From assembly GCA_020846335.1 (NCBI GenBank), contig JADLED010000256.1, positions 37,472 to 101,471 of the forward strand: a DNA stretch of 64,000 bases, read 5' to 3'. Origin of the DNA: Bacteroidia bacterium. Lineage in GTDB: Bacteria; Bacteroidota; Bacteroidia; B-17B0; Aurantibacillaceae. A program made the translations under genes and the position numbers. The notes under the pieces were generated by a model. The model worked only from the letters and a program-made list of their open reading frames with translations. It had not been told where the DNA came from and searched no databases. Shown here piece after piece: positions 1-64,000 of the stretch (position 1 is the stretch's first letter; every line of letters starts with the position of its first letter).

Positions 1-661
1 ACACCTTTTCCACATCACCATCGTAGAGGTTGTTTTTGTTGTTGTCGCTAATAGCAAAAATCTCAAAGGGCCTGTGTGGAAGATAGCTAAATAAAAATTT
101 TCCATCAGCCCCGGTTTTGGTAATGTACTCGGGTGTGTATTTATAAGGCATACTGTCGCTTCGCAAATTGGCATCGTAAAGCCCTACCATTACCGAGCCC
201 ACGGGTTGATTGGAAGATGCATCCTGAATTTCTCCGCTCAGTTTCAACGTATCTATTTGTGGGCCGGTAGAAAAAACAAATTCAAAATCCTTTATTAAAT
301 TGGTTTCGTGCATATCGGCAATGCAGGCGCCAAACAAAAAGCGATAGGTGGTTGAAGGCATCAACTCTTCCTGCTTAAAACGAATTAAAATGGTTTTTCC
401 TTCGGCAACTACTTCAGGCGCGGTTTTTAATCGGGGTGTAATTACCAACTGATCCGGATTCTTCATCTGCACAAATTCATCAAACCGCAATAAAATAGTA
501 TTGGTGTTTATGTCCACCGATTTGTTTTTTGGAATGGCCTCTAACAATTTGGGTGGTTCAAGATCGCGCGGACCGCCTCCAAGTGTGCCTATTTGAGCAC
601 AATGCGTGAGCAGCAAAACCAGCAATGCACCTGAAAGTATTTGAACAGAAAGCCTTGACAT
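1..661 (-). CDS. Ig-like (Big_5/SbsA-type) domain lipoprotein, 3' end truncated by window edge
   Basis: Minus-strand reading from ATG at 661: MSRLSVQILSGALLVLLLTHCAQIGTLGGGPRDLEPPKLLEAIPKNKSVDINT...; lipobox-like LLTHC and the typical Bacteroidota CAQIGTLGGGPRD start; open to window edge. Confidence 0.75.
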   Translation of the reverse strand, partial: MSRLSVQILSGALLVLLLTHCAQIGTLGGGPRDLEPPKLLEAIPKNKSVDINTNTILLRFDEFVQMKNPDQLVITPRLKTAPEVVAEGKTILIRFKQEELMPSTTYRFLFGACIADMHETNLIKDFEFVFSTGPQIDTLKLSGEIQDASSNQPVGSVMVGLYDANLRSDSMPYKYTPEYITKTGADGKFLFSYLPHRPFEIFAISDNNKNNLYDGDVEKV

Positions 662-699
662 AGATTAACCTTGTAAAAATAGTCACAATATTCTATTTA

Positions 700-1737
700 A
701 TGTATCTTTATGTTTTCGATTTGATTCACTACTACATAGGCATTCTTAAAAAACTTTCACCCACCAAAATCATCAATTTTATAAAATTGTATGTTGGCTT
801 TTATTACTCGCGGTGGAAAGGAGAACCCAAACAATTTGCCCTGCCCTTTTATGTGAGCATTGAACCCACCACCTCTTGCAACCTCCGCTGCCCCGAATGC
901 CCAAGTGGTTTGCGTGAGTTTTCAAGACCCACCGGCATGTTGCAAAACAATTTATTCGAAAAAATTATTCTTCAGTTAAAAGGGCATCTGCACAGTCTTA
1001 CTTTTTATTTTCAGGGCGAACCTTACCTCAATCCTGAGTTTTTAAAAATGGTGGCCTTTGCCAATACACAAAACATTTATACCATTACCAGCACAAACGC
1101 TCATTATTTAACCGAGGAAAATGCAAGGCAAACAGTTTTAAGTAAACTCGATAAACTGATAATTTCTGTAGATGGCATTACCCAGGAAGTGTATGAGCAA
1201 TACCGAATCGGTGGCCGGCTGGATAAAGTTCTAGAAGGCACCAAAGAAATTTTAAAACAAAAACAACTTTTAAAAAGTAAAACCCCTCATGTGGTTTGGC
1301 AGTTTGTGGTGTTTAAACCCAACCAACATCAGGTGGAAGCTGTAAAAAAATTGGGGCGCGAATTGGGTGTAAACGAAGTGAAAATTAAAACCGCGCAGGT
1401 TTACGATTTTGAGAACGGAAACAATTTGATTCCGGATATCGAAAAATATTCGCGCTACACAAAAAAAAGCGACGGCACGTTTGCATTAAAAAACAAATTG
1501 CTTAACCAGTGCTGGCGCATGTGGCAGGGCTGTGTAATAACCTGGGACGGCAAAGTGGTGCCTTGTTGTTTTGATAAAGACGCCAAATACAAATTGGGTA
1601 ATCTTGCCAATACTTCTTTTGCCAACATCTGGCATTCTTCTTCTTACAACAATTTTCGTCGGTCTATTCTTAATAGCCGAAGCAGCATTGATATTTGCAA
1701 TAATTGCAGCGAGGGTACCGAAGTTTGGTCGGAATAA
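700..1737 (+). CDS. Radical SAM/SPASM domain protein
   Basis: CNLRCPEC (CxxxCxxC) motif plus C-terminal cysteine cluster WQGCVITWDGKVVPCCFDKD...CNNCSEG. Confidence 0.85.
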   Translation: MYLYVFDLIHYYIGILKKLSPTKIINFIKLYVGFYYSRWKGEPKQFALPFYVSIEPTTSCNLRCPECPSGLREFSRPTGMLQNNLFEKIILQLKGHLHSLTFYFQGEPYLNPEFLKMVAFANTQNIYTITSTNAHYLTEENARQTVLSKLDKLIISVDGITQEVYEQYRIGGRLDKVLEGTKEILKQKQLLKSKTPHVVWQFVVFKPNQHQVEAVKKLGRELGVNEVKIKTAQVYDFENGNNLIPDIEKYSRYTKKSDGTFALKNKLLNQCWRMWQGCVITWDGKVVPCCFDKDAKYKLGNLANTSFANIWHSSSYNNFRRSILNSRSSIDICNNCSEGTEVWSE

Positions 1738-1743
1738 GGGTAA

Positions 1744-2505
1744 TTAAAGTTTAGAAAGGCTGCTGTAAATGTTTTTCATAAACTCACTGGCAAAAACAAA
1801 GTTAAAAAGTTCTTCGTTTTTTGTTTTCAAAATCTGTGATTTGTCGCCGGTCCACCAGTTTTCGCCCTTGTGCACAAACATAATGTTGTCGCCAATTTCA
1901 ATCACACTGTTCATATCGTGCGTCACAATAATGGTGGTCATGTTAAACTCGCGGGTAATGTCGTTAATCAATTCATCAATAATAATGGATGTTTTAGGGT
2001 CGAGGCCCGAGTTGGGCTCGTCGCAAAACAGGTAGCTTGGGTTATTGGCAATGGCGCGGGCCAAAGCCGCACGTTTTTTCATGCCACCGCTTAGTTCAGC
2101 CGGATAAAGGGCGTTTTTACCTTCCAGCTTTACCCTCTTGAGGCAAAAATTTACCCGTTCGGTTTTTTCTTCGCGACTCAATGTGGTAAACATGTCTAAC
2201 GGAAAACGCACATTTTCTTCGAGAGTTTGCGAATCAAACAAAGCGCCACCCTGAAACAACATGCCTATTTTTTTTCGTATTTCCTGTTGCCCGTCAGATG
2301 TTAGTTTTGGAAAATTTTCAGTGCCATAAATAATGTCGCCCGAATCAACGGGATGCAAGCCCACCATTAATTTTAAAATGGTTGTTTTGCCGCAACCGCT
2401 TTCGCCAATAATTAAATTGGTTTTGCCCTGCAAAAACTTAAACGACACGTCTTTTACAATATGCCTGTCGCCAAACGTTTTATTTATGTTGCGGATTTCT
2501 ATCAA
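1744..2505 (-). CDS. ABC transporter ATP-binding protein (MlaF-like)
   Basis: Walker A GESGCGKTT, signature LSGGMKKR, Walker B YLFCDEPNSGLDP; adjacent to MlaE-like permease. Confidence 0.85.
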   Translation of the reverse strand: MIEIRNINKTFGDRHIVKDVSFKFLQGKTNLIIGESGCGKTTILKLMVGLHPVDSGDIIYGTENFPKLTSDGQQEIRKKIGMLFQGGALFDSQTLEENVRFPLDMFTTLSREEKTERVNFCLKRVKLEGKNALYPAELSGGMKKRAALARAIANNPSYLFCDEPNSGLDPKTSIIIDELINDITREFNMTTIIVTHDMNSVIEIGDNIMFVHKGENWWTGDKSQILKTKNEELFNFVFASEFMKNIYSSLSKL

Positions 2506-3245
2506 TTGCCGATAAACAAATTGGTGTAAATTAAGCTAAACAGCAAAATTAAAATACTGCTGTAAACCACGGCATTGGTGCTACTACGCCCAACTTCCAA
2601 TGCGCCACCCGAAGTGTAATACCCATAATAAGAAGAAACCGACGTGATAAGAAAAGCAAAGGTGATGCTTTTAGCAATTGAATAGCCAACTTTCCAGGGC
2701 ATAAAAAACGCCTGAATGCCAAATACATATTCATACGCCGTGCAGGCTCCTGATGATACGCCCATAACAAAGCCGCCCACCAAACCAAGAAACATGCTTA
2801 ATACAACTAACACAGGAAAAATAATCATGGCGCCCGAAATTTTAGGAAAGATGAGATAACTCGCCGAATTAATTCCCATAATTTCCAAAGCATCAATTTG
2901 TTCGGTAATACGCATGGCGCCAATTTCGGAAGCAATGTTTGAACCCACCTTGCCTGCTAAAATTAAACACAAAATAGTTGAGCTAAATTCAAGAATCATA
3001 CTTTCGCGCGTGGTAAAGCCCACTGCATACAGAGGCATTAAAGGACTATCAACCGCATAAGCTGCCTGAATGGTTATGATACCGCCCATAAATACAGAGA
3101 TAATGGCAACAATTGGTAAGGAAGAAATTCCTATGCTGTCAATTTCGAAAATAATCTGTCGAAAATAAACGCTGTGTTTTTGGGGACGTTTAAAAACCCT
3201 TACCATTAATAAAAAATAGCGGCCTATGTTATGTATCGGATTCAA
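2502..3245 (-). CDS. MlaE-family ABC transporter permease
   Basis: MlaE-like sequence (GKVGSNIASEIGAMRITEQIDALEIMGINS); 4-bp overlap with the ATPase gene. Confidence 0.85.
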   Translation of the reverse strand: MNPIHNIGRYFLLMVRVFKRPQKHSVYFRQIIFEIDSIGISSLPIVAIISVFMGGIITIQAAYAVDSPLMPLYAVGFTTRESMILEFSSTILCLILAGKVGSNIASEIGAMRITEQIDALEIMGINSASYLIFPKISGAMIIFPVLVVLSMFLGLVGGFVMGVSSGACTAYEYVFGIQAFFMPWKVGYSIAKSITFAFLITSVSSYYGYYTSGGALEVGRSSTNAVVYSSILILLFSLIYTNLFIGN

Positions 3246-3276
3246 AAGCGGATTCTAAATTAAGAAATTATTCGCG

Positions 3277-3284
3277 TATATTTG
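3277..3284 (+). promoter_or_regulatory. Possible Bacteroidota -7 element (TATATTTG)
   Basis: Matches TAnnTTTG shortly upstream of small ORF at 3296; no clear -33 element. Confidence 0.25.
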
Positions 3285-3295
3285 TTATAGCCTAT

Positions 3296-3448
3296 ATGCT
3301 TAAAAGATATATAATACTCATTTCAGTTGCTCTAATGGTTTTGAGTACCTCAGAGTCCTGTATTTTCAAAAAAAACCGTTGCGACTCCTGCCCCAGCCAT
3401 GGCGGACACACTAAAAAGGTGCGTCGTTCGAGCAAAGGTTCCATTTAA
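3296..3448 (+). CDS. Small Cys-containing putative lipoprotein (50 aa)
   Basis: ATG..TAA ORF: MLKRYIILISVALMVLSTSESCIFKKNRCDSCPSHGGHTKKVRRSSKGSI; hydrophobic N-terminus then Cys; below track length cutoff. Confidence 0.55.
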   Translation: MLKRYIILISVALMVLSTSESCIFKKNRCDSCPSHGGHTKKVRRSSKGSI

Positions 3449-3464
3449 GTATTCTCTTATTCAA

Positions 3465-4280
3465 TTAATATCCAGCTTCGGCGTGCAGCCCCATGCCAAC
3501 ACCGTTTATTTTTTTCCATTTATCCTGGCTCACCATTCTATAATAAGTTGCACCAAAAGGCACTTTGGCTGAAAAATACAGTCCATTGGCCGGCCCCAAT
3601 TCCTTAATCCACTCCAACGAAATAAATACATCTTCGTCTGTAATTATGTTATAGGGTTTAAGGTCAAACTCTACAAAGCCTGTAAGAGTAGTAGGTTCCA
3701 CAATGATGTTTTGCTTAAGAATGTTTTCTTTCGGAAAACCATTTTCATCCACGCTGTAAACATTAAATCTAAAAATTGGTGTTTTTCCCAAAGCGTTTTT
3801 ATTAATGTTGATCATAAATTTTCTGATTTGCGTTTTTGGATGCTTAATGTTGAGGCGCACCGCCATTTCGCAACCCAGAAAATTGCTGCCAAACCCTGCC
3901 CCAACCGAACTTTTGGTTTCGTTGCCGAGCACTTTTAATTTTAATTTTTTGGAAGCAATGGTTACCTCGTTGAGTGTGGTGGCAAATTGAGATAAAAATA
4001 CATTGGGTGATTCGCTCAGTTTTTTGGTACCCAACACTTTTGAATTATAGCCAATAATTGAGATTTTAATTTTCTCGTTGAGCAAACTGTCCGGAATACT
4101 CAATTGGTATTCGCCCTTTTCGTTGCTCACCGTTCCCAGCCCTTTGCCAATAAGCCCAATGTTGGCAAATTCAACCGGTTGTTTGGTGGCACTGTCGAGC
4201 AAAACGCCCTTAATCTGTAACTGTGCAAAAGCACAATTAGCTGCCAACAATAAAATAAAGGTGCTAAGTATTTTTTTCAT
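3465..4280 (-). CDS. Carboxypeptidase-like regulatory domain secreted protein
   Basis: Signal peptide then KGVLLDSATKQPVEFANIGLIGKGLGTVSNEKGEYQLSIPD (CarboxypepD_reg-like). Confidence 0.75.
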   Translation of the reverse strand: MKKILSTFILLLAANCAFAQLQIKGVLLDSATKQPVEFANIGLIGKGLGTVSNEKGEYQLSIPDSLLNEKIKISIIGYNSKVLGTKKLSESPNVFLSQFATTLNEVTIASKKLKLKVLGNETKSSVGAGFGSNFLGCEMAVRLNIKHPKTQIRKFMININKNALGKTPIFRFNVYSVDENGFPKENILKQNIIVEPTTLTGFVEFDLKPYNIITDEDVFISLEWIKELGPANGLYFSAKVPFGATYYRMVSQDKWKKINGVGMGLHAEAGY

Positions 4281-4313
4281 TTATGTTAATTTTGTAATGT
4301 TGAAAATGAGTCG

Positions 4314-5195
4314 CTAATACTTTGCGCCACCAATGCCAATATTTTCGATAGGATGCCAGGTGGTTTTAATTTCCTGCAAATCCATAATTAGATACGGATT
4401 TTGATTTTCATCCTTGTTCCAGTCTTTATTCCAGTGAAAAAAACGTTTTACGTTTAACGAACAATTCTCGCCAATCAGTTTTAATTCCTCTTTATTATTG
4501 CCACAATAAGCAATGGCATTCACATCCATGTGCGACGAAAAATGTGTGAGCAATTCCGCACTTGTTCCGGTAAGAATGTTTACCACACCACCCGGTAAGT
4601 CGGAAGTGGCCAATACTTCGGCAAAGGTAATGGCACACAATGGCAATTTTTCTGAAGCTAAAACCACACAGGTGTTTCCGCCTGCAATGGCCGGTGCAAT
4701 AATACTCACTAAACCCAACAAAGCACTGTTGGCATCGGCTACCATGGACACCACACCCGTTGGCTCGGGCACTGAAAAATTAAAATGCGAAGATGCCACC
4801 GGATTTACGGCGCTGAAGAGTTGCTGAAATTTGTCGCACCAACCTGCATAGTAAACCAAACGATCGGTAGCGGTATTAATTTCCTGTTCTGCTTTTTTGG
4901 AATCAATGCCCTGCAACTGCATTTCCTCTAAAAACTGTGCCTTGCGGCCCTCGAGCATTTCGGCAATGCGGTATAAAATCTGCGACCGGTTAAAGGCGCT
5001 TTTGCCACTCCAGCCGGGTTGTGCAGCACGCGCGGCCACCACGGCATTTCTAAAATCCTTGCGCGAACAGAGGCACATGTTGGCAATGCTTTCCTTTTTC
5101 TTATTCAATAGTGAATAATAACGGCCGCTTTCGGTTCGTGGAAATTGCCCGCCAATAAATATTTTGTAGGTTTTTAATACCGGAAGTCTCGACAT
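4314..5195 (-). CDS. Short aldehyde dehydrogenase-family protein, lacks C-terminal catalytic half
   Basis: ALDH N-terminal/cofactor region similarity (FIGGQFPRTESGRYYSLLN, AARAAQPGWSGKSAFNRSQILYRIAEMLE, PGGVVNILTG); only 293 aa. Confidence 0.7.
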   Translation of the reverse strand: MSRLPVLKTYKIFIGGQFPRTESGRYYSLLNKKKESIANMCLCSRKDFRNAVVAARAAQPGWSGKSAFNRSQILYRIAEMLEGRKAQFLEEMQLQGIDSKKAEQEINTATDRLVYYAGWCDKFQQLFSAVNPVASSHFNFSVPEPTGVVSMVADANSALLGLVSIIAPAIAGGNTCVVLASEKLPLCAITFAEVLATSDLPGGVVNILTGTSAELLTHFSSHMDVNAIAYCGNNKEELKLIGENCSLNVKRFFHWNKDWNKDENQNPYLIMDLQEIKTTWHPIENIGIGGAKY

Positions 5196-5267
5196 AAAAA
5201 TTAAGTTGAAGTAAATTTACAAAATAATTAATGCCAAACAAGTTACACGGTTTTTCAACTTTTATGA

Positions 5268-7022
5268 TTAAAACGGAACAAAGGTTAAACCCAGCATGAA
5301 ACTGAATTTTTGTGTTGGATAACGCTCCCAGCGATAGTAGCGTTGGTTGGCAATGTTATTAATGCGTGCAAAAAAACCAAGCATTTTGCTGTAGCGCCAT
5401 TCCGCTTCCAGATTCATATCGCCCCAGCCATTGAGTAGCTTTGGCTTGAGCACATTGGTGCCTTCAATATTTTGCTGGGTGTAAGCCCACTGATTGCCCA
5501 CAATAAACAAATCGGCCCGAACAATAATTTTGCTTTTTAAATTGTAAATGGCCGAAAAGGTCATGTCGAAATCGGGACGGTGATAAGGCCTGATAAGATT
5601 TTTAGGTTTGTAGAGGTAATAATTTCCTTTAGCAATAAAGTTGAGTTTTTCCTTCATCTGGTATTTCAACTGACCACTCACATTCAGCAAAGTGGCCTTA
5701 TCGTAAATTACCTTAAAGCGGTTATAAATTTGGTTGGTACCCGAATAATTAATCACATAAAAGTTCAAACTGTCGAAAGTGGAATAATTTACCTTTGCGT
5801 CGTAAGAAGTTTTGCTGCTTAGGTTACCACGTAGTCCGGCGGTTACATTCCACTGGTTGTTGGTATTGGCATAATGCAGCGTGGTATCTACAAATGGGTT
5901 TTCGGTACTCATCGACCTCAGCCCGTTTTTAATTAATCCTCCGCCCACCGATACGTAAGGAATAATCATGTTTTCGTAAACATTGTAATGGAAGTTGGCT
6001 TGTGGGTGAAAATAAAACAATGTTTTGCCATAAAAACGGTCGAGGGTTATTTTAGGGCCAATGTCTAAATGAATTTTTTTACCATTGGCTTCCCAGGAGG
6101 GATACAGAGACATGATTAAATCGTTAACAGTATCATGACTTTGTTTGTGGTTGTAAAAATCGGTTACAAACTGTAATCCTACTTTTTCTTTGTTAATGTA
6201 CATGGAACCAAGGGCATTTAATTTGATGTTGTTTTCCGATTCGCGGTACAAATTTTGCAAATTATAATAGGCCAACTGGATGTTGTGATTGATGTGTGTG
6301 CTGTCTGTGTAATGGCTCATTAACTGCAATTTGGGTTCAAACAATTGGTAGCGCTGTTTGGTGTAATCGTTTTTAAGTTTGTTTAGGGTGGTATCGTAAC
6401 CATAATAATGCACCACATTTCTTTCGTAATTAAAATCGCCGTTCAGTGTGTGCTTCTTGTAAAACTTGCGGCCATACACATTTATCACATTGTCGCTGTA
6501 TCCGCCGTATCCGGCATCGCGCAGGTGTGTGGTGCTCGACAGGTGTTTGACATGTGCGCCGTAAACACTTTCGCGCGAACGGGTGCTGCCAATCCAATAC
6601 TCGGCATAAGGCATGTTGTAAAGCGGGCTGTAACCGGCTTTGAGCAACGATTTGTAAAGTTTAGGAAGTGCTTCGTTTTGCAGCTTTGCAGGCTCAACAG
6701 TTTGCACCTGGTATTTTGGAAACAGTGGCGTGCTGGTGATGCCGTATTTTAAATTCTCAATTTTTTTTACGCTGTCTTTTATTTCAGGCACATCCGAAAG
6801 TTTAATGGCTGCCGTTACAGAGGGAGTGAAAGTGCTGCCGAGCACAAAATTAATATCGTTGGTCGAAGAAGTAGTGCCTGTGGTAGTTTGTGCCACCGAT
6901 GCCAGCACAAAGCCCAGTAACAAAATGCCAATGAGGATGTACTCAAAACGCTTTTTCTGCCGCTCACTCAATCGCACTGTGGCACCGGCATCCATGTATT
7001 TTATTGCTTTTACTGAATTCAT
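5268..7022 (-). CDS. TonB-dependent receptor-like outer-membrane beta-barrel protein
   Basis: Alternating beta-strand pattern, C-terminal aromatic end (FSFMLGLTFVPF), paired with upstream TPR gene. Confidence 0.6.
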   Translation of the reverse strand: MNSVKAIKYMDAGATVRLSERQKKRFEYILIGILLLGFVLASVAQTTTGTTSSTNDINFVLGSTFTPSVTAAIKLSDVPEIKDSVKKIENLKYGITSTPLFPKYQVQTVEPAKLQNEALPKLYKSLLKAGYSPLYNMPYAEYWIGSTRSRESVYGAHVKHLSSTTHLRDAGYGGYSDNVINVYGRKFYKKHTLNGDFNYERNVVHYYGYDTTLNKLKNDYTKQRYQLFEPKLQLMSHYTDSTHINHNIQLAYYNLQNLYRESENNIKLNALGSMYINKEKVGLQFVTDFYNHKQSHDTVNDLIMSLYPSWEANGKKIHLDIGPKITLDRFYGKTLFYFHPQANFHYNVYENMIIPYVSVGGGLIKNGLRSMSTENPFVDTTLHYANTNNQWNVTAGLRGNLSSKTSYDAKVNYSTFDSLNFYVINYSGTNQIYNRFKVIYDKATLLNVSGQLKYQMKEKLNFIAKGNYYLYKPKNLIRPYHRPDFDMTFSAIYNLKSKIIVRADLFIVGNQWAYTQQNIEGTNVLKPKLLNGWGDMNLEAEWRYSKMLGFFARINNIANQRYYRWERYPTQKFSFMLGLTFVPF

Positions 7023-7030
7023 CTTTAAAC

Positions 7031-10000
7031 TTATTTTGGTTGTTCTGTTACCGTGGTGCCGGGTACCGAAAGGCTGCCGGTTTCAGGTTCGCCAATGAGT
7101 TGATTAAAAATTATACTGTCTTTTTGTGCTGCGTTTGGTTGTAACAAAGGTTGTTTCTGAACGTTTTCCTGAGCAGCTTCGTTTCTTTTCTTTAGTTCTT
7201 TCGCATCCAAATCGTTCAGTCGTTTTTGTGCTTCGTCAATAAATTCCTGTTTGGCTTTTTCGCTGATAATGGTTTCGAGCAACACACGTGCATCGGCATC
7301 GTCGCCCTTGGCAATATAGGCATCGGCCAGTAATATCATTGCGCGGTTGTTCCAATCTTCGCTTGTGTATTCGTAACTTACAATTTTGTTTACGTTGTTC
7401 TCAACTTCCTTATAATTGCCTTTTATGTAATAAATTTTAGCGATGTAATAATAAGCTTCGGCACCGGTAATGTTTTTAGCCGACTTGGTCATGAGTTTAA
7501 ATTCCGTTAAGGCATCGTCCAGACGGTTGGTTTCAAACAAAGAGCGGGCCTTAATGTATTTTGCTTCGCTGGTTTGTTGTGGTGTTAATTTTTCAGTGTT
7601 CAATACCTTGCCACATTCTGTTAACGAAACATCGTATTGATTGAGGTAAAACGCACAACGCATGGCGCCGAATTTTCCGGCACTCTTATTAGAAGGTGCT
7701 TCAGCATTTTCCTGCAATTTTAAAAAGAGTGGAAGTGCCTCTTGGTATTTTTTGTCTTTGTAATATAAATAAGAGGCCTTTGCCAAAGCTTCTTCCGAAT
7801 TCAAATTGCGTGGTTTATCAATCACATATAAGTACCCGGTCATGGCTTTTTCAAACTGACTTTTGTTGTAGGCGCATTGGGCCATGCAGAATTGAGCTTC
7901 AACAATGTGTTTGCCGTTTGGAAATTTACTGATGTACATTTCCCATTTAGGCATGGCCACATCGCAATTTTGTTGTGTGTAGTAAGCATCAAAGGCCGCC
8001 AGATAACTGGCCTTTTCCACGGCATCGTCCGACAGTGGATTTCCAATTTCCTGAAAATATTTGGTAAGCCCTTCCACATCGCCTTTGGCCTCAAATATTT
8101 TTTTAATCTGGTCTAAAACATTTTTGGCCGCCTCACTTTTCGAATCAGCTCTAACGAATTTGTCGAAGTACGCAAAGGCCTTGTCATCCTGTTTTCTTTC
8201 GAAATAAATATTACCTAATTGTGCATTGCAATTGTTGGCGAAGGAGGAGTTGGGATAGTTTTTAAGAATTTTTTCGTAATAGATAACCGCGTTATCATTG
8301 TCCTTTATATTGTTGTGATACGTTTCGGCAATTTCGCTCAAAGCTGCACTCATGTAAGGCGAGGCAGGAAATTCTTTTTCAATGCGTTGCAGTTCCGAAA
8401 TTTTTTCCTTGTAATTTTTATTCAAACCATCGCACACTGCTTTTTGAAACAAGGCGTAATCCACATCCATTTTATTTGCCTTAATGGCGGTGCGGTAATA
8501 GTCGGCAGCCTGGGCAAAATCACGGTTCATAAAATAACAATCGGCAGCACGCAGGTGGGCATCCACTATTTTATTTTCGTCGTACTTATTTTTAGTGAGC
8601 AAAAACTTTCTGAAAGAAATATTGGCGTTGCTGTAATCGTCTTTGTCTTTGCGCTGAAAATAAGCATACCCCAAAGCGTAGTTACTTAAATCGTATTCGT
8701 TTAGTTGCGAAGCGCCCTGTGTGGTTTGAAATTTTTTCCAGGCCTCAATGGCTGTGCTGTAATCTTTGCGGATGTAGGATATTTCGGCCAGCCAATATTG
8801 GCTCAAACCATTTAATTTAAAATCGGAATTTTGTGCCAATGATTTTTTAAACTGTTTTTCGGCATTGTCCAAATCGCTGTTATTAAACAATTCAACGCCT
8901 CTGTAATAATTTAATTTTTGATAGGTGTATTTTAACACGGGGTCAATGCTTTCCAAACTCTCAATACTTTTAATAGCCTGCTCGTAATTTTTTGTGGTGG
9001 AATACACGTTAATCAAAATGTTGTAACACTCTTCTTTTCGTGGCGATTGCGGGTACTCTTTCAAGTATTTTGAAAAACCTTTTACGGCATCATTATAAGG
9101 ACTGAAATCCAATTCATAACTCAGCTTTGCAAAACTAAAAAGTGCATCTTCTGTAATTTTTTTATCAAAATTAAGTTGGTAAGCGCTGTAGAAAGCGTTC
9201 TTCGCTTTTAACTTGTCGCCTTGTTTAATGTAGCAATCGGCCATGTGGTACCAGGCGTTTTGCGCCACACTGTCTTTTCCATCCACCGCTTTTTGAAAGT
9301 TGCTGATGGCCTTTGGACAATCGTTGGTTTTATAAAGGCAATAGCCGAGCACATAATTTCCTTGCGTGTTAAGTCCCGAGCCCAATTCGGTTTTCTTTAA
9401 GTATGTGAGAGCCTTGGCATAGTCTTTCATATTAAAGTAACTTTCGCCAATCATGCGGTTTATTTCGCCTTCTTTTTGAATGTTGGCCGTATCGTTTAAA
9501 AGTTTGGGAGCTTCCTTGGTTACTTTGTCATACTTGCCCTGTATAAAATAAATCTGCGTAATGTAATAGGGCACAGCGTTACCAAAGGTTTCGTTATTTA
9601 CCAAACGGTTAAAGCCTTGCAGGGCTATTTCGTATTTTTTTTCCTTGTAGGCAATGTGCGAGTAGTAGTAGTTGGCGGCAAAGGCGTATTTGTTGTCAAT
9701 GTCTTTTATTTCAAAAAAATCGGTTTTGGCTTTCTCTTCATTGCCCAGTTGCAGATAGCTGTAGCCGCGTTTAAATCTGAATTCCGAAAGTTGTTCTTTA
9801 TCTAACTTGTAAGTGTCGGTTTTTTCAAAAAACTCAATGGCTTCGGCGTATTTCTTTTTTCTGAAATTGGATTTTGAAAGGTAGAAGTAGGCATTGTTTA
9901 CCTGTGTGCTCCAGGGATATTTTTCAATGAACTGTTTCATCTGCCATTCGCTGTCTTTATTAAACAGCTCAATGCCACAGGCGGCGGCGTAATAGGCGGC

Positions 10001-10207
10001 ATCCGACTTTGGTATTGACGATTTAGAAACCTGCATGTATTCTAAAAAACTTTCCTGTGCGGGCGCATATTGTTTTTTGTCGAACAACTCCAGAGCTATT
10101 TTGTAAAGTTGTTCAGGGTCGGTGTACGCCGCTGTTTTTTGAGCCACAGAAACGTTAACCGAAAAGACAAAAAGGAAGAAGGCGCTTATTTTGATAAGGT
10201 GCTTCAT
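7031..10207 (-). CDS. Large tetratricopeptide-repeat protein
   Basis: 1058 aa, signal peptide, many TPR units (e.g. AYYYIAKIYYIKGNYKEVENNVNKI). Confidence 0.85.
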   Translation of the reverse strand: MKHLIKISAFFLFVFSVNVSVAQKTAAYTDPEQLYKIALELFDKKQYAPAQESFLEYMQVSKSSIPKSDAAYYAAACGIELFNKDSEWQMKQFIEKYPWSTQVNNAYFYLSKSNFRKKKYAEAIEFFEKTDTYKLDKEQLSEFRFKRGYSYLQLGNEEKAKTDFFEIKDIDNKYAFAANYYYSHIAYKEKKYEIALQGFNRLVNNETFGNAVPYYITQIYFIQGKYDKVTKEAPKLLNDTANIQKEGEINRMIGESYFNMKDYAKALTYLKKTELGSGLNTQGNYVLGYCLYKTNDCPKAISNFQKAVDGKDSVAQNAWYHMADCYIKQGDKLKAKNAFYSAYQLNFDKKITEDALFSFAKLSYELDFSPYNDAVKGFSKYLKEYPQSPRKEECYNILINVYSTTKNYEQAIKSIESLESIDPVLKYTYQKLNYYRGVELFNNSDLDNAEKQFKKSLAQNSDFKLNGLSQYWLAEISYIRKDYSTAIEAWKKFQTTQGASQLNEYDLSNYALGYAYFQRKDKDDYSNANISFRKFLLTKNKYDENKIVDAHLRAADCYFMNRDFAQAADYYRTAIKANKMDVDYALFQKAVCDGLNKNYKEKISELQRIEKEFPASPYMSAALSEIAETYHNNIKDNDNAVIYYEKILKNYPNSSFANNCNAQLGNIYFERKQDDKAFAYFDKFVRADSKSEAAKNVLDQIKKIFEAKGDVEGLTKYFQEIGNPLSDDAVEKASYLAAFDAYYTQQNCDVAMPKWEMYISKFPNGKHIVEAQFCMAQCAYNKSQFEKAMTGYLYVIDKPRNLNSEEALAKASYLYYKDKKYQEALPLFLKLQENAEAPSNKSAGKFGAMRCAFYLNQYDVSLTECGKVLNTEKLTPQQTSEAKYIKARSLFETNRLDDALTEFKLMTKSAKNITGAEAYYYIAKIYYIKGNYKEVENNVNKIVSYEYTSEDWNNRAMILLADAYIAKGDDADARVLLETIISEKAKQEFIDEAQKRLNDLDAKELKKRNEAAQENVQKQPLLQPNAAQKDSIIFNQLIGEPETGSLSVPGTTVTEQPK

Positions 10208-10365
10208 TAATTGATAATAAGGTAAATTTTTAGTTCAATAAATGTACTTTTCTAATACTTGTGCATTTGAAGCGTGGCCTTTCAGTTATTAACCCGATGG
10301 TGTTGATATTGCTATAAGGCCAAAGTGAATTAAAAGTTACAATCCATCTACCTTAGGTAATTATT

Positions 10366-11034
10366 ATGAGCGAGCTTATTGAGTTTAATAACGCCAGTAT
10401 TTTTCAGGATGAAAGACCCGTGGTGAGCGGCTTGAGTGTTACCATAAAAAAAGGCGAGTTTGTTTATTTGCTCGGAAAAACCGGCAGCGGAAAAAGTAGT
10501 TTTTTAAAAGTGCTTTATGGTGATTTGCCACTTAACTCGGGCAGTGCCAAGGTGTGTGGCTTTGATGTGGGCAATATTAAACCCCGCGAAATTCCGTTTT
10601 TGCGCCGCAAACTCGGCATTGTTTTTCAGGATTTTCAATTACTCAGCGACCGCAGTGTTTACAGTAACCTTCAGTTTGTGATGAAAGCCACCGGCTGGAG
10701 AGACGAAGCAAAAATGAAAGAGCGCATTGACGACGTGATAAAAAAAGTGGGGCTCGAAGGAAAGGGAAATAAAATGCCTCACGAGCTATCGGGTGGTGAG
10801 CAGCAACGTGTGAGCGTGGCGCGTGCATTGGTAAATGACCCTGAATTAATTTTAGCCGATGAACCAACCGGCAACCTCGATCCCGAAACTTCGGAAGAAA
10901 TATTAAAGTTGTTTAAACAACTCAGCGATACCGGCAGGGCCGTTTTGTTTGCCACACACGACATGATTGTGTACAACAAATTCAAATCGCGCACCCTGTT
11001 TTTTGAAGACGGTAAAGTAAGCGAAAGGAATTAA
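10366..11034 (+). CDS. ftsE: FtsE-like cell division ABC ATP-binding protein
   Basis: Walker [39 protein letters not shown]. Confidence 0.75.
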
Positions 11035-11091
11035 TACCGTTGTTTTACTAAGTGTTCGCTTAAATTTATTTTTGAATAATTTTTTTAACCG

Positions 11092-11896
<805 letters not shown>

Positions 11897-11999
11897 GGTG
11901 CTGGTTTATATACACAAATGTATCATTTGGCAAGGAATTAAATGGTTTGCTGTCTGTTAAATTTTTAAGGCGTCGAAAGTTAAAAAATGAAATGTGATA

Positions 12000-12779
12000 T
12001 TATGGCACAAATTTAAGCCAGTAATAGTGCATTATTCTTCTGCTCAAACTATATCTCCGTCCACTGACAACTATGTCCTTGGTTTGAACAAACTCTAGCG
12101 AAAAAGAGGCGTACTTAAAGGGAGCTAATTCGTCAGGGTAGAATTTTAACAAATTAGTCCCGGTATCAAGTTTTTTTGTTATTTGTAAATTACCTTCAGA
12201 AAGGATAGCATTAAGAGTAAAATTTGCAGGGTTATTGAGAATTGTAAAAGTATTTATCGTGGATTTACTGAGTTGAATTGTATCTCCAATGTTAAAGGTA
12301 AGGGTAGGCATGAGTGTATCGAATTCGGTGTATGAAAATGAACCCAACTCATCAGAATCAAAACTCATATTAAAGCTTAACACCTTTTTTTTTGCGTCTT
12401 CGAAACTTGAATACCAAAGCGAATGTCCGGAAAGATAACCTGAACTTTCGTTGTAACTGCAATCGTATCCTCCAATTTTAGATTGTTTAATGTGTGGGTA
12501 TGCAGAAGCGATTTTATTAAACTGGCAGTCAAATGCGGGATTATAGTGATAAGGTGGGTTTTTTTGCATCCCTGTGGCAACTCTGAAATCAAAAAATCCA
12601 TAGTATTTATTCACATCGTTGTCAACGCTTTTTTCAACTATTATAGGTTCTGGTTTTTTGCACGAAAACAAAAGGAGTAATGGCACAAATAAAGAAATAT
12701 ATCTACTAATTCGTGGCTGCATTATTGGTAAAAGAATTTTCTGTAAAAGAAAAAATTTATTGTTTTTGTAAAATAGCAT
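12000..12779 (-). CDS. Uncharacterised lipoprotein
   Basis: LLLLFSCKKPEP lipobox. Confidence 0.6.
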   Translation of the reverse strand: MLFYKNNKFFLLQKILLPIMQPRISRYISLFVPLLLLFSCKKPEPIIVEKSVDNDVNKYYGFFDFRVATGMQKNPPYHYNPAFDCQFNKIASAYPHIKQSKIGGYDCSYNESSGYLSGHSLWYSSFEDAKKKVLSFNMSFDSDELGSFSYTEFDTLMPTLTFNIGDTIQLSKSTINTFTILNNPANFTLNAILSEGNLQITKKLDTGTNLLKFYPDELAPFKYASFSLEFVQTKDIVVSGRRYSLSRRIMHYYWLKFVP

Positions 12780-13423
12780 GACTGGTTGTTCATGATTTGT
12801 TCACTGGATTTATAGGCCTTTACATTTATTGTTGAAATGCCCCTGTAAGCCTCGAGAAATTCTTTATTTATCGTTACTTGTGTCGCCGGATAATTAACTC
12901 TAACATAATAATTAGCCTGTGATTGAAAATTATAGAGATAAATGTCAATAAAATCATAGTTTTTAAAACTACTCACATCCAGGGTAAAATTTTGATTGGA
13001 GTTAACTGAATCTACATTGAACCAATTAGAATTACTGAACCCTGGAGTTAAATTCATATCAGAAAAAGTATAGTTTCCGAATTCAGCAGAATAGGCCAGC
13101 CAATTACAGGCCGGCGAAAGGGCCGCTACTTTATTATTAATAACCGGAAGTTTCGCAATATTCAAACTGTTGCATTTAACCGAATCGAAACCGATCATAT
13201 ACGACAGTTTACTTACTGTATAATTTTTTTTGCAAGACGTTATAAAATCAACAACTGTATCGTAACCATTTGGTGTTTTATAAAAGTTGAGTTGCGCTTC
13301 GAAATATAGATTATATGTGGGCGGGGATTGTATTTCAACTACCCTTGTCTCAGGTTTTTTTTTACAATAAGTAAACAAAAAAATAAAAGGCAATATTCTT
13401 ATAAGCTTTGTTTCGAAGACCAT
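12722..13423 (-). CDS. Uncharacterised lipoprotein, resembles its neighbour
   Basis: FIFLFTYCKKKPET lipobox-like; similar size and architecture to 12000..12779. Confidence 0.55.
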   Translation of the reverse strand: MVFETKLIRILPFIFLFTYCKKKPETRVVEIQSPPTYNLYFEAQLNFYKTPNGYDTVVDFITSCKKNYTVSKLSYMIGFDSVKCNSLNIAKLPVINNKVAALSPACNWLAYSAEFGNYTFSDMNLTPGFSNSNWFNVDSVNSNQNFTLDVSSFKNYDFIDIYLYNFQSQANYYVRVNYPATQVTINKEFLEAYRGISTINVKAYKSSEQIMNNQSCYFTKTINFFFYRKFFYQ

Positions 13424-13438
13424 AAGGTCAAAATGTTT

Positions 13439-14443
13439 TTACTTTCCACTCACACTGCCATCGTAAGCCCATTTTAGATAAACAGCGCCCCAGGTGAAGC
13501 CGCCACCAAATGCTGAAAGAATAATGTTATCACCTTTTTTAAGTTGTTTTTCGTAATCCCATAACAACAGCGGAATGGTGCCTGCCGTGGTGTTGCCGTA
13601 ACGTTCTATGTTCATCATCACCTTTTCAGATCCAATGCCCATGCGGCTTGCAGTAGCATCAATAATGCGTTTGTTGGCCTGATGCGCCGCCAGCCATTTA
13701 ACCGTTTCAGCAGTTAAATTATTTTTCTCCATTATTTTAGCGCTTACCTCAGCCATGTTGTAAACCGCGTGTTTAAATACGGCCTGACCTTCCTGATAAA
13801 CATAATGCATTTTATTATCTACTGTTTCGTGCGAGGCGGGATTTAAAGAACCTCCGGCCTTCATGTGCAAATGGGTGCAACCGTTGCCATCAGCAAACAG
13901 CATAAAATCCATTACGCCACAATCGTCGGTAGTTGGCTCTAATAACACTGCGCCGGCGCCATCACCAAAAATAACACAGGTGGTGCGGTCGGTGTAATCA
14001 ATTATCCTACTCATCATGTCGGCGCCAACAATTACTACTTTTTTATACCGGCCGGTTTCAATAAACTGAGAACCCGTACTAAGTCCGTATAAAAATCCGG
14101 AGCAAGCGGCACTAAGGTCGTAGCCCCAGGCATTTTTAGCGCCTAATTTTGCACAAACTAGATTGGATGTTGAAGGAAAAACATAATCGGGTGTTACGGT
14201 TCCCACAATGAGCATGTCAATTTCTTCGGGGGTAATGCCTCTTTTTTTGCAGAGGAGTTTAACTGCTTCAACACACATATCGGAGGTGGCCTTTTTAGGG
14301 TCGTTTTCCAAATGGCGTTGTTTAATGCCGGTTCGGGAGGTAATCCACTCGTCGGTGGTATCAATAATTTTTTCGAGGTCGAAATTAGTAACAATATTAT
14401 CAGGTAAATAACCTGCTACTGCCGTTATTGCTGCTCTGGCCAT
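13439..14443 (-). CDS. fabH: 3-oxoacyl-ACP synthase III
   Basis: DLSAACSGFLYGLSTG active-site Cys, HQANKRI, GNTTAGTIPL. Confidence 0.95.
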   Translation of the reverse strand: MARAAITAVAGYLPDNIVTNFDLEKIIDTTDEWITSRTGIKQRHLENDPKKATSDMCVEAVKLLCKKRGITPEEIDMLIVGTVTPDYVFPSTSNLVCAKLGAKNAWGYDLSAACSGFLYGLSTGSQFIETGRYKKVVIVGADMMSRIIDYTDRTTCVIFGDGAGAVLLEPTTDDCGVMDFMLFADGNGCTHLHMKAGGSLNPASHETVDNKMHYVYQEGQAVFKHAVYNMAEVSAKIMEKNNLTAETVKWLAAHQANKRIIDATASRMGIGSEKVMMNIERYGNTTAGTIPLLLWDYEKQLKKGDNIILSAFGGGFTWGAVYLKWAYDGSVSGK

Positions 14444-15381
14444 TACTGAAATATTTGAGTGATTTTGTCGTTTAATTTGGCGTCCACCACATTTTTTGCA
14501 AGCACCAGCATGTTTTTAAATGCGAGAGAGGTAGAAATGCCGTGCCCGATAAGTACGTTTGAGTTAACACCTAATACCGGTGTGCCGCCATAGAGTTCGT
14601 AATTAAATTTATCGAAATACTCGTCACTGCGGTTGCGTGTTTTAATTACATCGTAAAATGCCTCGGCTGTTTTTAGCAAAATGTTGCCCACAAATCCTTC
14701 GCACACAATTACGTCGGCCTTGTCAGAAAATACCTCGCGACCTTCTACATTGCCCACAAAATTAAAATCTTTCGAATCTTTCATGAGTTCGTAAGCTGCC
14801 TGCGCCACCAGATTTCCTTTTTCGGGTTCTTCGCCAATGTTGAGCAAACCCACTTTTGGATTCTTGATTTTGTAAACTTCTTTAGAATAAATGGAGCCTA
14901 AAATTCCGAACTGATACAACACATCGGGTTTGCAATCGGCATTGGTGCCCACATCGAGCAACACGCCAAAGCCGCCGTTTTCTTTCGGAAGCAGCGTGGT
15001 AATGCAAGGACGAATAACACCCGGAATGGCTTTAACGGTAAACATAGAGCCTACCAGCATGGCGCCTGTATTGCCAGCACTGGCAAACACATCAATTTGT
15101 TTTTCCTTTAACAATCTGAATCCTAAAAAAATGCTGCTGTTGGGTTTTTGCGAAAAGGCTTTGGTAGGTGCTTCGCCCATTTCAATAACATCGGTGGTAT
15201 GAACGTATTCAAACTGCTCGGGGTCAACGTTATGCTTAACAAAATAATCACGGGCCACGCCGCTATCGCCAATCAGCACCAGTTTTACGTCGGCAGGGAG
15301 CTCTTTTGATGCCATCACCACGCCTTCCAGGCAATTTTTGGGAGCAAAATCCCCCCCTAAAATGTCGAAGCCTATCTTCAT
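14443..15381 (-). CDS. plsX: Phosphate acyltransferase
   Basis: MKIGFDILGGDFAPKNCLEG, DVGTNADCKP; adjacent to fabH. Confidence 0.95.
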   Translation of the reverse strand: MKIGFDILGGDFAPKNCLEGVVMASKELPADVKLVLIGDSGVARDYFVKHNVDPEQFEYVHTTDVIEMGEAPTKAFSQKPNSSIFLGFRLLKEKQIDVFASAGNTGAMLVGSMFTVKAIPGVIRPCITTLLPKENGGFGVLLDVGTNADCKPDVLYQFGILGSIYSKEVYKIKNPKVGLLNIGEEPEKGNLVAQAAYELMKDSKDFNFVGNVEGREVFSDKADVIVCEGFVGNILLKTAEAFYDVIKTRNRSDEYFDKFNYELYGGTPVLGVNSNVLIGHGISTSLAFKNMLVLAKNVVDAKLNDKITQIFQ

Positions 15382-15465
15382 ATTTACTCTAAGTTTTAAC
15401 TAAAATACAATAATACAATTTTAAATTTTTAAAAACAGCTTAAAAATACTTTGATTTTATAAAAA

Positions 15466-16713
15466 TTACTGTGCGTTAAATGTGAGGGATATCCGAGCGC
15501 CCTTATCATTGCTAAAATTAACCCTGCCATCTATCTGTTCAGTGAGTGTTTTTATAAGATAAATTCCAAGTGATTGGTCTTCGGAATCGGGATTAAAATT
15601 TATTGGAAAACCCGGACCATTGTCTTTTATGATTAACTCAATGTCATCGCCAAGTGTCAATATCGACACGGCAAATTCGCCCGCCAAATTGGGCTGTGCG
15701 CGATAAACGTATTTAATGCTGTTGGTCACAATTTCGTTAATTATTAAGCCCAGTGGAATTGACTTGCTGACTGGTAACACAATGTTGGCGCAATTAAATG
15801 TAATTTTTACTTTTTTGGAAAGGTTGCAACTATTAAAAAGTTCCATCACCAGTTCGTGGATGTATTTATCAATTTGTATGCTTTTAAGGTTGGAGTTATC
15901 GTAGAGCATTTTATGCACCAGAGCCATACTCATGATGCGGGCTTTACTGTCGTTCAATGCCTGTCGTGCCTCCTCGTTATTGGTGGCATCTTCCTGCAAA
16001 TTTAATAAGCCTGTGATGATAGCAAGATTGTTTTTAACCCGGTGGTGCAATTCGGCCAATAAAATTTCTTTTTCTTTTAAGGTGGCGCGCACCTCTTCGC
16101 GGGTTAATAACAAATCCTTGTTCTGAACAATTATTTCCTGATTTTGATTATATATCAAACGGGTAAGCATAACACTCATCACTACGGTAATAATAGAAGA
16201 AATGACTAAATTGAAATACCACATTATTTTCATTTTTTCTTCAGAAAAAACCGCGCCCTTATTAATTGGTAAATCGAGCAACAAATTGCCTGCAAAAAAT
16301 AAACCGCAAACCACCAAATGCAGGGTGGCAAACCTGTCGAACCGCGAAGGGTTGCTGAGCAAAGCCACACTGATGATTAAATTGTAATAATACAGATACG
16401 AGCCTGAGTTTTGTGGATAGTATTGATTGATAAAAAAAATAGCCCCGTTTACGTAAAAGGTAAAAATAAAAAAAGCCCAAAAACTTAGTTTGCGTTTATT
16501 TAGCCACAACGAAAAAATGCTGAAACCAAAAAAAATAAAATTGGAAAAAACAGGGTAGTTAGCCTGTATAATAATCGATACGCACAACCCCACAAGCAAA
16601 CAAAAAGCCACAAATAAATTAAGAACGTTGATGGTTTTTATTCGTCGTCGGTCAGATGCGCTTAAACTACTCTCAATGCCTAAATTAATCAGGCTGTGAA
16701 AAATGTGTTTCAA
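15466..16713 (-). CDS. Membrane sensor histidine kinase (HisKA_2-type)
   Basis: ELHHRVKNNLAIITGLLNLQ H-box, HATPase DNGPGFP, N-terminal TM segments. Confidence 0.9.
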   Translation of the reverse strand: MKHIFHSLINLGIESSLSASDRRRIKTINVLNLFVAFCLLVGLCVSIIIQANYPVFSNFIFFGFSIFSLWLNKRKLSFWAFFIFTFYVNGAIFFINQYYPQNSGSYLYYYNLIISVALLSNPSRFDRFATLHLVVCGLFFAGNLLLDLPINKGAVFSEEKMKIMWYFNLVISSIITVVMSVMLTRLIYNQNQEIIVQNKDLLLTREEVRATLKEKEILLAELHHRVKNNLAIITGLLNLQEDATNNEEARQALNDSKARIMSMALVHKMLYDNSNLKSIQIDKYIHELVMELFNSCNLSKKVKITFNCANIVLPVSKSIPLGLIINEIVTNSIKYVYRAQPNLAGEFAVSILTLGDDIELIIKDNGPGFPINFNPDSEDQSLGIYLIKTLTEQIDGRVNFSNDKGARISLTFNAQ

Positions 16714-16735
16714 TAAAATTACGCGTGTTTAACAA

Positions 16736-16764
16736 TACAAAAAGCAGGCACAAACGGCCTGCTA
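16736..16764 (-). terminator. Intrinsic terminator candidate downstream of rpmF
   Basis: Minus strand AGCAGGCCGTTTGTGCCTGCTTTTT. Confidence 0.6.
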
Positions 16765-16803
16765 CTTTAGTATCTCGTAAAAAGTAATGTTTAACAAAAG
16801 CTA

Positions 16804-16989
16804 TTACGCTTTTTTCTCCATTACTACATTTCCCTTGTAGTAAAGTTTTCCTTCAAACCAGTGTGCACGGTGCATTAAGTGTGCTTCGCCAGTGGCAGAA
16901 TCTTTGGAAATAGTCATTGATGGTGCTTTGTATGTGGCACGACGTGAATCTCTACGTGAGCGGGATAATTTTCGCTTTGGATTAGGCAT
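16804..16989 (-). CDS. rpmF: 50S ribosomal protein L32
   Basis: [22 protein letters not shown]. Confidence 0.95.
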
Positions 16990-17000
16990 GTTATTTTATT

Positions 17001-17543
17001 TTAATTTTTATTGAACTTTATTTTATTTAATTGCTCCCACATGGGATTGTTTGGTTCTTCGTTTGTTTCTTCTTTCTCCTGGCCTGCTGCTACTTCGTTG
17101 AGTTTGTCGAGTGTTTCTTTATCACACACAAACTCTTCGCTGTCTATTTCGCAGGGCACGCGCCTTGCGGGCAAAGCCAGAACAATGTATTCGTATAAAT
17201 AGTGAGCCACATCAAACTCTTCCTGCCCTTCGGGAATTACCAGAATTTCGTCGGTACTTTCTTCAGGATTGCCATGTTTAATTACCAGATTTTCTTCGGC
17301 ATCTACCGGAAAATCAAAGTTTTTTAAACATCGGTCGCAGTCCATACCCACCGTGCCTTCAATACTAAAGTGCATTTGCAGCAAATTGTTTTGCTTGGTA
17401 AGTCTGGCACTCACATCAATGGCAGCCGTGCTTATCTCACTATTTTCAATGTTTGCAAAGAACGAATCGTTTACTTCGAAATCAAAATCGTGTAAACCCA
17501 CAGGCAGTCCGCCAAACTGTATTATGTACTGACTTTTGCCCAT
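17001..17543 (-). CDS. yceD: YceD/DUF177 family protein
   Basis: CDRCLKNFDFPVDAEENL, adjacent to rpmF. Confidence 0.85.
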   Translation of the reverse strand: MGKSQYIIQFGGLPVGLHDFDFEVNDSFFANIENSEISTAAIDVSARLTKQNNLLQMHFSIEGTVGMDCDRCLKNFDFPVDAEENLVIKHGNPEESTDEILVIPEGQEEFDVAHYLYEYIVLALPARRVPCEIDSEEFVCDKETLDKLNEVAAGQEKEETNEEPNNPMWEQLNKIKFNKN

Positions 17544-17697
17544 TCCCCTCTTTTTAAAAAGGACTGCAAATATAGGCTTTTAGTTTGATTTACAAAACAA
17601 TATGCCCTGTTATGTTAAGTGATTTTATTTGAAGCCAGAAAAAACGAAGAAATGTTCAGTTTTTAGTCAAAATTGGCTCAAAACGACCTCATTTTAA

Positions 17698-19386
17698 TCA
17701 AAAATCGCGATAAATGTTCCAAAAACTGGTTTTAAATGCCAGATAAATATAGGGGTTTTGCAGGGTGTAACGTCCGCTAATTTCTTCCGAATGCTGAATG
17801 TAGGCCAATTCAAGGCGCATATTCATGTCGGGAACAATAAAATAGGTAAATTTTATCTGACTTTGCATGATGGTACTTTTTACCCCCTGACCGGTTTTGT
17901 TTCCATACTCCAGTGTGTTTTTATTGCGGGTATTATAACTTAAAAAAATATTTTGCCCCACGTTTGAGTTGGTGCCCGTTGTGTCTTTACCCACAATGGC
18001 GTACATGCCCTGTAAACTCAGTTCCCAGTTATTGCGACGAAGGTTTACAAAGCCCAACACCTCTTTAAAGTTGGCACCCAGCGGATGTGCCAAAGACATT
18101 CCATAGTGTCCGTAGTTTTGCACCACATCGCCATGCGAATACGTGAATGGCCGCACCTGATTGTATTCGGCCTGCAGTTTTAAACCCTTTACGCCAAAGG
18201 CATTCACGTATTTGGCACCCAGTTGCCAGCCCTGTTTGTTGCCCCACCAGCCTTTGCGGGCCCTGATTTCCTTTAATAAAAACTCATCCACCGCTAACTG
18301 CCCATACAGCTTTACTTTTTTAAAGAGTGTGGCGTTTAGGTTCATGCCTACAAACGAATTGTCGGGCGAACCAATGGAGTATTCCAGCGGACGAATAAAT
18401 ATAAACGGATTGAGGTAGTTCACTTCAAAACCCCTTACCTGATTGGTGTCGGTGCCTTTCCAGATCACATTTTCAAATAAACCAACATTTAATTCTTTTA
18501 AAATATTGTAACTCAAATAATGAAATGTTCCGAACTTATTCTTGTAATTATTTTTTAATCCGCCCGAATACGTAACGTCGTACATCCAACTGTACCAAAC
18601 GTTGTATTGCAAGCGCCAGATGTTGGTATTGATTCTGAAATAAGGATAGGCGGCTGCGTAATCGCTCAATAACAAACTGCGGTAACCATCGCCAATAAAA
18701 TGTTTGTCGCGACCCAACTGAAAATTAAATATTTTGTTGTTGTTGGGCGAATAAGAAAGATAGCCTGTGTAATCAAAAAAATTGTAGCCCGATTTGTACT
18801 TGCCATAGCCCTGACCGTATTCAGGAAGTATGCCCTGTTTACTAAAAGCCGTATCCACATAAAATGGCAAGGCGCTTTTGCCACCGAATACCGAAGCGGC
18901 AAAGGTAAAATCGTTGTTGATGTTTATTTTTACATGTGTGCCGCCAAGGCTGGAAAGTAGTGGTTTTTTAAGAAGGGCATCGTAACCGGTTTCCACATCT
19001 AAAATTGGGTGCGCCTGCACATTGTACCAAATGCGTTTTTGCGGACTCTCGTTGAGTGTTTTACTAAGAAAATAATTTTTAAAGGCATAAAACCGAAATG
19101 GCACTGCAGAATCGGTGGCATTGGCAAAGGTGCTGCTAAGGTAAGGCTTAAAGGCTGAGTGAAAAGTAGTGTTGGGTTTGGATATGTTCCAGTAATCAAA
19201 GGCCTGCTGCACATCCCCATTAATAAAGGCATTGCGCGCCTGTTGGTCGTATTGGGCAAAATACACAAGGGGACAAAAAATTATTATGAGCAGTGCTTTT
19301 TTCACAGTGATGGTAAAAATAAGGAAAACAAAATGAGTGCCCGTGGCTGTTTTTGAAAATAAAAAACCCGTCCTGAAAAAAATCAA
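17698..19386 (-). CDS. RemB/Wzi-like outer-membrane protein
   Basis: NFQLGRDKHFIGDGYRSLLLSD...NLNATLFKKVKLYGQLAVDEF; beta-barrel pattern. Confidence 0.55.
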   Translation of the reverse strand: MIFFRTGFLFSKTATGTHFVFLIFTITVKKALLIIIFCPLVYFAQYDQQARNAFINGDVQQAFDYWNISKPNTTFHSAFKPYLSSTFANATDSAVPFRFYAFKNYFLSKTLNESPQKRIWYNVQAHPILDVETGYDALLKKPLLSSLGGTHVKININNDFTFAASVFGGKSALPFYVDTAFSKQGILPEYGQGYGKYKSGYNFFDYTGYLSYSPNNNKIFNFQLGRDKHFIGDGYRSLLLSDYAAAYPYFRINTNIWRLQYNVWYSWMYDVTYSGGLKNNYKNKFGTFHYLSYNILKELNVGLFENVIWKGTDTNQVRGFEVNYLNPFIFIRPLEYSIGSPDNSFVGMNLNATLFKKVKLYGQLAVDEFLLKEIRARKGWWGNKQGWQLGAKYVNAFGVKGLKLQAEYNQVRPFTYSHGDVVQNYGHYGMSLAHPLGANFKEVLGFVNLRRNNWELSLQGMYAIVGKDTTGTNSNVGQNIFLSYNTRNKNTLEYGNKTGQGVKSTIMQSQIKFTYFIVPDMNMRLELAYIQHSEEISGRYTLQNPYIYLAFKTSFWNIYRDF

Positions 19387-19393
19387 GACGGGT
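19361..19393 (-). terminator. Intrinsic terminator downstream of mdh
   Basis: ACCCGTC-tt..-GACGGGT type hairpin with T-run on minus strand. Confidence 0.7.
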
Positions 19394-19413
19394 ACTTATA
19401 AGAATTAAAATAA

Positions 19414-20352
19414 TTAAATCGCTTTCATTTCGCTTAATACGCTGTTCATGTTACGAACGGCGTCGGCGCTTTTGTTAAAAGCCGCTTGTTCTTCGGCGTT
19501 GAGTTTGTAATCCACAATCGATTCCCAACCGTTTTTGCCAATGATTACAGGCACTCCCAAACAAATGTCTTTTTGTCCGTATTCACCGTCTAAATAAACG
19601 CAGCAAGGGAATAATTTTTTCTGATCGTTTACAATGCTGTTAACCAAAGCGGCTACTGCAGCTCCCGGCGCATACCAGGCACTGGTGCCCAACATACCGG
19701 TTAAGGTAGCGCCACCCACCATGGTATCAGCAGCTACTTTTTTAAGTGCTTCAGCATCCATAAACTGAGAAACCGGAACGCCGGTGTAAGCAGCAAAACG
19801 GGTTAATGGAATCATGGTAGTATCACCATGTCCGCCAATTACCACACCGCTGATATCGCTGGCAGGTGCATTAAGTGCGGCAGATAAATAATATTTAAAA
19901 CGGGCGCTGTCTAAAATTCCACCCATACCAATGATGCGGTTTTTTGGAAGCTTGCTGTCTTTCAACGCCAGATAGGTCATGGTATCCATTGGGTTGCTCA
20001 CCACAATAATAATGGCTTCCGGCGAATATTTTAAAATGTTAGAAGTAACATCTTTTACAATGCCTGCATTAATGCCAATCAGTTCTTCACGGGTCATACC
20101 CGGTTTACGGGGAATACCGCTGGTAATTACCACTACGCTGCTACCGGCAGTTTTGCTGTAGTCGCCGGTGCTGCCACTGATGCGGGTGTTAAAACCATTG
20201 AGGGTGGCGGTTTGCATAAGGTCAAGTGCTTTACCTTCGGCAAAATTTGGTTTAATATCCAGGATTACTACTTCGCTGGCAATGCGGTTAAGGGCAATGT
20301 ATTCGGCACAACTGGCTCCTACGTTTCCTGCTCCAATTACTGATACTTTCAT
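19414..20352 (-). CDS. mdh: Malate dehydrogenase
   Basis: VSVIGAGNVGASCAEYIA, GIPRKPGMTREELIGINAGIV, GGHGDTTMIPLTR. Confidence 0.95.
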   Translation of the reverse strand: MKVSVIGAGNVGASCAEYIALNRIASEVVILDIKPNFAEGKALDLMQTATLNGFNTRISGSTGDYSKTAGSSVVVITSGIPRKPGMTREELIGINAGIVKDVTSNILKYSPEAIIIVVSNPMDTMTYLALKDSKLPKNRIIGMGGILDSARFKYYLSAALNAPASDISGVVIGGHGDTTMIPLTRFAAYTGVPVSQFMDAEALKKVAADTMVGGATLTGMLGTSAWYAPGAAVAALVNSIVNDQKKLFPCCVYLDGEYGQKDICLGVPVIIGKNGWESIVDYKLNAEEQAAFNKSADAVRNMNSVLSEMKAI

Positions 20353-20484
20353 GAGATTTTATGTTTTAAAAAATGAATATGATTAAAGAGCGACAAAAGT
20401 AAATAATTTCTGCCACAGATTGCAGAGTTTTGAGCAAATGTATTTTGTGACGAATAAGAAATATGTAAAAGTTCAAGCCTTTGT

Positions 20485-21930
20485 TTAAAGTGGCTGAATT
20501 CTTGCTGCCAGGTTCAATAATTTGGATTCTTCAAACGAATCGGCCATTAACTGCAAACCCATTGGAAGCCCGTTGCTGTGCATGCCGCAGGGAACCGAAA
20601 TAGCAGGAATGCCCACAATTGGTGCCTGCACGGTGAAAATATCCTCGAGATACATTTTTATTGGGTCGGCACTGTTTTTACCAAACTCAAAGGCGGTGCC
20701 GGGAGTGGATGGTGTTAAAATAAAATCAAAATCCTTAAAAATATCTTTGGTTTTGTCATGAACCAATCGTCTTACGCGTTGGCCTTTGGCATAATACGCA
20801 TCGTAATAACCGGCGCTTAACACAAAAGTGCCTAACATAATGCGGCGTTTTACTTCCTTGCCAAAGCCCTCGCTGCGCGATTTTTTATAGGTGCTTTCCA
20901 AATCGGTGGCCTTGCTGCTGCGGTAACCGTAGTGAATGCCGGTGAAACGCGATAAATTGGAAGATGCCTCGGCTGTGGTGAGCACATAATAAATGGGCAC
21001 CAAATAATCCAGATATGGAAAGCTGATGGCCTCTACGGTATGCCCGTCGGCTCTGAGTTTGGCAATGTGTTTTTCAACAGATGCTTTTATTTCCGGATCG
21101 AGGCCTTCGTTTTCGATGCACTCTTTTAAGTAAGCAATTTTGTATTTTTTGTCGGAACTTAATTCTTTTGAAAAGGCTGCTACTTTTTTAGAAGAAGAGG
21201 TGTTATCATGCGCATCCTGCCCACAAATTACTTCCAGCACGAGAGCGTTGTCTTCAACTGTTTTTGTGATGGGCCCAATTTGATCGAACGATGAGGCGTA
21301 GGCAATTAAGCCATAGCGCGACACACGGCCGTACGTGGGTTTAATGCCCACGGTACCCGTAAACGAAGCAGGCTGGCGAATTGAGCCTCCTGTGTCGGAA
21401 CCTAAAGTAACATGGCATAAATTAGCAGCCACCGCAGCCGCCGCGCCACCCGAAGAACCACCGGGCACACATTTTTCGTTTAAAGGATTAAGCACATTTC
21501 CGTAAGCCGAATTTTCGTTGCTGCTGCCCATGGCAAACTCGTCGCAGTTAAGTCTTCCTATAATAATGGCATCTTCGGCCAAAAGTCTTTCCACAACAGT
21601 GGCGGAGTACAACGACTCAAAACCCTGAAGTATTTTGGATGAGGCAGAAACTTTATGGCCTTTGTAACAAATATTATCTTTTAAGCCCACAATTACACCG
21701 GCCAGTTTGCCGGCTGTTCCGGCCTTTATCTTTGCATCCACACGCTCTGCCTGCTCAAGAGCTGAAGCATCAAACACTTCTAAAAAGGCATTGAGGTGTT
21801 TCTTTTTTTCAATTTCGGCAATGGCCTGTTGGGTAATTGCCTTGCAGGTGGTTAGTGCCGAACGGAGGTCGGATTGCAATTGACGGATGGTGGTAAATGT
21901 GTACACTTTCTTAATTTTTAAAAACAACAA
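20485..21930 (-). CDS. gatA: Asp-tRNA(Asn)/Glu-tRNA(Gln) amidotransferase subunit A
   Basis: GGSSGGAAAAVAANLCHVTLGSDTGGSIRQPASF amidase signature; true start may be a few codons downstream (GTG, VYTFTTIRQL). Confidence 0.95.
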   Translation of the reverse strand: MLFLKIKKVYTFTTIRQLQSDLRSALTTCKAITQQAIAEIEKKKHLNAFLEVFDASALEQAERVDAKIKAGTAGKLAGVIVGLKDNICYKGHKVSASSKILQGFESLYSATVVERLLAEDAIIIGRLNCDEFAMGSSNENSAYGNVLNPLNEKCVPGGSSGGAAAAVAANLCHVTLGSDTGGSIRQPASFTGTVGIKPTYGRVSRYGLIAYASSFDQIGPITKTVEDNALVLEVICGQDAHDNTSSSKKVAAFSKELSSDKKYKIAYLKECIENEGLDPEIKASVEKHIAKLRADGHTVEAISFPYLDYLVPIYYVLTTAEASSNLSRFTGIHYGYRSSKATDLESTYKKSRSEGFGKEVKRRIMLGTFVLSAGYYDAYYAKGQRVRRLVHDKTKDIFKDFDFILTPSTPGTAFEFGKNSADPIKMYLEDIFTVQAPIVGIPAISVPCGMHSNGLPMGLQLMADSFEESKLLNLAARIQPL

Positions 21931-21958
21931 AAGCGTTATTCAGGCTGAACAACGCTTT
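21929..21958 (-). terminator. Intrinsic terminator candidate downstream of tatA
   Basis: AAAGCGTTGTTCAGCCTGAATAACGCTTTT on minus strand. Confidence 0.65.
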
Positions 21959-21977
21959 AAATCTACTACAATAAATT

Positions 21978-22187
21978 TTATTTCTTTTCAGCTTCGCCGG
22001 CTTCACCTTCGCCTTTACTGGCATCTTTAAATTCTTTTACACCGCGACCAAGTCCTTTCATTAACTCCGGAATTTTTTTTCCTCCGAATAAAAGAAGAAC
22101 GATGATGAGAACAACGATTATTTCGGATGGTCCCATCCCTAATATTAATGCAAATGCTGGTGTCATTTTATAAATTTTGAGCCACAA
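21978..22187 (-). CDS. tatA: Twin-arginine translocase subunit TatA/E
   Basis: [38 protein letters not shown]. Confidence 0.9.
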
Positions 22188-22337
22188 AGATAGAGATTTG
22201 ATTAGTGTAAACCAAAAATATACGATTGTAGATAAAATTCATTTAAACGACGGTTATATTGCCGGATATAAAGAAGTGTTTTTGTATCTGATTCTTTTGG
22301 AGTAAATTAGCCACCTTGCACCACTAAAGGTTTAAAG

Positions 22338-25300
22338 ATGAAAAAAATACTTCTTTTGTTAGTTGCTGTTCAATTGTTGTCGAGTGCCAAAGCGCAAAAA
22401 TGGACAGAAATGATGAACGACACCAATGCCAATTTTTACGACATTGTTAAAGAGTTTGATAATTACTGGAAAGACCGCGAAGTGGAAAGGGGCAAAGGCT
22501 ACAAGGCATTTAAAAGATGGCAGTGGTTTATGGAGCCAAGGGTTTATCCAACCGGCAACATGCGCTATGCCTCAAGAGGTTATGCTTTAGAACAACTTAA
22601 GAAATTTAACGAGGCGCAGGGAAATCAAAAACTAAGCAGCAACAGCACCAATGCTTTAACTGCCAACTGGGCGCCACTTGGGCCATTTGGCTCGCCTGCA
22701 AACGGCGATGCCGGAAGGGTGCAGTGCATTGCCATGCATCCAGCCGGTACAAATACCTTTTATGTGGGAACAGCGGCCGGTGGGTTTTGGATTACTAATA
22801 ACGGTGGCGTGAGTTATACCACTACTACCGATCAGTTGGCTTCTTGTGGCGTATCTGATATTGCGGTTGACCCTCTTAATCCCAATACAATATACATTGC
22901 CACCGGAGATAAAGATGGCAACGATACCCATTCAACAGGTATTTTAAAATCAACAAACGGAGGTTTAACCTGGAGTGCAACGGGACTGGTATGGCAAGTT
23001 ACTCAGCAACGACGGATTTACAGAGTACTGGTAGACCCTACCAATCCATCCATTTTAAATGTTGCCAGCTCTGTAGGCATGTACCGCAGTGCCAATGCCG
23101 GTGTTAGCTGGAGTTTGTGTGCTTCCGGTTCGTTTGTTGATGCAGAATACAGACCGGGCGATCCCAATACGGTTTATGCTGTTACTGCCGGAAGTGCCGT
23201 TAAATCAACCAATGGCGGGCAAACATACAGTAATCTTACAATTAGTTCTACCGGCTTATCGAGTACTCGTTTATCATTAGCTGTAACACCTGCCGATAAT
23301 GACTATGTTTATATACTTGTTGGTTCAACCAATAATGGTTTTGGTGGTTTGTACCGGTCTACTAACCAGGGGTCAAGTTTTACCCTGATGAGTAGTTCCC
23401 CAAATATTTTTGACTGGAGTACAAATGGCGGCGGTTCGGGTGGACAAGCCTGGTACGATATTGCCATTGATGCTTCGCCAACCAATGCCGACGAAATTAT
23501 TGCAGGCGGCGTTAATACCTGGAAGTCAACCAACGGGGGAGCCAACTGGGTACTTAATACACACTGGTATGGTGGTGGTAACAGACCTTATGTTCACGCG
23601 GATTTGCATCAGGTGCTTTATGTTAACGGCAGCACTGTTTTTTTAGGTACTGATGGTGGTGTGGCACGCACTACGAACAGCAGTCTAAGTTATTCAACAA
23701 TAAATGGTAATATGAATATTGCCCAAATTTATAAACTGGGCGCTTCGGCAAGCACTGCCACAAGAATTATTACCGGGCATCAGGACAATGGCACCAATCT
23801 TATGAGTAACACTGCCTGGAGCGAGGTAAGAGGTGGCGACGGCATGGATTGTTTTGTGTCGTGGAACAACGACAATGTTTTGGTTTCGTCAATTTATTAC
23901 GGTGCCTTTGCCCGTTCAACCAATGGTGGTGCTAACTGGACCAACATTACAAGTGGTTTAACCGGCACCAATACTGCGGCCTGGGTAGCGCCTATTGTGC
24001 AAGATCCGGTAACACCCACCACTTTTTATTGTGGCTACAGCCATGTTTACAAATCCACCAATCAGGGCAGTTCATGGACTCAGTTGGGCTCTATAGGGAC
24101 CATACTTGATGAAGTAAAAGTTTCGCCCTCAAACACCAACTATATTTATGCAACTTCTGTTGGTGGCATTTATAAAACCATTAATGGCGGGGCTTCGTGG
24201 TCAAACATTACCGGAAATATTTTAGCCGGAGGTGGGCAAATAAGTGATTTGGCCATTAACAACCAAAATCCGAACAATGTTTTTGTGACACTTACGGGTT
24301 ACGGCAGCAACAAGGTTTTTGTGTCTTACGATGGTGGTGGCACCTGGACCAATTATTCATCGGGACTTCCGAACATTCCGATAAATTGTATTGTATATAA
24401 AAACAACAGTCCACAAGCATTATATGTGGGCACCGATGTGGGCGTTTATTACCGCGAAGGCAGTATGAGTAACTGGATTCCGTATTTTAATGGTTTGCCT
24501 AACATAGTGGTGTTTGATTTGGAAATTTTTTATCCAACCGGTAAGTTGCGCGCTGCCACTTATGCCCGTGGTGTTTGGGAAACTGAATTGTATGGCGACC
24601 CGAGTGCGGTTCCTGCTCCTGCTTTTTATACCAATTTTTCGCCTGCCTGCATTAATGTTCCCTTGCAGTTTAATGATTTATCGGCCAACACTCCAACTGC
24701 CTGGGCCTGGAGTTTTAGTGGTGGTAGTCCGGCCACAGCCACTCTTCAAAATCCTATAGCCACATTTTCTGCTGCAGGCATTTACACGGTAAGCTTAATT
24801 GCATCAAACACTAATGGCAGCAGCAGTGCCTACACCACTACTATTTCTGTTGTGGGCTCTCCAACAGTGGCGCCGGTATCCGCTTCAATGTGTGTGGGTC
24901 AATCTACTAATTTTAGTGTTACCACCAATGCTTCGGTGGTTAACTGGGCCAACGGCCAACAGGGTTTTATGCTGAGTGTTTCTAACTCCACCAATGCCTT
25001 GTATAATTTCACAGCCAATCTGGGAGCCTGCAGTACCGTGGGCGCAGCGAGTCTTTTTGTTGATCCGCTACCGGCCAGTCCATCTATATTTGTGATGTCG
25101 GGTAACTTAACCACAACGGCAACGGGTGTTTCGTATCAATGGTACCAAAGTGGAAGTCCCATTCCGGGCGCTACTTCAGCCACCTACACACCAACGCAAC
25201 AAGGCTATTACTCTTTATGGGTGAGTATTGGCAATTGTTCGGCCTCTTCGCCCTATATTAATTATTTATTTGAAGGCATTCAATCTCATGGTTCCATTGG

Positions 25301-25544
25301 CGCAGGCATTTCTATCAGACCAAATCCGGTTCGGGATGAATTAACGGTTTCGTTTACCAAAGAAAAAAAGGAAGTGACTTCGTTTGAAATTATGAATAGT
25401 TTAGGTCAACAGGTAATTCAATCTTCTCAGAATGCAGTGAATTCAGAGCTTAAAATAAATACGCGCGATTTGAGCGACGGCATTTATTATCTGGTACTTA
25501 CCGAAGGCGCAAATAAAACCGTTTTTAAATTTGTGAAGCAATAA
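22338..25544 (+). CDS. Secreted BNR/sortilin-like repeat protein with PKD domain and T9SS sorting tail
   Basis: Repeated STNGGxxW units, PKD-like AWSFSGGSPATATLQNPIATFSAAGIYTVSL, C-terminal ISIRPNPVRDELTVSF...KTVFKFVKQ. Confidence 0.85.
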   Translation: MKKILLLLVAVQLLSSAKAQKWTEMMNDTNANFYDIVKEFDNYWKDREVERGKGYKAFKRWQWFMEPRVYPTGNMRYASRGYALEQLKKFNEAQGNQKLSSNSTNALTANWAPLGPFGSPANGDAGRVQCIAMHPAGTNTFYVGTAAGGFWITNNGGVSYTTTTDQLASCGVSDIAVDPLNPNTIYIATGDKDGNDTHSTGILKSTNGGLTWSATGLVWQVTQQRRIYRVLVDPTNPSILNVASSVGMYRSANAGVSWSLCASGSFVDAEYRPGDPNTVYAVTAGSAVKSTNGGQTYSNLTISSTGLSSTRLSLAVTPADNDYVYILVGSTNNGFGGLYRSTNQGSSFTLMSSSPNIFDWSTNGGGSGGQAWYDIAIDASPTNADEIIAGGVNTWKSTNGGANWVLNTHWYGGGNRPYVHADLHQVLYVNGSTVFLGTDGGVARTTNSSLSYSTINGNMNIAQIYKLGASASTATRIITGHQDNGTNLMSNTAWSEVRGGDGMDCFVSWNNDNVLVSSIYYGAFARSTNGGANWTNITSGLTGTNTAAWVAPIVQDPVTPTTFYCGYSHVYKSTNQGSSWTQLGSIGTILDEVKVSPSNTNYIYATSVGGIYKTINGGASWSNITGNILAGGGQISDLAINNQNPNNVFVTLTGYGSNKVFVSYDGGGTWTNYSSGLPNIPINCIVYKNNSPQALYVGTDVGVYYREGSMSNWIPYFNGLPNIVVFDLEIFYPTGKLRAATYARGVWETELYGDPSAVPAPAFYTNFSPACINVPLQFNDLSANTPTAWAWSFSGGSPATATLQNPIATFSAAGIYTVSLIASNTNGSSSAYTTTISVVGSPTVAPVSASMCVGQSTNFSVTTNASVVNWANGQQGFMLSVSNSTNALYNFTANLGACSTVGAASLFVDPLPASPSIFVMSGNLTTTATGVSYQWYQSGSPIPGATSATYTPTQQGYYSLWVSIGNCSASSPYINYLFEGIQSHGSIGAGISIRPNPVRDELTVSFTKEKKEVTSFEIMNSLGQQVIQSSQNAVNSELKINTRDLSDGIYYLVLTEGANKTVFKFVKQ

Positions 25545-25636
25545 CGAATTCTGGTATAAATTAATTCATTTTTCGGTTCATTTTTTTGATGGATTCTATA
25601 AAATTAACTAATCTTACAGTCTAATTTGTAAGGTTT

Positions 25637-26008
25637 ATGGATTCAACCACACCCGTAGCGTTTTTGCCCATTTTTATTATGTTTTTAATAGCGCTGGCTT
25701 TTGCCGTGTTTATTCTTTACATCACCCACAGAACAGGGCCACACCGTAAAACAAAAGTAAAACTCGAAACCTTTGAGTGCGGTATTGAAACCAAAGGCAA
25801 TGCCCGTGTGCCTTTTTCGATTAAATACTTTTTAGTAGCCATTTTATTTGTGTTGTTTGATATTGAGGTAATTTTTATGTACCCATGGGCAGCCAATTTC
25901 AAAGAGCTTAAAATGACCGGAATTATTGAAATGTTCAGCTTTATTATTTTGTTGCTTGTTGGTTTTTATTACATGATTGCCAAAAAAGCGCTGAAGTGGG
26001 AAGACTAA
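25637..26008 (+). CDS. nuoA: NADH-quinone oxidoreductase subunit A
   Basis: FECGIETKGNARVPFSIKYFLVAILFVLFDIEVIFMYPWA. Confidence 0.95.
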   Translation: MDSTTPVAFLPIFIMFLIALAFAVFILYITHRTGPHRKTKVKLETFECGIETKGNARVPFSIKYFLVAILFVLFDIEVIFMYPWAANFKELKMTGIIEMFSFIILLLVGFYYMIAKKALKWED

Positions 26009-26012
26009 TTTA

Positions 26013-26100
26013 AATTGACGATTTCCGGATTGACGATTTACAATTCCTAAATAGTCAAAACCAAAATTGTTAATTGTAAATCCTCAAATTGTAAATTAAT
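26013..26100. repeat. AATTGTAAAT-family intergenic repeat (copy 1)
   Basis: ATTGACGATTTACAATT ... TTAATTGTAAATCCTCAAATTGTAAATT inverted arrangement. Confidence 0.7.
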
Positions 26101-26105
26101 TTAAG

Positions 26106-26669
26106 ATGTCACAAGAAATTATTAAAAGAACAAAACTCGAAATTGCCAAACAACCCGAAGGCCTTGAAGGTCCGGGTTTTTTTGCTACTAAAGTGGATGA
26201 AGTTATTGGCATGGCCCGCGCTAATTCGTTGTGGCCTTTGCCCTTTGCCACATCGTGCTGCGGTATTGAGTTTATGGCCACCATGGCCTCTCATTACGAT
26301 TTGGCCCGCTTTGGCATGGAGCGTTTAAGCTTTTCGCCACGCCAGGCCGATTTGCTAATGGTAATGGGTACCATTGCTAAAAAAATGGGCCCTACCCTGC
26401 GTCAGGTTTACGAACAAATGGCCGAACCGCGCTGGGTGTTAAGCGTTGGTGCCTGCGCCAGTAGTGGCGGTATTTTTGATACCTACAGCGTGTTGCAGGG
26501 TATTGACCGAATTATTCCCGTTGACGTTTATGTACCGGGTTGCCCGCCACGTCCTGAACAAATTATTGAAGGGATTTTAAAAATTCAGGAGCTTTCGCGC
26601 AACGAATCCGGCAGAAGAAGAAATTCGCCGGAATACAAAAAATTAATGAACAGCTACGGAATTGAATAA
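26106..26669 (+). CDS. nuoB: NADH-quinone oxidoreductase subunit B
   Basis: [20 protein letters not shown]. Confidence 0.95.
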
Positions 26670-26676
26670 CAAAAGG

Positions 26677-26729
26677 ATTGACAATTTACGATGGCAATTA
26701 CCAATTGTAAATTTTTAAATTGTAAATTA
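26677..26729. repeat. AATTGTAAAT-family intergenic repeat (copy 2)
   Basis: ATTGACAATTTAC ... CAATTGTAAATTTTTAAATTGTAAATTA. Confidence 0.7.
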
Positions 26730-26737
26730 AAAAAATA

Positions 26738-27238
26738 ATGAGTCAAGAAATTTTAGATAAGGTGAACGCACAGGTTTCGGCAAAATTTCCCGGCGCTGTA
26801 TTGTCGGCCGAATTGCTGTATAATTTTCCGGTGTTTACTGTAGATCATAATGATGCCCATGAAATTGTCAGCTTTTTAAAAAATGATCCCGAACTTAATT
26901 TTCATTTTTTAACCGACCTCACCGGCATGCAAACTGCCGACGAAAAACACCTGGGTGTAATTTATCACCTGCACAATCTGCCAAAAAATATGCGCGTTCG
27001 CGTAAAAACATTTTTTAGCATGGATAAGCCCGAAATACCCACCGTTACTGATTTGTGGCCGGGCGCCAACTGGATGGAACGCGAAACCTTTGATTTTTAC
27101 GGTGTTAAATTTAAGGGACATCCCAATTTGAAACGCATTTTAAATGTGGATGAAATGGATATTTTTCCATTGCGCAAGGAATATCCGCTCGAAGACCAAA
27201 CCCGCGATGATAAAAGCGATAAAATGTTTGGACGTTGA
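26738..27238 (+). CDS. nuoC: NADH-quinone oxidoreductase subunit C
   Basis: WMERETFDFYGVKFKGHPNLKRIL signature. Confidence 0.95.
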   Translation: MSQEILDKVNAQVSAKFPGAVLSAELLYNFPVFTVDHNDAHEIVSFLKNDPELNFHFLTDLTGMQTADEKHLGVIYHLHNLPKNMRVRVKTFFSMDKPEIPTVTDLWPGANWMERETFDFYGVKFKGHPNLKRILNVDEMDIFPLRKEYPLEDQTRDDKSDKMFGR

Positions 27239-27268
27239 TTTTTTTATTAAGCATTAAACACTCTGTCA

Positions 27269-28486
27269 ATGAGTAAAAAAGAAAATACCACCCCCTCTAC
27301 TCCGCCTTCAGATACCATGGAGAAAGAGTACACCACCCTTAATCTTGGGCCCACGCATCCTGCCACACACGGCATTTTTCAAAACGTGTTAACCATGGAT
27401 GGGGAAATTATTCATAATGCAGTTCCTACTTTGGGATACATTCATCGCGCCTTTGAAAAACTGGCCGAGCGCCGTCCTTATGCGCAAATTACACCTATTA
27501 CCGACCGTTTAAATTATTGCTCTTCCCCTATTAATAACATGGGATGGCATATGACGGTGGAAAAACTAATTAAAGCGGAGGTGCCTAAGCGTGCGGAATA
27601 TCACCGTGTGATTATTATGGAACTGTCGCGCATTGCCGATCATATTATTTGCAATACCATTATTGGTCAGGATACCGGAGCAACCACAGGATTCCTTTAC
27701 CTGTTTCAGTGGCGCGAACACATTTACGATATTTTTGAAAGTATTTGTGGTGCCCGCTTAACCACTAACATTTGCCGCATTGGTGGTTTTGATAAAGAGT
27801 GGAGCCAAAAAACCTGGGACATGATCAATAATTTTGTGCGTGATTTCCCAAAAGGTTTGGAAGAATTTAATGGTCTGTTGGAACGCAACCGCATCTTTAT
27901 GGATCGCACCATTAACTGTGGCCCTATTAGCGCCGAAATGGCTTTGGAATACAGTTTTACAGGGCCAAACCTGCGTGCAGCCGGAGTAGATTACGATGTA
28001 CGCGTGGCCACACCATATTCTTCTTACGAGGATTTTGAATTTCAAATACCTGTTGGTACTCAGGGCGACACTTACGACCGCTTTACTGTAAGGCAGGAAG
28101 AAATGCGTCAGTCCTTACACATCATCCGTCAGGCTATTAAAAATATGCCGTCTGGTAAAATGCATGCCGATATTCCGGACTTTTTCCTACCTCCAAAAGA
28201 TCAGGTGTATAACAATATGGAAGCGCTCATTTATCACTTTAAAATTGTGATGGGCGAAACTGATATACCGGCAGGAGAAATTTACCATTGTGTGGAAGGC
28301 GGTAATGGCGAATTAGGCTTTTACTTAATTAGTGATGGTGGCAGAACACCTTTCCGCCTGCATTTCAGAAGACCTTGTTTTATTTATTATCAGGCTTATC
28401 CTGAAATGATAAAAGGAGCCATGCTGTCGGACGCCATTATTACCATGAGTAGTATGAATGTGATTGCAGGAGAGTTGGATGCGTAA
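27269..28486 (+). CDS. nuoD: NADH-quinone oxidoreductase subunit D
   Basis: NLGPTHPATHGIFQNVLTMDGE, GELGFYLISDGG. Confidence 0.95.
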   Translation: MSKKENTTPSTPPSDTMEKEYTTLNLGPTHPATHGIFQNVLTMDGEIIHNAVPTLGYIHRAFEKLAERRPYAQITPITDRLNYCSSPINNMGWHMTVEKLIKAEVPKRAEYHRVIIMELSRIADHIICNTIIGQDTGATTGFLYLFQWREHIYDIFESICGARLTTNICRIGGFDKEWSQKTWDMINNFVRDFPKGLEEFNGLLERNRIFMDRTINCGPISAEMALEYSFTGPNLRAAGVDYDVRVATPYSSYEDFEFQIPVGTQGDTYDRFTVRQEEMRQSLHIIRQAIKNMPSGKMHADIPDFFLPPKDQVYNNMEALIYHFKIVMGETDIPAGEIYHCVEGGNGELGFYLISDGGRTPFRLHFRRPCFIYYQAYPEMIKGAMLSDAIITMSSMNVIAGELDA

Positions 28487-28498
28487 AACAATTTTAAA

Positions 28499-28556
28499 GT
28501 ATAAGTTTTTAGTTTTTAATAGTATTAAACACTAAAAATTAAATATTAAAAACAAC
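28499..28556. repeat. AT-rich imperfect inverted repeat between nuoD and nuoE
   Basis: AGTTTTTAGTTTTTAAT ... CACTAAAAATTAAATATTAAAAAC. Confidence 0.45.
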
Positions 28557-28562
28557 ATTATA

Positions 28563-29144
28563 ATGGGAGCACAGGTACACGGAACACAAAATTTTGATAA
28601 GGCCAAACGCAGCGGAATAAAATTCAGCGAGGAAGCCATGAACACCGTTCAGAAAATAATGACCAATTATCCTGAAGGCAAAAGCAAATCGGCATTACTA
28701 CCGGTATTGCACATAGCGCAGGCCGAATTCGGAGGTTGGTTAAGTGCCGAAACAATGGATTATGTTGCTTCGGTTTTAAAAATAAAGCCTATCGAAGTGT
28801 TTGAAGTGGCTTCGTTTTACACCATGTACAATTTAAAGCCGGTTGGTAAATGTGTGTTGGAAGTTTGCCAAACAAGTTCGTGTTGGTTAAATGGTGCCGA
28901 AGACATTGTAAAATACATTGAGAAAAAACTAAATATTAAAGTAGGCGAAACCACCAAAGACGGTATGTTTACTTTAAAAACTGCCGAGTGTTTGGGTTCC
29001 TGCGGCACAGCACCCATGCTGCAATGCGGCGCCAGCTACCACGAAAAACTGACCTATGAAAAAGTAGACAAGTTGCTGGAAGATTACAAAACTGCCGGCA
29101 AACAAAGAAATTATACAGATTTAGATTATAAAAATACCTTGTAA
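28563..29144 (+). CDS. nuoE: NADH-quinone oxidoreductase subunit E
   Basis: CQTSSCWLNGAED, ECLGSCGTAPM 2Fe-2S motifs. Confidence 0.95.
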   Translation: MGAQVHGTQNFDKAKRSGIKFSEEAMNTVQKIMTNYPEGKSKSALLPVLHIAQAEFGGWLSAETMDYVASVLKIKPIEVFEVASFYTMYNLKPVGKCVLEVCQTSSCWLNGAEDIVKYIEKKLNIKVGETTKDGMFTLKTAECLGSCGTAPMLQCGASYHEKLTYEKVDKLLEDYKTAGKQRNYTDLDYKNTL

Positions 29145-29155
29145 CCATTCAACTA

Positions 29156-30493
29156 ATGGGAAGAAAATTATTAATACACAACGATAAAGTACCCGGCATT
29201 AACACGCTGGAAGTTTACCGTGCGCATGGCGGATACGCCTCGGTGGAAAAGGCACTGAAAACAATGACACCCGATCAGGTAACCGACGAAGTGAAAAAAT
29301 CGGGTTTACGTGGACGCGGTGGCGCCGGATTTCCAACAGGATTAAAATGGAGCTTTTTAGCAAAACCCGAAGGTGTGCCCCGCTATTTGGTTTGCAATGC
29401 CGACGAATCGGAACCCGGTACTTTTAAAGACCGCTACCTGATGGAAAAAATTCCTCATGCTTTAATTGAAGGTATGATTACGGCTTCTTATGCCCTGGGT
29501 GCAAAACGTTCTTACATCTACATCCGCGGTGAATACTTTTACGTAGCCCGCATTTTAGAAACTGCCATTGCCGAAGCGTATGCTGCAGGTTTATTGGGAC
29601 AAAATATTTTAGGTACCAACTTCTCTCACGACTGCTTTGTGCAGGTGGGCGGAGGCGCCTACATTTGCGGCGAAGAAACAGCTCTATTGGAATCGTTGGA
29701 AGGCAAACGTGGTAATCCGCGTATTAAGCCACCATTTCCTGCTGTGGCCGGATTGTGGGGTTGCCCAACGGTGGTAAACAATGTGGAAACTATTGCTGCT
29801 GTTTGCCCGATTGTGAACATGGGTGGTGAAGAGTACGCCAAAATTGGTGTTGGAAAATCTACCGGAACAAAACTAATTTCCGCTTCAGGTCATTTAAACA
29901 AACCGGGCGTTTACGAAATTGAATTAGGCATTACCGTAGAAGAATTTATTTACAGTGAAGAATATTGCGGAGGAATTCGCAACGGCAAAAAATTAAAAGC
30001 CGTGGTGGCCGGTGGTTCATCAGTACCTATTCTTCCAACCGAATTAATTTTAAAAACTGCCAAAGGCGAACCACGATTAATGACTTACGAAAGTTTGTCG
30101 GACGGTGGCTTTCAAACAGGTACCATGTTGGGCTCAGGCGGTTTTATTGCCATGGACGAAGACACCAGCATTGTGAAAAATCTGTTCACCTTTGCGCGTT
30201 TCTATCATCACGAAAGTTGCGGACAATGTTCGCCCTGCCGCGAAGGAACCGGCTGGATGGAAAAGATTTTGAAAAAATTTATAAATGGTACTGCCAACGA
30301 AAGCGATGTGGATTTGTTGTGGGACATTCAAAGTAAAATTGAAGGTAAAACCATTTGCCCATTGGGAGAAGCTGCTGCCTGGCCGGTTGCCGCTGCCATT
30401 CGCCATTTTAAACACGAGTTTATTGAAATAGCGAAGAGCAAAAAATTTGTGGACATAAGTCATTACGATAGGTTAAATAAAGTAATCGCTTAA
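29156..30493 (+). CDS. nuoF: NADH-quinone oxidoreductase subunit F
   Basis: [35 protein letters not shown]. Confidence 0.97.
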
Positions 30494-30523
30494 TAATGCC
30501 GTTAAATGGAAGTGGAAACTATC

Positions 30524-30542
30524 TTATCACAAAATGTGATAA
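30524..30542. promoter_or_regulatory. Perfect 8-bp palindrome TTATCACA-AAA-TGTGATAA in nuoF-nuoG gap (possible operator)
   Basis: Exact inverted repeat in the longest gap of the nuo operon. Confidence 0.3.
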
Positions 30543-30637
30543 CATCAAAAAGCATCAATTATAAGTTCTTTGGATAAAAAGAAAAATTAAAAAAAATTAA
30601 TAGGTTACAAATAGTTCTTTAATAACCGAATTTAAAA

Positions 30638-31621
30638 ATGAAAGTAACGATAGACGGAATAGAAATTGATGTGCCAAAGGGCACTACTATTCTACAAGCA
30701 GCGCGAATGATTGGACCGGAGGTTGCTCCGCCCACCATGTGCTATTACTCCAAATTAAAAACCAGTGGTGGCTATTGCCGTACCTGCATTGTTAAGGTAA
30801 CGCAGGGCAGCACAGCCAATCCCAATCCTATGCCCAAGCCGGTGGCCAGTTGCCGCACCGAGGTGATGGACGGCATGGTGGTGCAAAACATCACTTCGCC
30901 CGAAATTATTGAAGCACGCAAAGGCATTGTTGAGTTTTTACTCATTAACCATCCTCTGGATTGCCCGGTATGCGATCAGGCAGGTGAATGTAAATTGCAG
31001 GATTTAGGTTACGAACACGGTTCAGCCAACACCCGCTACGAATTTAAACGCCGCGAATACGAGCCTATTGATATTGGCGATAAAATTAAACTGCACATGA
31101 ACCGTTGCATCCTTTGTTATCGCTGCGTTAAAACCGCCGAGCAAATTACCGATGGCCGCGTGCATGGCATGATTCACCGTGGCGATGCTGCCGAAATCTC
31201 CACCTACATTGAGCAATCACTTAGCAACGATTTTTCAGGGAATGTAATTGATGTGTGCCCGGTTGGCGCCCTGACCGATAAAACCTTCCGCTTTAAACAA
31301 CGTGTTTGGTTTACCAAGCCGGTGGATGCGCACCGCGATTGCAAAAAATGTTCAGGCAAAGCGCGTGTATGGTTAAAAGGCGAAGAGGTGTTGCGCGTTA
31401 CGGCCCGCAAAGACCAATGGGACGAAGTGGAAGAATTTATTTGCAACTCGTGCCGCTATGACCATAAAAAGAAAAGCGATTGGGTAATCGAAGGTCCGTC
31501 GCCAATTCATAGAAATTCTGTTATTTCTCAAAACCACTATCAGCACCTAAACGAATTAAAGGTAGAGGCCATGAAACATCAGAAAGCACTGGGCTTTATG
31601 AGCATTAACAAGAAACCGTGA
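30638..31621 (+). CDS. nuoG: NADH-quinone oxidoreductase subunit G, short form (N-terminal FeS domains)
   Basis: CYYSKLKTSGGYCRTC, HPLDCPVCDQAGECKLQD, RCILCYRCV; 327 aa. Confidence 0.85.
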   Translation: MKVTIDGIEIDVPKGTTILQAARMIGPEVAPPTMCYYSKLKTSGGYCRTCIVKVTQGSTANPNPMPKPVASCRTEVMDGMVVQNITSPEIIEARKGIVEFLLINHPLDCPVCDQAGECKLQDLGYEHGSANTRYEFKRREYEPIDIGDKIKLHMNRCILCYRCVKTAEQITDGRVHGMIHRGDAAEISTYIEQSLSNDFSGNVIDVCPVGALTDKTFRFKQRVWFTKPVDAHRDCKKCSGKARVWLKGEEVLRVTARKDQWDEVEEFICNSCRYDHKKKSDWVIEGPSPIHRNSVISQNHYQHLNELKVEAMKHQKALGFMSINKKP

Positions 31622-31638
31622 AAATTTAAAAAAAGACT

Positions 31639-32694
31639 ATGTTAGAATTTGTCATTTATAAAACAATCATTTGTGTGGTAATATTTGCCGTGTCGCTGGG
31701 CATTGCAGCATACTCTACCTGGTGGGAGCGTAAATTTGCCGGACTTTTGCAAGACCGCTGGGGACCAAGCCGCGCGGGCTGGGCAGGCTTGTTGCAGCCA
31801 TTGGCCGACGGTGGAAAAATGCTTTTTAAAGAAGAGATTATTCCTAATGTGTCGAACAAATTTTTATTTGTGTTGGCGCCGGGCTTGTTCATTATTACCG
31901 CCATTGTAGCGGGAGTGCTTATTCCATGGGCACCTCCTTTAAAAATTGGTGACACCTTTTATCCATTGCAAATTGCGGATGTGAATGTGGGTGTGATTTT
32001 TTTACTCGCTGTAACTTCTATTGGTGTTTACGGAGTCATGATTGGCGGCTGGTCTTCCAATAACAAATATTCTTTACTCGGTGCCATCCGCGCATCGGCA
32101 CAAATGATTAGCTACGAACTGGCCATGGGTATTGCCCTGATTGCATTAATCATCAGTGCCGGCGGAACTTTAAGTTTTAGCGAAATTGTAAAACAGCAGG
32201 ATGAAGGAGTAGCAAACATTGTGTGGCAGCCGCTTGGCTTCCTTATCTTTTTTGTGTGTGCCTTGGCCGAAACCAACCGTGCACCTTTTGACTTAGCAGA
32301 GTGTGAAACTGAATTAGTGGGTGGATATCATACCGAGTACTCTGCCTTTAAATTAGGCTTGTTTTTATTCGCCGAATACATCAACATGTTTGTTTCTTCA
32401 GCAGTAATGGCAGGATTTTATTTTGGAGGTTATAATTTTCCATTCGCACATGAGTTCTACGATAAAATGGGATGGCAAGAAGGTTCGTGGTTAATTTCAC
32501 TTACAGGTTTCTTTATCTATTTTATCAAAACACTTATTTTCATATCGGTGTTTATGTGGATACGCTGGACCATTCCAAGGTTCCGTTACGACCAGTTAAT
32601 GAATTTAGGCTGGAAAGCCTTGTTACCATTGTCACTGTTAAATCTGGTTATCACAATGGTGTATGAATACTTTAGAGGTAACCTGCAATTTTAA
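31639..32694 (+). CDS. nuoH: NADH-quinone oxidoreductase subunit H
   Basis: RWGPSRAGWAGLLQPLADGGKMLFKE, ETNRAPFDLAECETELVGGYHTEYSAFK. Confidence 0.97.
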   Translation: MLEFVIYKTIICVVIFAVSLGIAAYSTWWERKFAGLLQDRWGPSRAGWAGLLQPLADGGKMLFKEEIIPNVSNKFLFVLAPGLFIITAIVAGVLIPWAPPLKIGDTFYPLQIADVNVGVIFLLAVTSIGVYGVMIGGWSSNNKYSLLGAIRASAQMISYELAMGIALIALIISAGGTLSFSEIVKQQDEGVANIVWQPLGFLIFFVCALAETNRAPFDLAECETELVGGYHTEYSAFKLGLFLFAEYINMFVSSAVMAGFYFGGYNFPFAHEFYDKMGWQEGSWLISLTGFFIYFIKTLIFISVFMWIRWTIPRFRYDQLMNLGWKALLPLSLLNLVITMVYEYFRGNLQF

Positions 32695-32696
32695 AA

Positions 32697-32798
32697 ATGA
32701 AATTGATAAAAATATTTGTAATAATAGCCCGTGCAGTAGAAGCATATCCAGTTTATGCCTTAATGTGTGTTGCCATTATTGAATTAATAAAAAACTAA
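32697..32798 (+). CDS. Putative 33-aa membrane microprotein between nuoH and nuoI
   Basis: ATG..TAA: MKLIKIFVIIARAVEAYPVYALMCVAIIELIKN; starts 2 nt after nuoH stop, ends 4 nt before nuoI start. Confidence 0.35.
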   Translation: MKLIKIFVIIARAVEAYPVYALMCVAIIELIKN

Positions 32799-32802
32799 AA
32801 AA

Positions 32803-33402
32803 ATGCAATTAACCAACAGAAGCAAACAGGTCTCCTTTAAAGAAATGACCGTGGCCGAAAAGATTTATTTTCCGGCAATTGTTAAGGGAATGGCAGTTAC
32901 CTTCAGTCACTTGTTTAAAAAACGTCCAACCATTATGTATCCCGAACAAAAAAGGGAATACGCAGCGGTTTACCGCGGACAGCACGTTTTAAAACGCGAT
33001 GATAACGGCGCGGAGCGTTGCACCTCTTGCGGCATGTGTGCGGTGGCCTGCCCGGCAGAAGCCATTACCATGGAAAGCGGGGAACGCAAAAAAGGCGAAG
33101 AGCATTTGTACCGTGAAGAAAAATACGCTAAAACGTATGAGATAAATATGTTGCGTTGCATTTTTTGCGGTTTGTGCGAAGAAGCCTGTCCTAAGGAAGC
33201 TATCTTTTTAACCGACCGAATTGTAGATGCAGAATACGAGCGTGATACGTTTATTTATGGTAAAGACAAACTGGTGGAGAAAATGGACAAACGCATTGAT
33301 GTTACCAAACGTCAGACTCCCGAAGTTTTGGCATTTAAAAAAATTCCGGGATTAAAGCATAATGAATTATATACCGGAAAACTAGAAAAAGGAAAACATT
33401 AA
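32803..33402 (+). CDS. nuoI: NADH-quinone oxidoreductase subunit I
   Basis: Two CxxCxxCxxxCP clusters (CTSCGMCAVACPAE, CIFCGLCEEACPKE). Confidence 0.95.
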   Translation: MQLTNRSKQVSFKEMTVAEKIYFPAIVKGMAVTFSHLFKKRPTIMYPEQKREYAAVYRGQHVLKRDDNGAERCTSCGMCAVACPAEAITMESGERKKGEEHLYREEKYAKTYEINMLRCIFCGLCEEACPKEAIFLTDRIVDAEYERDTFIYGKDKLVEKMDKRIDVTKRQTPEVLAFKKIPGLKHNELYTGKLEKGKH

Positions 33403-33403
33403 A

Positions 33404-33474
33404 ATTGACAATTATAAATTTACAATTGACGAATTATTTCAATTGTAAATAGTCAACAAAACACTTGTAAATAA
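33404..33474. repeat. AATTGTAAAT-family intergenic repeat (copy 3)
   Basis: ATTGACAATTATAAATTTACAATTGACGAATT ... CAATTGTAAATAGTCAA. Confidence 0.7.
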
Positions 33475-33481
33475 AAATAGT

Positions 33482-33994
33482 ATGTTAGGATACACAATTA
33501 CACAATGGCTTTTCGGGATACTTTCGTTTTTGGCGATAATGTTCGCCCTGATGGTGGTATTTAGCCGCAACCCTGTTAACTCAGTTTTATACCTGGTGCT
33601 TACATTCTTTTGCATTGCCGGACATTATCTTTTATTAAACGCACAGTTTTTAGCTGTAGTGCACATTGCAGTTTACGCCGGAGCCATTATGGTGCTCTTC
33701 CTGTTTGTGATTATGTTAATGAATCTGAATCAGGATAACGAACCACAAAAAAACATTTATTCCAAACTGATTGCCGGAGTTATTGGTGGTCTGCTGCTGT
33801 TTGTGATGGTTGGCGCTTTGCGAGGAACAGATCATTTAGAAATGAAACGTTACGGACATCCGGATATTGGATTGGTAAAAAATCTGGGCCAAGTGCTTTT
33901 TCACGAATATCTGTTTCCGTTCGAAATAGTATCGGTGTTGTTGTTGGCTGCACTTGTTGGAGCAATTATGTTAGGAAAGAAGGAGTTAAAATAA
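33482..33994 (+). CDS. nuoJ: NADH-quinone oxidoreductase subunit J
   Basis: NPVNSVLYLVLTFFCIAGHYLLLNAQFLAVVHIAVYAGAIMVLFLFVIMLMNL. Confidence 0.95.
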   Translation: MLGYTITQWLFGILSFLAIMFALMVVFSRNPVNSVLYLVLTFFCIAGHYLLLNAQFLAVVHIAVYAGAIMVLFLFVIMLMNLNQDNEPQKNIYSKLIAGVIGGLLLFVMVGALRGTDHLEMKRYGHPDIGLVKNLGQVLFHEYLFPFEIVSVLLLAALVGAIMLGKKELK

Positions 33995-34020
33995 TTTACA
34001 ATTTTAAGATTGACAATTGA
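33993..34020. repeat. Left flank of four-helix-bundle insert: AATTTACAATTTTAAGATTGACAATTGA
   Basis: AATTTACAATTT at 33993-34004 is the exact reverse complement of AAATTGTAAATT at 34402-34413. Confidence 0.75.
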
Positions 34021-34403
34021 ACATGAGTTTGACCCCCGAAATACTTAAAAAAAGAACCTTTGATTACGCATTGAGGACATTGAAAACAATTGATACATTG
34101 AAATCTACAACTGCCAATGAAATAATGGGTAAACAGGTGATGCGCTCTTCAACTTCAGTTGGTGCCAATTACCGCGCTGCCTGTAAAGCAAAATCTACTG
34201 CAGACTTTATTAATAAATTAAAAATTGTTGAGGAAGAATCTGACGAATCAGTTTATTGGCTGGAACTAATAAAAGCATATAATAATATTAACTCGTCTGA
34301 ATTTGAATTATTACTTAAAGTATCAAAAGAATTAGAAAAGATTTTTTCTGCATCTGTTATTACAGCTAAGAACCGAAGAAATAACACACTTAACAAATCG
34401 TAA
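34017..34403 (+). CDS. Four helix bundle protein (23S rRNA IVS / Avd-like)
   Basis: ALRTLKTIDTLKSTTANEIMGKQVMRSSTSVGANYRAACKAKSTADFINKLKIVEEESDESVYWLELI matches S23/IVS family hallmark (RSSTSVGANYREA..., EADE..YWLEL). Confidence 0.9.
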   Translation: MNMSLTPEILKKRTFDYALRTLKTIDTLKSTTANEIMGKQVMRSSTSVGANYRAACKAKSTADFINKLKIVEEESDESVYWLELIKAYNNINSSEFELLLKVSKELEKIFSASVITAKNRRNNTLNKS

Positions 34404-34428
34404 ATTGTAAATTAAAAAATTGTAAATC
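34402..34428. repeat. Right flank of four-helix-bundle insert: AAATTGTAAATTAAAAAATTGTAAAT
   Basis: Inverted partner of 33993-34004; overlaps the insert ORF stop. Confidence 0.75.
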
Positions 34429-34431
34429 AAA

Positions 34432-34743
34432 ATGATTAACGGAATATCTATCAATTATTATTTAATGTTAAGCACAGTGCTTTTCATTATCGGTGCCGTG
34501 GGTGTTATGGCAAGAAGAAACACCATCATCCTTTTTATGTGTATTGAGTTAATGCTCAACGCTGTTAACCTTTTACTGGTAGCATTCAGCGTTCTACACA
34601 ACGATGCAAGCGGACAGGTATTTGTATTTTTCATTATGGCAGTAGCCGCCGCAGAGGTGGCAGTGGGGCTGGCCATTTTAAGCATGATTTACAGAAACAT
34701 TAAAAGCATCGACACCGACTTATTAGGCAATTTAAAGAATTAA
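34432..34743 (+). CDS. nuoK: NADH-quinone oxidoreductase subunit K
   Basis: [37 protein letters not shown]. Confidence 0.95.
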
Positions 34744-34758
34744 TAAATAAACACATTT

Positions 34759-36645
34759 ATGATTAAACTGGCAGCACTCATCCCCTTATTTCCATTGTTA
34801 GGATTTCTAATCAATGCTTTTTTTGGGAAGAAAATTTCGAAAGGTCTCAGCGGAACCATTGCTTCAATCACCGTTTTGGCTTCCTTTATTGTATCCATAT
34901 TAATTTTTATGGAGCTTCATGCCTCACACGAAAAACAACATGTGGTAAACGTGTTTTCGTGGATAAATTCCGGCAGCCTTCAGATTCCATTCGAGTTTTT
35001 AATCGACCCGCTATCCAGTTGGTTTTTACTCATCATCACCGGCATTGGCTTTTTGATTCATGTTTACTCCATTGGTTACATGCACGATGACGAAGGCTTT
35101 ACGCGCTTTTTCACTTACCTGAATTTGTTTGTGTTTTTTATGTTGTTATTGGTATTGGGCAACAACTTCCTCATCACCTTCGTGGGTTGGGAAGGCGTAG
35201 GACTTTGCTCTTACTTACTCATTGGTTTCTGGTTTAAAAATACAGCCTATAACAATGCTGCTAAAAAAGCCTTTATTATGAACCGCATTGGCGACCTTGG
35301 TTTTTTACTAGGTATTATCTTAATATTTGTCACCTTTGGAAGCATCAGTTACACCGAAGTTTTTGATAAAGCCGGTACCGCAGAAACTTCAACTATCACA
35401 GCCATTGCCCTTTTATTGTTTATAGGCGCTATGGGCAAATCGGCGCAATTACCACTTTACACCTGGTTACCGGATGCGATGGCAGGTCCAACGCCTGTGT
35501 CGGCGCTCATACATGCTGCCACTATGGTTACAGCCGGTATTTTTATGGTGGTACGTGCCAATGTGTTTTATTCGATTAGCGATGTGGCCAGCAATACGGT
35601 AGCCATTGTAGGTGTTGCCACGGCACTTTTTGCGGCTACTATCGGACTGTTTCAAAACGATATTAAAAAGATTCTGGCTTACTCCACCGTTTCGCAATTG
35701 GGCTTAATGTTTTTAGGATTAGGTGTTGGCGCATTTAGCTCTTCGGTGTTTCATGTTACCACTCACGCTTTCTTTAAAGCCCTTTTGTTTTTAGGTGCCG
35801 GCTCAGTTATACATGCCATGGGTGGCGAACAGGACATTCGCAAAATGGGTGGTCTGTGGGGAAAAATAAAAATTACTGCCATTACCATGCTGATTGGAAC
35901 ACTTGCCATCAGTGGCGTACCCGGCTTAAGCGGATTCTTTAGTAAAGATGAAATTTTAGCGCATACCTACGAACACAGTAAAGTGTTGTGGCTGCTTGGC
36001 ATGATTACTTCCATGCTCACTGCCTTTTATATGTTCCGTTTGTTATTCCTTACCTTCTTTGGTAAGTTCAGAGGCACACACGAGCAGGAACATCATTTAC
36101 ACGAATCGCCTTTTTCTATGACAGTTCCTTTAATGATTCTGGCTGTGCTTTCTATATTCGGTGGTCTCTTAGGTTTACCTGAGTTTTGGGGCACCGGCAA
36201 CTGGATGCACCACCACTTGGATCCGGTAATTCTTCGTAAAAACGATTCTGTTCTCAGTCACGAAACCGAATGGACACTGATGATTTTGGCAGTGGCCGCT
36301 GCTGCCGCCGTCATCCTTTTTGCCTGGATGGTTTACATGAAAAACAGAGTGCTGCCGGTAAACAAGGAAGAACAACTGAAGCCATGGCAACGCGTTATTT
36401 ACAACAAGTATTATGTGGATGAGATTTATGATTTCCTGATTCGTAAACCTTTGGACGTTCTTTCAAACATTTTCCACAAATTTTTAGATGTTCAGTTAAT
36501 CGATGGTATTGTAAATGGTATTGGCAGCGGTGTTAAATCTTTGGGTTCTGTGGTAAGACTTGCACAAAGCGGTAACATTGGCTTTTATATTACAAGTATG
36601 GTGCTTGGTGTGGTACTGATTATTTTATTAACCTTTTTGAAGTAA
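34759..36645 (+). CDS. nuoL: NADH-quinone oxidoreductase subunit L
   Basis: FVGWEGVGLCSYLLIGFW, LPLYTWLPDAMAGPTPVSALIHAATMVTAG. Confidence 0.97.
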   Translation: MIKLAALIPLFPLLGFLINAFFGKKISKGLSGTIASITVLASFIVSILIFMELHASHEKQHVVNVFSWINSGSLQIPFEFLIDPLSSWFLLIITGIGFLIHVYSIGYMHDDEGFTRFFTYLNLFVFFMLLLVLGNNFLITFVGWEGVGLCSYLLIGFWFKNTAYNNAAKKAFIMNRIGDLGFLLGIILIFVTFGSISYTEVFDKAGTAETSTITAIALLLFIGAMGKSAQLPLYTWLPDAMAGPTPVSALIHAATMVTAGIFMVVRANVFYSISDVASNTVAIVGVATALFAATIGLFQNDIKKILAYSTVSQLGLMFLGLGVGAFSSSVFHVTTHAFFKALLFLGAGSVIHAMGGEQDIRKMGGLWGKIKITAITMLIGTLAISGVPGLSGFFSKDEILAHTYEHSKVLWLLGMITSMLTAFYMFRLLFLTFFGKFRGTHEQEHHLHESPFSMTVPLMILAVLSIFGGLLGLPEFWGTGNWMHHHLDPVILRKNDSVLSHETEWTLMILAVAAAAAVILFAWMVYMKNRVLPVNKEEQLKPWQRVIYNKYYVDEIYDFLIRKPLDVLSNIFHKFLDVQLIDGIVNGIGSGVKSLGSVVRLAQSGNIGFYITSMVLGVVLIILLTFLK

Positions 36646-36662
36646 AATAGAATTTAGAATTT

Positions 36663-38120
36663 ATGTTAACAGCTTTATTAATATTATTTCCGTTTTTGGC
36701 AGCACTGCTGGTATTTTTTACGAAGGGCAACAATGCCCGCAACATGGCCATGTTGTTTTCGGTAGTGGAGTTTGTGATTTCAATGGCCGCGTTTTTTCAG
36801 TTTAAAAACAATCCCGACTCGGCTCTGCTTTCCTTTAATACCGCCTGGGTTCCTTCGTTGGGCATTCGCCTATCGGCTGCTATAGATGGTCTGAGTTTGT
36901 TAATGGTACTGCTTACCACCTTTTTAGTACCGCTAATTATTCTTTCGTCTTACAAAAACAACTACAACACGCCAAACTATTTTTATGGCCTGATATTGAT
37001 GATGCAAATGGCACTGGTGGGTGTGTTTGTGGCCAACGATGGATTTTTATTTTACGTGTTTTGGGAGTTGGCACTTATTCCAATTTATTTTATTTGTTTG
37101 TTGTGGGGTGGCGAAAACAGATCGGCCATTACCTTTAAGTTTTTTGTTTATACGCTCTTAGGTTCTTTATTTATGTTGATTGGTTTAATTTACCTCTACA
37201 ACCACACCAACGTGGAAGGACTTAAATCATGGGCTATTCGCGATTTGTATGAGGCAGGAAGAAGCCTCACCGCCTCACAACAAAGCGCAGTCTTCTGGCT
37301 TATTTTTATTGCCTTTGCTATTAAAATGCCCATCTTCCCGCTACACACCTGGCAACCCGACACCTATGTGACCGCCCCAACACAGGGCACCATGCTACTT
37401 TCGGGTATTATGTTAAAAATGGGAACCTTTGGCGTGATTAAGTGGTTGTTGCCAATTGTTCCTTTGGGACTTGCCAAATGGGGCTCTACAGCTATTTGTT
37501 TATCGGCAATCGGCGTTGTGTATGCTTCCATTATTGCCATTCAGCAAAAAGATTTTAAACGTTTAATTGCCTATTCTTCCATTGCACACGTAGGATTAAT
37601 TGCTGCCGGTATTTTAGCTGCCAACCAACAAGGCATTCAGGGTGCCATGATGCAAATGCTGGCGCATGGTGTAAATGTAATCGGACTTTTCTTTATCGCC
37701 GAAATTTTGTTACAACAAACAGGCACCCGCGATATTCCTAGTTTGGGTGGCATTCGTAACCTCAACGCCAACTTCGCCATTCTGTTTTTAATTATTGTTT
37801 TAGGTTCGGTTGCTTTACCATTAACCAATGGTTTTGTTGGCGAGTTTTTACTCATTAACGGCATTTACCAATACAATGCAGGTTTTGCAGCTTTTGCCGG
37901 ACTCACTGTTATTCTTGGTGCAGTTTATATGTTGCGTGGTTATCAAAACATTATGCTGGGCGAAGTAAAACCATCCGTGCATTTTGGTAAACTCGCCTCC
38001 ACCGAAAAAGCCGTGCTGGTTATTATTTGCATTACCATTATTGCCTTTGGTGTTTATCCAAAACCATTAAACGACATTGCAGAGCAGGGTACCAAAGCCA
38101 TTTTGCAAATGATGAAGTAA
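36663..38120 (+). CDS. nuoM: NADH-quinone oxidoreductase subunit M
   Basis: FWELALIPIYFICLLWGGENR, PLHTWQPDTYVTAPTQGTMLLSGIMLKMG. Confidence 0.97.
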   Translation: MLTALLILFPFLAALLVFFTKGNNARNMAMLFSVVEFVISMAAFFQFKNNPDSALLSFNTAWVPSLGIRLSAAIDGLSLLMVLLTTFLVPLIILSSYKNNYNTPNYFYGLILMMQMALVGVFVANDGFLFYVFWELALIPIYFICLLWGGENRSAITFKFFVYTLLGSLFMLIGLIYLYNHTNVEGLKSWAIRDLYEAGRSLTASQQSAVFWLIFIAFAIKMPIFPLHTWQPDTYVTAPTQGTMLLSGIMLKMGTFGVIKWLLPIVPLGLAKWGSTAICLSAIGVVYASIIAIQQKDFKRLIAYSSIAHVGLIAAGILAANQQGIQGAMMQMLAHGVNVIGLFFIAEILLQQTGTRDIPSLGGIRNLNANFAILFLIIVLGSVALPLTNGFVGEFLLINGIYQYNAGFAAFAGLTVILGAVYMLRGYQNIMLGEVKPSVHFGKLASTEKAVLVIICITIIAFGVYPKPLNDIAEQGTKAILQMMK

Positions 38121-38136
38121 GTGCTTAAAGGAATAG

Positions 38137-38168
38137 AAATTGTAAATAGTCAATAATAAAATTGTAAC
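38137..38168. repeat. AATTGTAAAT-family intergenic repeat (nuoM-nuoN)
   Basis: AAATTGTAAATAGTCAATAATAAAATTGTAAC. Confidence 0.65.
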
Positions 38169-38173
38169 AGAAT

Positions 38174-39565
38174 ATGAAAGGTCTTTTGATAATCAGTGCC
38201 CTCGGAATAATAGCCATGTTGGCGGAGATTTTTAAGTTTAAAAAAATGCTTTTGTGGATTGTTCTGATTGGCATTATTGGTGCCTACGCCGCCACATTAA
38301 TGGAATGGCAAACCGGCATGAGCATTTCGTATTTTAAAGACATGATTGCTTTTGATAAACCTGCCATTGCCTTTTCGGGAATTATTCTTGCCACCGCATT
38401 CTTTTGGTTTATTTTAGCCAACGACTATTTTGAAGAAGACACCAATGTGACCGATCATTTTGCACTGGTGCTGTTTGCCATTGTTGGCGCACTCATGCTC
38501 ACCTCCTTTAAAAACATGACCACTTTGTTTTTAGGTATCGAAATCATGAGTATTCCACTTTATGTTTTAGCTGCCAGCAAAAAAGGTGATATTAAAAGTA
38601 ATGAAGCCGGTTTCAAATATTTAATCATGGGTTCATTTGCATCGGCCTTTTTACTTTTTGGCATTGCATTAATTTACGGTGCCAGTGGCAGTTTCGACAT
38701 TATGGAAATACGCAGTTACATCAGTACACAAGGCGGAAACCTTCCTTTGTTTTTTAATGTGGGCGTGGTGTTTATGCTAGTGGCCATGTGCTTTAAAGTA
38801 TCGGCTGCTCCCTTCCACTTCTGGGCACCCGATGTTTACGAAGGTTCGCCAACACTAATTACTGCCCTAATGAGCACCATTGTTAAAACCGCTGCATTTG
38901 CTGCCATTCTGCGTTTGTTTATGGTAGCTTTCGGAAACGTGAGCGTTACCTGGACTGCTGTGTTAGCCGGAGTAATTGCATTGTCTTTGGTTATAGCCAA
39001 TTTTACAGCTGCTGTACAAAGCAGTGTAAAACGTATGCTCGCCTATTCAAGCATTAGCCATGCCGCGTTTATGTTGATGGTAATTTTAGCCAACCAACGC
39101 AGCAACATTTCGGTGGACGCAATTATTTATTATTCGCTGGCTTATTCAATAGGAAGCATCACCGCATTTGGTGTACTTTACAATGTAACACGCAATGGCA
39201 ACGAAAACTTTGAGGCCTTTAACGGCCTTGCCAAACGCAGTCCTATGTTGGCTTTGTGCATGACCATTGCCATGTTATCACTTGCCGGTATTCCAATAAC
39301 CGCAGGTTTCTTTGCCAAATATTTTGTTTTTACCACCATGATTGGTACACCGTATAAATGGCTTCTGATTCTTGCCGTGCTCACTTCGGCGGTTGGCGCT
39401 TATTACTATTTGAAAGTGGTAATAGCCATGTACTTTAAACAAGGTCATCACAACGAAACGTTACCGGTAGAAACTTCCAACAAAATTGTAATTGCAGTTA
39501 CAGCGGTTATTACCGTATTGTTGGGTCTTGCTCCTGCTTTCATTTCAGAATTATTCAAATTTTAA
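38174..39565 (+). CDS. nuoN: NADH-quinone oxidoreductase subunit N
   Basis: FLGIEIMSIPLYVLAAS, AAPFHFWAPDVYEGSPTLITALMSTIVK. Confidence 0.97.
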   Translation: MKGLLIISALGIIAMLAEIFKFKKMLLWIVLIGIIGAYAATLMEWQTGMSISYFKDMIAFDKPAIAFSGIILATAFFWFILANDYFEEDTNVTDHFALVLFAIVGALMLTSFKNMTTLFLGIEIMSIPLYVLAASKKGDIKSNEAGFKYLIMGSFASAFLLFGIALIYGASGSFDIMEIRSYISTQGGNLPLFFNVGVVFMLVAMCFKVSAAPFHFWAPDVYEGSPTLITALMSTIVKTAAFAAILRLFMVAFGNVSVTWTAVLAGVIALSLVIANFTAAVQSSVKRMLAYSSISHAAFMLMVILANQRSNISVDAIIYYSLAYSIGSITAFGVLYNVTRNGNENFEAFNGLAKRSPMLALCMTIAMLSLAGIPITAGFFAKYFVFTTMIGTPYKWLLILAVLTSAVGAYYYLKVVIAMYFKQGHHNETLPVETSNKIVIAVTAVITVLLGLAPAFISELFKF

Positions 39566-39585
39566 TTTTTGTTATTTTACTTACT

Positions 39586-39915
39586 ATGGCAGATATTAAA
39601 ATAAACATTCAAAATCCCGACAATAGCATTACCACTCTGGAAGCCCCAACCGACATGGGATTGAGCCTAATGGAATTTTTAAAAGGGAATGAATACGATA
39701 TTTTGGCCACTTGTGGTGGCATGGCGCTTTGTGCTACCTGCCATGTGGAAGTAATTAATGGTTTTGATACGCTGCCCGAAATAAGTAACGATGAATACGC
39801 GATGTTGGACACTTTGCCCAATATTACGCCTACTTCACGCCTGTCGTGTCAGTTGCGATTGCACGAAAATATTGATAACATCACCGTGAAAATTATGGGT
39901 GATGGTCTTTCCTGA
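39586..39915 (+). CDS. 2Fe-2S ferredoxin
   Basis: CGGMALCATCHVEV...SRLSCQLRL, adrenodoxin-type spacing. Confidence 0.85.
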   Translation: MADIKINIQNPDNSITTLEAPTDMGLSLMEFLKGNEYDILATCGGMALCATCHVEVINGFDTLPEISNDEYAMLDTLPNITPTSRLSCQLRLHENIDNITVKIMGDGLS

Positions 39916-39916
39916 A

Positions 39917-40441
39917 TTATTTAAGCACACTTAATTTGTTGAGCCACTCCTGCACTTCGAAGCGCAGATTGTTTTCGTATCCAAGCAGTTCTTCTCGTTG
40001 AACAATTTTGTAGTCGTCCAATTCTTCATTCAGCACAATTTCTCCGTTTGCCAAAACATGGTAGGACATAATAATTTGTCCCGCTCTTGAAAACGGAAAC
40101 AAACCAATAAGAGTAGCCGAAGTTGACTGTAAGCCCAACTCCTCAAGGGTTTCTCGTTTGGCAGCATCTTCCGGACTTTCGCCCATTTCGAGAAAACCGG
40201 TTATGATGGAAAATATTCCTGCAGGTGTGCGCTTATTATGTGCTAACACAATTCCATCTTTGGTTTCAACCACCATGGCCACTACCGGTGTTGGGTTGTT
40301 CCAAAAAATATAATTACAGGAATTGTTATTTGAACAACGCAACCTTCTTCGTCCATCTATGTTTTCCTTTGTAAGTTTTTCACCGCAATTAGGGCAAAAC
40401 TTCATGGTTAAATTCATTCCTGAACTGTATAGTAAAATCAA
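39917..40441 (-). CDS. NUDIX hydrolase with N-terminal zinc ribbon
   Basis: CPNCGEKL...CSNNNSC; GFLEMGESPEDAAKRETLEELG Nudix box. Confidence 0.9.
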   Translation of the reverse strand: MILLYSSGMNLTMKFCPNCGEKLTKENIDGRRRLRCSNNNSCNYIFWNNPTPVVAMVVETKDGIVLAHNKRTPAGIFSIITGFLEMGESPEDAAKRETLEELGLQSTSATLIGLFPFSRAGQIIMSYHVLANGEIVLNEELDDYKIVQREELLGYENNLRFEVQEWLNKLSVLK

Positions 40442-40477
40442 TCTCTCCGACTTGCGGAAAAGTAAGGCCTTATGTGA

Positions 40478-43303
40478 TTATTTTTTTGCCTCTGCCGCTT
40501 TAGCATCAGCTTTGGCTTTTGCATCTTCTAATATTTTGTTACAACGTGCATCGCTTTCATCCAATAGTTTTTGTGCCTTTTCATCCACCTTTTTCTTTGC
40601 AACTTCCGCTGCTTTTTTGGCTGCTATTTTGGCTATTGGGTTGCTTGCCTGATTTACCAATTGGTCGGCAGCGGCATAACCTACCTGTTTGGTTTTATCA
40701 ACCAGAGCGGCTGTTTCGGCTTTTATACGTTCCACCTGTGCCTTAGCATCTTCCAGAATCTTTTGTGCTTCGGCATTTGCTTTATCAATTCCTGCGTTTA
40801 AGGCTTGTGTGGTTACGGTTGCTACAGCACTTTTTGCATCGTCTTTCATGCTGGTTTTAATTGTTGGTTTTGTAACACTTCCGCCAAATAAGGCAGTTAC
40901 ATTTACTTTTTCGCCTAAATTTACATTGGTGCCTGCAGCAGCATTGGCCTGACCAAGTAAGCCGTTTAAGGCCGAATTGGCCGCGCTTCCAAACATGGCG
41001 CGAGGTATTTCCATTTTCCACTTATAGTCGATACTTTGATCGAGTCCGGTGCTGCCCGAAATGTTGGTTTTAATGGCATTTATTTTGGTATCAAACGGTT
41101 CAAAATTAATACGACCGTCTTTAATAAAATATTTCAGGTTGAGGTCGGTAATGTCCATGCTTTTTAATTGTTCAATTTTTAGGGCATCGCCTAGTTTTAC
41201 AAATGGAGGGAAACCACCTACGTTTACTTTATTGGTTTTAAAAACACCTTTGGCATCCACGGTTTTTAAATCGGGTTCCATCTTATCATTAAGTCCCACT
41301 TTAAAGTTTTCTAAGGTGGCTGTAAACAAACCTTTGGCATACTCGCCCACAGGGGCAAGTTTTTGCATGGAATTAAATGTTTTAAAGGTATTTTGTATGT
41401 CAAAATTCTCAATTTTTAAATTGAGTGAAGTAGTAGGCTTTTTAATATTTGTTGTTTCATAATATCCGTTAACTGTAAGTGCGCCGCCCATGGTGTTCAT
41501 TTTCAAATTGGTCATGTCCACTTTTTCATCACGAATGACAATGTTGCCATCCATGTTTTCGAGCACCATGTTGGTGTAAAGCACTTTTGCAATTTTGGCA
41601 TCCAGATTAAAGTCGATATTGGCCGGCACCGGAAACACACCCATGGTGGCATTTGCAGCAGCGGCGCTGTCGACCTTGGCTGTAGCGGCATTTGTTGGGG
41701 TGGGCGGTCCCATAAGTTCGTTTAAATCCATTAAATTACTTTTAATGGCAAAAGTTCCTTTTATTAAATCGTCTTTAAATACATACTGCATAAAATTTTC
41801 TATTCTACCGTTGGCGCTAATGTCGCTTTTGCCCATCATGGCATCAAATTTTGCCAGCTCTACATATTGCGTGGTGAAATTGAGTTTCATGCTTTGCAGA
41901 TTTACCGGAAATGGCAAACTGTCGGATTTATAATTCATTTTGTCGATTTCGAGAGCGCCACTGGCTTTGAATTTATCGTACTCTTTTTTATCAATGGCGC
42001 TCATGTGGCCATCCACGCTAATGTCGGATTTAATAATGCCGCTCAGATTATCGCCTTTATCGAGTGGAATAAATTCTTTTACACTTTCCAGATTAATTAA
42101 TCCTTTTAGGTGAGCTCTTAGCCCCGGATCGGACATTGGAGTTCTTACGTGAGCACTCATATCAATTGGATTTCCGGCAAGTTCAACATGAAATTTGTCC
42201 ACATCCACTGTGGTGGCATCGAGCACGCCATTTGGGTTGAGCACCTTTACATTCACATTTATGTTATTAACTGATTTTGGAAGGCTTGGGTATTTAAACA
42301 TCGCATCAATAATACTCAGATTAACACCAAAAGCCGGCATTTGTGAAGCATTGTAGCGCCCCTTTGCATTGCCATCCAGTGCCAGTTTTCCGGCGGTTTT
42401 AACCGATTCAAAATCTTTTGAGTAAACAGATGGAATGAGCGACAGTATGGATTTGAATTCGGTTTGTTTGGCCGCAAATTTAACGTCCATGTCAATGTTG
42501 GTATCGGGCATCAGCACGTATCCGTCAAAACCCAATGTTAAATCGTTGAGGCTAAATTCGTTTTCCTTAAATGTAAATTTCATCTTCGGCATGTCCATGT
42601 CTAAATCCATTTTGGCTTTGGTGTGCACATTGCTGAGATAGGCCACGCCGTCCATTTTAAAAGTGGTTTTGGCAATGTCTAATACGTTATTAAGTATAAA
42701 GTTATCCTGCGTAAAATCTCCCTTAAGGCTGTAGTTAAGGTTTTCGAGTTTTGAATACATGTTGCCTTGTTGGTCGTCGTAAACGATATAAGCTTCGGTA
42801 ATTTTAAACTCGCTGAGTTTCATGGCAAATTTTGTGGCAGCGGTATCGGCAGGTGCTGCGGCAGTGGTATCGGTCGATGGTTTGGCAATGTCCCAATTGG
42901 CTTTTCCGTTTTTTAGTACTTTGCCTAATATTCTGGCTTTATCAATTATAATGGAGTTAATTTTATATTGGTCGCCACTGATAACGCTCTTTAAGTTGAT
43001 GTCGGTACTCAACAGTCCAATGTAGGCAAGGGTGTCGCCTTCAAATTCATTTATGCCCACCACGCTAACGTTATTTATTTTGAAACGAAAATCGGGAAAT
43101 GAAGAAATGAGGCTGAGATCGAACTCACCAAAATCGACTTTGGCATTGAGGTTAGCATTGGCCTGCTCTTTAACCAGGGCCACAATTTTTCCTTTAAAGA
43201 TAAAGGGTGCGGCTATTAACAACACAATGATTGTTAGTAACGAAATTCCGGTCCATTTAAAAATCCGTTTTAAAATGCTTTTTTTTGGTTTATCAGTGCT
43301 CAT
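40478..43303 (-). CDS. AsmA-family / large AsmA-like C-terminal protein
   Basis: N-terminal TM, FKGKIVALVKEQANANLNAKVDFGEFDLSLISSFPDFRFKINNVSVVG, Lys/Ala-rich C-terminal coiled coil. Confidence 0.85.
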   Translation of the reverse strand: MSTDKPKKSILKRIFKWTGISLLTIIVLLIAAPFIFKGKIVALVKEQANANLNAKVDFGEFDLSLISSFPDFRFKINNVSVVGINEFEGDTLAYIGLLSTDINLKSVISGDQYKINSIIIDKARILGKVLKNGKANWDIAKPSTDTTAAAPADTAATKFAMKLSEFKITEAYIVYDDQQGNMYSKLENLNYSLKGDFTQDNFILNNVLDIAKTTFKMDGVAYLSNVHTKAKMDLDMDMPKMKFTFKENEFSLNDLTLGFDGYVLMPDTNIDMDVKFAAKQTEFKSILSLIPSVYSKDFESVKTAGKLALDGNAKGRYNASQMPAFGVNLSIIDAMFKYPSLPKSVNNINVNVKVLNPNGVLDATTVDVDKFHVELAGNPIDMSAHVRTPMSDPGLRAHLKGLINLESVKEFIPLDKGDNLSGIIKSDISVDGHMSAIDKKEYDKFKASGALEIDKMNYKSDSLPFPVNLQSMKLNFTTQYVELAKFDAMMGKSDISANGRIENFMQYVFKDDLIKGTFAIKSNLMDLNELMGPPTPTNAATAKVDSAAAANATMGVFPVPANIDFNLDAKIAKVLYTNMVLENMDGNIVIRDEKVDMTNLKMNTMGGALTVNGYYETTNIKKPTTSLNLKIENFDIQNTFKTFNSMQKLAPVGEYAKGLFTATLENFKVGLNDKMEPDLKTVDAKGVFKTNKVNVGGFPPFVKLGDALKIEQLKSMDITDLNLKYFIKDGRINFEPFDTKINAIKTNISGSTGLDQSIDYKWKMEIPRAMFGSAANSALNGLLGQANAAAGTNVNLGEKVNVTALFGGSVTKPTIKTSMKDDAKSAVATVTTQALNAGIDKANAEAQKILEDAKAQVERIKAETAALVDKTKQVGYAAADQLVNQASNPIAKIAAKKAAEVAKKKVDEKAQKLLDESDARCNKILEDAKAKADAKAAEAKK

Positions 43304-43404
43304 AAATTTCTTTTTATTAGGTGCATTAAAAATAAGAAGAATTTATGGAGTTTTGAGGGTGGTTAAGCTCCTGCGTTTATAAAAATTTACAGTAAAAAAG
43401 GGGT

Positions 43405-44160
43405 CTATTCTGCCTTTAAATTGATGGCTTTTAAAAACTCTTCTTTTTTATTTTTGGAAACGGGAATGGTTTTTTTGCCTTGCATTACCACATATCCACC
43501 GTCTTCGCGCAGATAGCGCACAACATGGTTGAGATTAATGATGAAAGAATTGTGAATGCGGATAAAATGATTGCCGCTTTTGCAGAGCAAGTTTTCGTAT
43601 TCTTTCAATGATTTGTTCACTTCCAGAATTTGCTGACCTATTATCAGAGCCTTGCAGGTGTTGGAATTAGCCTCGATGTAAACTATGTTTGAGGATTGCA
43701 CATATTCAACCGAATTTTTTCCGGGCAGTGGCACACGCATTTGGTCTGTTATTGGCAGTTCAACAAACAAGCTGGTAAAGTCGGGCAAGTCGAAATGTGT
43801 GGATAATTTTTTTCTTGCACGTTCTACGGCCTTCCTTAACTCTTCAATGTCCACCGGTTTAAGCAGGTAATCCGTGGCATTTTGTTTTAAGGCCTTCAAG
43901 GCGTGTTCGCGGTGCGCTGTGGTAAATATGAGGCAAAACTTTTTGTAGTCAAGATTTTCAAGCACCTGAAATCCGTTTAAAACCGGCATATTAATGTCTA
44001 AAAAAACAATGTCGGGACGAAAGTTGTTAATAAGGTCAATTCCTTCCACGGCACTGGTGGTACTTGCTACCACTTTTACATCCGGAACAAATTTTTGTAC
44101 CAGAAGTTCAAGGCTCTTCACGCCGTTTGCTTCGTCGTCTATAATTACAGCATGCAACAT
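43405..44160 (-). CDS. LytTR-family response regulator
   Basis: REC domain (IIDDEANGVKSLELL, FLDINMP) and LytTR (NIVYIEANSNTCKALI...FIRIHNSFIINLNHV). Confidence 0.92.
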   Translation of the reverse strand: MLHAVIIDDEANGVKSLELLVQKFVPDVKVVASTTSAVEGIDLINNFRPDIVFLDINMPVLNGFQVLENLDYKKFCLIFTTAHREHALKALKQNATDYLLKPVDIEELRKAVERARKKLSTHFDLPDFTSLFVELPITDQMRVPLPGKNSVEYVQSSNIVYIEANSNTCKALIIGQQILEVNKSLKEYENLLCKSGNHFIRIHNSFIINLNHVVRYLREDGGYVVMQGKKTIPVSKNKKEEFLKAINLKAE

Positions 44161-44162
44161 TT

Positions 44163-45707
44163 CTACTTCATGATGGGTATTATTATTTCTACAAGTGTTC
44201 CTTCGCTTGCGCCGGCGGTATTGTGTTTATCAATAATCTGCAAGCTGTTTTTTAAGCCGGTAATTTTTTCATGAATTTCGAGGCGTTGTTTTATAAATTC
44301 AAGTGCGAGCGATCTTTTCTTAATCGGATCTTTTTGCTTTGCACTTTTTTGGCGTCCCACACCGTTATCGTCTACTCTGCAAATTAAGCGTTTCTCGTCT
44401 AAAACGTCGAAGGTAACACTTAGTTTTTTTTCGCCTGATTTTGGCAGCAATCCATGCCAAATGGCGTTTTCGAGCAGTGGCTGTATGAGCATAAATGGTA
44501 TTTTTATTTTACCGGGCTCGGGTACTGAATTGGTGATGCTAAATTCAAACGAGTTGCCAAACCGCAATTTCTCAATGTCAACAAATGCTTTGAGAATTTC
44601 CATTTCTTCTTCAAGACTTATACTTTCGGAATCACTGCTTTCGATTAGGCGACGGAGTAATTTAGAAAACATGGCCAGGTAATCGTGTGCTTTGTTAAAA
44701 TCCGATTCGAGAATAAACCGCTGAAGCGTGTTGAGCGAGTTAAACATGAAATGCGGATTCATTTGCATGCGAATGGCGCGGGTTTCAAGTTCAGCCATTC
44801 GGGTTTTAACACGATTATAAGCTTCGATTTGTTTTAACTTGTATTTATAGCGGCGCACGAAAAACCAGACCAATAATGCCACTAATGCTGCGATTGCAGA
44901 AAACATGGCACCCCATTTAAGATATGAATTAAAACGGTTGTGATCGGGTTGATTATAAAGTTCTGTTATTTCATCTGCACTCAAAACACGATTATAAATG
45001 TTTATGTCATCTACGTTGGCACACAAATACCTCTCGTTTTTTTTACTACCGGTGCTGCCTATTAATACTGAATCGGTTTGCAGGTATTCGGTACGAAAAT
45101 TTTTTTGAATTTTGGAATTGAGTTCGCCATCAAGGTAAAATGCCAGAGTGTCGTTGTTAAAGGCCATAGCAACGTGGTGCCATTTGCTAAGATTAAGCGT
45201 GTCGCCGGTGTAAAGTTGAACCTGTAATTTTTCTGATAGAGACGTGGCTACCACCACTTTTTTTGATACATAGTCGTAGGCAATGGCATAGGCTTCGTTA
45301 AAATCTTCGCCATTGTTGTTTTTGGTAAGCACAATTGGATTGAATTGATAGCCTTGTCCACCCTGCATGGCCACATCAATTTTTATCCAAAGAGCAATCG
45401 TTCCAATGTCAGGTTTCAGGCTTTTGTCGGTTCCCAAATTCAAATATGAACCGGGACTGCCATGCAGGTAGCAGGCCGATTTTGGGTTGCCAAAGCGATC
45501 GTTTACAAATAACACGCTTCCTGTTTTTGCATTTCTGCCTGAAATTTCTTCGGTTGCCTGTCCTTTATTGAAGGTGAATTTAGCAGCAGGGCCATTGTGT
45601 TGCTGCGCAATTACAACTCCCCTTAGGAAGATAGAGAAATATACTAAAATGATGAATGGCCTCATTGGTGTTTGCTCTAAACTAAACATTAGGGCATGAT
45701 TGTGCAA
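44163..45707 (-). CDS. LytS-like histidine kinase with extracellular LamG/concanavalin-like domain
   Basis: MQMNPHFMFNSLNTLQRFI (His_kinase), LamG-like FYLDGELNSKI..VDDINIYNRVLSADEITELYN. Confidence 0.9.
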   Translation of the reverse strand: MHNHALMFSLEQTPMRPFIILVYFSIFLRGVVIAQQHNGPAAKFTFNKGQATEEISGRNAKTGSVLFVNDRFGNPKSACYLHGSPGSYLNLGTDKSLKPDIGTIALWIKIDVAMQGGQGYQFNPIVLTKNNNGEDFNEAYAIAYDYVSKKVVVATSLSEKLQVQLYTGDTLNLSKWHHVAMAFNNDTLAFYLDGELNSKIQKNFRTEYLQTDSVLIGSTGSKKNERYLCANVDDINIYNRVLSADEITELYNQPDHNRFNSYLKWGAMFSAIAALVALLVWFFVRRYKYKLKQIEAYNRVKTRMAELETRAIRMQMNPHFMFNSLNTLQRFILESDFNKAHDYLAMFSKLLRRLIESSDSESISLEEEMEILKAFVDIEKLRFGNSFEFSITNSVPEPGKIKIPFMLIQPLLENAIWHGLLPKSGEKKLSVTFDVLDEKRLICRVDDNGVGRQKSAKQKDPIKKRSLALEFIKQRLEIHEKITGLKNSLQIIDKHNTAGASEGTLVEIIIPIMK

Positions 45708-46027
45708 AATAATTAAATGCAGCAGGGCTAAAATTACGTGTCAAATACATGATTGGCTTTACAGGTGGTTGGTTTATTGATGTAAAAACTGATATAGGCT
45801 TATTATTCTAAAAAGCCTTGACGGTGCATTATAACAAACCATTTATGAATTCAAAATCAGTTTTGGTCATGGGCTTGATTTTCAAAAATTAAAAAACATT
45901 TAGTTTTAAAGCCAACAACAAATTGACGGTTTCGGAATTGAACTAAAACAGATTAAGTCTTTTAGCCTGTATTATGTTTAATAGAAATAAACATTGCCCA
46001 TAAAAGAAAAAAAACAACCCTGGTAAA

Positions 46028-46056
46028 AAGCGATTCCATTCGAATCGCTTTTTTTT
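46028..46056. terminator. Orphan terminator-like hairpin in divergent intergenic region
   Basis: AAGCGATTC-cattc-GAATCGCTT followed by TTTTTT. Confidence 0.6.
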
Positions 46057-46467
46057 ATTGTTCAGAGTGCTTATTGCTGGCAAAAGTTTGCTCAATGCCT
46101 GCTTATATTTTTAAGTGCAAGCATGCCATATCAAAAACGGGCTTTGTTTAAAGCTAAAGTGGCTAAAAATTTGTTGCCAAAATAAATTTTTTGTTTACAG
46201 GTGGTTGATTTTAATGTGTGGATACATATTTGTGAAGTTGCGTTGAAAAAAAACGAAGGCGTAGCTTATTTTCTTCCACATATAAATTCAAAACGATAAT
46301 TGGTAATTGATGCCTTTGTAAAAGAAATTATTGAAATACCTTTACTATGCGATTACTTAACAAGTTGAACTATAACCCGGAATAAATGACGTCAAATTCC
46401 GAAAAAATAAGCGGATGCCGAAAAGCTTTAAAAGAGTAGGTAAAAGAAAATTTAACTCATTAATATC

Positions 46468-48219
46468 ATGAAAACAAAATTAATTTTAGGGAGCATTCTA
46501 GCTTTAACAAATCTGGCATACGCGCAAGTATGGACAACGGGTCTAGGAGCAGTAACAACAACTGGGAAAGTAGGTATTGGTAACAATTTACCAAGTTTTA
46601 AACTTGATGTAAAATTGGCGGGCTCTTTGAATCCAACGTTTGACGGGCTATCCATCGATAATACAGGTTCCTCCATAGAACCCGGTATTCTTTTGAAGAA
46701 CACTAATGTCGGAGCTATAAGTTGGTCAATGAAATCTGTTCCAGGAAATTTGGGAGGAGGAGCCTGGAGATTGTCCAATGAAACTAACCAGGTCCCCGTA
46801 ATGGAAGTACTTGGTAATGGACAAACGTTTATACGAACTGTTGGTATAGGACCTAGTAATGGAAGACTTAATGTTGCTACAGTTAGTGAAGCCTATGCTG
46901 TAAGTGCCGATAATATTGGGCAATTTCATGCAACTGGTGTCCGTGCAGAGGCGGCGGGTAATGGTGCGGCAGGTAGTTTAAGCCGGGGAATGTTAAGCGT
47001 TGTTTATAATGCAGAAGAAAATCAAGGTGGGGATTTTAATGCTTATGGAGGAAGTAGGGCGAAAGGAATTATTTGTAAAGCCAGTGGAGGCACATCCAAT
47101 AATACTGGTGGACATTTCTTGTCTATCGGAAACTCTGCAGGTTCTGGAAGTAATTATGGAGCGTATGCCGAATCAAACACGAGTGGGTATGGCGTAGGTA
47201 TTTATGCAAAATCAATCGGAGCGTCACCAAATGGCTTTTACCACTATGGTGGAATTTTCGAATCCAATGGTGCAGGTAGTCCAAAAAATATAGGGTCTGC
47301 TTCTTATGCCGGCGGCGGTAGCGGATTTAATATAGGGGTTGTTGGCGCTGCCGATGGAACCGGGTCAAGTTGGATTCCAATGTTTCCCTTAACACATAAT
47401 ATTGGAGTTTACGGAACTGCTAATTTATCAGGGCCATATGCAAGTCCCAGCAACAATTGGGCCGGCTGGTTTGATAACGATGTAATGATTAATGGTACGG
47501 GCTACAATAGTGCGTTTAGTATTTTTACTTCCGATCGTAGGTTTAAAAAAGATATTAGAACTATCGAAAATGCAAGTTCTGTCATCGCTCATCTTAATCC
47601 AAGTACCTACTATATGACAACCGAAAATGAATACGGAATGCACTTTAGCTCTCAAAAACAATTTGGTTTTATATCTCAAGAAGTGGAAGCTATTTTACCG
47701 GATTTGGTAGCCACTGTTCATAAGCCTGCCAATGTTGACTCTACAGGAAAAGAGGTTACAAAAGCCATCGATTTTAAAGGGCTAAATTACATGGGCTTCA
47801 TTGCTCTATTAACCAAAGGTATGCAGGAACAGCAGTCGTTGATTCAATCGCAGCAGCAACAAATAGATGAACTCAAATCGCTTGTTTATTCATCGAACGG
47901 AAACAATTCTGCTAATAAAGGAGGAGCTAATTCCATCTCTGTTACTTTAAGCGATAAAAACGTACTGGTGTTAGATCAAAACGTGCCAAATCCTTTTGCT
48001 GAAAGCACAGTGATTTCTTACAACATACCTGAAGATTTTACCAAAGCACAAATTATTTTTATGACCAACGAAGGTAAAGTTATTAAGTCGCTCGACATTA
48101 CTGAAAAAGGTGCAGGAAGTTTAAATGTGTTTGCCAATGACTTAAGCCATGGCATGTACTCTTATTCATTAATTATTGACGGTAAAACCGTGGCCACCAA
48201 AAAAATGATTAAGGAATAA
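46468..48219 (+). CDS. Secreted protein with Peptidase S74-type chaperone domain and T9SS sorting tail
   Basis: SDRRFKKDIRTIENASSVIAHLNPSTYYM...QFGFISQEVEAILPDLV...GLNYMGFIALLTKGMQEQQSLIQSQQQQIDELK, then VPNPFAESTVISYNIP...MYSYSLIIDGKTVATKKMIKE. Confidence 0.85.
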   Translation: MKTKLILGSILALTNLAYAQVWTTGLGAVTTTGKVGIGNNLPSFKLDVKLAGSLNPTFDGLSIDNTGSSIEPGILLKNTNVGAISWSMKSVPGNLGGGAWRLSNETNQVPVMEVLGNGQTFIRTVGIGPSNGRLNVATVSEAYAVSADNIGQFHATGVRAEAAGNGAAGSLSRGMLSVVYNAEENQGGDFNAYGGSRAKGIICKASGGTSNNTGGHFLSIGNSAGSGSNYGAYAESNTSGYGVGIYAKSIGASPNGFYHYGGIFESNGAGSPKNIGSASYAGGGSGFNIGVVGAADGTGSSWIPMFPLTHNIGVYGTANLSGPYASPSNNWAGWFDNDVMINGTGYNSAFSIFTSDRRFKKDIRTIENASSVIAHLNPSTYYMTTENEYGMHFSSQKQFGFISQEVEAILPDLVATVHKPANVDSTGKEVTKAIDFKGLNYMGFIALLTKGMQEQQSLIQSQQQQIDELKSLVYSSNGNNSANKGGANSISVTLSDKNVLVLDQNVPNPFAESTVISYNIPEDFTKAQIIFMTNEGKVIKSLDITEKGAGSLNVFANDLSHGMYSYSLIIDGKTVATKKMIKE

Positions 48220-48253
48220 TTGAAATTAAACCCATAAGATTAACAAACAACCC

Positions 48254-48285
48254 AAAAGCGGTTCATTAAGTTGAACCGCTTTTTT
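48254..48285 (+). terminator. Intrinsic terminator after 46468..48219
   Basis: AAAAGCGGTTCA-ttaagt-TGAACCGCTTTTTT. Confidence 0.85.
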
Positions 48286-48301
48286 ATTTTTAGAAATGCA
48301 A

Positions 48302-48346
48302 AAAAAATCCGCCCCGATAGCTTTCGGGGCGGAGTGATTTTTTATG
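48302..48346 (-). terminator. Terminator-like hairpin after tRNA remnant 3, containing CCGCCCCGATAGCTTTCGGGGCGG
   Basis: Minus: ATCACTCCGCCCCGAAAGCTATCGGGGCGGATTTTTTT. Confidence 0.65.
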
Positions 48347-48410
48347 TGCTCCCCCCTGGGCTTCACGCCTCCGATTTCCTTCGGCGGATAAACTTCTCGC
48401 CAGGTTGGGT
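48347..48410 (-). pseudogene. Degenerate tRNA 3' fragment (remnant 3), interrupted by palindrome CGCCTCCGATTTCCTTCGGCGG
   Basis: TGCTCCC-CCTGGGCT matches 3' end of intact tRNA at 48844; also shares GGAGTGATTTTTTATGTGCTCCC with remnant 2. Confidence 0.55.
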
Positions 48411-48413
48411 AAA

Positions 48414-48447
48414 ATAAAAAACTCCGCTTGCGCGGAGTGATTTTTTA
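48414..48447 (-). terminator. Terminator-like hairpin after tRNA remnant 2
   Basis: ACTCCGC-ttg-GCGGAGT with T-run on minus strand. Confidence 0.6.
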
Positions 48448-48449
48448 TG

Positions 48450-48517
48450 TGCTCCCACCTGGGCTCGAACCAGGGACCCTCAGCCCCGATAGCTATCGGG
48501 GGAGTCTGATGCTCTAA
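48450..48517 (-). pseudogene. 3' partial tRNA(CAT) copy (remnant 2) with palindrome CCCCGATAGCTATCGGGG replacing anticodon-loop bases
   Basis: 35-bp identity to intact tRNA copy (GTGCTCCCACCTGGGCTCGAACCAGGGACCCTCAG) and then GAGTCTGATGCTCTAA; ATTAT replaced by the palindrome at 48484-48501. Confidence 0.85.
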
Positions 48518-48804
48518 GTGTACTTTAATTTAAGCTTTAACTGCATCTCAGGATATTTTATGAGATTGAAAATATAAACGCTGCTTTTCATCCGCTTTAT
48601 GTGCTTTTCTATTTTAAGTGCCTGAGAATAGGTTTCACATTCTATAGCTAATACTAAGCGCCAGTCTTCTGCTTTTGCTGTAAACCTATTCTCACCATAT
48701 TCGTGAGCATTGTGTTTCTTAATCCTTGACTCCAAATCCTGTTGACAAGCACCTATGTAATGACATTGAAGTTTTTCACTATACAATATGTAACAACAAA
48801 TCAT
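48514..48804 (-). CDS. Small GIY-YIG endonuclease, tRNA-associated
   Basis: MICCYILYSEKLQCHYIGACQQDLESRIKKHN...SQALKIEKHIKRMKSSVYIFNLI: GIY-YIG motif, conserved Arg and Glu positions; track ORF 48514..48852 extends into the tRNA so ATG at 48804 is preferred. Confidence 0.85.
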   Translation of the reverse strand: MICCYILYSEKLQCHYIGACQQDLESRIKKHNAHEYGENRFTAKAEDWRLVLAIECETYSQALKIEKHIKRMKSSVYIFNLIKYPEMQLKLKLKYT

Positions 48805-48807
48805 GGT

Positions 48808-48842
48808 ACAAAAAAAACCCCGGAATATTTCTCCGGGGTTCA
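48808..48842 (-). terminator. Terminator hairpin immediately 3' of the tRNA
   Basis: Minus: AACCCCGGAG-aaatatt-CCGGGGTTTTTTTT. Confidence 0.75.
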
Positions 48843-48843
48843 G

Positions 48844-48917
48844 TGCTCCCACCTGGGCTCGAACCAGGGACCCTCAGATTATGAGTCTGATGCTCTAACC
48901 GGCTGAGCTATAGGAGC
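48844..48917 (-). tRNA. tRNA-Met (CAT anticodon; tRNA-Ile2 with modified C34 not excluded)
   Basis: GCTCCTATAGCTCAGCCGGTTAGAGCATCAGACTCATAATCTGAGGGTCCCTGGTTCGAGCCCAGGTGGGAGCA folds as full cloverleaf. Confidence 0.92.
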
Positions 48918-48968
48918 GGTTAGTTTTTTGGCTTACGCCTATTTCAAGTTCTTCATCCAAACTTCAAC

Positions 48969-49061
48969 TCCGATAATTTTCGGAAGAGTTTGATGCTCCC
49001 TGCCTGCCGTTGCTCCGGCCTGCGCGACGGCAGGCAGGTAACCGGCTGAGCTATAGGAGCG
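48969..49061 (-). pseudogene. 5' partial tRNA(CAT) copy (remnant 4) interrupted by 40-bp palindrome and by TCCGATAATTTTCGGA
   Basis: CGCTCCTATAGCTCAGCCGGTTA | CCTGCCTGCCGTCGCGCAGGCCGGAGCAACGGCAGGCAGG | GAGCATCAAACTCT on minus strand. Confidence 0.8.
48999..49038. repeat. Palindromic element CCTGCCTGCCG...CGGCAGGCAGG inside tRNA remnant
   Basis: Near-perfect 11+ bp inverted repeat; splits GATGCTC|TAACCGG of the tRNA. Confidence 0.85.
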
Positions 49062-49109
49062 TATTAAATTTCCGGTTTAGGCTTGCAAAAATAGATAAAT
49101 ACCCCATAT

Positions 49110-49751
49110 TTGCAAAATAAATTGAAACACGTAAAAAATATCATTTTCGATTTGGGTGGTGTTATCATTAATCTGGACATCGATCAAACCATCTACGAAT
49201 TCAACAAACTTTCGTCGGTGCCTTTTGAAAGTTTTTACACCCAAAAAAAACAAATCGACCTGTTTAATTCTTTTGATAAAGGCACAATTTCTGACTACGA
49301 TTTTTTTAATCACATTCGTACTCTTTTGCGTTTTACCGGGCCCGACGAAGCACTCCTCAACGCATGGAATGCCATGCTCTTGGGCGTACCCGAACACCGG
49401 CTGGATCTGCTCATAGATGCCAAACAAAACTACAACACTTTTTTACTTAGCAACACTAACGAAACACACATTACCTCTTTTGAAAGAGATTTGTATTTAA
49501 CCCATGGCGTAAAAAACTTTGCCGATTATTTTGAAGAAGTGCATTACTCCTGCCGCATGGGCATGCGCAAACCTGACAAAGAAATATTTGAATTTGTATT
49601 GCAAAAAAACAAACTCATTCCCGAAGAAACTATTTTTATCGACGACTCCATTCAACACGTTAAAGGCGCCGGCGAATGCGGCATAAACGCTTATCTGCTG
49701 CAACCAGGCATGGAAGTTGGCGACCTGCTTGCCGAACTTAAACTGTTATAA
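49110..49751 (+). CDS. HAD-family hydrolase
   Basis: IIFDLGGVIINLD, LLSNTNETH, GMRKPDKEIFEFVL, FIDDSIQHVKGA. Confidence 0.9.
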   Translation: MQNKLKHVKNIIFDLGGVIINLDIDQTIYEFNKLSSVPFESFYTQKKQIDLFNSFDKGTISDYDFFNHIRTLLRFTGPDEALLNAWNAMLLGVPEHRLDLLIDAKQNYNTFLLSNTNETHITSFERDLYLTHGVKNFADYFEEVHYSCRMGMRKPDKEIFEFVLQKNKLIPEETIFIDDSIQHVKGAGECGINAYLLQPGMEVGDLLAELKLL

Positions 49752-50508
49752 AGCCTGTCACGGCTTCAAAAAACTCTTTTGGCTTTTCGGCATGTACCCA
49801 ATGACCGGCATTTTCAATAGTTACAATTTTTAAATTACTGAATCGGTTGTTAAAATCTTCCAAATCCTGAGCGTTTACATAGTTTGATTTTTCTCCGCGC
49901 ACGATCAAAGTATTTGTTGGGCTTTTAAATTCCGGCACGGCCACACCTATTTCATGGTATTTTTCATAAATCGTGTTTAAATTAAATCGCCAATCCATGC
50001 GGCTGTTGGCCGTATCCTTCCAATAAATGTTCTTGAGTAGAAATTGACGTGTGCCAAAATCGGTAATATGCTGTTCCATAATGGCTTCAGCCTCCTTACG
50101 GTTACTCACAAAATCAAAATCAACTGCATGAAGGGCTGCAAACACATTGTCGTGATGTGGCTCATAGGCTCTGGCAGCTATGTCGGCAATTATTAATTGT
50201 GAGGCGATTCCCGGAAATAGTTTTTCGAAAAACAACACGGTTTTGCCGCCCATGCTGTGGCCAAGTAATTTCGGCTGTTTCAGGGCATGATCGTTTATAA
50301 ACTCCAATAAATCTTCGGCCATTAATTCATAGTTCCACTCATTGCTGTGCGGCGAAAGGCCATGATTTCTTTGATCAACTGTAAAAACTTTGAATCCTTT
50401 TTCAGCAAAATTTTTGGCCAATGTATTCCAGTTATCACTTTGTCCAAACAATCCATGTAATATAATTAATGGCTGCCCTTCTCCAAATTCTCTGTATGCT
50501 AATTTCAT
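49738..50508 (-). CDS. Alpha/beta hydrolase
   Basis: LHGLFGQSDNW, LLGHSMGGKTVLF, GHWVHAEKP. Confidence 0.9.
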   Translation of the reverse strand: MKLAYREFGEGQPLIILHGLFGQSDNWNTLAKNFAEKGFKVFTVDQRNHGLSPHSNEWNYELMAEDLLEFINDHALKQPKLLGHSMGGKTVLFFEKLFPGIASQLIIADIAARAYEPHHDNVFAALHAVDFDFVSNRKEAEAIMEQHITDFGTRQFLLKNIYWKDTANSRMDWRFNLNTIYEKYHEIGVAVPEFKSPTNTLIVRGEKSNYVNAQDLEDFNNRFSNLKIVTIENAGHWVHAEKPKEFFEAVTGFITV

Positions 50509-50557
50509 CTATGCTCTAAAGTTAATCATTACCGGAGGCAAACAACTGGGCTATCAC

Positions 50558-51277
50558 TTAATCTTTTAATTGCCGCAAATACATCTGTACGGTGTTTTCC
50601 ATTCCAAAATACAAAGCATCGCTTATTAAAGCGTGTCCAATCGAAACCTCAAGTAATCCAACAACATGTTGTTTAAAATATGCCAGATTCTGAAGGCTTA
50701 GGTCGTGCCCGGCATTAATGCCCAAACCCAGATCCAGTGCTCTTTTTGCGGCCGCACTAAATGGAGCCACGGCACTCTCTTTTGTGGTACTGTATAGCCT
50801 GGCGTATTCTTCGGTGTAAAGTTCAATACGGTCGGTTCCTGTTGTTTTAGCGCCTTCTATCATCCGTACGTTTGCATCCACAAATATGGAGGTGCGTATT
50901 CCGGCCTGTTTAAAAAGCGCAATTGTATCTGTTAAATAATCTTTATTCAAAATGGTATCCCAACCGTGGTCGCTGGTTAATTGCCCTTGTACATCCGGTA
51001 CCAATGTTACCTGATTCGGTTTTACTGCTAACACCAGGTCCACAAATTTTTTTTCTTTTGGATTACCTTCAATATTAAACTCGGTGCTTAGTATTGGTTT
51101 TAGTTCCCTCACATCGTTGTAGGTGATGTGTCGCTCGTCGGGACGCGGATGCACCGTGATGCCCTGAGCGCCAAAGCGTTCAATGTCTTGCGCCATCTTA
51201 ACAAGATTGGGCACATTGCCGCCACGCGCATTACGCAGGGTGGCAATTTTATTAATATTAACGCTTAGTTTAGTCAT
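50558..51277 (-). CDS. pdxJ: Pyridoxine 5'-phosphate synthase
   Basis: LSVNINKIATLRNARGGNVPNLVKMAQ, GITVHPRPDERHI, GINAGHDLSLQN. Confidence 0.95.
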   Translation of the reverse strand: MTKLSVNINKIATLRNARGGNVPNLVKMAQDIERFGAQGITVHPRPDERHITYNDVRELKPILSTEFNIEGNPKEKKFVDLVLAVKPNQVTLVPDVQGQLTSDHGWDTILNKDYLTDTIALFKQAGIRTSIFVDANVRMIEGAKTTGTDRIELYTEEYARLYSTTKESAVAPFSAAAKRALDLGLGINAGHDLSLQNLAYFKQHVVGLLEVSIGHALISDALYFGMENTVQMYLRQLKD

Positions 51278-51341
51278 TTGTTACGTGTTATAAGTGATTT
51301 GCGATTTTTTATTAAAACCTCAGCAAAACTAATTAATTTAC

Positions 51342-51349
51342 TACTTTTG
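51342..51349 (+). promoter_or_regulatory. Possible -7 element TACTTTTG
   Basis: TAnnTTTG match just upstream of ATG 51360. Confidence 0.35.
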
Positions 51350-51359
51350 GAAAAGTAAA

Positions 51360-52022
51360 ATGTTAGCAGGCGATTTAATAACCGACGAAATACCTCCTCT
51401 TAAAACAACCGACACCGTAGAAATGGCGCTGGACTGGATGGAACAGTTTAAAGTGTCGCATCTGGCTGTGGTAAACAACCGGGAATTGGTAGGCCTTGTT
51501 TCTGAAACCGATTTGCTGGACTATGAACATCCTGAACAGGAAATCAGTGCCAGTAAATTGCACCTCATGCGTCCTGCCATTCATCATTACCAACATACCT
51601 ACGATTTGCTGCGCTTAATGAGCAGCCTTAATCTTACACTTATTCCGGTAATTGACGAAAAAGAACTTTATAAAGGCTGCATTACTTTACAAGGCATTGT
51701 GCAAAACCTTAGCAACATGGCATCGGTGCAAAACCCGGGCGGTGTTATAGTTTTGGAAATGAATCAACACGATTATTCGGTAACACACATCGGAAATATT
51801 ATTGAAGGTAACGAAGCTAAAATATTAAGTCTTCACGTATCGTCGCAACCCGACAGCACCAAAATTGAAGTGACAATTAAAGTGAACCGCGAAAACCTGA
51901 GCCCAATTATTCAAACCTTTAACCGGTATAATTATTCTGTAAAGGCCACCTTTCAGCAGGGCGACTACAACAAGGGTTTAGACGACCGCCTAAATGAATT
52001 CATGCACTTTTTAAACATCTGA
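51360..52022 (+). CDS. CBS-domain protein
   Basis: Paired CBS signatures (VEMALDWMEQFKVSHLAVVNNRELVGLVSETDLLD). Confidence 0.85.
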   Translation: MLAGDLITDEIPPLKTTDTVEMALDWMEQFKVSHLAVVNNRELVGLVSETDLLDYEHPEQEISASKLHLMRPAIHHYQHTYDLLRLMSSLNLTLIPVIDEKELYKGCITLQGIVQNLSNMASVQNPGGVIVLEMNQHDYSVTHIGNIIEGNEAKILSLHVSSQPDSTKIEVTIKVNRENLSPIIQTFNRYNYSVKATFQQGDYNKGLDDRLNEFMHFLNI

Positions 52023-52727
52023 TTTAACACTCAGCGTTTCAGAAAACTGATTGGGTGTAACTGCATCCAACAATTTAAAATCGCCAATGCGTGTGCGACA
52101 CAGTTTGGTAAGGTGTGCACCGCTGCTTAAGGCCAAACCAAAATCGCGGGCAATGCTGCGGATATAGGTGCCTTTACTGCACACAATTCTAAAATCAACC
52201 CTTGGCAATTGAATGTTACTCAATTCAAATTCCTTGATTTCCACTTCGCGCGATTTTAATTCGGTTTCCACACCAGCCCTCGCCAGTTCGTAGGCACGCA
52301 CACCATCTATCATTACCGCGCTAAATAATGGCGGCACCTGTTGTATTTTTCCTATAAAGGTTTTAGCAGTATCCTGTAGCATTTGTGGCGTAATGTGTTC
52401 TGTTGGATATTCCTTATCAACCGGTTTTTCCAGATCGTAACAAGGCGTGGTTGCTCCAATAAAAAAAGTGCCGGTGTATTCTTTTTCCATGCCCATTAAA
52501 TCGTTAATGGTTTTGGTTTTTTTTCCGGTACAAACAATCAGCAGGCCGGTTGCAAGCGGGTCGAGTGTGCCGGCATGACCAACTTTTGGTTTGGTTTTAA
52601 CCCCATCGTGTGTTAATGAGGAATGGTTTTTAATAGCGTGTTTGATTTTATTAACTGCCTGAAAGCTGCTCCAGGTGTAGGGTTTGTCTATCAGGATAAT
52701 TTCGCCTGTGTAAAAATTGTAACTCAT
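52011..52727 (-). CDS. truB: tRNA pseudouridine(55) synthase
   Basis: IDKPYTWSSFQAVNKIK, KVGHAGTLDPLATGLLIVCTGKKTK. Confidence 0.95.
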   Translation of the reverse strand: MSYNFYTGEIILIDKPYTWSSFQAVNKIKHAIKNHSSLTHDGVKTKPKVGHAGTLDPLATGLLIVCTGKKTKTINDLMGMEKEYTGTFFIGATTPCYDLEKPVDKEYPTEHITPQMLQDTAKTFIGKIQQVPPLFSAVMIDGVRAYELARAGVETELKSREVEIKEFELSNIQLPRVDFRIVCSKGTYIRSIARDFGLALSSGAHLTKLCRTRIGDFKLLDAVTPNQFSETLSVKSDV

Positions 52728-52755
52728 TTATTCCTGATTGTGTAAGCGCCTATTT

Positions 52756-53709
52756 TTAAAACACTTCGCGGGCAACGGCTTTGGTGGCTTCTGAAGCGCC
52801 CATGGTATAAAAATGCAGACAGGGCACATTGGCTTTAACCAGTTCTTTGCTTTGTTGTATGCACCACTCAATGCCCACCTGTTTTATTTGCTTGTCGTCC
52901 TTGCATTTTTCCAACTGCTCGTAAAACGGTTGTGGAATGTCGATGTGAAACACTTTTGGCAGGGTGGTAATTTGTTTTTTGCTGCTGAGTATTTTTAACC
53001 CAGGTATGATTGGCACATTAATTCCGTTTTTCCGGCAAAGGTTTACAAACTCAAAATACTTGCTGTTATCAAAAAACATTTGGGTAACAATGTATTCGGC
53101 TCCAGCATCCACCTTAGCTTTCAGGTATTTTAAATCGCTGATCATGTTGGGCGCCTCAAAATGTTTTTCGGGATAACCGGCAACGCCGATGCAAAAATTG
53201 GTAGGCGCGGCATCTTTCATTTCTTCATCAAGGTACTTGGCCTGATTCATTTCAGTAATTTGTTTTACCAAATCCAAACCGTAGTGATGGCCATTAGGTT
53301 CGGGCACAAATGAGGCTTCGGTTTTTATGCTGTCGCCGCGTAAGGCCAACACGTTGTCAATTCCTAAAAATTGCAAATCAATAAGGGCGTTTTCGGTTTC
53401 TTCTTTTGTAAATCCGCCACAAATAATGTGAGGCACTGCTTCCACCTGATACTTGTTCATGATGGCCGCGCAAATACCAACGGTGCCCGGACGCTTACGG
53501 ATGCTCACTTTTTCGAGGTAACCGCCATCGCGTTTTTTGTAAATGTATTCTTCGCGGTGGTAAGTAACATCCACAAAGGCGGGTTTAAACTCCATGAGCG
53601 GATCAATGCCATCGTAAATGCTTTGAATGCTTTTGCCTTTGAGTGGCGGAAGTATTTCTATTGAAAAAAGTGTTTGCTTGCTTTGTCCCAGTTTTTGTGT
53701 CAGCTTCAT
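52756..53709 (-). CDS. metF: Methylenetetrahydrofolate reductase
   Basis: FSIEILPPLKGKSI, VTYHREEY, ALRGDSI, TQMFFDNSKYFEF. Confidence 0.93.
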   Translation of the reverse strand: MKLTQKLGQSKQTLFSIEILPPLKGKSIQSIYDGIDPLMEFKPAFVDVTYHREEYIYKKRDGGYLEKVSIRKRPGTVGICAAIMNKYQVEAVPHIICGGFTKEETENALIDLQFLGIDNVLALRGDSIKTEASFVPEPNGHHYGLDLVKQITEMNQAKYLDEEMKDAAPTNFCIGVAGYPEKHFEAPNMISDLKYLKAKVDAGAEYIVTQMFFDNSKYFEFVNLCRKNGINVPIIPGLKILSSKKQITTLPKVFHIDIPQPFYEQLEKCKDDKQIKQVGIEWCIQQSKELVKANVPCLHFYTMGASEATKAVAREVF

Positions 53710-53754
53710 AGTTTTAAGCCATTAAGGAATTATTTTTTTCCTTTATTTATTTTA

Positions 53755-53991
53755 TCAGGAATTTATTGAAACGATTTGTTTTATTTCCGGCACCGCTCTG
53801 CGAATGGTTTCTTCGATGCCCGAACGCATGGTCATGTGGCTCATGTTACAGGTTTTGCAGGCGCCAATAAGTTCTATTTTAAGCGTTTGGTCGGCTGTAA
53901 TTTCAACTACTTCCACATTTCCGCCATCGGCTTCAAGGTAAGGCCGTATGGTGTCCAGTGCTTCTTCTACTTTACGGTAAAGCGTATCCAT
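53755..53991 (-). CDS. NifU C-terminal-like (NFU) Fe-S scaffold protein
   Basis: IRPYLEADGGNVEVVEI, CKTCNMSHMTMRSGIEE. Confidence 0.93.
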   Translation of the reverse strand: MDTLYRKVEEALDTIRPYLEADGGNVEVVEITADQTLKIELIGACKTCNMSHMTMRSGIEETIRRAVPEIKQIVSINS

Positions 53992-54042
53992 GTTGCTTTT
54001 AATTTGGGCAAAGATACGAGTAAAGAGGCAATATACAAGGGT

Positions 54043-55242
54043 TTAATAATAGCTCAAACTGCCCTTGTAGGAATTGATGAGCTTCCCTTTTTTGTAGTGA
54101 TTAATCTGGATTTCGGATTTGTTGGTAAAAACAAATTCGATTTTCTTTTTTAATTTGTTTTTGCTACCATACACGTTCGAACTTACCGGCAATCCTTTAT
54201 CTGAATACTCCTGAACTAAACGATAATACTGCTGCCCACGGCTGTTGTAATAATAGGCCTCACCTTTTGAAATTATTTTTTTAGCCGATTCGTATTGCGA
54301 ATAGTCGGTGCGGTTATGAATAATTGCGACACCTTTTTCATTAAAAAACCTGTAATCGAAATACGGTTCAATACTGTCGGGAACGTGGTATTTTAACACC
54401 ATTATTTCCTTTCCTTTTACAATCACATATCTTTCTGTTTCCGAAACGTACTCATTGCCATTAACTGTTCTTTTATAATACACTTCCTTGTACTCTCTTT
54501 TATGATTACCTGAATAATGTTTCACACTAATGCTTCTGCCTTTGTTGTCAAAACCCACATTGGTGCAAATGGTTGCCGTATCTTTTTTTATAAATTTTCC
54601 TTTTTCATCACACTCGTAGTTCCATGTGTATTTTAGTTTGTTGTTTTTAAAAAGCCGTGTTTGTTTTAGCTTTTTATTTTCGGCGTAATCGTATTCGTAG
54701 CGCCGCTTTGAAAATTGCTGTTCTCCTTTGATGCGAAAGTTTTCTGAAACAGTTAAAAGGCTGTCGGCGTTGTAGGCAAATTTATTTTGATACAACAATT
54801 TTCCTTTGCCTTTTACCTGCAATTGTTTTACCAGGTTTTTGCTGTAATATTCCCAGTTTTGCGCTCTTACAACATTTCCCTTTTTATCGTATTTGGTTTC
54901 TTTAACCAATCGCCCAAGTCCGTCGTATTCGAGTGTCCATCTGGTAATGCGTCTTTTCAGGCCTTGCCAGTTTGGCGAATTTTTACCAAGTTTTATTTCG
55001 GTTTGTTTTCCCAGCGCATTAAATTCATAATAACTGTGCTCGGCATTTTTTACGGTGTTCAACAAGGTCAAACTTTTTAGCGTTTTCCCTTCTGCAAAAA
55101 TTAGCATCCATGGGTATTGATTTTCAAAATAAGCGTTGGTAAACTGTGCCGGATAATAGGCCCCGGACTCCATAATGGGATTGTTTTGCGAATGAACAAA
55201 ACTAATTGCACTTATGAATGCGAGTAAGAAAATGTGTTTCAT
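54043..55242 (-). CDS. Secreted RHS/YD-repeat-like protein
   Basis: Signal peptide; repeated YDGLGRLVKETKYDKKGNVV / YDYAENKKLKQTRLFKNNKL units. Confidence 0.55.
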   Translation of the reverse strand: MKHIFLLAFISAISFVHSQNNPIMESGAYYPAQFTNAYFENQYPWMLIFAEGKTLKSLTLLNTVKNAEHSYYEFNALGKQTEIKLGKNSPNWQGLKRRITRWTLEYDGLGRLVKETKYDKKGNVVRAQNWEYYSKNLVKQLQVKGKGKLLYQNKFAYNADSLLTVSENFRIKGEQQFSKRRYEYDYAENKKLKQTRLFKNNKLKYTWNYECDEKGKFIKKDTATICTNVGFDNKGRSISVKHYSGNHKREYKEVYYKRTVNGNEYVSETERYVIVKGKEIMVLKYHVPDSIEPYFDYRFFNEKGVAIIHNRTDYSQYESAKKIISKGEAYYYNSRGQQYYRLVQEYSDKGLPVSSNVYGSKNKLKKKIEFVFTNKSEIQINHYKKGKLINSYKGSLSYY

Positions 55243-55320
55243 GAATTATCTGTTTGTGCATTATAACGACGCTTCACTCTAAAGTTACACTGTTTTTTTA
55301 ATTTGTTTAATGCTTAAAAT

Positions 55321-56079
55321 TTGATGTACTTTGTTTTGATGGAAGACAATCTCATATTTGGTACCAGGGCTGTTTTGGAAGCCTTAAACGCGGGCAAGGA
55401 CATTGAAAAAATTCTGATTCAGAAAGGCCTTTCGAACGAATTGTACAATCAATTACGGCAGGCTTTGCGCGGACAAACCGTGCCCCTGCAATTTGTGCCG
55501 CCTGAAAAACTGCGCCGCATTACCGATAAAAACCATCAGGGTGTGGTTGCTTACTTAACCGAAATAACCTATTACAGCACCGAAGATTTGTTAAGTAATG
55601 TGTTTGAAAAAGGAAAAATTCCGCTGGTATTAATTCTTGACCGGGTGACAGATGTCCGCAATTTTGGTGCCATTGCCCGTGGAGCTGAGTGCGCAGGTGT
55701 TGATTTTATCATTATTCCTTCGCGCGGAGCTGCGCAAATAAACGGCGATGCCATTAAAACCTCGGCCGGCGCCCTGCACCGCTTAAAGGTTTGCCGCGAA
55801 GACAATTTGAAACAAACCATTGAATATTTAAAGGAAAGCGGTTTACAAATTGTATCGTGCCACGAAAAAACCAACACACTTATTTACGATGCTGATTTTA
55901 CCAAACCTACTGCGGTAATAATGGGCAGCGAAGAAAATGGCATTAGTAACGAGTATTTAAAACGCAGCGATATTCAGGTAAAAATTCCAATGGCCGGTGA
56001 GATTGCCTCTTTAAATGTTTCCGTAGCTACCGGTATTGTTTTGTTTGAAGCGGTGAAACAACGTTTAGGTGCTCGCTGA
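55321..56079 (+). CDS. rlmB: 23S rRNA (guanosine-2'-O-)-methyltransferase RlmB (SpoU family)
   Basis: LILDRVTDVRNFGAIARGAECAGVDFIIIP, IMGSEENGISNEYLKRSD, IASLNVSVATGIVLFE; likely start MEDNLIFG. Confidence 0.93.
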   Translation: MMYFVLMEDNLIFGTRAVLEALNAGKDIEKILIQKGLSNELYNQLRQALRGQTVPLQFVPPEKLRRITDKNHQGVVAYLTEITYYSTEDLLSNVFEKGKIPLVLILDRVTDVRNFGAIARGAECAGVDFIIIPSRGAAQINGDAIKTSAGALHRLKVCREDNLKQTIEYLKESGLQIVSCHEKTNTLIYDADFTKPTAVIMGSEENGISNEYLKRSDIQVKIPMAGEIASLNVSVATGIVLFEAVKQRLGAR

Positions 56080-56243
56080 GTTAAACATTATAATACAGAA
56101 TAACATTTTTAAATAAAATTAAAAAAAGAACTTTATTTGTCCGTTCAAATGAATTTCAATTTCAATATCCATTTCCTGGTGGAATTAATTTTCTGAATTC
56201 AAAATAGGTTGAAAAGTGGCAGGTGATAGCTATTTATGAATTT

Positions 56244-56352
56244 GCGCCAGGGATGGAGTGGCCTGTTTGAGCTCCTTAATACAACCGCCTTAGATGAAAA
56301 CTCAGGGGGCGGTTGGATTAAGAGCGAGTAACGACAGCCCGCCCGGGCGCCC
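56244..56352 (+). ncRNA. Structured intergenic element, Flavo-1-like candidate
   Basis: GCGCC...GGCGC closing helix; AGGGATGGAGTGGCCTGTTTGAGCTCCTTAAT ... ATTAAGAGCGAGTAACGACAGCCC pairing halves; inner CAACCGCC/GGCGGTTG helix. Confidence 0.5.
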
Positions 56353-56383
56353 TGATAAATGAACTTATAAGTGTTCACTTAGT

Positions 56384-56890
56384 ATGAAAACTGACGAAAT
56401 AATTTTAAAACTGCAATTAAACACTGTTGAGGTTTTAACCTTTGTAAAAGGCATTCCTTCTGCTGATTTTAATAAACAACCTTCAGGCAAATGGAACATT
56501 TTGCAAATTCTGGAGCATGTGTACATTACCGAAAAACTGGTGGCACGTTTACTTTCTCAGCCTTCCTCACATACGTCGCAAACACCTGAACTTTTAGGAG
56601 ACGATAAATTAAAGCGTGCTGTGGTGGATTTAAGAAACCGCAAAGTGCAGGCGCCCGAATTGTTTCATCCCAAAGGAAAATTTAAAACCATTGAAGATTT
56701 TGAAAAATTATTTTCGGAAAACAGAACGGAATTAATTGCTGCTCTTGGCTCGGGTAAAATTGTGGTGGATGGCCGCATTCAGAAGCACCCGTATTTGGGA
56801 GAAATGACCATTACCGATTGGTTGTATTTTATACCACACCACACACAAAGGCACCTTGAGCAGATTAAGGACATTATTGCCGCCGATTAA
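56384..56890 (+). CDS. DinB-family protein
   Basis: GKWNILQILEHVYITEKLV...DWLYFIPHHTQRHLEQI. Confidence 0.85.
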   Translation: MKTDEIILKLQLNTVEVLTFVKGIPSADFNKQPSGKWNILQILEHVYITEKLVARLLSQPSSHTSQTPELLGDDKLKRAVVDLRNRKVQAPELFHPKGKFKTIEDFEKLFSENRTELIAALGSGKIVVDGRIQKHPYLGEMTITDWLYFIPHHTQRHLEQIKDIIAAD

Positions 56891-57588
56891 TTTTTGCTGC
56901 TTGCCTTTTGCAGAACTTTTAATTCTCCACTTTCTAACTGCAATTTTAAAAATGCTGTTTCTTTTTTCCACTCTTCCTCATCCGCATCCCGCGCCTGCGT
57001 TTTTGTAGTGATGCGCATTTCATTTTCGGTTAATTGTGCAGTGGTTCTTTTTTGTAAAAAGGAAGGTGGGTCGCCGGCGTTATACGACTCATCAATCACC
57101 ACATGTGTTAGGCCACCTTTGTTATTCGTGTAGGAGGCAATGATGCTGGTGCCCGAAAAAAACGGATCGGCATCAAAGCTGCTTTCGTTAATGCCCCAAA
57201 GCAATAAATGCGTGCCATCTTTCAATTCTATTTTGCCAACTTTAAAGGCCATGGCGTTTTTAATCATTCCAGGACTCAAACTATCCAGATAACCCTGATA
57301 ACGACCACTTTGTTTTAGTTTTTCAATAAACAGACACTCTCCTATACTGGCATTGAGCGTGCCCGCCAATTCTTCTTTCACGGTATCGGTTTGAAGTGTT
57401 TCGAGCAAGGGCAAATCCATTGCCTCCAGGGTATCGAGTTGGGCAATAAAAAGGCTATCGGCTGTTAATGGCAGGCTTAGATGTCTGTTGAATTCGTTCA
57501 CAAAAGCCTTTTGACTGTCGCTTGATTTGAAGCGCTTGCAGCTAACCAAAGTCGAAAGTAACATTACTAGCAATACTATTTTTTTCAT
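56887..57588 (-). CDS. Uncharacterised lipoprotein
   Basis: Internal Met start gives MKKIVLLVMLLSTLVSCKRFKSSD lipobox; track ORF start at 57753 overlaps divergent gene. Confidence 0.7.
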   Translation of the reverse strand: MKKIVLLVMLLSTLVSCKRFKSSDSQKAFVNEFNRHLSLPLTADSLFIAQLDTLEAMDLPLLETLQTDTVKEELAGTLNASIGECLFIEKLKQSGRYQGYLDSLSPGMIKNAMAFKVGKIELKDGTHLLLWGINESSFDADPFFSGTSIIASYTNNKGGLTHVVIDESYNAGDPPSFLQKRTTAQLTENEMRITTKTQARDADEEEWKKETAFLKLQLESGELKVLQKASSKN

Positions 57589-57614
57589 GATGTCAAGGTA
57601 AGAAAACTTTAGTT

Positions 57615-57622
57615 TATTTTTG
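57615..57622 (+). promoter_or_regulatory. Possible -7 element TATTTTTG
   Basis: TAnnTTTG match in divergent region upstream of 57681. Confidence 0.35.
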
Positions 57623-57680
57623 TAGATAGTCCTGCACGGTTCCTCATTCAAATTTACATCACCTGCCAACAATTGCCTAC

Positions 57681-58682
57681 ATGAAAAATATTCGCCTGCA
57701 TTTATTTCTACTCGCCATGAGCTGCCTGCTATCGGCCCTGGCACAGGTTCCAAAAAAAATAATGGTGGAACACTTTACCAATACCAAATGCAGTATTTGT
57801 GCTTCGCGTAATCCCGGATTTTACAGTAACCTGAATGCACAGAGTAATGTGGTTTATCTTTCCATTCATCCCAGTTCACCTTATGTTGGTTGTTTGCTCT
57901 ATCAACAAAACCCTAGCGAGAACGATGCGCGTACCAATTTTTACGGCATTTATGGTGGCACACCACGCCTGGTATTAAACGGTTCGGTTATTTCTCCAAC
58001 AGTAAATTACAGCGACAATAGCTTGTTTACGCCCTATCAACAACAAACCTCTCCGGCTCAAATTAAAATTACTCAAACCAAATATGGCAGCGATTCTATT
58101 CGCGCAAGAGTGGTGGTAAAAACAGTGGCCACTCATTCGCTTGGTGCCTTGAATTTGTTTATTGCTCTGGCCGAAGACACTGTGTTTTATACCGGTTCTA
58201 ATGGCGAACCAAAACATTTTAATGTGTGCCGAAAAACCCTAAGCAGTACCTTGGGCTGGGCGGTTACACTTCCAGCAACCATTGGCGACTCCGTTGTTAT
58301 TAGCGTTAAGACAAGTTACAATCCTGTTTGGAATTTCAGCCGGATAAACACCCTGGCCATTTTGCAGGAGAGTAGCAACAACAATTTAGTTCAGTGCGAA
58401 AGTTACAGCACGCAACAAATTCCGATGTCGGTAGGCGAAAACACAAAAACAACACCTTTGGTATTTTATCCTAACCCGGGCAAGGGTATTTTTCAATTTG
58501 AAGCGCCTTTTCCATCGCGTATCGAAATAAAAAATTATTTAGGTCAAATTGTTTTGGTAAAAGAAAGTGTTTTTGGTGCCAATGTGCTTGATTTAAGTGA
58601 TTACTCAAATAGTCTCTACATTGCCACTTTGCAGGTTGATGGAAGGGTGATTGCAACTACAAAGCTGGTGCTTGCTAAATAG
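57681..58682 (+). CDS. Omp28-related T9SS-sorted protein
   Basis: KKIMVEHFTNTKCSICASRNPGFY; C-terminal FYPNPGKGIFQFEAP...VIATTKLVLAK. Confidence 0.85.
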   Translation: MKNIRLHLFLLAMSCLLSALAQVPKKIMVEHFTNTKCSICASRNPGFYSNLNAQSNVVYLSIHPSSPYVGCLLYQQNPSENDARTNFYGIYGGTPRLVLNGSVISPTVNYSDNSLFTPYQQQTSPAQIKITQTKYGSDSIRARVVVKTVATHSLGALNLFIALAEDTVFYTGSNGEPKHFNVCRKTLSSTLGWAVTLPATIGDSVVISVKTSYNPVWNFSRINTLAILQESSNNNLVQCESYSTQQIPMSVGENTKTTPLVFYPNPGKGIFQFEAPFPSRIEIKNYLGQIVLVKESVFGANVLDLSDYSNSLYIATLQVDGRVIATTKLVLAK

Positions 58683-58688
58683 CCACTT

Positions 58689-59135
58689 TTATTCCGGTTT
58701 AATCTGCAGTTCCTGTTTTGGCACAAGCGAATCGCGCAACACTTCAAGTTTCACACGGGTTAGGCCCTGCAATACAAAATTAAGTTGTTTGGCACCGCGC
58801 TTTGTTAAATCAATGCTTCGTTTTGAATTTTTAGGAAGGCGGTCGTTTATTTTTACAACAATAACACTGTCGTTTTTTAGATTGGTGACTCTAACACGGG
58901 TTCCAAATTTCAGCGTTTTGTGTGCGGCTGTTAAACTGTCGTGTCTGAAAATTTCACCGTTACTGCATTTGCGGCCTTCAAAGGCTCTGGCATAAAAGCT
59001 GGCAATGCCGGTGTCGGGTTTTAGGGCAATGGTAATGATGGTATCGGGTTTAAGGGTGCTTGTACCACTGGTGTCGGTTTGCGATGTGGCGCCAATGTAA
59101 AGCCAGATAAATAATATGGTGAGTATAAATCGCAG
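58689..59135 (-). CDS. RlpA-like double-psi beta-barrel protein (not in ORF track; no ATG start)
   Basis: Minus translation: ...TGIASFYARAFEGRKCSNGEIFRHDSLTAAHKTLKFGTRVRVTNLKNDSVIVVKINDRLPKNSKRSIDLTKRGAKQLNF...QELQIKPE*. Confidence 0.8.
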   Translation of the reverse strand: MRFILTILFIWLYIGATSQTDTSGTSTLKPDTIITIALKPDTGIASFYARAFEGRKCSNGEIFRHDSLTAAHKTLKFGTRVRVTNLKNDSVIVVKINDRLPKNSKRSIDLTKRGAKQLNFVLQGLTRVKLEVLRDSLVPKQELQIKPE

Positions 59136-59182
59136 AGGCTAAATATAAAAATTTTCTTTTAGTTTTATCTTTCACAAATTGC

Positions 59183-59830
59183 TTGCCTGAATTGAAATCA
59201 AAATCTGTTATACGACTTACATTAATTATCTGCCTTGTTTTTTTTAGCGGCCTGATGATTAATCTCAGCCTTCCGTATTTGTCCGGCAGAATTGATGTGG
59301 CGTTTTTGTTAACCAAACAGGGCATCATTCATATTAAGCATTGGCGCTATGCATTTTATTTGCATGTGTTTTTAAGCATTTTCACTCTGACTGCGGGTTT
59401 TACTCAGTTTTCGGGTTACGTTGTTCGTAAGTACAAAAAATTACACCGTGCACTTGGCTACTTGTATGTGTGCGATGTTTTGTTTTTGGCTGGCCCTTCG
59501 GCTTTAATTATGGGCTTTTACGCCAATGGCCATGGTCCGGCAAAACTAAGTTTTGTGTTGTTGGCTGTTTTGTGGATGCTGTTTACTTTTTTGGCTTTGC
59601 ACCAAGCCAGGCAAAAACAATTTACGCAACACCGCAACTGGATGATAAGAAGTTATGCCCTGACATTATCAGCAATCAGTTTAAGGCTACTGGCTTATTT
59701 TTTGCCAAAATTCTTTATAATGGATGGTGTAACGGAATACACGCTAATTGCCTGGCTCAGTTGGACAGTTAATCTGTTAATTGCCGAAATAATTATCTAT
59801 TTGAATGCTAAAAAGGATTTAATTTTTTGA
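59183..59830 (+). CDS. DUF2306-type membrane protein
   Basis: TM helices, KKLHRALGYLYVCDVLFLAGPSALIMGFYANG, QHRNWMIRSYALTLSAISLRL; start appears to be TTG. Confidence 0.75.
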   Translation: MPELKSKSVIRLTLIICLVFFSGLMINLSLPYLSGRIDVAFLLTKQGIIHIKHWRYAFYLHVFLSIFTLTAGFTQFSGYVVRKYKKLHRALGYLYVCDVLFLAGPSALIMGFYANGHGPAKLSFVLLAVLWMLFTFLALHQARQKQFTQHRNWMIRSYALTLSAISLRLLAYFLPKFFIMDGVTEYTLIAWLSWTVNLLIAEIIIYLNAKKDLIF

Positions 59831-60964
59831 GCTTGCCAGCTCCTCCTTGCTTTCGCGAATTACTTCGTTGTTAGTGTTCAGCACTAAAATTTCTTTACCT
59901 GTTTCGGTATTGGAAATAATTTTGTTGTTGGCGTAGCCTGCTTCGGCAGGATTTTTTTCCCATTCGGTTTTATAGCTTGTAACGTTAATTTTAAAATCGC
60001 TGCCAATGGCGCAACTCTTTCGTTCGAGGGGAGAACAAAAACAGGAAATGACTTCGTTTGAGATGGTTTTTCCTAAAGTATCGTAGGTGATTACGTATGT
60101 GGTCACCGGATTGAGTGTGTCGGCAATTACATCAAACATTTTGTAAAGTACGGCATGGCCATTTGTAATTTTAAATTTACCCAGCACCATGTAGGAGTTA
60201 CTTACATCCCGCGAAAATTCGGACTTTAACATGCCCGGAATAAATGAGGCATAATCGTAATCGAAAGAAATTTCATGATTATAGGCGGCCACCGAATCCA
60301 CTGGAATTTCAAATGGTAAATTTAAATCGGGAAGAAATTTGAGATAGGAGGCAAAAAGTTTCCGCGTGAATACTTCCTCATCGCCGAAGTTAGCCACTAC
60401 CAATGCCTGAAAACCCTGCTTGTCCTTTACAAAATCGAACATAGGTTCCTTCATTATTTTATCCTTATTTATAAATCCATAAAAAAACGCTTCGTTCAAA
60501 TTGGCAAGGCAGTTTGCAGTATCTTTTTTTGCAGCGGCAATTAAGGCAGAATTAAATGCAACTTCTTCTATTTGCCCTCCGGCATACAAGGCACTGTTAT
60601 TAGCGCTATCGGCCATTAAATAATTGTTGGATTTAAGATAGGCATCAAACAAAAACAAATAACTTTTGCTATCGGGGTAAAAATAAATGGCTTCTTTAAA
60701 ATACTCTACGCTGGTCTCAGGTTGATTTTTATTGGCCAGCAAATCCAATCCCAACATAAACATTTTTCTGCTTTCCGATTTTTGCATATTATCAGCCACC
60801 GTTAGCGCCTTTTCAATCGAATCACGATTAAAAAGATTATTGCTGTTTAAAACATAAGGCACCTTGTGTTTGGGCATTTCGGCCGATGTTTCGGGTTTGC
60901 TTCCTGAACATGCTGCCAGAAAAAATAGTGCCAAAAAGCAAAAAAATAACTGCTGTTTTTTCAT
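59819..60964 (-). CDS. Uncharacterised lipoprotein with TPR-like helices
   Basis: FFLAACSGSKPE lipobox; helical repeats. Confidence 0.55.
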   Translation of the reverse strand: MKKQQLFFCFLALFFLAACSGSKPETSAEMPKHKVPYVLNSNNLFNRDSIEKALTVADNMQKSESRKMFMLGLDLLANKNQPETSVEYFKEAIYFYPDSKSYLFLFDAYLKSNNYLMADSANNSALYAGGQIEEVAFNSALIAAAKKDTANCLANLNEAFFYGFINKDKIMKEPMFDFVKDKQGFQALVVANFGDEEVFTRKLFASYLKFLPDLNLPFEIPVDSVAAYNHEISFDYDYASFIPGMLKSEFSRDVSNSYMVLGKFKITNGHAVLYKMFDVIADTLNPVTTYVITYDTLGKTISNEVISCFCSPLERKSCAIGSDFKINVTSYKTEWEKNPAEAGYANNKIISNTETGKEILVLNTNNEVIRESKEELASSKN

Positions 60965-60975
60965 TCTGCTGTTGT

Positions 60976-61746
60976 TTAATTTTTAGCGGTTGAACTCCCA
61001 AACAATTTGTTTTTAATTTTTACTGCCGGGTTATAAATCCAGGCCAGAAATTGTTTAACCGGTTGATCCGATTTTACGTGCCAATCGGTGGTGCGGGGTT
61101 TTTCGATGTGATGTTGGTGAGGCATGTAAGCATACGCGGCAATAGAAGTACGGAAAACACCCTCCGGAAAATTAGTAATGTTGTAGCCATGCAAAGTGTA
61201 GTTGTTGGTAAGCTGAATTACAAGGCGGTTAAACGGCACCTCCACGTCCTTTTTTTCGCCGGTTCTTAAATCCTGCAAACACAGGTGGCCACCATATTCC
61301 GGTTTCCAGTTTTTGTTTAAGTAAAGCAACAGGTTTAATGAGCGGTACCAGTTTTTATTTATCGGGTGATAATTAAAATCGAGGTGCATGTCTAAAAAAC
61401 TTTTCTTTTTACCCTGATGGATGCCGCCACCATGAAACGCCTTATCCACAAACACATCCAGATTGGTAATGTGTTTTAAAAAATCTTCGAAATCTTTGGA
61501 TATTAAATCATTGTGTAACTCCTCAAACAAGGGTGAAATTTCCTTTATTTTGGATTTTTCAAACTTGTTGGCAGCAAAAACGTAATCGCGGCTTTTGGTG
61601 CTAATTTCCGGTATCTCGTTATACAAACGGTTAATTTTTTCTTCGTCGCAGATATTATCCAGCACAAGGTGCGGAAAGGGTTTGGCAAGTAAAAAATCCA
61701 ACCGGTATTTATCTCTGTTATTTTTTAGTTCTTCAAAAAGAATCAT
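60976..61746 (-). CDS. 2OG-Fe(II) oxygenase family protein
   Basis: FLDMHLDFNYHP (HxD) ... RSLNLLLYLNKNWKPEYGGHLCLQD ... FRTSIAAYAYMP. Confidence 0.8.
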   Translation of the reverse strand: MILFEELKNNRDKYRLDFLLAKPFPHLVLDNICDEEKINRLYNEIPEISTKSRDYVFAANKFEKSKIKEISPLFEELHNDLISKDFEDFLKHITNLDVFVDKAFHGGGIHQGKKKSFLDMHLDFNYHPINKNWYRSLNLLLYLNKNWKPEYGGHLCLQDLRTGEKKDVEVPFNRLVIQLTNNYTLHGYNITNFPEGVFRTSIAAYAYMPHQHHIEKPRTTDWHVKSDQPVKQFLAWIYNPAVKIKNKLFGSSTAKN

Positions 61747-62813
61747 AAATTCAAAACCTCTTTATAAGCCTGCAAAGTAACTTTTGCAGCAGCGTCCCAA
61801 GTAAAGTTATTAAAAATTTGTTTTTGTATAACATCATTCTTTGGTGCTTGCCATGCCTTATCCACCGCGGCTTTTATCGATTCGGGGCTACCGGGTTCGC
61901 AGTAATAAGCGTGTTCTCCAAAATATTCGCGCACATCGCCCCTGTTGCCAATTACCAAATTACAACCCATTGCTCCTGCTTCAAGATTACTCAGTCCTGT
62001 GGTTTCGAACCAACTGGCCAATACGTGAACGCGCGCCCTGTTGTAATAAGCAATTAAATCGTGTTGCGACATGACGTCAATAAATTGAATGTTGGGCCCC
62101 GCGGCCTCTTTGCAGGCCTTTACATATTTTTTTTGATTGGTTGAGGCTGCTCCGATAAACACCACTTTGTAATTGGTGTTACTTAAAGCCTTAATCACAT
62201 TCAGTTGATTTTTTCTGCCTTCCATTCGCGCCACACACAAAACAATGTCTCGTTCAATGCTGTTGTTGGGTTTAAACAAAAACGGATTAATGGCATTTGG
62301 CACCACTTTGTATTTTTGCTGCGTACCATAATCTGCTTTTAACCGTTGGTATTCGTTGTGCGAATTAGGTAAAAGCATAGCCGCGTTTCTCAAAATATAT
62401 TGAATGGATTTTCGATGCCCTTTTAAAAAAAAATCGACCGTGCTTACGTTTTCGTTCTTTAAAAGATATTTGGCCAGTGTTTTAAAATATTCAATGGAAT
62501 CGCGCGGCAACACTTTGCTTAATAAACCCAACAAATCGTTTCGGTGCAGCTTATCGAATTCGCGGTAATCCACATAAATGGTTGATACCACATAAGGCAA
62601 CTTGCTTTTTTTTACATGGCCTAAAATATCTTCAGGGTCAATAATATTAAAAAAATGTATGAGGTCGTATTTACGATAATCAATTCCCCGGTTAATTATC
62701 AGGTCGCCCTCCACACCAAGTCTGGTAAGCCCGCTGGCCGTTTCGTTTATTTGTATTGTGTCGCCACCTCTCACTTTATAAAGGTCAGGTCGCGCCAACA
62801 TTAGCACTTTCAT
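61743..62813 (-). CDS. Glycosyltransferase family 4
   Basis: VPNAINPFLFKP, CVARMEGRKNQLNVIKAL, ETTGLSNLEAGAMGCNLVIGNRGDVREYFG. Confidence 0.9.
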   Translation of the reverse strand: MKVLMLARPDLYKVRGGDTIQINETASGLTRLGVEGDLIINRGIDYRKYDLIHFFNIIDPEDILGHVKKSKLPYVVSTIYVDYREFDKLHRNDLLGLLSKVLPRDSIEYFKTLAKYLLKNENVSTVDFFLKGHRKSIQYILRNAAMLLPNSHNEYQRLKADYGTQQKYKVVPNAINPFLFKPNNSIERDIVLCVARMEGRKNQLNVIKALSNTNYKVVFIGAASTNQKKYVKACKEAAGPNIQFIDVMSQHDLIAYYNRARVHVLASWFETTGLSNLEAGAMGCNLVIGNRGDVREYFGEHAYYCEPGSPESIKAAVDKAWQAPKNDVIQKQIFNNFTWDAAAKVTLQAYKEVLNL

Positions 62814-62838
62814 AAAAAATTTAGATAATAAATGTACT

Positions 62839-62846
62839 TATTTTTG
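62839..62846 (+). promoter_or_regulatory. Possible -7 element TATTTTTG
   Basis: TAnnTTTG match upstream of 62939. Confidence 0.3.
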
Positions 62847-62938
62847 CCTGTGTAAAGTCTTTTATTACTTTTACTTGTAAGTTGATTTAGATTATCTTTT
62901 TCAATTTTTTATTTCACTAAAAATTAAATTTATCCGGT

Positions 62939-64000
62939 ATGAAAAAAATCTTCATTGTTCTAGCAGTTTTTTTTATGATTGTTGTAGGCCTTGTTGGATT
63001 ATTTTGGCAACCCGCCTGGTGGGCTTACCTTGTTGTAATACCTTTAACCGCGCTTGGCATCCGCGACATGGTTCAAAAAAAACAAACCTTAAAAAGAAAT
63101 TTTCCGGTAATTGGTCGCATGCGCTGGTGGGCCGAATGGATGCGACCCAAAGTGTATCAATACTTTGTTGAATCCGATACGGATGGTGCACCATACAATC
63201 GCCTAAGCAGAAATGTAATTTATCAGCGCGCTAAAAAAGTGACCGATAGCACACCATTTGGAACGCAACTCAACGTTTATGAAACCGGCTACGAGTGGCT
63301 CAACCATTCCATTAGCCCTTTGCCACTTGAACATGGCGAACACGACCCACGCATAACTGTTGGCGGGCCTGATTGCAAACAACCCGACTCGGCCAGTATT
63401 TTCAACGTGTCGGCCATGAGTTTTGGTTCGCTAAGTCAAAACGCCATCATGGCTTTAAATGGCGGCGCCAAACTGGGCAACTTTGCGCACAATACCGGCG
63501 AGGGCGGCTTAAGCCCTTATCACTTGCAACCGGGCGGCGATGTTATCTGGCAAATTGGTACCGGCTATTTTGGTTGCAGGCATCAGGACGGTACGTTTAA
63601 TTTTGACGCCTTTAAAGAGCGGGCCACTTTGCCCAACGTTAAAATGATTGAGATAAAACTTTCGCAAGGTGCTAAACCCGGCCATGGTGGCATTTTGCCG
63701 GCAGCAAAGGTTACCGACGAAATTGCAAAAATACGGTTGGTAGAAAAAGGAAAAGATGTGTTGTCTCCTTCTTATCACAAAGCATTTAGTACGCCGCTTG
63801 GATTATTGGAATTTGTAAAAAAATTACGCGAACTGAGTGGCGGCAAACCAATTGGCTTTAAATTATGTATTGGACAAAAATCGCAATTCATTGCCATTTG
63901 TAAAGCCATGGTTAAAACGGGTATTATGCCCGATTTTATTACGGTGGATGGTGGCGAGGGTGGAACAGGCGCTGCACCTATTGAATTTAGTAATTCGGTA
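62939..64000 (+). CDS. FMN-binding glutamate synthase-family protein, truncated by window edge
   Basis: ASIFNVSAMSFGSLSQNAIMALNGGAKLGNFAHNTGEGGLSPYH...IEIKLSQGAKPGHGGILPAAKVT...VDGGEGGTGAAPIEFSNSV; no stop before window end. Confidence 0.9.
   Translation, partial: MKKIFIVLAVFFMIVVGLVGLFWQPAWWAYLVVIPLTALGIRDMVQKKQTLKRNFPVIGRMRWWAEWMRPKVYQYFVESDTDGAPYNRLSRNVIYQRAKKVTDSTPFGTQLNVYETGYEWLNHSISPLPLEHGEHDPRITVGGPDCKQPDSASIFNVSAMSFGSLSQNAIMALNGGAKLGNFAHNTGEGGLSPYHLQPGGDVIWQIGTGYFGCRHQDGTFNFDAFKERATLPNVKMIEIKLSQGAKPGHGGILPAAKVTDEIAKIRLVEKGKDVLSPSYHKAFSTPLGLLEFVKKLRELSGGKPIGFKLCIGQKSQFIAICKAMVKTGIMPDFITVDGGEGGTGAAPIEFSNSV

Follow-up and report, generated by a model that had tools for sequence, protein, structure and literature searches.

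Phage T4/T6 SegB is a free-standing GIY-YIG homing endonuclease. It causes a tRNA-nuclease segment to be amplified in tandem through homologous recombination; how its own genome is spared was called an open question (PMC13096335). In fungal mitochondria, mobile ORFs are found at the 3' ends of genes, namely at atp6 of Allomyces and at atp6, atp9, cox2, and nad3 of Glomus (PMC3630166). These two systems are the nearest precedents for the locus described here, in which a small GIY-YIG gene of a Bacteroidota genome lies next to a tRNA gene.

As with SegB, the nuclease gene is linked to tRNA genes. SegB, however, belongs to phage, is loosely linked (within 1000 bp) to tRNA clusters, and no hairpin-substituted tRNA copy has been described for it, whereas the Bacteroidota element is chromosomal, encodes 96 aa, is associated with one tRNA per element, and forms lineages that follow the tRNA isotype. 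As in the fungal mobile ORFs, a nuclease ORF is found where a complete gene ends, and a displaced duplicate of this 3' end lies downstream; the fungal ORFs occur at organelle protein genes and supply a foreign 3' end without any hairpin replacement, whereas the Bacteroidota element targets a tRNA, the displaced copy of which carries a hairpin that would disable it. Integrase elements at tRNA 3' ends likewise regenerate the tRNA and leave a partial copy at the other end, but the Bacteroidota element has no integrase, measures about 380 bp in all, and is marked by a hairpin-substituted copy and tandem arrays. Fold and size are shared with the small UPF0213 / YhbQ-YazA GIY-YIG proteins, which are the nearest solved structures; their canonical sister group (motif W-S-R-K-K-K-E-A-L-I) is not tRNA-linked in Bacteroidota. 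A Y1 HUH transposase as in RAYT/REP systems was not found, the sole ORF of the unit being the GIY-YIG gene. A search of open-access papers yielded no published description of the element, and the family looks like an undescribed group of small selfish elements which insert at tRNA genes and leave these intact.

Organization of the locus

The window is the whole stretch of DNA that was analysed, 64 kb in length. On its minus strand the order is 5' tRNA-Met copy, intact tRNA-Met, terminator, GIY-YIG ORF, hairpin-bearing 3' tRNA copy, terminator, and second 3' remnant. The features are as follows, read from the sequence itself where no program is named.

48968..49061 (about), minus strand: upstream 5' tRNA copy, tRNA positions 1-22 followed by about 23-35; one hairpin each in D-loop (48999-49038) and anticodon loop (TTCCGAAAATTATCGGA)
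48843..48917, minus strand: intact tRNA-Met (CAT) (ARAGORN; Rfam tRNA, 69.8 bits)
48810..48840, minus strand: intrinsic terminator of the tRNA, hairpin and T-run, immediately 5' of the ORF start
48514..48804, minus strand: GIY-YIG nuclease ORF, 96 aa (Pfam GIY-YIG, E=4e-13)
48449..48517, minus strand: downstream 3' tRNA copy, tRNA positions 20-35 and 41-75, without the 5' acceptor strand
48484..48501, no strand assigned: hairpin CCCCGATAGCTATCGGGG, an 18-bp perfect palindrome separating the two identical pieces of the 3' copy
48411..48438, minus strand: second terminator hairpin, 3' of the tRNA copy
48346..48404 (about), minus strand: second 3' tRNA remnant, an older one, whose T-loop contains a foreign insert; another terminator follows

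ARAGORN, Pfam, and sequence comparison confirmed the preliminary description of a GIY-YIG ORF between an intact tRNA(CAT) and a 3' piece of the same tRNA. The 3' copy agrees with the intact tRNA in two identical pieces of 16 nt (48502-48517) and 35 nt (48449-48483); the latter is the 35-bp identity reported before, and it lies far beyond what chance would give. It was also correct that the stop codon TAG of the ORF is part of the tRNA-derived TTAGAGC and that the reading frame is open upstream as far as the tRNA, where a GTG is located at 48852. A genome search with the window tRNA-Met returned the intact gene at 48843..48917 as the only copy of full identity in the assembly.

Three features went beyond the earlier reading: the hairpin substitution in the 3' copy, the upstream 5' copy with its two hairpins, and the second 3' copy with its terminator. 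The hairpin CCCCGATAGCTATCGGGG stands in place of ATAAT in the anticodon loop of the 3' copy, and the 16-bp core of the palindrome occurs at three sites only in the 4.3-Mb genome. Furthermore, a 34-nt direct repeat consisting of the tRNA 3' end and the sequence after it was found at 48432-48465 and 48329-48362. The same arrangement was seen again in single-contig genomes (L052, L129, L142, L193) and is therefore not an assembly artefact. The window's own genome harbors three small GIY-YIG genes, every one of them tRNA-linked.

Linkage to tRNA genes and empty sites

Loci were gathered by protein similarity from relatives, a species-level genome collection, and the whole phylum. The resulting set comprised 153 loci, some of them overlapping, with 137 distinct proteins. 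An intact tRNA on the same strand was present within 300 nt at 122 of the 153 loci, upstream of the gene at 106 and downstream at 16. The other 31 loci include 26 with clear flanking tRNA fragments (at one of these, two GIY copies enclose an intact tRNA), three with weak fragments only, and two truncated at the end of a contig. A tRNA of the opposite strand was not found beside any of these loci, and Rfam scans revealed no rRNA near the loci without a close tRNA. Rfam scans of the examined loci also returned no intron match that would indicate the catalytic core of a group I intron with a homing endonuclease. Within 300 nt of the gene the density of tRNAs was 67 times that farther out, as determined for 33 loci with long flanks. 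A fragment of the same tRNA was located 3' of the gene at 98 of the 107 loci having an upstream tRNA; at these loci the 3' end of the target is duplicated and displaced beyond the nuclease ORF, as is characteristic of mobile ORFs (mORFs). An enrichment of such genes at tRNA 3' ends with a partial copy on the other side, which the preliminary description had anticipated, was thereby found.

The truncation point of the downstream tRNA copy differs among loci, ranging from tRNA position 5 to about 60, and at least 13 tRNA isotypes are involved. A mirror-image form also exists, in which the gene comes after a promoter and a 5' tRNA copy and before the intact tRNA (Arg, Leu, Ser, Met). Matches to a family model were obtained in 263 of 393 sampled Bacteroidota genomes, and the 96-aa GIY-YIG gene is a member of a distinct Bacteroidota subfamily.

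An independent census with the Pfam model in 40 genomes yielded 62 small GIY-YIG genes, 26 of them tRNA-linked and 36 not; the proposition that all small GIY-YIG genes are tRNA-linked was rejected on these counts. Among 34 usable unlinked genes, 29 share the motif W-S-R-K-K-K-E-A-L-I and cluster together on the tree, separately from the main linked group, which neither shows this motif nor groups with the canonical UPF0213/YhbQ subfamily. The label linked or unlinked requires 5 changes on the tree as compared to 30 when shuffled. Because most of the unlinked genes group separately, tRNA linkage is a mark of the subfamily, and the fold alone is no predictor. The linkage claimed before thus holds for the subfamily of the window gene but not for small GIY-YIG genes in general, since the sister group in the same phylum is unlinked. 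E. coli yhbQ, the sole control from outside the phylum, has no neighbouring tRNA.

Orthologous loci were compared within two genera, presence and absence being scored between species, not strains. At the coaX-tRNA-Phe locus the element was present in 4 of 30 species, and at the locus of an enoyl-CoA-hydratase-like gene beside tRNA-Ala it was present in 6 of 26 loci of the same orientation. The HAD-tRNA-Met locus of the window was syntenic in 15 of 20 genomes checked, and 2 of these 15 harbor the element (G000 and G003 only). The tRNA was intact at orthologous loci whether the element was present or absent. Empty sites with one intact tRNA and no element, expected in relatives by the preliminary description, were therefore found at all three loci, and, as with free-standing homing endonucleases, there are orthologous alleles empty of the gene. 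With linkage, partial copies, and empty sites all found, the earlier proposal of a tRNA-parasitising element was upheld.

A filled locus (L193) and an empty one (L194), the flanks of which are 86% identical, have an identical tRNA-Phe, and the insertion is located 3' of the terminator. Their alignment shows about 380 bp added after the tRNA terminator and a 51-bp direct duplication consisting of the tRNA 3' end and the terminator; between the repeats lies the GIY-YIG ORF alone, without a gene for a site-specific recombinase. The target is not completed by a foreign, diverged 3' end as in mORFs, the tRNA-Phe being the same as in the empty allele; what is altered in the filled allele is the downstream copy, which carries the hairpin. 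The simple insertion into the D-arm that had been proposed found no support in that form, in view of this addition after the terminator with its duplication, the variable truncation position, and the mirror form. Phages or plasmids were also considered as a vehicle, and this was not supported: tblastn with the window protein, a single distant protein and as such a weak probe, gave no match to either.

Hairpin substitution and tandem arrays

The most distinctive part of the element is the hairpin substitution. In the downstream tRNA copy a defined segment is exchanged for a hairpin with the consensus TCCCGA-n-TCGGGA; the element unit is a single-domain GIY-YIG gene together with a truncated copy of the target tRNA altered in this way. 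The hairpin motif was present within 140 nt 3' of the gene at 100 of 149 loci (67%) as compared to 45 of 2501 control windows (2%). The replaced segment could be resolved at 75 loci, and 64 of the inserts start with [TC][TC]CCG. Loci of one isotype have often lost the same segment. In tRNA-Asp, CGAGTTCG or CGGGTTCG was lost at 13 of 14 resolved loci and a slightly longer segment at one. The anticodon arm was lost in tRNA-Val, ATAAT at four tRNA-Met loci, and ACT at four tRNA-Leu loci, a count which includes repeated views of one region. The segment differs between isotypes, with no shared motif evident among the replaced segments, and within tRNA-Asn it differs from locus to locus.

In 109 loci, 91 distinct hairpins were identified; their sequences vary and the pairing stays. 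The inner stem pairs 7 and 8, which are outside the criteria by which the hairpins were found, were formed in 74 of 85 and 43 of 52 cases, as compared to about 41 and 24 under random assignment of one side. Such covariation would be expected from selection on pairing, and repeated inverted duplication would also give it.

The possibility that the palindrome is an abundant genome-wide repeat which struck the tRNA copy by chance was rejected, because the motif follows the gene in 67% of loci as compared to 2% of control windows. The exact 16-mer is confined to three sites, and TCCCGA-n-TCGGGA occurs at 8 sites in the 4.3 Mb of the window's own genome, the reversed pattern at none. Away from tRNAs, this genome carries the hairpin at C33:7497, C122:14807, C126:5882, C313:11372, and C342:7263; the one in C33 has a T-run next to it and is terminator-like.

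Units of about 315-410 bp are also found in tandem, with five copies in L129 and seven in L142. Hairpin-bearing tRNA copies have furthermore been multiplied without the gene, as tRNA-Val units of 89 bp (L013, 840-1380) and as tandem hairpin-substituted tRNA-Asn units of 68 bp (L145, 1-130 and 1030-1560). At a locus orthologous to that of the window (L255 in G009), a tRNA-Met pseudo-copy without a GIY gene is located upstream of tRNA-Met; it has hairpins near the D-arm, anticodon loop, and T-loop and looks like a non-autonomous derivative. Hairpin-bearing pseudo-tRNAs are a hazard to automatic annotation: ARAGORN calls of Cys ACA and of Lys TTT with 81-95 nt (L013, L024, L089, L101) are likely spurious. 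Additionally, a gene encoding a four-helix protein of the 23S rRNA-intervening-sequence type (PF05635) was observed in the window's own genome (contig C71; L231, 105-545) on the same strand as, and downstream of, tRNA-Gly and tRNA-Leu, with the hairpin TCCCGAAAGCTTTCGGGA nearby; it is possibly another small gene settling beside tRNAs.

The loci L013 and L145 combine a small nuclease gene with a terminator and short structured repeats in tandem; in this they formally resemble type III toxin-antitoxin systems, and a harmful nuclease might be restrained by a transcribed pseudo-tRNA hairpin RNA. The resemblance is formal only. GIY-YIG enzymes are known as DNA nucleases, PADLOC gave no match, the repeats are mostly 3' of the gene, and the array form can be missing; such a module is very improbable.

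The predicted nuclease, its lineages, and the probable mode of spread

The 96-aa protein contains no separate DNA-binding domain. Its AlphaFold2 model is a confident GIY-YIG fold (mean pLDDT of 91), for which the best fold matches were UPF0213, SLX1, I-TevI, and UvrC, all with weak E-values; profile matches to solved structures were obtained with UPF0213 (3e-12) and SLX1 (E=4e-6). Of the catalytic residues, Tyr16, Gly18, and Glu66 are conserved in all of 30 homologues, and Tyr5 and Arg27 in nearly all. No match to a known defence or phage family was obtained. We infer that the predicted nuclease would cut DNA.

SLX1, one of the two closest solved relatives, is a structure-specific nuclease, which would suit the main rival to the explanation that we prefer. 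The nuclease would recognise the TCCCGA/TCGGGA hairpin extruded as a cruciform, cut there, and free the element, the tRNA-homologous ends of which would recombine into tRNA genes in a loosely RAYT/REP-like manner. The conservation of hairpin form rather than sequence, with covarying inner pairs, is consistent with this, and the nuclease-less hairpin-bearing tRNA copies (L255; arrays of L013 and L145) resemble non-autonomous derivatives. However, the same hairpins occur away from tRNAs too, and the hairpin stays intact in tandem copies; we consider this mode of mobility unlikely.

A tree of 132 proteins, based on few columns and with many unresolved forks, requires 37 changes of tRNA isotype, as compared to a mean of 94 after shuffling with none of 200 shuffles as low. 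For the subset with coded hosts, 32 changes of isotype were needed as compared to 46 of host family. When the best match was taken from another host family, it had the same isotype in 48 of 105 cases, with 11 expected. GIY identity was not significantly correlated with flank identity (Spearman -0.5 and 0.05): in one example, flank proteins are 93% identical and the GIY proteins 76%, and in another species pair the values are 78% and 84%. The protein lineages thus follow the tRNA isotype across host families, not host relatedness. This isotype fidelity may be due to the carried tRNA fragment rather than to protein specificity. Furthermore, the dN/dS of the GIY gene is about 0.1, mostly 0.06-0.15, and purifying selection acts on it.

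Purifying selection would also be expected of a host gene, and several species of a genus use the same orthologous tRNA locus. An old repair-type nuclease might have been inherited beside certain tRNAs, where unequal crossing-over produced pseudo-tRNAs that were later struck by dispersed palindromes. Presence at orthologous loci is patchy, however, host relatedness is uncorrelated, a separate unlinked GIY-YIG clade exists in the same phylum, and the same tRNA segment has been replaced precisely and repeatedly, as in the 13 of 14 tRNA-Asp loci with loss of CGAGTTCG/CGGGTTCG. This explanation is disfavoured and appears quite improbable.

Probably, the feature belongs to a family of Bacteroidota mobile elements that are very small (about 310-410 bp), spread in a homing-like manner, and use tRNA fragments as homology arms. 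The nuclease would introduce a DNA break in the cognate tRNA gene or close to it; repair would then copy a molecule bearing the element, with the tRNA fragment and the terminator serving as homology arms. Such break-driven copying would leave the element with a complete tRNA at one end and, at the opposite end, a tRNA copy that is displaced and disabled. The hairpin may ensure that this displaced copy neither acts as a tRNA nor is cut or removed by recombination. Tandem arrays and pseudo-tRNA arrays would then arise as the repeats recombine with each other, a segmental amplification as in SegB (PMC13096335).

A nuclease simply cutting the tRNA would cut its own host, because the intact tRNA-Phe is identical in filled and empty alleles. 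This is the main weakness of homing-like spread: the intact tRNA is unaltered, and self-cutting must be avoided otherwise. As a tentative possibility, a structure-selective GIY-YIG nuclease combined with a hairpin-substituted tRNA mimic as a cis-acting end could represent a new class of mobile elements. A disabled piece of the target, carried by the element, would then lead it to tRNA genes, and non-autonomous pseudo-tRNA derivatives would spread along with the element.

If the locus is indeed such an element, it would rank with the smallest known mobile elements that carry a nuclease, and its targets are genes that cells cannot afford to lose. Its effects on tRNA loci would include pseudo-tRNAs, tandem arrays, false tRNA calls, and ORFs running into tRNA sequence. 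Two questions would thereby become testable, namely by what means a nuclease tied to an essential gene leaves its own copy uncut and which role a conserved hairpin plays in a dead tRNA copy.

Follow-up and report, generated by a model that had tools for sequence, protein, structure and literature searches.

The question raised by this locus is why a perfect 18-bp palindrome, CCCCGATAGCTATCGGGG, should stand at 48484-48501 in the middle of a tRNA gene. An earlier reading made from the sequence alone had placed it exactly at the position of the anticodon loop, with the flanks kept, and this is borne out. The palindrome is flanked by CCCTCAG and GAGTCTGATGCTCTAA, while the intact tRNA-Met gene nearby (anticodon CAT) reads CCCTCAG-ATTAT-GAGTCTG at the same site, so that ATTAT has been replaced. 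The split and intact copies are 100% identical over 35 nt on one side. In the tRNA sense, full copies of the pattern retain positions 1-35 and 41-75, and positions 36-40 (ATAAT, which includes two of the anticodon bases) are exchanged for the palindrome. The related palindrome that had been noticed at the equivalent site of a neighbouring copy, remnant 4, is indeed present there as TCCGATAATTTTCGGA; the D-loop of remnant 4 also holds a 40-bp imperfect palindrome.

A chance origin of the palindrome is excluded by two counts. Allowing up to two mismatches, the expected count of the 14-mer core in the window (the whole stretch of 64,000 nucleotides that was analysed) is 0.08, and it was seen twice, both times in the tRNA cluster, and the 16-mer occurs at 12 places genome-wide, against none for the reversed control.

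Layout of the insertion in tRNA-Met

The object is larger than the palindrome first noted, and is a minimal element consisting of a nuclease gene and a replacement tRNA. The palindromes at 48484-48501 and 48969-48984 are best read as the right and left junctions of a single insertion that splits an ancestral tRNA-Met gene. The sequence-only reading was right about site-specificity, and missed that its two palindromes are the ends of one insertion. The order of parts is left hairpin, linker, complete replacement tRNA, terminator, GIY-YIG nuclease gene, short tRNA piece and right hairpin (Table 1). On balance, the 18-bp palindrome is probably the right-hand junction of an element of about 0.5 kb, inserted in the anticodon loop of tRNA-Met and selfish, of a homing type.

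Table 1. Features of the split tRNA-Met locus, listed from the 5' end of the tRNA; positions are those of the window.
Feature	Position	Strand	Remarks
5' half of split ancestral tRNA-Met, positions 1-21	49040-49060	-	23-bp repeat 49039-49061; promoter-like region just upstream
40-bp imperfect palindrome in D-loop of 5' half	48999-49038	.	
Remainder of tRNA-Met 5' half, to anticodon (GAGCATCAAACTC)	48986-48998	-	
Left junction hairpin TCCGATAATTTTCGGA, anticodon loop	48969-48984	.	
Linker, left junction to replacement tRNA	48918-48968	-	
Complete replacement (rescue) tRNA-Met, anticodon CAT	48843-48917	-	ARAGORN; Rfam tRNA, 69.8 bits
Terminator of replacement tRNA (CCCCGG..CCGGGG + T-run)	48810-48838	-	
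GIY-YIG nuclease ORF, 96 aa from ATG, stop inside tRNA remnant	48514-48804	-	PF01541, E 4e-13, 49.8 bits, cut-off 22.6
Partial tRNA (positions 20-35) just inside right junction	48502-48517	-	
Right junction hairpin CCCCGATAGCTATCGGGG	48484-48501	.	
3' half of split tRNA-Met, positions 41-75	48449-48483	-	
Terminator of split tRNA	48422-48437	-	
Older 3' remnant (remnant 1), palindrome 48370-48388 in T-loop	48346-48409	-	
Terminator of remnant 1, CCCGATAGCTTTCGGG in loop	48308-48333	-	

Further palindromes occur in the T-loop of remnant 1 and in the loop of its terminator, where CCCGATAGCTTTCGGG replaces the TTGC of the homologous terminator of the split tRNA.

Within the same genus, tRNA-Met and a HAD-type gene are often arranged head-to-head, and this gives an anchor for position. 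The tRNA-Met 5' half begins 70 nt from the HAD-side anchor in the window, compared with 67-97 nt for the intact tRNA-Met of element-free relatives (L278, L286, L288 and L298-L300, with one clean tRNA each), and it therefore occupies the ancestral position of the tRNA; the empty-site evidence for the window locus is thus positional. The replacement tRNA-Met is identical to the tRNA-Met of one of these relatives (L286), with no recoding.

Two related structures were seen in passing. A second element in the window's own genome (L015, G000:C124:1-590) has a GIY-YIG ORF with a tRNA-Ala-like remnant on either side, both with TCCCGAACGTTTCGTTCGGGA as the anticodon loop, and a third remnant is also present. 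A T-arm remnant, CTGGGCGAGAAGTTTATCC..GGAAGCCCAGGTGGGAGCAC, with nested palindromes recurs at L273 (in genome G018), L278, L300 and 48346-48409 of the window, often in several copies and without a nuclease gene.

Filled and empty sites, and the nuclease lineages

One clean filled/empty pair was found, in two genomes of the same genus, of which G019 is empty and G021 is filled at tRNA-Val. The left flank of the two (4312 bp, 93.6% identity) stops precisely at tRNA position 28; the right flank (2465 bp, 83.6%) starts inside the tRNA and takes in the original terminator. Between them, G021 carries 470 bp in place of the 17-bp anticodon arm (positions 29-45), made up in order of TCCCGACTAAAAGTCGGGA, a linker, a complete tRNA-Val, a new terminator, a GIY-YIG ORF, a tRNA piece and TCCCGACTAAAGTCGGGA. 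The hairpins TCCCGACTAAAAGTCGGGA and TCCCGACTAAAGTCGGGA coincide with the insertion boundaries. The split halves match the empty site at 28/28 and 30/31 positions, and the only full-length match to tRNA-Val(tac) in G021 is the replacement copy inside the insertion. A recombinase-like gene found nearby, outside the insertion, is shared by the empty site. More pairs were sought for tRNA-Leu, and for tRNA-Met in G029, and in both cases the flanks were too diverged. Across 30 genomes of the genus the tRNA-Val locus is filled in six, and tRNA fragments lie near tRNA-Val in 6/6 genomes with the nuclease gene versus 4/24 without it (Fisher p 0.0004). The suggestion made from the window alone, of site-specific replacement and not random decay, is upheld by this clean pair and by junctions that recur in many genomes and tRNA families.

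The catalytic domain of the nuclease is PF01541 GIY-YIG, and the listed members show the GIY/YIG, Arg and Glu motifs. When 100 relatives were searched with the window nuclease, 128 ORF records resulted. An intact tRNA lies directly upstream on the same strand in 80 of them, mostly at a distance of 30-60 bp, and tRNA sequence is present within 350 bp of 124, against 2/26 for the top-scoring GIY-YIG genes of other subfamilies. The top PF01541 matches had been tried as a proxy for the element, and were rejected as being mostly from a different, tRNA-free subfamily; they served as the control instead.

The targeted tRNAs include Met, Val, Leu (several anticodons), Ala, Asn, Asp, Arg, Pro, His, Lys and Ser. 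The split loop is that of the anticodon arm for the Met, Val, Ala, Asn and Leu-tag lineages, the T-loop for Pro, His, Lys, a second Val lineage and Leu-caa, and the D-loop in single Arg and Pro cases. A tree of 102 nuclease proteins, which is short (85 columns) with many forks open, contains 23 changes of tRNA label versus 69.8 when labels are shuffled, and 0/200 shuffles were as low. The Met, Val and Leu clades contain other host families, and the main Asn clade is drawn from three families. The nuclease lineages track tRNA identity and not the host.

No known defence, phage or NCBI protein family matched the nuclease, and no solved structure was found to match it by sequence; a single-sequence structure prediction was of low confidence (pLDDT 45). 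The C-termini of many of these nucleases (L193, L203, L239, L229) are a translated tRNA remnant, for example SAGSEHPD or AQLVRVPHVRD, which may mislead annotation.

The same structures are seen in a single-contig genome (G001), including about ten tandem 5' halves of 89 bp at L193 and L346, and an assembly artefact is therefore not their cause. The 89-bp unit (about 1880-2750 at L193) comprises a promoter, tRNA-Val positions 1-28 and a hairpin, and the units lie directly upstream of the intact tRNA; they could reflect repeated insertions or unequal recombination. At some loci (L175, L035) the terminator that follows the intact tRNA is near-identical to the one that follows the remnant, which also fits local duplication. 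Automatic comparison detected no downstream remnant at 33 of 73 loci, partly through contig ends and strict scoring. One locus (L040, in G051) is a dense tRNA array with palindromes within several defective tRNAs, and is possibly phage-derived. Copies of the element were looked for in phage and plasmid records and none matched, and a phage or plasmid vehicle was rejected on this ground.

Junction hairpins, dispersed palindromes and rival explanations

The junctions of the tRNA-Val elements nearly always read GAGCA[TCCCG...CGGGA]GGGTC. The inner stem varies, with A-T or C-G at pair 6 and C-G or T-A at pairs 7 and 8, and pairing is kept. In tRNA-Asn elements from three host families, one junction carries three different palindromes. 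Hairpins that vary and yet remain paired at a fixed junction indicate either that the hairpin has a conserved function or that a single site has undergone replacement repeatedly.

Palindromes are also dispersed. The sequence CCCGAWAGCTWTCGGG occurs in 44/100 related genomes, in up to 116 copies, versus one control site across all of them. Genomes with more nuclease genes tend to have more palindromes (rho 0.60 overall, 0.67 within the genus, and 0.56 there once genome size is taken into account). It had been proposed that hairpin or anticodon loops might be preferred targets generally. Support for this general claim is weak. Although 15/99 distinct dispersed sites adjoin tRNA-like sequence versus 2/154 random sites, palindrome sites away from tRNAs have a flanking stem of ≥5 bp in 10/74 cases versus 5.2 expected (11/500 shuffles were as high), and most dispersed copies are therefore not at a hairpin tip. 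A preference of all palindromes for hairpin tips was accordingly rejected as the main cause, the excess being modest. The palindromes and the nuclease are linked, but hairpin loops are not the general target.

Several composite sites were noted. One remnant (L188) has palindromes in its D-, anticodon and T-loops. At L005 (G000:C70:2347) the palindrome CCCGATAGCAATCGG lies inside another palindrome-like repeat, CCCTGAGCGAA^GTCGAAGGG. Near the nuclease genes of L268 and L189, terminator hairpins have TCCCGATAGCAATCGGGA or TCCCGATAACTATCGGGA in their loops, and in G031 (L135-L138, L144, L146) another repeat family (..AGTGAAGTTAAAATAAATTACGCAAAAGCA) recurs in fusion with the same palindrome, the joins lying at similar positions.

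These observations bear on what moves. The GIY-YIG protein might act like a transposase that recognises terminal hairpins and inserts either the whole unit or a solo hairpin into DNA hairpin loops, and the dispersed palindromes would then be minimal non-autonomous copies. Hairpins at both junctions, palindromes in D-, T- and terminator loops as well, the correlation of counts and the excess at hairpin tips all speak for such transposition. We nevertheless regard it as unlikely, given that most dispersed palindromes are away from hairpin tips, that only 4 of the 128 nuclease ORFs have no tRNA sequence nearby, unlike a free transposon, and that one genome (G055) has 116 palindromes and no nuclease genes of the window type.

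A second explanation, that the palindromes are an independent REP-like family landing in the loops of decaying tRNA copies, with the nuclease gene as an incidental neighbour, draws on the many palindromes at non-tRNA places and on their occurrence in 11/47 genomes without the nuclease subfamily. It is more doubtful still, because the junctions fall at identical positions in different genomes and families, the insertion is bounded by its left and right hairpins, and tandem arrays of otherwise intact tRNA halves contradict slow decay.

It is very improbable that the hairpin-bearing tRNA-like halves are functional RNAs (decoys, regulators or processing signals) with hairpin pairing under selection. 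The covarying pairs 6-8 of the tRNA-Val hairpin would agree with this, as would the promoter-like TTTG..TATTTTTGC retained by upstream halves, which are probably on the transcript of the intact tRNA; however, the truncation of the halves differs between genomes, many are promoterless halves from the 3' side, and such halves are absent from most relatives.

Tandem duplication and random decay of tRNA genes, with palindromes arising by chance, would agree with the tandem repetition of some units (the 89-bp unit of L193; L053), but is already refuted by the filled/empty pair and by pattern controls, in which a palindrome followed by a T-arm was found in 11/100 relatives (control 0) and in 71/299 genomes of the phylum (4 control matches), counts that are upper bounds, as some matches may be ordinary tRNAs, such as the repeated TCCCGACTGTCTCTCGGGA.

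Proposed mechanism, known systems and significance

The element inserts into the anticodon arm, supplies a replacement copy, is bounded by junction hairpins, is polymorphic between genomes and belongs to lineages bound to their targets. From this we infer that the nuclease cleaves its target and homes. It would cut an uninvaded tRNA gene in the anticodon loop (or in the T or D loop in other lineages), and the break would be repaired from an invaded copy, with the near-invariant tRNA halves serving as homology, so that the element is copied in. Such homology could also allow spread between species. The replacement tRNA would keep the host alive, and the hairpins would make the split site uncuttable. 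Later recombination between two 5' or two 3' halves would remove one side, which would explain remnants that are 5'-only or 3'-only and those without a nuclease gene. Palindromes in other remnant and terminator loops are taken as additional insertions by the same families of dispersed palindromes. The mechanism has a weak point: the split tRNA copy has lost its anticodon arm or loop and the replacement retains an identical one, and since the replacement is identical to the uninvaded gene, the nuclease should cut the replacement too.

The proposed homing element has several known relatives. The Seg proteins of phage T4 are free-standing GIY-YIG homing endonucleases, of which SegB lies between tRNA genes, and they show intronless homing (PMC2988022). 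As with these, a small GIY-YIG gene lies beside tRNA genes, with presence/absence polymorphism and target-linked lineages; a homing-class catalytic domain, presence and absence at the same locus, and target-specialised lineages that cross host families are all found here. Unlike T4 Seg, the element is found in bacterial chromosomes and interrupts the tRNA gene itself; it brings along a complete replacement tRNA, each of its junctions bears a hairpin, and its cleavage activity is presumed.

Genomic islands with tyrosine integrases insert in tRNA genes by crossover in the anticodon loop or T-loop region, restoring the target and leaving a displaced fragment (PMC4383910). Here too the target tRNA is split and restored and a displaced fragment is left at the ends, but the element is only about 0.5 kb, it carries a whole tRNA, and its junction is a new hairpin and not an uninterrupted repeat. 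No tyrosine or serine integrase was found inside the element, where the sole protein gene found is the GIY-YIG gene. An Rfam search of three element loci found the intact tRNA and no intron family, and a group I intron in the tRNA anticodon loop was set aside on that basis.

Synthetic cleave-and-rescue and home-and-rescue drives place a nuclease and a working substitute for an essential gene together in a single cassette (PMC7951863, PMC7968924). The element makes the same pairing, but is natural and prokaryotic, and its rescue copy is not recoded, as seen from the window tRNA-Met and the empty-site copy of L286. REP sequences with RAYT (Y1 HUH) enzymes are another case of short dispersed palindromes linked to a nuclease gene. 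The resemblance lies in that link; in the present element the enzyme is GIY-YIG and not Y1 HUH, and the palindromes are at tRNA loop junctions.

None of the systems compared has the same set of parts, and no description of elements combining GIY-YIG, tRNA halves and palindromes was found in the open-licence literature. Elements of this sort, each associated with a single tRNA type, are present across the bacterial class and look like selfish elements of a kind not yet described. More tentatively, these may be natural, phylum-wide minimal selfish elements (a nuclease of about 90 aa and a rescue tRNA, in about 0.5 kb) that destroy and replace essential tRNA genes, with one nuclease lineage per tRNA type and a hairpin scar where the anticodon arm had been, and may represent a novel category of mobile element, from which many of the dispersed short palindromes in these genomes would derive.

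Whether more members of the GIY-YIG superfamily act as molecular parasites was left undecided by a survey of that superfamily (PMC1564403). The present subfamily is tiny, stand-alone and tied to tRNA genes by type, and the empty-site pair makes the parasite question directly testable. The junction hairpins are a readable scar from which past invasions can be mapped. If homing is true, the element would be the naturally occurring equivalent of cleave-and-rescue drives, with essential bacterial tRNA genes as its targets, and would account for tRNA gene fragments, tandem arrays of tRNA halves and some of the short palindromic repeats in the phylum.
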